Shown: positions 1-26,866 of the stretch, one piece after another
Layout: every line of letters starts with the position of its first letter
Position numbering within the stretch: the stretch's first letter is position 1
Virus record (IMG/VR): IMGVR_UViG_3300027796_000042
Location: 1 to 26,866 of that record
Direction: 5' to 3' (one strand)
DNA from: a virus
DNA: 26,866 nt
Position numbers and translations under genes: made by a program
Notes under the pieces: generated by a model
Databases searched by the model: none
Told to the model about the DNA's origin: nothing
What the model saw: the letters and a program-made list of their open reading frames with translations, nothing else

Positions 1-7201: not shown

Positions 7202-7687
7202 TCAGGGATTAAGACAGTTTGCTATCTTGCAATATGGAATTAATTCCTCATTAATTTCACCATCTTCTGCTCCAGACCATAATCTAAACTGACCATTCTT
7301 TATTCCGCCCTTAGATTCTGTCATTCCATGGTCCGTAGTGAAATATGTGTAGAACGTTAAATCAGGATCAAATTCCGGCGGTAATCCATAAATAAGCAGT
7401 AAAGCTGTTTCTTTTGGATCAGAAGGTGCTACTAAAAACTTACATTTATGAACTTCGCTATAATTCTGTAACATCGCTATATATGAAGATCTTGGCATGG
7501 TTTTATCGACGATAATTAAATACAAATCGTCTTCAGCGTAAATATTAGTTAATTTAAAAACTGATTCATCGATTTTTTTCTGATATATAAAGTCAATGCC
7601 AGCTTCGTTAAAAAAACATGCCCACCGAGCATGTGATAATTTATCATAAATAATACCATCAAACTGATATAGCAATTGTAGTCTCAT
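7202..7687 (-). CDS. Hypothetical protein, solitary AT-rich accessory gene
   Basis: This 161-residue protein has a good start (AAGGAG 9 bases upstream of ATG at 7687). Its N-terminus (YDKLSHARWACFFNEAGIDF) is reminiscent of phage proteins with an R-x-E-A-R-W-A-x-F-F pattern near the start, some thought to be nuclease-like, but the downstream PDF-type motif is replaced by EDDLYLIIVD, and I do not assign activity. It is more AT-rich than its neighbours. It has its own dyad-containing upstream region and terminators, so it looks like an independently expressed later addition (moron). Confidence 0.7.
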   Translation of the reverse strand: MRLQLLYQFDGIIYDKLSHARWACFFNEAGIDFIYQKKIDESVFKLTNIYAEDDLYLIIVDKTMPRSSYIAMLQNYSEVHKCKFLVAPSDPKETALLLIYGLPPEFDPDLTFYTYFTTDHGMTESKGGIKNGQFRLWSGAEDGEINEELIPYCKIANCLNP

Positions 7688-7746
7688 GAAATATTCTCCT
7701 TTATATTCTTTTATTTATATCATACTTTTGTATTATTGATTCATTT

Positions 7747-7770
7747 TTTACTATGTTTACTCATAGTAAA
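7747..7770. promoter_or_regulatory. Dyad operator-like site upstream of the 7202-7687 gene
   Basis: TTTACTATG (7747-7755) and CATAGTAAA (7762-7770) are perfect 9-base inverted arms around six bases. An overlapping alternative dyad GTTTACT-CAT-AGTAAAC covers 7755-7771. On the minus strand a TATGAT/TATAAA-like -10 lies downstream, placing the dyad near or upstream of the -35 region. A regulator site is likely; which protein binds is unknown. The core AGTAAAC is similar to, but not the same as, the repressor operator core AGTAAC. Confidence 0.5.
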
Positions 7771-7807
7771 CCAGTAAAACACTTTATCATAGCACCGAAG
7801 GAAGCAA

Positions 7808-7863
7808 ACTAACCTTAACTCGACTCGCAGGTACGCTCGCGAGTCGAGTTAAGCAAAGGTTAG
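7808..7863 (-). terminator. Long perfect hairpin, probable terminator
   Basis: Fifteen bases at 7814-7828 pair perfectly with 7839-7853 around a 10-base loop. Outer arms CTAACC and GGTTAG add a further stem after a 4-base bulge. It begins 4 bases after the stop of the 7867-8100 gene. The minus-strand sequence that follows (TTAGTTTGCTTCC) is only partly T-rich, so an RNA-stabilising or protein-binding role is also possible. Confidence 0.55.
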
Positions 7864-7866
7864 GAA

Positions 7867-8100
7867 TTATTCAATTTCAAAATCTCCCGGAAGTTCTTGT
7901 ATCTTCCGGATATAAGCTTTTATTGACCGCTTGAGCCGGAAATACGTTATTATTTTCGACTTGCTCCAGTTCTGATCCGTGTTATCAATCTCATGATTTT
8001 CCCAAGTTGACTGGCGGTGAGTCGGGAACCGTACCGACGCTACCGCTCCCCACCCTCGTTGTGCCATGTTGATCTCAATCCTGATAATACTGTATTTCAT
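7867..8100 (-). CDS. Small hypothetical basic protein
   Basis: This 77-residue protein starts at 8100 with AGAAGG upstream; an internal ATG (residue 12) is less well placed. It is rich in basic and aromatic residues, with no membrane segment, signal or family that I recognise. It is the last gene of the small-gene series running from about 9287 leftward, and a long hairpin follows its stop. Confidence 0.55.
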   Translation of the reverse strand: MKYSIIRIEINMAQRGWGAVASVRFPTHRQSTWENHEIDNTDQNWSKSKIITYFRLKRSIKAYIRKIQELPGDFEIE

Positions 8101-8235
8101 AAAACCTTCTTTTTACGGATTGTCCGCGTATTTGCGCAGCCGATATGCGGCTGTACGTCGTCCTAAGACCTGATTACGCGAACCGCATCAGATTCCATTC
8201 ATCATGCCCGTTTACTATCAATCCTCCCTGATCAT

Positions 8236-8391
8236 TCAGTCGTCAAATGTTGCGTGAACATGTACCCGGCACTTTGCCCCACACGTCGGGCAGACAACAT
8301 CTTGAGATTTGTAGTCTTCGGAATCGATAACCACATCATTCAGGTCAGGTTCGATTGTTTTACCGCACGAACATTCAATTTCTACATTCAT
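8236..8391 (-). CDS. 51-residue zinc-ribbon-like protein
   Basis: The ATG at 8391 is preceded by AGGAGG at good spacing. The product has CSC near residue 7 and CPTCGAKC near residue 34, a four-cysteine arrangement typical of small zinc ribbons, separated by an acidic stretch. Such phage mini-proteins often bind nucleic acid or a host enzyme, but no specific function can be stated. The 135 bases between it and the next gene hold no further convincing gene, only a 6-bp hairpin near 8138-8154. Confidence 0.7.
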   Translation of the reverse strand: MNVEIECSCGKTIEPDLNDVVIDSEDYKSQDVVCPTCGAKCRVHVHATFDD

Positions 8392-8468
8392 TAGCTTCCT
8401 CCTCGCAAATTGTCAGGATTGTGCGCGAAGCGCGGTATCCTGCTGTTTGTCGAAATTATTTATTACTC

Positions 8469-8795
8469 TCAGAACAAGACTTCGATCTTCGCCCCGATCG
8501 CCTTTGCCTGTATCCGTGCCAGGCTTTCAGTGAAAATGATCGCGTCTTCTTTCCCTACTGTCTGAATGAATCCCGTTGAAGGATCCTTCCCGCCGTAGTA
8601 TCCGTTCGCCATCTTCAGAACATAAATCGAGTTCTTCTTGGAAATGAAACCGGCGAGCCCAAGAATCAAGATGCTGACAGAAAGAAAGAGGAGCACCGGG
8701 GTTATGAAGATGCAGACGAATATGCCCAAGAATGCGCAGGAGGCTCCGTAAAGAACGCTTTTTATATACGGGCCGCGTCGTATTGTGAGTTTCAT
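8469..8795 (-). CDS. Small membrane protein with two TM helices
   Basis: From the ATG at 8795 (AAGGAG upstream) this is a 108-residue protein; an upstream in-frame start at 8840 lacks a ribosome site. Residues 14-48 form two hydrophobic segments (VLYGASCAFLGIFVCIF and PVLLFLSVSILILGLAGF), followed by a soluble tail of about 55 residues. The start codon overlaps the stop of the Cys-rich peptide gene, so the two are translationally coupled. The function is unknown; interference with the host membrane or superinfection is possible but unsupported. Confidence 0.65.
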   Translation of the reverse strand: MKLTIRRGPYIKSVLYGASCAFLGIFVCIFITPVLLFLSVSILILGLAGFISKKNSIYVLKMANGYYGGKDPSTGFIQTVGKEDAIIFTESLARIQAKAIGAKIEVLF

Positions 8796-8905
8796 TGTTT
8801 TTTCTTCTCCTTGCTTTTCACTTGTAATCCAATAAAGCATGGTTCCTTACAGGATTTTTGAAGACATTCGTTGCACGATTTCGGTTCAGTAATTGGTTTT
8901 ATCAA
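8792..8905 (-). CDS. 37-residue Cys-rich peptide
   Basis: A TTG at 8905 lies about 7 bases after AAGGAG and opens a 37-residue frame containing CNECLQKSCKEPC, four cysteines in a compact metal-binding-like pattern, then a basic tail ending KEKKKQ. Its TGA overlaps the ATG of the next gene, which supports real translation. Without the TTG start the well-placed ribosome site would have no gene other than a 2-codon frame. Confidence 0.5.
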   Translation of the reverse strand: MIKPITEPKSCNECLQKSCKEPCFIGLQVKSKEKKKQ

Positions 8906-8915
8906 GGCATACTCC

Positions 8916-9287
8916 TTAGAAAAGAAATTCCAACTGATTCAGAGGTTTGATTGACGGGTACAGTATTTTCGAACGTCGTTCCGGGTTATGCACCATACGC
9001 CGTCTTCGTCCTTGTACGCATCCAGTTCTTTCCGGTAGATCATGCGGTACACCGTTATCGGGCAGACTAAAAAGAAGCGCGAAACCTCCTCGACAGATAG
9101 AATTGCCTCCAGCCTTTCTATTTTTTCTGTTAAGGTGCTGCTTATCATATTCAATGACCCCTTCGGGAACTATTCTCCAGGCGTTTGATATTTTAACCGC
9201 CTCGATGTATCCCATAACGATTAAGTAATAGACTTGGTAAGTCTCCATTTTCAGAAATTGTGCAGCAATCACTACCGTCCAGAACAT
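8916..9287 (-). CDS. HTH (excisionase/AlpA-like) protein, frame overlapped by second HTH
   Basis: The ATG at 9287 has AAGGAGG 5 bases upstream. The first 50 residues (VIAAQFLKMETYQVYYLIVMG, then IEAVKISNAWRIVPEGVIEY) fit the winged-helix excisionase or AlpA-type fold: helix, turn, recognition helix, then the IK-x-WRI wing. After about residue 55 the frame lies over the second HTH gene in another frame and its translation no longer looks protein-like. Only the first half is likely functional unless ribosomes shift +1 into the second frame. It is a candidate for the middle or late gene activator, since no Mor/C-family gene was seen. Confidence 0.6.
   Translation of the reverse strand: MFWTVVIAAQFLKMETYQVYYLIVMGYIEAVKISNAWRIVPEGVIEYDKQHLNRKNRKAGGNSICRGGFALLFSLPDNGVPHDLPERTGCVQGRRRRMVHNPERRSKILYPSIKPLNQLEFLF
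8939..9154 (-). CDS. Second excisionase-like HTH protein
   Basis: This 71-residue frame (TTG at 9154 or ATG at 9148) contains a complete excisionase-like domain: LSVEEVSRFFLVCPITVYRMI, then KELDAYKDEDGVWCITRNDV. A GAAGGGG sequence shortly upstream of the TTG could serve as ribosome site, which would sit inside the first HTH gene. It is similar in layout to the HTH encoded just upstream in the other frame, so the pair may be a split duplicate or a frameshifted double-HTH regulator. Confidence 0.65.
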   Translation of the reverse strand: MNMISSTLTEKIERLEAILSVEEVSRFFLVCPITVYRMIYRKELDAYKDEDGVWCITRNDVRKYCTRQSNL

Positions 9288-9326
9288 AGTCCCCTCCTTT
9301 TCTGTTGACAGTTCGACCGAATACAC

Positions 9327-9343
9327 GTTATTTTGTGAATAAC
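9327..9343. promoter_or_regulatory. Dyad in the promoter region of the HTH genes
   Basis: GTTATT at 9327-9332 and AATAAC at 9338-9343 form an inverted repeat with a five-base spacer, 40 to 57 bases upstream of the first HTH start. On the plus strand TTGACA at 9305-9310 with TATTTT 18 bases on could be a rightward promoter reading towards the hairpin at 9382-9410. Confidence 0.4.
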
Positions 9344-9381
9344 TGCTTGAGTACGGATCGTTCTGTACGTGAAAAGGAAGA

Positions 9382-9417
9382 AGGCGCCCTCTCTGGTCCA
9401 GAGAGCGCCTTTTTTTA
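9382..9417. terminator. Hairpin terminator after the early operon, possibly bidirectional
   Basis: AGGCG/CGCCT (9382-9386 with 9406-9410) and CTCTCT/AGAGAG (9389-9394 with 9400-9405) form a stem with a two-base bulge. On the plus strand seven T follow. On the minus strand, the direction of the adjacent early genes, it follows the stop at 9415-9417 directly and leads into TTCTTCCTTTT. It probably ends the early operon and could also end a plus-strand RNA. Confidence 0.7.
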
Positions 9418-9591
9418 TGCTGAAAAGAGATGGAGCTGATCGGTTTCCATTCTGACGTCCCGCAGGCAGTTCATAATGGAAAGAAGTTCTATCCCGATTG
9501 TATCAAGCTCGACGCTTTGCCTTTCGCATCGTCGCTCGAGATTTTGAAGAGCTTTTTTTTCCTGTTCGATCATCGCTAGAATACCTTCCAT
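9415..9591 (-). CDS. Small coiled-coil protein after GemA
   Basis: This 58-residue protein (ATG at 9591, with AGAGGGG 9 bases upstream; the in-frame ATG at 9600 lies too close to that site) is almost entirely helical with a heptad-like pattern (EQEKKALQNLERRCERQSVEL). No family is recognised. It is the last gene of the early operon, overlapping or adjoining the gemA stop, and a terminator hairpin follows. Confidence 0.6.
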   Translation of the reverse strand: MEGILAMIEQEKKALQNLERRCERQSVELDTIGIELLSIMNCLRDVRMETDQLHLFSA

Positions 9592-9596
9592 GGCAT

Positions 9597-10052
9597 TCAT
9601 CCCCTCTGTGCATGATCCGGGTTAAGTCCGGCGTCCCAGCAAATCTTCCGAAGGGCGAGAATCACGCTCGATGCGCTCTTTCGCGGAAGGAACTCAATGG
9701 CATCTACTTTACCGATGCGCATGATCATTGCCTTCAGGCTTTTCTCGTCTTTCGCCCTGCTCGCCAGTTGCCAGAGTCCCCGGATGTAGTATTCCTGACG
9801 CTTCGTGATGAATCCCGGAGCGCCGCCAACAGATGGATTTCGCTTATTGCCGGAAGCGGCACTTGTTCTCGGATCGTATCGGAATCCAAGCCGCGAGAAC
9901 GCGAGCATGATTTCTTTGAACTGCTCCACGTCGCGAATGTCCTTCGAGCTATCGCACCCAAACCCGGAGAGGATTCCCCGGTATGCCGTCTCGTCGATTC
10001 CCGTTTTTGTCTTCGCGACATGGATTATCCTGATCCAATCTTCCTTTCCCAT
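9597..10052 (-). CDS. gemA: Mu gp16/GemA-like regulatory protein (DUF1018)
   Basis: This 151-residue protein carries the features of the gp16/GemA family: an N-terminal KTKTGIDETAYRGIL segment and the conserved C-terminal region ITKRQEYYIRGLWQLA, followed by IEFLPRKSASSVILALRKI. In Mu, GemA modulates host gene expression early in infection; the biochemical mechanism is poorly defined. It is placed downstream of gam in the early operon as in Mu. The start has AAGGAG upstream. Confidence 0.88.
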   Translation of the reverse strand: MGKEDWIRIIHVAKTKTGIDETAYRGILSGFGCDSSKDIRDVEQFKEIMLAFSRLGFRYDPRTSAASGNKRNPSVGGAPGFITKRQEYYIRGLWQLASRAKDEKSLKAMIMRIGKVDAIEFLPRKSASSVILALRKICWDAGLNPDHAQRG

Positions 10053-10110
10053 AGTGCCGCTCCTTGCGATATCGTCCGGGGCAGGACGTCCAGATCTGCC
10101 CCGGACCCCG

Positions 10111-10608
10111 TCAAGCGATGTTCCTCGTGATCGACTGATTGACGAGTTCCCGTTTCGTCTCGACGAAGAAATCCTCTTTTATCTTTCTGACGGCCTCGAC
10201 TTGCGCGAGAGTTTCGTCGGAGAGGGAAAGCATTGCTTCCTTGTCCGGTTCGATCTTTGTCCGGATATACTTTGCCAAGCCGAGTTTTTTCAGAAGTTCC
10301 GCGGTATTCTTCGAAACCGAGATCGCGTCTGGAGCCTTCCGGAAGCCGAGAATTCCGAAAGGACGCTCGATTGACTTCTTGTCCTTGAAGAGCTCTTCAC
10401 GGAAATAGGAGGCATACGCCTTAAGCGTATCAAGGCAGCGAAGTTCTTTTCCGTCAATCGCCGCCTTTTCCTTGATCTTTGCGATCTTCTCGTTCGCGTC
10501 GTTATCGATCGCTTCGATGGATGTTTCGATTTCGCACATTTCGCGCAAAATAGAATCGGCTTCGTCCATCGTCGTGATGCTCGCCGCCGCGCTTTTCGTT
10601 CTTGCCAT
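10111..10608 (-). CDS. gam: Gam-like host-nuclease inhibitor
   Basis: This 165-residue protein fits the Mu Gam family, a Ku-like dsDNA end-binding protein that shields phage DNA ends from exonucleases such as RecBCD. It has the long N-terminal helical pair (MDEADSILREMCEIETSIEA onward), the central beta segment ERPFGILGFRKAPDA that matches the family pattern, then the C-terminal helices with AKYIRTKIEPDKEAML. The ribosome site AAGGAG is well spaced. It lies between the transposition genes and gemA, its usual place. Confidence 0.85.
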   Translation of the reverse strand: MARTKSAAASITTMDEADSILREMCEIETSIEAIDNDANEKIAKIKEKAAIDGKELRCLDTLKAYASYFREELFKDKKSIERPFGILGFRKAPDAISVSKNTAELLKKLGLAKYIRTKIEPDKEAMLSLSDETLAQVEAVRKIKEDFFVETKRELVNQSITRNIA

Positions 10609-10622
10609 TTACTTCTCCTTGT

Positions 10623-10832
10623 TTATGCAGCATCCGGGCCGGTACCGGCCGGAGCAATGCTCGTTTCGTTTTTTAGAACCTGCTTCGCACCGAAAACCAG
10701 CGTGCTGATTTTCAGGCAGCAGTCCCTCGGGCTCTTGTTCAGGATCGCGGCGGATGCCGTCTCCTGTATTTCATCCAAGAGCTTATTCAGGTCTTCATAT
10801 CCAGATGCGGTAATGTAAATCGTGTTTTCCAT
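10623..10832 (-). CDS. Small hypothetical early protein
   Basis: Using the ATG at 10832 (GGAGG six bases upstream) the product is 69 residues; an upstream in-frame start at 10862 lacks a ribosome site. It appears soluble, with a helical centre (DLNKLLDEIQETASAAIL) and an alanine and glycine-rich C-terminus. I recognise no family. It sits in the early operon between the DUF3102-like gene and gam, so it is probably an accessory of replication or host takeover. Confidence 0.6.
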   Translation of the reverse strand: MENTIYITASGYEDLNKLLDEIQETASAAILNKSPRDCCLKISTLVFGAKQVLKNETSIAPAGTGPDAA

Positions 10833-10858
10833 TTGACACCTCCCCAAGTGCCGTAGAT

Positions 10859-11563
10859 TCAATCATCGCCTTGCGTTCCCGCGATGATTCCCTTTTTCTC
10901 GTACTGTTCGATGCGTTCGTAGTATTTCTCGATCGCGATCTGTACGTTTTTCAGTAGTTCCTTTTGCTCGATCTCGGGCAAACCCTGCGGCGGCGTCGTG
11001 TATAGCTGAACAACCGGTATATGACCGCCTTTTTTGTTGACAAGCCAAAGCCTGTTCGTTTCATGGAACGATTCGATGCGGTAGTTCTTCAGTTTCGCCT
11101 TCGAAAGACAAGGTTCTGCGAACAGCGCTTCGATGTCGTAGTCGAACTCCGGCTGTTCGTCTCCCGCGTACTTCACGCGGGCGGACTTTTCGCCGTCATC
11201 CTTCTCCGCCTTCACTCCCGCAAGCCCGGCGAGGGCATACGCTTCTGTCTTTGCCTTATCCTCGAGCAGGGATGGATCCTCCTTGAAGAACTCGAACGTC
11301 CGGATGTAGTTATTCGCCGTGTTGTAGCTGAAGTCGAAGTTTTCTTTGACGTACTGCATCCATGGCAGGCTTGCGTCGGCATTCCGCCTGATCGTGTAGA
11401 GTCGTTGTCCGATCTCGAACGCGATCATCGCGGATTTCTTCATCGAGGCGATGAACTTCTTGTGTAGGGCGTTTACCTCGTGCACCGCCCCGGCGGAGAT
11501 GTCCGCCGGGGCGGTCGTTGCGAGTTCCGTCCCCGGATCGTCGGGTGCTATCTTGTTCGCCAT
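10859..11563 (-). CDS. DUF3102-like early protein
   Basis: This 234-residue protein contains AMIAFEIGQRLYTIR, then LPWMQYVKENFDFSYNTANNYIRTF at about residues 67-91, which resembles the DUF3102-type region found in phage and plasmid proteins, probably a helix-turn-helix-related fold. The C-terminal half (residues 140-215) appears to be a second small domain followed by a charged helix. It starts three bases downstream of the MuB stop with GGAGG upstream. DNA binding in support of transposition or regulation is plausible but unproven. Confidence 0.65.
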   Translation of the reverse strand: MANKIAPDDPGTELATTAPADISAGAVHEVNALHKKFIASMKKSAMIAFEIGQRLYTIRRNADASLPWMQYVKENFDFSYNTANNYIRTFEFFKEDPSLLEDKAKTEAYALAGLAGVKAEKDDGEKSARVKYAGDEQPEFDYDIEALFAEPCLSKAKLKNYRIESFHETNRLWLVNKKGGHIPVVQLYTTPPQGLPEIEQKELLKNVQIAIEKYYERIEQYEKKGIIAGTQGDD

Positions 11564-11565
11564 GA

Positions 11566-12477
11566 TTACCTCCAGTTCCTGCGGATCACCAGTTGGGCAG
11601 CAATCTCGACAACTTCAAGGTCGCATTCATCGATCTTGCTGACCGCCATGGTGTTCTGAGCCCGTTCGATGATCTTCGTGAATTGCCTGACGTCCGTCCG
11701 GCTTATCGAGTAGATGGCGTCGACAACTTCCTTTCCGACCGAAGGCCATACCGACTGTGCGATCTTCGTCGCGTCCCTTTTGGTGAGGCCGCAAAGCGGG
11801 AGATACACGCCGATGCGCGATTCGAGCTGCCGGTGATCGTTCTTGAGGTTCTGTATGAGCCCGGTAAGGCGCGGCAGTCCGATAAGGACCAGTCCGGAAC
11901 CGCCAAGATCGTATACCAGGCGGCGGGAGAACTCGAGGGCATCCGCCTTGAGGTTGTCCGCCTCATCAAGGATGATAACCATGTCGCGTTCCGCAAGCGC
12001 TGCAGCGACGTTCTGGATCAGCGTTTGGTTCGGTACCCGGTAGATGTCGACACCGATGTTTTTCGCGAGTTCCTGGACAAGCGCCTTCCGGTTCATGCCC
12101 GAAACGACGTTGACGAGGATCGTCGTGCGCGGATTACGATCGGCGTACCATTTCGCAGCGGTCGACTTTCCCGCACCGGCGTCATCGACAATGAGCGCAA
12201 TATCCTTTTCCGAGTGGGCGAGCGCGATCGCGTTGGTGATCTTCGTCAGCGCGTCCGTCTCGACGATGTCGACTTTCTTGCGCGCGTGCGCCTGTTCGAC
12301 TCGGGCGATCCACTTGATGATCGCCTCCTCGAGCTTGTCAACATCGCCTTTGTACTTCCCACCCCGGTAGTCCGATATAACCGGGCTGGAATACCCGATA
12401 TCCTTCGCCGCACGATTCTGGCTAATCTCGTACTTTTCGAGCGTCGCCTCAAGCCTTGTCACCACTGTCTGATTCAT
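11566..12477 (-). CDS. B: MuB-like transposition ATPase
   Basis: This 303-residue AAA+ protein corresponds to Mu B, which forms filaments on target DNA, selects the integration target and activates the transposase. It has an N-terminal HTH (SQNRAAKDIGYSSPVISDY, residues 19-37), Walker A DDAGAGKST at 98-106, Walker B VIILDEA at 167-173, and a C-terminal helical domain. It directly follows the transposase gene in the same operon with an AAGGGGG ribosome site. Length and domain order match the family. Confidence 0.93.
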   Translation of the reverse strand: MNQTVVTRLEATLEKYEISQNRAAKDIGYSSPVISDYRGGKYKGDVDKLEEAIIKWIARVEQAHARKKVDIVETDALTKITNAIALAHSEKDIALIVDDAGAGKSTAAKWYADRNPRTTILVNVVSGMNRKALVQELAKNIGVDIYRVPNQTLIQNVAAALAERDMVIILDEADNLKADALEFSRRLVYDLGGSGLVLIGLPRLTGLIQNLKNDHRQLESRIGVYLPLCGLTKRDATKIAQSVWPSVGKEVVDAIYSISRTDVRQFTKIIERAQNTMAVSKIDECDLEVVEIAAQLVIRRNWR

Positions 12478-12499
12478 AAATCCCCCTTATAAATCCGTT

Positions 12500-14425
12500 T
12501 CATAGATAATCTTCCGCCCGTGCGTCGAGCGGGTTTATCAGTACGCGTTTCTGCTTCCGGGGCCGCTCTGGAGGGGCCGTCGATACGTCCTCCGCTCCTG
12601 CCGCCTTCGGTAGCGCCAATTGCTCGTCGATGTCTGGAAGTTCATTCTGGCTGTAGATGCTCCCCGCGACATCGATCATCGTTTGGTATTCCGGCGCCGC
12701 CTTGACCTCGCCCGAGCCCATTTGCGCGAGCATCATGAGGTTCTGCTTCCGTGCGTCGCGAACCCGTCCGATGGATTCTGAAAGATTCCCGGTTTCCTTG
12801 GTGTAGTCGGCGATCGCCGTGCAGATAACCGCTCCGTGAGCGTCCGATATCAGTACCTCGGAATCGTTCGTCAATTGCTGCCGGACGATCACGTCGCGGC
12901 CGGAATAGGTAAATAACTCTTGCGCGAAATAGGACCGGTCGCCGATCTTCACGCAGTTGCCGCGCACACGCCGTACCGTTCCCCGCGACAGGGCGAGGGT
13001 CAACACGTCCTTGTCCGCCGAAGGTACGTCGTCGGGAAAGTTCTCGGCGAATACTTGCGAAGGCGTTTTCCCGTGCATTCCCTTTCCCTCGGATTCGAAC
13101 TTGTCGTTGATGAGCTGGATCATTGATCCGAGCGATTTGACGAACCAATCCCAATCCGGGAAGTTCTCCCGCTTCGCGATTCCGTTGATCGATCGGTAAA
13201 AGGTCTGAACCTCGTCGGGCCTCGTCCTGGTATCGCTACCGGTATACGCCCCGGAATCCTTCGAAAAGTATTCCGCGAGAGTCCGGAAGAAACGTTCCTG
13301 ACGGCCTTTCGATTTTCCGTTATAGGTTTCGGTGAAGGTGATCTTCGTCCCGACCATGGAAAAGACGCCTTCCAGGTGAACCAGAACCTCTTCCGAAAGC
13401 CCCTCAGGCGTATACACGGTGATCTTCTCGAATGACCCATTGAGGAGCTTCGAACGGTAATCTTGTCCGTTATCGAATACGCCTTCTTTCGGGATGCCGT
13501 ATTGGAGAGCCATCATGTAGAACGCGACGATGATCGAGAGGCTCGAAGGATTCACGCTCGGGCAATACCCGAGTATTTTCCCGGATCGGTAGTCCTGAAA
13601 CGTCGTAACCCATGGGCGTATCAATTTCCCTTTGTACCTGACGACCATGTCGAGGCAATGATGATCGGATACGACCTTGTCCATGCTTCGATAGCGCATG
13701 ATATCCTGGTCAACATGCGGGTGATGGTAGTTCCCGGCTCGCGTCGCCCCGATCCGCTTGAAGTCGATGAGCGGTTGCGGGAGCGATTTCAGGTATCGGT
13801 ACGCCGTTTGGTAGGAACAGGAGGAATCGGGAAGGTTATACTTCATGAGCCGCCATGCGTGACGCGCCGACGGTTGTTCGGGACGAAGCCAGAAGTGCTC
13901 GAGGTACGATCGCTCCGTGTCCGTAAGGCTTTCCCCCGCGCCGCTCCGGGATGATCCATAGAGGGGTACGAGTCCGGAGGCCCCGCGCATTTCGCTTCGT
14001 GCCTTGAGCCATCGGTACATGGTCGGAACCGATACCGTTCCAAGCTTCTCCCGAATCGGTCGCGCGACTGCCCCGGAGTTATACGCGTCGACGAACGTTT
14101 CGAGGTTTACCCCCGTCGGTTTCGCCCTGTCGTATTCCGCGAGCAATGCCGCCCTCCAAGTCGCCGTCTCGCGGGATCGGTCGCTCGCCGCTTTGTATCC
14201 GTGACCCGCGATGGTTCCCTCGGAATCTTCCCGCGTGATCGCCGGGACGATCTTCGCCTTTGACGATAGCGCCATGCGAACGTCCAACGGTAACCGCGTT
14301 TCGACGAACTGGAGTCCGCCAGCCTTTTCTATATACGGCCATCCTTCCCGACGCGCTCGCTCAATAACGGTTTTCCGCGAGAGGTCAATGGCGTCGCTTA
14401 TCCGTTTTGTGCTTACCGTCATCAT
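12500..14425 (-). CDS. A: MuA-type DDE transposase
   Basis: This 641-residue protein catalyses integration and replicative transposition of the phage genome. The N-terminus (residues 1-60, ISDAIDLSRKTVIERARREG) is the Mu-type winged-helix DNA-binding domain. The catalytic core shows D254 in VVSDHHCLDM, D318 in VFDNGQD and E377 in GRQERFFRTL. These spacings of 64 and 59 are close to those of MuA. The partly conserved DYRSGKILGY lies between the first two. A beta-barrel-like region and a basic tail that may contact the MuB-like partner follow. Start codons at 14425 and 14422 overlap the stop of the HTH gene. Confidence 0.95.
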   Translation of the reverse strand: MMTVSTKRISDAIDLSRKTVIERARREGWPYIEKAGGLQFVETRLPLDVRMALSSKAKIVPAITREDSEGTIAGHGYKAASDRSRETATWRAALLAEYDRAKPTGVNLETFVDAYNSGAVARPIREKLGTVSVPTMYRWLKARSEMRGASGLVPLYGSSRSGAGESLTDTERSYLEHFWLRPEQPSARHAWRLMKYNLPDSSCSYQTAYRYLKSLPQPLIDFKRIGATRAGNYHHPHVDQDIMRYRSMDKVVSDHHCLDMVVRYKGKLIRPWVTTFQDYRSGKILGYCPSVNPSSLSIIVAFYMMALQYGIPKEGVFDNGQDYRSKLLNGSFEKITVYTPEGLSEEVLVHLEGVFSMVGTKITFTETYNGKSKGRQERFFRTLAEYFSKDSGAYTGSDTRTRPDEVQTFYRSINGIAKRENFPDWDWFVKSLGSMIQLINDKFESEGKGMHGKTPSQVFAENFPDDVPSADKDVLTLALSRGTVRRVRGNCVKIGDRSYFAQELFTYSGRDVIVRQQLTNDSEVLISDAHGAVICTAIADYTKETGNLSESIGRVRDARKQNLMMLAQMGSGEVKAAPEYQTMIDVAGSIYSQNELPDIDEQLALPKAAGAEDVSTAPPERPRKQKRVLINPLDARAEDYL

Positions 14426-14703
14426 GCCGCTTGCCCTCTCTCCCGCATGGTTTCAAGATCCCCACGCGACCTGATCGGGAAGAGATCTTCCCGCCGGAGG
14501 CCAAAGAAAGCAGCGATTTTCCGTTCATTCTTGGAAGAGCGACGAACCCCTGATATAAGGTCAGAAACGTAACCCCGGTTCATACCAAGAGAATTTGCAA
14601 GATCAGTTATTGACATGTTCCTTTTTGCAAGTTCAATTTTTACGAGCCGTCGTCGTTCCCAGTCCTTTGGATATCCGACCTTTCTTGCATTCGTGTCCAT
14701 CAT
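14422..14703 (-). CDS. Ner-like HTH early regulator
   Basis: This 93-residue protein has a clear helix-turn-helix (ITDLANSLGMNRGYVSDLI) preceded by a basic N-terminus containing PKDWERRRLVKIELAKR, similar to Ner-type or XRE regulators, and a C-terminal tail with FFGLRREDLFP. In Mu, Ner lies between the repressor and transposase and represses early and repressor promoters; here it is also immediately upstream of the transposase. GAGGAGG precedes the ATGATG start. Its stop overlaps the transposase start. Confidence 0.8.
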   Translation of the reverse strand: MMDTNARKVGYPKDWERRRLVKIELAKRNMSITDLANSLGMNRGYVSDLISGVRRSSKNERKIAAFFGLRREDLFPIRSRGDLETMRERGQAA

Positions 14704-14975
14704 GTCCTCCTCTGCTCATGTTCCTTTATGTGGTCTTTCAGAAATCCTATGGTTGAATAGGCTTCATCGCGAGTTTCAATTAGAAGATCGATTGCCTTCT
14801 TCTGGTATTCGATGATCCTGACCTGGACACGATCTCTACTTTTTTGCTCAGCGATCGCGTCGTGCAGGCATGTGATCTCGCGATCCTGCCCTTGTAATCG
14901 GTGCAGTAACCGCCTGAACTCCGGGGATAGCCGCTGAAGCCGTCCCCTCTTGTTTTTTCTTTCGTTTCTCTTCAT
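14700..14975 (-). CDS. Small basic coiled-coil protein, first early gene
   Basis: With the ATG at 14975 (AAGGA upstream) this is a 91-residue protein; the frame is open to 15134 but upstream starts have no ribosome site and the sequence crosses a hairpin. It begins with a strongly basic segment (MKRNERKNKRGRLQRL) followed by a long helix with heptad character. I recognise no family. It is the first gene of the leftward early operon and overlaps the Ner-like gene. Confidence 0.6.
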   Translation of the reverse strand: MKRNERKNKRGRLQRLSPEFRRLLHRLQGQDREITCLHDAIAEQKSRDRVQVRIIEYQKKAIDLLIETRDEAYSTIGFLKDHIKEHEQRRT

Positions 14976-15325
14976 ACTTATTTTGTCCTTTGATCGGCGC
15001 AGCAGCTTGCAGGCCGTCGCGCGCCGGTCGAGATGGCGGTTCCATGCGGAACCGCTTTTTTTATGCTCATAGCCCTTCAGGGCCGATACGGCTGCCGGAG
15101 CATTGCACTCCCGGCGCGAAGCCGACTTTCGCAACCGTGCTTCGTTGAATTGGATGTTGAACGCGCGCAGCCAACGATACCGGGCGTTCAGAAGATGGAA
15201 TCTTCATTGTCAAAGACCGCGTATTCTCGACCATTTTTCGTCTAGACGAGAACTGGAAGTAGTTCCAGAAATCAAGCAAGGTTGCCGATACTCAAATAAT
15301 GGCAGCTTGCAGGGCTGGGAAACTA
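14976..15325. other. Non-coding leader of the early operon
   Basis: No convincing gene lies here. It holds a terminator-like hairpin (15036-15055), a 12-base palindrome TCGTCTAGACGA (15238-15249), an inverted repeat CTGGAA-GTAG-TTCCAG (15253-15268), and a 12-base direct repeat GCAGCTTGCAGG at 15002-15013 and 15302-15313, exactly 300 bases apart. The early transcript would have a leader of about 400 bases, which could hold transposase-binding or RNA-level control elements. Confidence 0.5.
15036..15062 (+). terminator. Hairpin with T7 tract, plus-strand orientation
   Basis: GCGGTTCC (15036-15043) pairs perfectly with GGAACCGC (15048-15055) around ATGC, followed by seven T. This is a good terminator for plus-strand RNA although all nearby genes are on the minus strand. 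A plus-strand promoter-like pair, TTGTTT and CATACT with a 17-base gap, lies at about 14950-14978. Confidence 0.7.
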
Positions 15326-15342
15326 AGTAACGAACTGTTACT
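15326..15342. promoter_or_regulatory. Repressor operator O1
   Basis: AGTAAC (15326-15331) and GTTACT (15337-15342) are perfect inverted arms around five bases. It shares the AGTAAC/GTTACT core with O2, 26 bases away. It lies between the early promoter and the early genes, so a bound repressor would block leftward transcription. Confidence 0.8.
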
Positions 15343-15367
15343 ACTTTTTCCAACGTCTGGTAAAATC

Positions 15368-15386
15368 TAGTAACGTTTCGTTACTA
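15368..15386. promoter_or_regulatory. Repressor operator O2
   Basis: A perfect 19-base palindrome, TAGTAACG-TTT-CGTTACTA. It covers the expected start site of the leftward early promoter. The near-identical core of O1 indicates the same protein binds both, most likely the divergently encoded S24-type repressor; the Ner-like protein is the alternative. Confidence 0.85.
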
Positions 15387-15388
15387 TT

Positions 15389-15418
15389 ACTTTATCGTCG
15401 ATATATCGTATTTGTCAA
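15389..15418 (-). promoter_or_regulatory. Leftward early promoter
   Basis: On the minus strand TTGACA (15418-15413) is followed after 18 bases by TAAAGT (15394-15389), a strong sigma-70-type match. The predicted start near 15382 lies inside O2. It would drive the small basic protein, Ner-like gene, A, B and the rest of the early operon. Confidence 0.75.
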
Positions 15419-15436
15419 GATATTTCGACGAGGAAT

Positions 15437-16141
15437 ATGAGGAAATATCGTAATATTATGAATTGGATACGAATAATCGACAGTATTGAGAAATATTACC
15501 CGAATGAAAGTATTGCAAAACGCCTAGATGTGAGGCCGCAATTCATTTCTGACTTAAAATCTGGAAAGTCAAAGAATCCGGGAGCCGATTTTGTGTTACG
15601 ATTAATCGACGTATATAAGATTAATCCAAATTGGCTACTTACGGATGAAGGGGTAATGATCCTTGAATCGAGTAAAGTTCTAGACGCCACCCCTACCAGA
15701 ATCCCTCTTCTTAAGCAAACGGCTTCATGTGGGCCGGGGCAGGACTGGGGCGATGCGGACATGGTCGAGGACTATATCGAGCCGCTTGCGCTCGTCCCCT
15801 CCCTTCGCGGGGCAAAGGTTTATGCCTTTCGGGTTCGCGGTAGTTCGATGATCGGCGCAGGAATTTATGATGGAGATATAGTCCTGTTCGACGGGCAGGA
15901 AAACCTTGCGCCGTCCGACGACCTATATGTGTTTGCGTTGGACGGTTCAGTTTACTGCAAATTGCTCAAGTTCGACCCGATCAGCCATCGAATCCAGATT
16001 TACTCGGTTCATTCGGCGGAACTGGAAAAGGCGGAACTTATCAAAGTGATCGATACCGACAGCCCGGACCAGATCGCCGCCTTTCATGTCTTTGGTCGTA
16101 TCTTGGCATGGGTACGCGAAAATCGTATGGTGTACCGGTAA
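15437..16141 (+). CDS. Phage repressor, HTH plus S24/LexA-like autoprotease
   Basis: This 234-residue protein combines an N-terminal HTH (SIAKRLDVRPQFISDLKSGKS, residues 25-45) with a C-terminal S24 domain. The likely nucleophile is S137 in VRGSSMIG, the general base K175 in SVYCKLLKFD, and the cleavage bond C98-G99 in TASCGPG. It should keep the prophage silent by binding the AGTAAC operators and be inactivated by RecA-stimulated self-cleavage after DNA damage. This differs from Mu c, which is not an S24 protease. The ATG at 15437 is preceded by GAGGA; a second ATG at 15458 is less well placed. It is transcribed away from the early operon. Confidence 0.92.
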   Translation: MRKYRNIMNWIRIIDSIEKYYPNESIAKRLDVRPQFISDLKSGKSKNPGADFVLRLIDVYKINPNWLLTDEGVMILESSKVLDATPTRIPLLKQTASCGPGQDWGDADMVEDYIEPLALVPSLRGAKVYAFRVRGSSMIGAGIYDGDIVLFDGQENLAPSDDLYVFALDGSVYCKLLKFDPISHRIQIYSVHSAELEKAELIKVIDTDSPDQIAAFHVFGRILAWVRENRMVYR

Positions 16142-16162
16142 AAAAAAGGAGAACAAACAACA

Positions 16163-16630
16163 ATGAATAGAACCATAAAGATTGTATTACTTGTTGCGAT
16201 ACCTGCATTGATCTTAATTTCTATTATTGCAGGATGGCTGGGAGAACGGAGCGTTACCTCGCTACACAATTTTGGATGTTATTCTATGGCTTACTCTTGG
16301 TCTGAGCAAGAAGGAGAACATCAGAACTTGGCAGAACTTTACGTTTGTAACGGCCCCTTGGATATTGATACATTGCAAAGGCTATGTTCAAAAAAGAAAA
16401 GGCTGTATGAGCATGGAAAATATTCCTCTTACACTCTAGTGGTATTCGCAGACAAGAACTCCGTTTGTCGCTCAAATAATCCAATAACGGCCTTGTATGG
16501 TGATGAGCTTGAAAAGCTTCAGCATATAATTGCGTTTTACTCGTATGTCCCGAGCAACGGATATTCACAGCTTGAGTATTACGCCAAAAATGCTGCAGAA
16601 AGCATGAGCAAAGAAATAAAGGTTCAGTAA
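16163..16630 (+). CDS. Membrane-anchored hypothetical protein cotranscribed with repressor
   Basis: This 155-residue protein has an N-terminal hydrophobic anchor (residues 6-24, KIVLLVAIPALILISIIAGW) and an extracytoplasmic-looking domain with four cysteines (FGCYS, VCNGP, RLCSK, SVCRS), which could form two disulfides. It starts 22 bases after the repressor stop with AGGAG upstream and is followed by a strong terminator, so it is expressed in the lysogen. I recognise no family. A superinfection-exclusion or lysogenic conversion role is suggested by context only. Base composition is more AT-rich than the morphogenesis genes. Confidence 0.7.
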   Translation: MNRTIKIVLLVAIPALILISIIAGWLGERSVTSLHNFGCYSMAYSWSEQEGEHQNLAELYVCNGPLDIDTLQRLCSKKKRLYEHGKYSSYTLVVFADKNSVCRSNNPITALYGDELEKLQHIIAFYSYVPSNGYSQLEYYAKNAAESMSKEIKVQ

Positions 16631-16640
16631 CGATCCTGCC

Positions 16641-16668
16641 GCCCCGGATGAATTTCCGGGGCTTTTTT
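16641..16668 (+). terminator. Terminator of the repressor operon (CCCCGG family)
   Basis: A 7-bp stem GCCCCGG/CCGGGGC (16641-16647 with 16656-16662) around an 8-base loop, followed by six T. It has the same stem as the terminators at 7046-7068 and 18223-18243. Confidence 0.92.
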
Positions 16669-16750
16669 ATGCCCGCCCAGAAACTTCGGGGGCAATGTGC
16701 ATTTGTCCTGTCGGGAAAGAGGCCAGAATACCCCTGAAAGGCACAAAAAC

Positions 16751-16832
16751 CCGTTAGAAAACCGTTAGAAGGTAAAAATGAGATAGTTTGACACAAACCG
16801 CCCCGCCCTGCCATTTTTCGTGATAAACTATC
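16751..16832 (+). promoter_or_regulatory. Promoter and operator region of the Rex-like operon
   Basis: CCGTTAGAA occurs twice, at 16751-16759 and 16762-16770, eleven bases apart. GATAGTTT (16782-16789) and AAACTATC (16825-16832) are perfect inverted arms. The right arm overlaps an extended -10-like TGATAAACT (16821-16829), about 37 bases before the start codon. A tight regulator site covering the promoter is likely. The TTGACA at 16788-16793 is too far from this -10 to act as its -35. Confidence 0.5.
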
Positions 16833-16865
16833 CCTATCAAAGAAAACCAATTCAGGGGATGGAAT

Positions 16866-17786
16866 ATGGCAAAAAAGGAAGTGGCCTTACGATGTTATGA
16901 AATTAAGTCTGTATCCGAGTCGGTGTCAAAAAGCGATGAGCTTTATGATGATTTTCTTCAATTTATGAAAGGAACGCGAACGGTAGAGAATCGCGTAATT
17001 CGTTTTACAGATGCCGAGCATGATGGCGAATCAGATTGTGTATCCTATTTTGAAGAAATAAAGGGAACACTTTTTTGTTTCATGTTTCGATCGCATGCCG
17101 GGACGCCTATCACCATAGACTCGGAGTTTTTAAGTAAGCCATCAGTTACGCCTGAACAAATGCTTACAGAAAATGATGAAACGGCGCTTGGTTTCATTAA
17201 AGCCCATACTTATATTCTTATGAACAAGCACTTCATCGTATTTCGAAGTGGACAGCTCAAGGCAGAGGATATCTCGATCTACATACGTCAGATCCTAAAA
17301 GGAACCCCTAAGTACGCAAAAAAGGAAGTCTTATTCACAATTAAACCATGTCTAAAATCTACTTTCGATAAATCGCGTATAAAATCATTAGAGTTGAAAA
17401 GCGGATACCGATTGAATGAAAGGTCTGTAGTTTCGTCGTTCGTTCAAAGAATAGAAGACCAACTACTTAAATCGGTACTTGACGCCAAGGATATCGCGAG
17501 AATAAAACCTGAGAATATTATTGAAGCCAGTGTAATGCTTCGGTTCAAGAAACCAGATACAACGACTGAAGAAGACGTCTTGCGAAGTTTTTTAGGATCT
17601 GTTAACACTGATGATGCGATCATTCGAGACAAGCGCAACCAAACGATCAAGCCGGATGAAATTCTCTTGAGAAGCTATCCGCGTGTAAGCTTCTTAGCCA
17701 ATAACTACCCGGATCGAGCCGAGATTTTATCTGAGATGCTATCGCTATTACATGAGGCAATAGATGATAAAAAAAACCATAACTAG
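16866..17786 (+). CDS. RexA-like phage-exclusion protein
   Basis: This 306-residue soluble protein resembles lambda RexA (279 residues) by pattern. Shared features by eye include a DETALGF motif (about residue 108) where I recall DESLGF in RexA, preceded by a TPEQML-type helix where RexA has SVEDIK, followed by an alternating beta strand pattern (YILMNKHFIVFRSG), then FTIKPCLK where RexA has an IEPLMR-like strand. In lambda, RexA is a cytoplasmic DNA-binding sensor that activates the RexB membrane channel upon superinfection. The gene lies downstream of the repressor and overlaps a four-TM partner gene, the same context as lambda rexAB. The similarity is from memory, not from an alignment, and needs a profile search. 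Confidence 0.65.
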   Translation: MAKKEVALRCYEIKSVSESVSKSDELYDDFLQFMKGTRTVENRVIRFTDAEHDGESDCVSYFEEIKGTLFCFMFRSHAGTPITIDSEFLSKPSVTPEQMLTENDETALGFIKAHTYILMNKHFIVFRSGQLKAEDISIYIRQILKGTPKYAKKEVLFTIKPCLKSTFDKSRIKSLELKSGYRLNERSVVSSFVQRIEDQLLKSVLDAKDIARIKPENIIEASVMLRFKKPDTTTEEDVLRSFLGSVNTDDAIIRDKRNQTIKPDEILLRSYPRVSFLANNYPDRAEILSEMLSLLHEAIDDKKNHN

Positions 17787-18213
17787 ACTACTAATTATCG
17801 TAGTTGTGTTCATCCTTTTTTCGATGATTTCACTTCATATTCCCAGCAAACCTGCTGACTTGTTTTATACAATTGCAGGAATTATGTTCTCGATAGCGTT
17901 TAGTCAGTTAATATCTTTTGATCTTACGAAGATAAAAAACGAGTTAATCTATACTAGTTTTTTTAAAAGTATCGAAGAGGTTAAGTGTGGTTTTTTCCTG
18001 TGTTTCTCATTGTCTTCAGTAGCGATATTATTACTAAATGTTCCGAAGTCGCTCCCTGAAATTTCAATCAAGCAATTTACTTTCAAGATAGAAAGTCTTT
18101 GTATGCTATTTCTGCTTTACTCGATTTTGTATTTTGTTATGAACTTCGAGGTATTGTATAAAACTAAAAACAAAATCGATAAGATGATACGACAAGAGCA
18201 AGAATGCGAGTAG
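17764..18213 (+). CDS. RexB-like four-helix membrane protein
   Basis: This 149-residue protein has four hydrophobic helices: about residues 9-26 (LLIIVVVFILFSMISLHI), 33-53 (LFYTIAGIMFSIAFSQL), 76-94 (FFLCFSLSSVAILLLNV) and 111-130 (CMLFLLYSILYFVMNF), then a charged tail ending RQEQECE. Lambda RexB has 144 residues, four TM helices and a TREQE ending. RexB forms an ion channel that depolarises the cell when activated by RexA. The start overlaps the RexA-like stop by 23 bases, indicating coupled translation. The topology is plain; the family assignment is inferred from the pair. Confidence 0.62.
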   Translation: MIKKTITRLLIIVVVFILFSMISLHIPSKPADLFYTIAGIMFSIAFSQLISFDLTKIKNELIYTSFFKSIEEVKCGFFLCFSLSSVAILLLNVPKSLPEISIKQFTFKIESLCMLFLLYSILYFVMNFEVLYKTKNKIDKMIRQEQECE

Positions 18214-18222
18214 CGATTCAGA

Positions 18223-18252
18223 GCCCCGGATAACCTCCGGGGCTTTTCTTTT
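18223..18252 (+). terminator. Terminator of the Rex-like operon (CCCCGG family)
   Basis: A perfect stem GCCCCGG/CCGGGGC (18223-18229 with 18237-18243), loop ATAACCT, then TTTTCTTTT. It separates the lysogeny genes from the rightward late operon. It is nearly identical, in inverted orientation, to the hairpin at 7046-7068. Confidence 0.93.
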
Positions 18253-18266
18253 ATCTCCTCCGCTTG

Positions 18267-18288
18267 ATTTATCCCGTTTAGAGTCCCC
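18267..18288 (+). promoter_or_regulatory. Late promoter box, rightward late operon
   Basis: Reads ATTTATCC, CG, TTTAGAGT, CC, CC and matches the box at 7019-7040 at 18 of 22 positions. It is 28 bases before the gpI start, directly after a CCCCGG terminator, exactly as in the leftward late operon. It is probably the binding site or promoter element for a shared late activator. Confidence 0.6.
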
Positions 18289-18315
18289 CTTTCTGAATCG
18301 GCGTAAGCTGACAGC

Positions 18316-19296
18316 ATGAAAACACGAACGAGGGAAATTGCGAAAGTCGGGATCTTTGGATCGATCGACAACCCCACCATCGTCACGGAAAAAGACCTCA
18401 AAGAGATCGCGGAAACCTTCCCGGAAATCAAGAAGGCGCCGGTACAGTTCGGACACTGGGGGGACGCGGCCAATCCCCGGCTCGCGAATGTCGTTGCGGT
18501 CAAGTTTGATCCCGTTGCGAAATCACTTTCAGCCGACATCGACGAAGACGAAACGCTCAGCAACGCCGTCGAGGAGGGGTATTACCCCGACGTATCGATC
18601 GGCGCGAAACAGCGCGCTTCGGACGGCAAGATGTATCTTCATCATCTCGCATACCTCGGACAGGAAGCGCCCGCGGTCAAGGATCTCATCGACTCCATCA
18701 AGGGGCCGCTCGGGATCGCCGCGTCCGATGTCGCGGATGTGCGCCTCATGCCCGCCCCGAGTTCTCGTGCTCTCATTCTTTCCGAGCCCTTTAATGAAAA
18801 TAACATAAAGGGAAATGAAGGAACGCCGCCTGCGGCGAGTCCGAACCCGGGCTCCAATCCCCCCGCAGGCGGCAAGACTTCATCTCCAAATCCCAAGGAG
18901 GAAACCCAAGTGACGGAAGAAAAGGCTGCCGAAATTCAGGCAGAAAACAAGCGTCTCAAGGACGAAAACGATCGCAAGGACATGCTTCTTTCCGATTCGG
19001 AAAAGAAGCAGAAGGACGCGGAGAAGGACAAGCTTCGCGCCTCAATGGACGGTCGCGTACCGAAGGCCATGCAGGATCGCGTCGTCGCGCTTGCCGATTC
19101 CTTCGACGACGCGAAGACGATTGTGCTTTCCGACGGCGATGCGAAGCGCACGCTCCGTCCGACGGAAGTCCTCGCTGAGGTCTTCTCCGCGCTCCCTCCG
19201 CTGGTCGAGCCCGGAGCCCTCAATCTGAGCGACGGTGATTCCGCCGCGTCACCTGTTAAGCCCGGCGCCGCGCGCGCCATGATGGGCCACGTATAA
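18316..19296 (+). CDS. I: Mu gpI-like head maturation protease with scaffold domain
   Basis: This 326-residue protein matches the Mu I protease family. The N-terminal protease region includes APVQFGHWGDAANPRLANVV (about residues 42-61) and then NAVEEGYYPDVSIGAK and LHHLAYLGQEAPAV, conserved-looking segments of phage prohead proteases. A proline and glycine-rich linker (residues 160-195) joins it to a charged, helical scaffold region ending in a short C-terminal segment. The protease cleaves the scaffold and itself as the prohead matures. An internal start gives the scaffold alone. The ribosome site at 18316 is weak. Confidence 0.88.
   Translation: MKTRTREIAKVGIFGSIDNPTIVTEKDLKEIAETFPEIKKAPVQFGHWGDAANPRLANVVAVKFDPVAKSLSADIDEDETLSNAVEEGYYPDVSIGAKQRASDGKMYLHHLAYLGQEAPAVKDLIDSIKGPLGIAASDVADVRLMPAPSSRALILSEPFNENNIKGNEGTPPAASPNPGSNPPAGGKTSSPNPKEETQVTEEKAAEIQAENKRLKDENDRKDMLLSDSEKKQKDAEKDKLRASMDGRVPKAMQDRVVALADSFDDAKTIVLSDGDAKRTLRPTEVLAEVFSALPPLVEPGALNLSDGDSAASPVKPGAARAMMGHV
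18910..19296 (+). CDS. Z: Nested scaffold protein, Mu gpZ-like (internal in-frame start)
   Basis: A perfect AAGGAGG lies 8 bases before an in-frame GTG at 18910 inside the gpI gene, just after the flexible linker. The 128-residue product (VTEEKAAEIQAENKRLKDEN onward) is the coiled-coil scaffold domain alone. Mu encodes its scaffold Z the same way, as does lambda C/Nu3. The ribosome site is far stronger than that of the full gene, consistent with scaffold being made in excess of protease. Confidence 0.82.
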   Translation: MTEEKAAEIQAENKRLKDENDRKDMLLSDSEKKQKDAEKDKLRASMDGRVPKAMQDRVVALADSFDDAKTIVLSDGDAKRTLRPTEVLAEVFSALPPLVEPGALNLSDGDSAASPVKPGAARAMMGHV

Positions 19297-19307
19297 GGAG
19301 TGGAGCT

Positions 19308-19652
19308 ATGAATTCAGTCGTTGGTACTGTCGACGTCACCGAGGATCCGATCCTCCGGGGCGATCATCACATCGTAACCGCGTTTCCGCTCAAGGATGGC
19401 CTTTCGGGCCTCAAGAAGGGAATGCTTCTCAAGGTCGATACCGGCGAGTATGTCCCGTGCGCGGGAACCGGTACCGAAGATCCCGTCGCGGTACTTCTCG
19501 AAGTACCAACGCTTCCTACGTCGGCGGCCGTCGAGCCTGTTGCCGTGCATGGCGGCGTCCGGCGCGATAAGCTCGTCTATTCGGACGGGACCACCGCGAT
19601 CACCGATGCCTATGTGGAGCTGCTCCGCAAAAACGGCATCTACGCAATCTAA
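19308..19652 (+). CDS. Head decoration protein, lambda gpD-like
   Basis: This 114-residue protein has the size, beta-rich composition and position (between scaffold and major capsid) of a gpD-type decoration protein that trimerises on the capsid surface and stabilises it after DNA packaging. Features include GLKKGMLLKVDTGEYVPC (residues 35-52) and the family-like VAVHGGVRRDKLVY near residue 78. The ribosome site GGAG precedes the ATG. It starts 12 bases after the gpI stop. Confidence 0.8.
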   Translation: MNSVVGTVDVTEDPILRGDHHIVTAFPLKDGLSGLKKGMLLKVDTGEYVPCAGTGTEDPVAVLLEVPTLPTSAAVEPVAVHGGVRRDKLVYSDGTTAITDAYVELLRKNGIYAI

Positions 19653-19672
19653 AGGATTGAAGGAGAACAAAT

Positions 19673-20665
19673 ATGTCTATCAATGTTTCCGGAACGCTTC
19701 GTCCGTTCTTTACCCAGGACGCCATCGCTGAAGCGGTCGCGTCGATGCCCAAGCCGCAGACCCCGCTGACCGATCTCCTCTTTCCGATCGCGAAGCGCAA
19801 GCAGAAGACCAGCCCCTATGTCGCCGAAGGCGATGTTGAGGATGTCGTCGGATCGGTACCGGTAATCCGCCGGGGCGGCGCTTCGTATTCGGTCGACGGC
19901 AAGTCGACGGGTATCAAGCTCATCGAGGTACAGCCGATTTCTCTCAACCGTTTCGTTACGGGCAAGGAGATCAACGACCTTATTGCGCTCGGAACCAAAA
20001 CCGACATACAGGCGTTTGTGAACGAGGGGATCGAGTACCTCCGCGACAAGACGAGCCAGGCGACCGAGATCCTCGTCCGTCAGGCTCTGTCCGGAAAAAT
20101 CGAATATCCCATGGCGACGGCCGGATCGCTCGCCGAAAAGTACACCGTAAATTTCGGCACCATCAAGACGCTTGATGCGGTTACTATCGCTTCCGATGAC
20201 CTCGCCAAGCTCCAGGTGAAACTGGAAAAAATCTACCAGGCTCAGCTCGCTACCGGAGCGTCCGGCGATATCCGGATTCTCTGCGGAGACGATGTCTACC
20301 AGAAAATCGTTGCGATTGTTGTCGCGGCTGGCTCGATCGCACCGGTCGTATGGACCGAAACCGGCCTCACGCTCTTCGGAAAGTACAAGATCATGACCAT
20401 GGGCATGACGTACGTGCTCCCCGGAACGTCCGCAGCCGTCCCCGTCATCCCGACCAATTTCATCCAGACCGTCGACATCACGAACGCGGGACAGCTCTTC
20501 TACGCCGCCCTCGACGACCTGGACTCGAAGCTCGCGCCGCTTCCGTTCTACGCGAAGCCGGTCAAGATCGACGACCCGTCCGGCTACAAGATCATCTCCG
20601 AGTCGAAACCGCTCCCGGCGCCCGCGATCAGCAAGATGCGCCGCCAGCAGTTCTTGCCGGCATAA
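19673..20665 (+). CDS. Major capsid protein, lambda gpE-like
   Basis: This 330-residue protein resembles the major capsid protein E family (HK97 fold). The N-terminus (FFTQDAIAEAVASMPKPQTP, LTDLLFP) and central segments ISLNRFVTGKEINDLIALG and LRDKTSQATEILVRQALSG match the expected pattern, followed by the P-domain-like central part and a C-terminal KLAPLPFYAKPVKIDDPSGY strand. AAGGAG precedes the ATG. It forms the icosahedral shell around the scaffold made by the upstream gene. Confidence 0.9.
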   Translation: MSINVSGTLRPFFTQDAIAEAVASMPKPQTPLTDLLFPIAKRKQKTSPYVAEGDVEDVVGSVPVIRRGGASYSVDGKSTGIKLIEVQPISLNRFVTGKEINDLIALGTKTDIQAFVNEGIEYLRDKTSQATEILVRQALSGKIEYPMATAGSLAEKYTVNFGTIKTLDAVTIASDDLAKLQVKLEKIYQAQLATGASGDIRILCGDDVYQKIVAIVVAAGSIAPVVWTETGLTLFGKYKIMTMGMTYVLPGTSAAVPVIPTNFIQTVDITNAGQLFYAALDDLDSKLAPLPFYAKPVKIDDPSGYKIISESKPLPAPAISKMRRQQFLPA

Positions 20666-20676
20666 GGAAGGAAAGG

Positions 20677-21144
20677 ATGAGCGATATAGCCGAATTGGGA
20701 CTTGACGGCATAGCCGTCCACGGAAAACGCCCGGAAATCGAGATTTCCCCGTTGGGAACCGCGATCACCCCTGATGAAGTTTCCGACCGGCTGTCTGCGA
20801 ATCTCTACAAGCAATTAAGCGATGGCAGCACGGACACGACCGCCGCTGCCATCGCCCGTGCTGAAATCTACGTCGGAACGATCTTGCGCCGCCTTGGCGT
20901 CGACTTCAACCTCGACAACAAGGTCGTTCGCGAAATAATTCTGCTTAACGTGGTCTACGAGCTCCATATCGCGCTCGGGCACGAAGAAGCAGGACGCGAA
21001 TATCGAATGAAGGCGAAGGATATCATCCTTGCGGCCTTCGGCGATTACCCGGATACCGACAACAAGGCTCCGGGTAACCCGCCCGCCGCTGCGGTCGCCG
21101 TACCGCCGAGGCGGGGCGTTCCGGGTCTTTATGGACGCGCTTGA
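20677..21144 (+). CDS. Mu gp36-like head-tail connector protein (DUF1320)
   Basis: This 155-residue protein starts at the ATG at 20677, preceded by GGAAAGG. It is mostly helical (ITPDEVSDRLSANLYKQLSD, AIARAEIYVGTILRRLGVD, IILLNVVYELHIALGHEEAG, YRMKAKDIILAAFGDY), the pattern of DUF1320/gp36 proteins placed after the capsid gene in Mu-like phages. It likely joins head and tail at the connector. Its last 14 bases overlap the next gene. The proline and alanine-rich C-terminus is not conserved in my recollection. Confidence 0.78.
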   Translation: MSDIAELGLDGIAVHGKRPEIEISPLGTAITPDEVSDRLSANLYKQLSDGSTDTTAAAIARAEIYVGTILRRLGVDFNLDNKVVREIILLNVVYELHIALGHEEAGREYRMKAKDIILAAFGDYPDTDNKAPGNPPAAAVAVPPRRGVPGLYGRA

Positions 21145-21703
21145 AGATCTTGAGCGGAAGCTTGCGAGTCCGCGGGCGCGGCATCTCATCGGGCAGATGG
21201 CCGTTGACGCAATCCGAACACGGCTTGTAAAGGGAGAGGGGTTTGCTCCTCTTTCCGGGGCAACGAAAGAATACCGGGGAGGAAACGCAAAACCGCTGCA
21301 GGACACGAGTAGTATGCGGGAATCGTTCAGCTATCGACTGGACGGTGAAAGCGGCATCGTCGTTGGTTCGGATAATAAGGTAGCCGCCGTTCAGAACGAC
21401 GGCATGACGATCCGCGCGAAGAAGACCTGGCTATTTATCCCGGCTTCGGCTTTTACCAGGCAGCTCATGCGCCGGTACGGCTACAGCCCCAAGGAAGTGC
21501 TCGCGGGTCTCAAGGGTGACGGCTATTCGGTGTTCCGCGCGGGCCGAGCGGTCGGGTATCGCGCGAAACGGAAAGTTAACGGCGAGTACAAGATAACGTG
21601 GGTTTATTGGCTCAAGAAGGAAGTTGTCATCCCGGCGCGAAGGTTCTTTTACCTCGATGAGAACGATCTTCGAACGATGTTCGCCGAGTTGGAGTTGATT
21701 TGA
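21131..21703 (+). CDS. G: Virion morphogenesis / tail completion protein, Mu gpG-like
   Basis: From the ATG at 21131 this is a 190-residue protein; the longer frame to 21029 overlaps the gp36-like gene. It has the Phage_tail_S (PF05069) pattern: GFAPLSGATKEYRG, KPLQDTSSMRESFSY, IVVGSDNKVAAVQNDG, and VVIPARRFFYLDENDL near the C-terminus. Proteins of this family complete the tail or head-tail junction. In Mu the gene lies right after F; here it is instead in the rightward operon after the gp36-like gene, as in siphovirus-type relatives. Confidence 0.85.
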   Translation: MDALEDLERKLASPRARHLIGQMAVDAIRTRLVKGEGFAPLSGATKEYRGGNAKPLQDTSSMRESFSYRLDGESGIVVGSDNKVAAVQNDGMTIRAKKTWLFIPASAFTRQLMRRYGYSPKEVLAGLKGDGYSVFRAGRAVGYRAKRKVNGEYKITWVYWLKKEVVIPARRFFYLDENDLRTMFAELELI

Positions 21704-22140
21704 TGAAAACGATGGAAGCCCTGGACTTCTTTATCGCCCAGCTTTCGCGAGGGATCTCGCTCGGCGACGACAAAACGAAAGTCGTGCTTACTCCGTCAAG
21801 CATTGACGAGAAAGGGCTCGTTATAAAGGTAGGTCTCAAGAAAACCTACTTGAGCGCGCAAACGCAAGTCAGGTCGACGCGGATGTTGAAAATCAGGCTC
21901 GCCGTTGCGGGGTCGATCGAGTCTATAACGGGACTTTCCCAGGCGGTAAGCGCGATCGAAGCGATCGATGCCTATCTGGAAAAGCCCCGGAATCTTGAGA
22001 ACGAATCCGGGGAGCCGATCGCGGACACGCGTATTCTTCAGACCGTATCCCAGGAGGATTCGTTTATCGATTCCCCCGACTCGACTGAAGTACAGGACGC
22101 GCTTGATGAGCGCCTTATCACGATAACGATTCCAGAATAG
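21703..22140 (+). CDS. Mu gp37-like tail terminator-like protein
   Basis: The ATG at 21703 overlaps the previous stop (TGATG), giving a 145-residue protein. It has an N-terminal helix (MEALDFFIAQLSRGISLG), a beta sheet with LVIKVGLKKTYLS and RMLKIRLAVAG, a helix (ESITGLSQAVSAIEAIDAYL) and a C-terminal strand LITITIPE, the fold order of phage tail terminators or gp37-like minor tail proteins. It lies between the gpG-like gene and the tail tube, where a terminator is expected. The family match is by pattern only. Confidence 0.65.
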   Translation: MKTMEALDFFIAQLSRGISLGDDKTKVVLTPSSIDEKGLVIKVGLKKTYLSAQTQVRSTRMLKIRLAVAGSIESITGLSQAVSAIEAIDAYLEKPRNLENESGEPIADTRILQTVSQEDSFIDSPDSTEVQDALDERLITITIPE

Positions 22141-22149
22141 GAGGGGACG

Positions 22150-22293
22150 ATGGCAGGACCACTGGTCGAGAAGACCGAATACGAAACCGACGAGCAAGGA
22201 CGTACGTTCCGGAAGGGAACGCACCCCGACGATAAAACCGCGAAAAGTACCCGCGCGGGCGACTCAAGTAGATCCCAGGAGGAAAAGAAATGA
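22150..22293 (+). CDS. 47-residue small protein between tail terminator and tail tube
   Basis: AGGAGGGG precedes the ATG at 22150; the frame runs to a TGA that overlaps the tail tube ATG at 22290. The product is hydrophilic and charged (MAGPLVEKTEYETDEQGRTF) with no recognised domain. A small gene sits at the same place in Mu (gp38), though I see no sequence match. Strong ribosome site and overlap with the next gene support expression. Confidence 0.65.
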   Translation: MAGPLVEKTEYETDEQGRTFRKGTHPDDKTAKSTRAGDSSRSQEEKK

Positions 22294-22988
22294 GCGACGA
22301 AAAAGCGCTTGAGCTTATTGGCGATGATAGCCAAATCTTTACCGGAAAAATCGCCGCGACCGAACTGGTCGGCGATGGAACGAAAACTCTCGATGCCTTG
22401 GGCGGCGGTACCGTCGGCGACAAATCCGGGGCGGGCATGTACATCGTGACGGCCAAAGGATCGACATCGTTCTTTCCGTCGCTTTTGAACGTCGGGGAAC
22501 TGTATCCTGCAACCGGATCAGAAGTCCTGGTTGTTGGCGATAAGGTCAAAAAACTGGTGCTGGCTCAGATCGCCGACGCGACGGGATGGAAGCTTTCAAT
22601 CACCCGGAACAAGGTCGATACGACCCGTCTTGCGCATCGCTTCAAGAAGTATCGCCTCGGGAAGTACGACGCGACAGGAACCCTCTCATCGATCTTCACC
22701 ATTGGCATCACCGACGCAAACGACGGCCTCATCGCGAAGACCATGAAGACGTTCAAGAAGGCAGCGAGCGGGACGATCACCATCCAAGAAGTCGACGACA
22801 GCCCGCTTTACTTCCTCGGGTACGTCCGCAAGACTGCCGTGTCGGGAGAGACCGAAGATTTCGTTTTCGGTCAGATATACATCCACGATATGACTCTCGG
22901 AGGTCAGTCCGGAAGCGCCCAGTCGTACGACGCCAACATGAGCCTCACGGGCCTCGATCCGGTGTTCTACTCGATCGACATTATCTGA
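22290..22988 (+). CDS. Major tail tube-like protein
   Basis: This 232-residue protein is placed right before the tail chaperones and tape measure, the usual site of the tail tube gene in long-tailed phages. It is beta-rich, with DDSQIFTGKIAATELVGDGT at the start, a central TKKYRL-like basic part, and FGQIYIHDMTLGGQSGSAQ near the C-terminus. No tail sheath gene precedes it, which argues for a non-contractile tail. Family membership is inferred from context and composition. AGGAGG is upstream. Confidence 0.72.
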   Translation: MSDEKALELIGDDSQIFTGKIAATELVGDGTKTLDALGGGTVGDKSGAGMYIVTAKGSTSFFPSLLNVGELYPATGSEVLVVGDKVKKLVLAQIADATGWKLSITRNKVDTTRLAHRFKKYRLGKYDATGTLSSIFTIGITDANDGLIAKTMKTFKKAASGTITIQEVDDSPLYFLGYVRKTAVSGETEDFVFGQIYIHDMTLGGQSGSAQSYDANMSLTGLDPVFYSIDII

Positions 22989-23005
22989 CGAAGGAGAAAC
23001 GCAGA

Positions 23006-23410
23006 ATGGCAATCAAAATCATCACGAAAGAAAAAACTTATATTCCGAAGTTCGACGGAAACCGCTCCGAGCCGCCTGAAAATCAGTGCGTCGTCCGCTA
23101 CAGGACAGCGACGATGGAATTGAAAGGCCAAATCGTCTCTTCTCCCGTCGCGATCGGCGAGTTCGACGCTGCAGGCAAGAGTACCGGAATGAAAGTCGAG
23201 ATCAAGCAGAACGACGAACTCACGATCCGGAAGATGATTGTCGACATCACTCACCTAGGATACCAGGAAGAGGGCTCCAACGACATCACCTATATCTCAG
23301 GTGGCGCGGATCTCCTGAAAGCCCCGGTCTACTACGAGCCCCTTATCAAGGAGCTTCTCGTGGTGCTGAACAAGGAGCTGAAAGCAGACGGTGTAGACCA
23401 AAAAAACTGA
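23006..23410 (+). CDS. Tail assembly chaperone, short form (G-type)
   Basis: This 134-residue protein lies between the tail tube and tape measure genes, where lambda-like phages encode the tail assembly chaperone. It has a beta-rich N-terminal part and an acidic, helical C-terminal part (EPLIKELLVVLNKELKADG). AAGGAG precedes the ATG. Its last sense codons are CAA AAA AAC, directly followed by TGA, forming a slippery heptamer. A fraction of ribosomes should shift -1 and produce a longer form with the downstream domain. The chaperone binds the tape measure protein during tail assembly. Confidence 0.8.
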   Translation: MAIKIITKEKTYIPKFDGNRSEPPENQCVVRYRTATMELKGQIVSSPVAIGEFDAAGKSTGMKVEIKQNDELTIRKMIVDITHLGYQEEGSNDITYISGGADLLKAPVYYEPLIKELLVVLNKELKADGVDQKN

Positions 23411-23739
23411 GAATTGCTTACCGCGTCTTTAAGGCCGGTAAGCAAAATACGCGGATCAGGGAATCCCGTCGCGATCGCTTGCTCTGGAATACGGGCGTGC
23501 TTGATGAAAACGGACAGACGATCTTTATCAAGGCGATCGACGCGGGAACGTACCTGACGGAGGAGTTCTATCAGGCTCTCCATATTTTCTATACCACAGA
23601 AAATCTTGGCGTTCTGCCGTTCGCGGGAGGCTGGGCTGAGCAACCAGAATGGATCGTTACGGTTCTGACGACGCTCAAGGCCGAGCAAGCTCGCATCGAA
23701 CGCGAGGAAATCGAGGAACGCAAAAGAAACGCGAAATAA
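23006..23739 (+). CDS. Tail assembly chaperone, long form (GT-type) by -1 frameshift
   Basis: If ribosomes slip back one base at A AAA AAC (23401-23407), translation continues at CTG (23407) through LRIAYRVFKAG to the stop at 23737-23739, giving about 244 residues (134 + 110). The second domain has no plausible start of its own: the first in-frame GTG/TTG codons are 70 or more bases in and lack a ribosome site. The T part is helical and charged (EEFYQALHIFYTTEN, EQARIEREEIEERKR). This mirrors lambda G/GT, in which the long form recruits tail tube subunits to the tape measure. Confidence 0.85.
23401..23443 (+). other. Programmed -1 frameshift site: slippery heptamer and stimulatory hairpin
   Basis: A AAA AAC (23401-23407) is in the correct phase (X XXY YYZ), followed at once by the zero-frame TGA. 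After an 8-base gap a perfect 8-bp stem GCTTACCG (23416-23423) with CGGTAAGC (23436-23443) and a 12-base loop forms. All parts of a canonical bacterial -1 signal are present with textbook spacing. Confidence 0.88.
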
Positions 23740-23754
23740 GGAGGTACCGGATAA

Positions 23755-26700
23755 ATGGGCAACCAGAAAACAACGCTGGAACTGCGAATAGAACTCGCGG
23801 CGAAAGAGGCCCAGGCGTCCGTTATCTCCCTAAACGCGGATACCGTACGGCTCGCGCAAACTTTCAAAGACATGAATCTCGGAACGACAGCGAGCCAGGC
23901 CGCCATGAAGAAGCTGGAAACGTTCACTGCATCGGCCGCGAAGCAGATGCAGGTGTTCGGTGCCTCGTCGTCGGACGTTCGAAAGGCGCAGGCGGCGATC
24001 CAGTCTACCGTAAGAAAACTCATCGACGATGGTATCGATCCAGAATCGGAATCAATAAAAAAGCTAGCCGCAGAATACAGGAAGCTGGGCGATCAGTCCA
24101 AAGAGCTTGATGACGTCAATAACTCGAACCTTGAAGGCTTCAAAAAGCTCAAGGACGGTATCGCCGCGTCCGCCGCTGCGGTAGCGCTCGTTAAGGTGAT
24201 AGGCAAAGCTCGCGAGTTCGGCTCCTTTGCCCTCGAGTCCGCCGATACCTTCCAGAAGGCACGAAACGAGTTTGGAACCCTGCTCGGGGACATGGAGGCC
24301 GGCGCGGGCCTTTTTGACCGGATCAAGGAATTCAACGATTTTACTCCGTTCAATCTGGATACGACGAAACAAGGCGTGAATGTGCTTTTGTCTGCAGAGG
24401 TACCGCTGTCCGATCTCATTACGAAACTAACCATGTTCGGTGATCTTTCGCAGGGAAACTCCCAGAAGTTCACGAGCTTCATCAACGCATTCGCAAAAGG
24501 CGCGGCAAAAGGCGCTGTTGACATGGAAGTTTTAAACGTGTACGGCGATCAAGGCATTCAAATTCTCGCTGAACTCGCTAAATCGTATGACACAACGAAG
24601 GCTGGCGTTATCAAGATGGCAAGCGAAGGGAAGGTCTCTTTCGAGGACTTTTCCGCAGCCCTCGAGCGTCTTACCGCCGAGGGAGGGCTATATTACGGTG
24701 GGATGGCTCTCGGCGCTAAGGATCTTTCCGCCATGCAGGAAGGGCTCACCGAGTCCGTAACAGGACTCGCGGCAAGTTACGGTTCGATGTTCCTTCCCGT
24801 TGCCAAAGCGGTGTACGGAATACTTACGAATATCACGAACGCAATTAATGACAGCCCTATCCTAAAAGGATTACTCGCGGCGGCAATTACTGGTCTCGTT
24901 TCCGCCTTGGTTATAGCTACGGTAAAAACTATTGCACATGCAGTAGCGAAATGGTCTGAGTTTTCCGCAATCATGGCGGTTAACAGCGCCTTGTCGGTTA
25001 CACAAATCGCTTTAGGTATTGCGATTGCCGCGACAATGATCGCCGTAACGGCATCCACTGCGTATGCCGCATCTCAGCAAAAAGCCGCAAGCGCGACGGC
25101 AGCAACGTCTCTTCGGATGCAAGAACAAACTCAGTACGCCAAAGAAACGGCAGCAGCTATAAATAAATGTCGCGATGCGTATAACGGAATGAGCGACGCT
25201 CAGCTAAACAATGCATTGGCGGCTGCACAGTGGAGCTATGCCCAATCCATGGCTGATTCAAGTCGATACCGATCGCAGGGGAATACGTCGATGGCGAAGG
25301 AGCTGATGCAGCAGGCCAATGCCGCGAAAGCTAATATCGACTCAATTATGTTGATTTTTACTAACCGTAAAGAGTCCTTCATTGATGATCTCTACAAAGA
25401 TACCCTCGACGCCAAGCTGAAATCCTTGCAGGATCAGCTCACGAAGGCGAAGGGGTATCTCGGAGATCCTTCAACGACTCAAGCCCAGAAGGACAAGATC
25501 TCGGCGATTATCGTGAAGCTTCAGCAGGAAATCGCGGACGCGAGTAAGAAGGCAAAGATCACGGTCTCGCTCGGGACTGATTGGCAGGATAAAAACCTGT
25601 CCGGTCTCGAAGCTCTTAACAGGGAGCAGGAGAAATCCGTCGAGTCTCTCAATAAAAAGGCGCAAGATGTCTATAGGAACAACTACGAGACCCAAGCCGA
25701 TTATATTGCGGAGCTGGCCGCCCTGAACGACTATTATGACTCGAAGCGGATGGGAGAACTTAAAAAGGCCCATGACCTCCGGATACAGAGAATCAAGGAA
25801 GAGATGGAATATCAGGCTCTTCTTGCTCGTCAACAGATTACTGACGGAAACACTTCTGTCTCAAGCTACGTTAATTATACTGCTGCGACCGTAAAGAATG
25901 AAGGAGCATCCGCACTAGGCAACACGGATGTTGGCGAGTTTATGACGTCCTTTAAGGAAAGCGGAAACTGGATCATTGCCGTCATTGATACCGTGGTCAA
26001 CGCGATCATGAATAATCTTGATAGCCTCGAAACGTTCGATGTTCTGGTTAACGGCGTCTCCGAGGCCATTAAAGAACTAATGGTGATTATTGGGCCGTTC
26101 CTGGACCAAACCGCTCGCCCAACGCAGGATCTCGTTAATTCTCTCGCGAGATTACTCGCAACAGTCGTAATGCCTGCACTCAAGGTTATTGGGCCTGTAC
26201 TGACGCTGATAACGAATCTGCTCAACATGTTCGTGATTGGAATAACGTTCGTCATACAGGCTTTGAACTTCTTCGGGAATCTCATGACATTTGGGTTGAT
26301 GGGAAAACTCGCTTCATCGATTACAGATATCAATAACTGGTTTTCGGATCTTTCCGACTCATCGGCTGAACTTACGAAATCGCTGGAAAAGGCAAAGGAC
26401 GATATTAATGACTTGTACGACGCAAAGATCGACGCGGTTGAATCCTTGCTCGATGCCCAGATTGATTCTCTGAAGAAGAAACTAGAGCTTGGCCTGATAG
26501 GATACGATGAATACGTGGCGCAGGCCACTTCGTATAATGAATCTGCCGGAGATACTATCGATGCGCTCGACGAAGAACGGAATAAGATGCTTGAAGACAT
26601 CGAAGAACAGCTTGCCGATCAATCGAACTCGATGGTCACAAGCCTTTTCGCTGATGATCTGGCGGATAGCCTTATATCAGGTTTCATTGAAGGAATTGGA

Positions 26701-26866
26701 GACGTAATCGAGAAATATCACATTGATGACATCGCATCGCTCCTGACAGGCGGCTTTTCGTCCCTTTTAACCGGAGGGAAAGGCGGGGTCAAGGGCGGAA
26801 TCATTAACGTGCTGACGGGCGGCATTGGCGGGATCATCGGAGGTATGTTTGATGAAGGAACCCCTT
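23755..26866 (+). CDS. Tape measure protein, 3' end outside the window
   Basis: At least 1037 residues are encoded, with no stop before the window ends. GGAGG precedes the ATG at 23755. The N-terminal 150 residues are coiled coil. A tape-measure N-terminal domain follows (FNDFTPFNLDTTKQGVNVLL, FGDLSQGNSQKFTSFINAFA). Hydrophobic segments lie at about residues 375-397 and 415-443. A long coiled coil spans about 540-700. Further hydrophobic stretches follow, ending in a glycine-rich part (LLTGGFSSLLTGGKGG). This protein sets tail length and is ejected to help DNA cross the host membrane. Gene order and features are firm; total length is unknown. Confidence 0.9.
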   Translation, partial: MGNQKTTLELRIELAAKEAQASVISLNADTVRLAQTFKDMNLGTTASQAAMKKLETFTASAAKQMQVFGASSSDVRKAQAAIQSTVRKLIDDGIDPESESIKKLAAEYRKLGDQSKELDDVNNSNLEGFKKLKDGIAASAAAVALVKVIGKAREFGSFALESADTFQKARNEFGTLLGDMEAGAGLFDRIKEFNDFTPFNLDTTKQGVNVLLSAEVPLSDLITKLTMFGDLSQGNSQKFTSFINAFAKGAAKGAVDMEVLNVYGDQGIQILAELAKSYDTTKAGVIKMASEGKVSFEDFSAALERLTAEGGLYYGGMALGAKDLSAMQEGLTESVTGLAASYGSMFLPVAKAVYGILTNITNAINDSPILKGLLAAAITGLVSALVIATVKTIAHAVAKWSEFSAIMAVNSALSVTQIALGIAIAATMIAVTASTAYAASQQKAASATAATSLRMQEQTQYAKETAAAINKCRDAYNGMSDAQLNNALAAAQWSYAQSMADSSRYRSQGNTSMAKELMQQANAAKANIDSIMLIFTNRKESFIDDLYKDTLDAKLKSLQDQLTKAKGYLGDPSTTQAQKDKISAIIVKLQQEIADASKKAKITVSLGTDWQDKNLSGLEALNREQEKSVESLNKKAQDVYRNNYETQADYIAELAALNDYYDSKRMGELKKAHDLRIQRIKEEMEYQALLARQQITDGNTSVSSYVNYTAATVKNEGASALGNTDVGEFMTSFKESGNWIIAVIDTVVNAIMNNLDSLETFDVLVNGVSEAIKELMVIIGPFLDQTARPTQDLVNSLARLLATVVMPALKVIGPVLTLITNLLNMFVIGITFVIQALNFFGNLMTFGLMGKLASSITDINNWFSDLSDSSAELTKSLEKAKDDINDLYDAKIDAVESLLDAQIDSLKKKLELGLIGYDEYVAQATSYNESAGDTIDALDEERNKMLEDIEEQLADQSNSMVTSLFADDLADSLISGFIEGIGDVIEKYHIDDIASLLTGGFSSLLTGGKGGVKGGIINVLTGGIGGIIGGMFDEGTP

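Follow-up and report, generated by a model that had tools for sequence, protein, structure and literature searches.

To our knowledge, Rex of phage lambda, encoded in the gene order cI-rexA-rexB, is the oldest known abortive-infection system. In lambda, Sbash, CarolAnn and the Pseudomonas putida pair RexABpp, the A protein senses infection and a four-transmembrane (four-TM) protein is triggered, the result being membrane damage and an arrest of growth (PMC12894663, PMC6426596, PMC6426606). Five Rex systems have been described so far according to a 2026 count (PMC12894663). In IMG/VR virus record IMGVR_UViG_3300027796_000042, the whole 26,866 bp of which were analysed (hereafter the window), we found an overlapping gene pair, designated A and B, that probably constitutes a RexAB-type, prophage-expressed two-component phage-exclusion (abortive-infection) system belonging to a nameless sequence family, in which A would sense infection and B would damage the membrane.

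Lambda RexA and RexB (PF15969/PF15968; PDB 8TWQ) resemble this pair in gene order, in size (279/144 aa against 306/149 aa in the window), in the four-TM nature of the second protein and in the location downstream of CI, and RexA may share with the predicted fold of A a two-domain layout with a C-terminal helix and RdgC as a structural relative. They differ in that no sequence homology to A or B is detectable and that rexA and rexB lie 15 bp apart, in place of the 23-bp overlap in the window. Moreover, unlike in lambda, a terminator separates the window pair from the repressor, making the pair a unit of its own.

The gene pair and its surroundings

The window carries a Mu-like gene set consisting of MuA (DDE_2, E 1.6e-10), a MuB-like AAA ATPase, GemA, Portal_Mu, Mu F and a lambda-E-type capsid protein, in agreement with the Mu-like phage recognised in a preliminary description made from the sequence alone. 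The features of the region containing the pair are the following:

15437-16141, + strand: CI/LexA-like phage repressor (Peptidase_S24, E 1.2e-11; HTH_19), context lying outside the A-B system
16163-16630, + strand: 155-aa ORF with a hydrophobic N-terminal segment, between the repressor and the pair
16641-16662, + strand: terminator-like hairpin (intrinsic) upstream of the pair, with a similar hairpin in the relative L002
16760-16865, + strand: conserved non-coding leader/promoter region of the pair, seen in the alignment with L002 and holding an inverted repeat
16866-17786, + strand: gene A, encoding a soluble protein of 306 aa, the proposed RexA-like DNA-binding sensor with an RdgC-like predicted fold
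17764-18213, + strand: gene B, encoding a four-TM protein of 149 aa, the proposed RexB-like membrane effector
18220-18246, + strand: terminator-like hairpin (intrinsic) downstream of the pair, from the hairpin search

The ORFs and their hydropathy bear out the earlier account of an overlapping pair in which a soluble protein precedes a four-TM protein with a charged tail. Thus, the highest 19-residue Kyte-Doolittle mean in protein A is only 0.91, and protein B has four hydrophobic segments (near residues 9-27, 33-51, 75-93 and 112-130) besides the charged tail. Members of the B family share the motif Y-x3-G-I-M/F-F-S-I, with invariant Y, G, I, F, S and I. In L002, the 81% relative, which has the same neighbouring genes as the window, the counterparts of A and B are each about 80% identical. 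Comparison with these counterparts gave pS values of 0.78 and 0.82 for A and B, at which synonymous sites are saturated, and pN values of 0.11 and 0.12, with a pN/pS of about 0.15 for gene A. Such low pN against saturated synonymous sites indicates strong purifying selection on both genes. The gene pair is genuine and more than a matter of chance ORFs.

Gene A starts 725 bp past the end of the repressor gene. The pair had been placed directly after the repressor, but the 155-aa ORF and the upstream terminator-like hairpin intervene. This ORF showed no meaningful family match in Pfam, PADLOC, NCBIfam or PHROGs, and is missing from L002. The two hairpins on either side of the pair are the best terminator-like candidates of the region, as the preliminary description had proposed, and the lower GC content that it noted is also evident (39.6% in gene A and 31.6% in gene B, against 56.6% in the structural genes at 18316-24000). 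Its claim of a promoter dyad belonging to the pair was upheld only in part: an inverted repeat, GATAGTTT / AAACTATC, is present in the leader before gene A (16782-16789 / 16826-16833), whereas sigma-70-like sites in the region are no more frequent than by chance (5, against 6.8 expected). Roughly 100 bp preceding gene A are conserved between the window and L002. Upstream of the repressor gene, two similar dyads, GTAACGAACTGTTAC (15327-15341) and GTAACGTTTCGTTAC (15370-15384), are likely candidates for repressor operators.

Sequence searches and predicted folds

Neither A nor B gave a meaningful match in Pfam, PADLOC, NCBIfam or PHROGs, and neither matched the RexA/RexB models (PF15969, PF15968; PADLOC RexA, RexB), to which lambda RexA and RexB, run as positive controls, matched at 1e-97, 9e-92 and 9e-110, 9e-61. 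Pfam likewise gave no match for CarolAnn gp44/gp43 or for the RexA-like protein of Sejanus, so a protein without a match may still be Rex-like. Profile searches of A and B against the PDB returned chance-level matches only. Direct homology to lambda RexA/RexB was rejected, as hhalign gave 0.09-0.9% and column shuffles scored as high in 24 of 150 cases for RexA and 5 of 150 for RexB; the RexA alignment is collinear with A (AC 217-308 against RexA 171-257), suggestive at most as its score is non-significant. Thus, the profile comparison with RexA/RexB that had been proposed as a check yielded neither a library match nor an hhalign score above chance. Since hhalign did not link lambda RexA to CarolAnn or Sbash either (0.16%), the method is low in power here.

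The RexA-like motif order first proposed (DETALGF followed by IKPCLK) is not conserved. DETALGF is kept in the 81% relative only and not in the other family members, and IKPCLK (residues 159-164) differs in position from lambda IKPKFK in the only collinear alignment, so that both were discarded as evidence for RexA. DUF4747, considered as a bridge, had no member in 369 genomes, where the control was likewise without any match.

An AlphaFold model of A (24 sequences; the family alignment of A is designated A5) reached pLDDT 73 and pTM 0.72. In it, seven N-terminal strands are followed by a second alpha/beta domain, poor mid-way (much of residues 180-249), and then by a long C-terminal helix, an order of elements also reported for RexA. 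The two best PDB matches of the model are the RdgC structures 2owy and 2owl (prob 0.95-0.96; third match, 0.06), with E values of 1.2e-3 and 1.7e-3 and TM-scores of 0.22-0.25, no PDB match falling below E 0.001. RdgC 2OWL is the structure to which Dali matched lambda RexA, with a Z of 4.4 (PMC11077077). RexA itself (8TWQ) is absent from the best 50 PDB matches of the model listed; hence the suggested structural comparison led not to RexA but to its reported relative, and not to an unrelated family. In view of these E values and TM-scores, the match is support rather than proof that A has an RdgC-like fold. RdgC (PF04381; PDB 2OWL, 2OWY) is, unlike A, a chromosomal recombination modulator with no membrane partner, and A has no Pfam match to its family and no profile similarity to it (hhalign, 0.43%). 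The model of B shows four helices (pLDDT 81.5), and its fold search gave no informative match.

The rex slot and the proposed mechanism

In the lambdoid coliphage PhiR68_2, the gene order is cro, cI, A, B and then gam-bet-exo, and in phage TCUAN1 a LexA-like repressor and a 71-aa ORF precede A and B. The corresponding order in Perceval is cI-C-CB-kil-gam-bet-exo, in which CB is a TM protein, and Acinetobacter phage phi1_092021 has LexA/CI and a 71-aa ORF, then this sister C pair instead of A-B. The 71-aa ORFs of TCUAN1 and phi1_092021 are identical at 70 of 71 residues. The occurrence of either A-B or the C pair in the same slot shows that different soluble-plus-membrane pairs swap in one position. 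Members of the C/CB (Perceval-type) group are phages Perceval, SfIV, Ab1656-2 and phi1_092021 and the loci L058 and L085; this Perceval-type pair, like A-B, has members in the rex slot as well as in Mu-like prophages. C and A are homologous (hhalign 96.8%, E 2.4e-10; 98.2% with more sequences), whereas homology between B and CB was not detectable (hhalign 0.27%), and CB, with 167-214 aa, is longer than B. One CB (L071, 3987-4490) weakly matches the PADLOC 4TM effector model (E 0.0014).

Gene order, topology, the rex slot in lambdoids, constant pairing and the RdgC-like fold match together give good support to a RexAB-type function. The first suggestion of such a system was therefore probably right in kind, whereas the sequence basis offered for it is unsupported. 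We file the pair as a variant of the RexAB-type two-component exclusion systems, outside the lambda RexA/RexB sequence families. Because the family sits in the place of lambda rexA/rexB, the pair probably excludes other phages via membrane damage, and we infer this mechanism because lambda, Sbash, CarolAnn and RexABpp work in this way, with A sensing and triggering a four-TM protein. Presumably, A is a cytoplasmic, probably dimeric DNA-binding protein of the RexA/RdgC type that would sense the infecting phage, perhaps via replication or recombination intermediates, and would then activate B. B, a four-helix protein presumably of the inner membrane, may oligomerise and make the membrane leaky, upon which growth and infection would stop.

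Other described pairs fit this arrangement to different degrees. RexABpp (PP_5643/PP_5644), compared by description only, is likewise a prophage pair, separated by intervening genes from a CI-like repressor upstream, and combines a soluble DNA-binding protein with a four-TM effector (PMC12894663); RexBpp is longer than B, and a mutation at Y181 has been reported in it (PMC12894663). CarolAnn gp44/gp43 and Sbash gp30/gp31 are also two-gene Rex-like exclusion systems with overlapping genes, the CarolAnn pair lying directly downstream of the repressor. They differ from the window pair in having larger A-proteins (370 and 372 aa) and no hhalign similarity to it (0.08-0.1%).

The division of labour could be the inverse, in the manner of a toxin-antitoxin pair, with A as the effector held at the membrane by B. 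Such an arrangement is known for one Rex-like pair, Butters gp30/gp31 (PMC12894663, citing the Butters study), and B is the effector in the other described Rex-like systems, lambda, CarolAnn, Sbash and RexABpp (PMC12894663). The window sequence favours neither arrangement, and we regard the inversion as very unlikely. Kiwa combines the same kinds of protein, namely one with four TM segments (150-200 aa) and a soluble one (about 310 aa), so that by its logic (KwaA/KwaB) B might sense the attachment of phages at the membrane and A might act as the DNA-binding effector. This assignment is highly improbable, however, since the gene order is reversed (KwaA comes first in the comparison locus L083), Pfam KwaB and PADLOC Kiwa gave no match, and hhalign yielded 0.07% against KwaB and 0.12% against KwaA; membership in Kiwa was accordingly rejected.

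The location next to a repressor bears on another reading, in which the pair is a lysis-lysogeny regulator: A would bind the operator or other phage DNA and modulate the CI/Cro switch, B would antagonise A, and exclusion would be incidental or absent. Indeed, lambda RexA modulates the switch and RexB opposes RexA (PMC11077077), and most annotated phage members adjoin a repressor; the window, L003 and L004 have the pair in the immunity region with a CI-like repressor upstream, and L071, L072 and L074 have the sister pair in such a position. However, this location does not hold for L051 and L056, which lie outside phages, beside an McrBC-like and methylase cluster and between chromosomal genes, respectively, with no repressor in the stretch read. 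Nor does it hold for the Mu-like L058 and L085, in which the sister pair adjoins a Mu G-like and a Mu F-like morphogenesis gene, respectively, and no repressor. As the window pair, moreover, has its own terminators, we consider a purely regulatory role unlikely, and exclusion remains the preferred reading. The pair may also modulate the lytic switch, alongside exclusion or in its stead.

B might also be a holin or another lysis-associated membrane protein, A being an unrelated moron gene. A PHROGs holin match of B is weak (E 0.14), and one sister B is annotated as holin-X. Against these stand the almost constant association of A and B, the distance of the pairs from the lysis cassettes in PhiR68_2 and Perceval, and the pairs outside phages (L051, L056), which together make a lysis function scarcely credible compared with exclusion.

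Pairing and distribution of the family

A scan of viral sequences with the B alignment found 35 loci, at all of which (35/35) A overlaps B or lies directly upstream, in the same A-then-B order. The scan with A found 11 loci, each being a pair or lying on a contig already known to carry one: L002 is a pair, L046/L047 is a diverged pair with an ATGA overlap, and the rest are on contigs of the B set. Genome searches with the A profile revealed further pairs (L086, L088), B following A directly in all confident matches checked except L090. The latter, a diverged relative of A (E 5e-20), has 426 aa, carries an acidic insert and lies close to a RecQ-like C-terminal fragment; it has no adjoining B-like ORF of at least 70 aa and is thus an apparent orphan A. 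The survey of homologues for conserved pairing, suggested at the outset, therefore found the two together throughout the B scan, and this one orphan in the genome searches with the A profile. A-B is a strictly paired family, nameless in the libraries searched, and we found no laboratory test of any member in the literature searched.

The first distant relatives, in Acinetobacter phage TCUAN1 and coliphage PhiR68_2, were obtained by tblastn. Scanning genome contigs with the single sequence of A gave no match, and scanning them with the B alignment gave seven loci. Scanning genomes extended the family to Photorhabdus, Xenorhabdus, Leminorella, Gilliamella, Acinetobacter, an Alcaligenaceae bacterium and Halpernia (Bacteroidota), the copy in Halpernia being situated, as in the window, in a Mu-like genome (Portal_Mu, Mu F). 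The pair is uncommon, occurring in 42 of 5,426 complete E. coli genomes and in 2 of 369 class-wide genomes, the latter count including the query genome and the remote relative L058. At L051 (5055-6444), the pair is located between a TniQ/Mu-transposase element and an McrBC-like pair (a DUF2357/PDDEXK_7 gene and an AAA gene) with a C5 methylase; these surroundings are a defence-gene neighbourhood.

An unannotated paired family in the rexAB slot, present in lambdoid and Mu-like phages and in two phyla, offers many natural variants for probing which signal RexA senses. Profile libraries overlook this Rex-like class, the accepted CarolAnn proteins among it. We suggest tentatively that RexA-like exclusion could be a large, ancient and fast-diverging superfamily of RdgC-fold sensors with interchangeable, non-homologous four-TM effectors, missed by the defence libraries searched, whose cassette would be shuttled among lambdoid phages, Mu-like transposable phages from both Proteobacteria and Bacteroidota, and one or more non-phage elements situated among defence genes.

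Several individual loci deserve mention. Two genome matches (L091, L092), situated in ORFs of about 200 aa directly downstream of an mnmA-like gene, presumably hflD, were set aside as due to chance. In TCUAN1 (L003, 5833-6288; ON531988), the annotation of the B gene begins only at 6070, and the first half of the protein is thereby lost. Two nearly identical copies of the pair (L093/L094) occur in one genome (G783, contig C2), in one of which A is broken by an in-frame stop and B is intact. In one E. coli genome (NZ_CM166349.1, 2782993-2785224), the pair region is split by an IS1 element.
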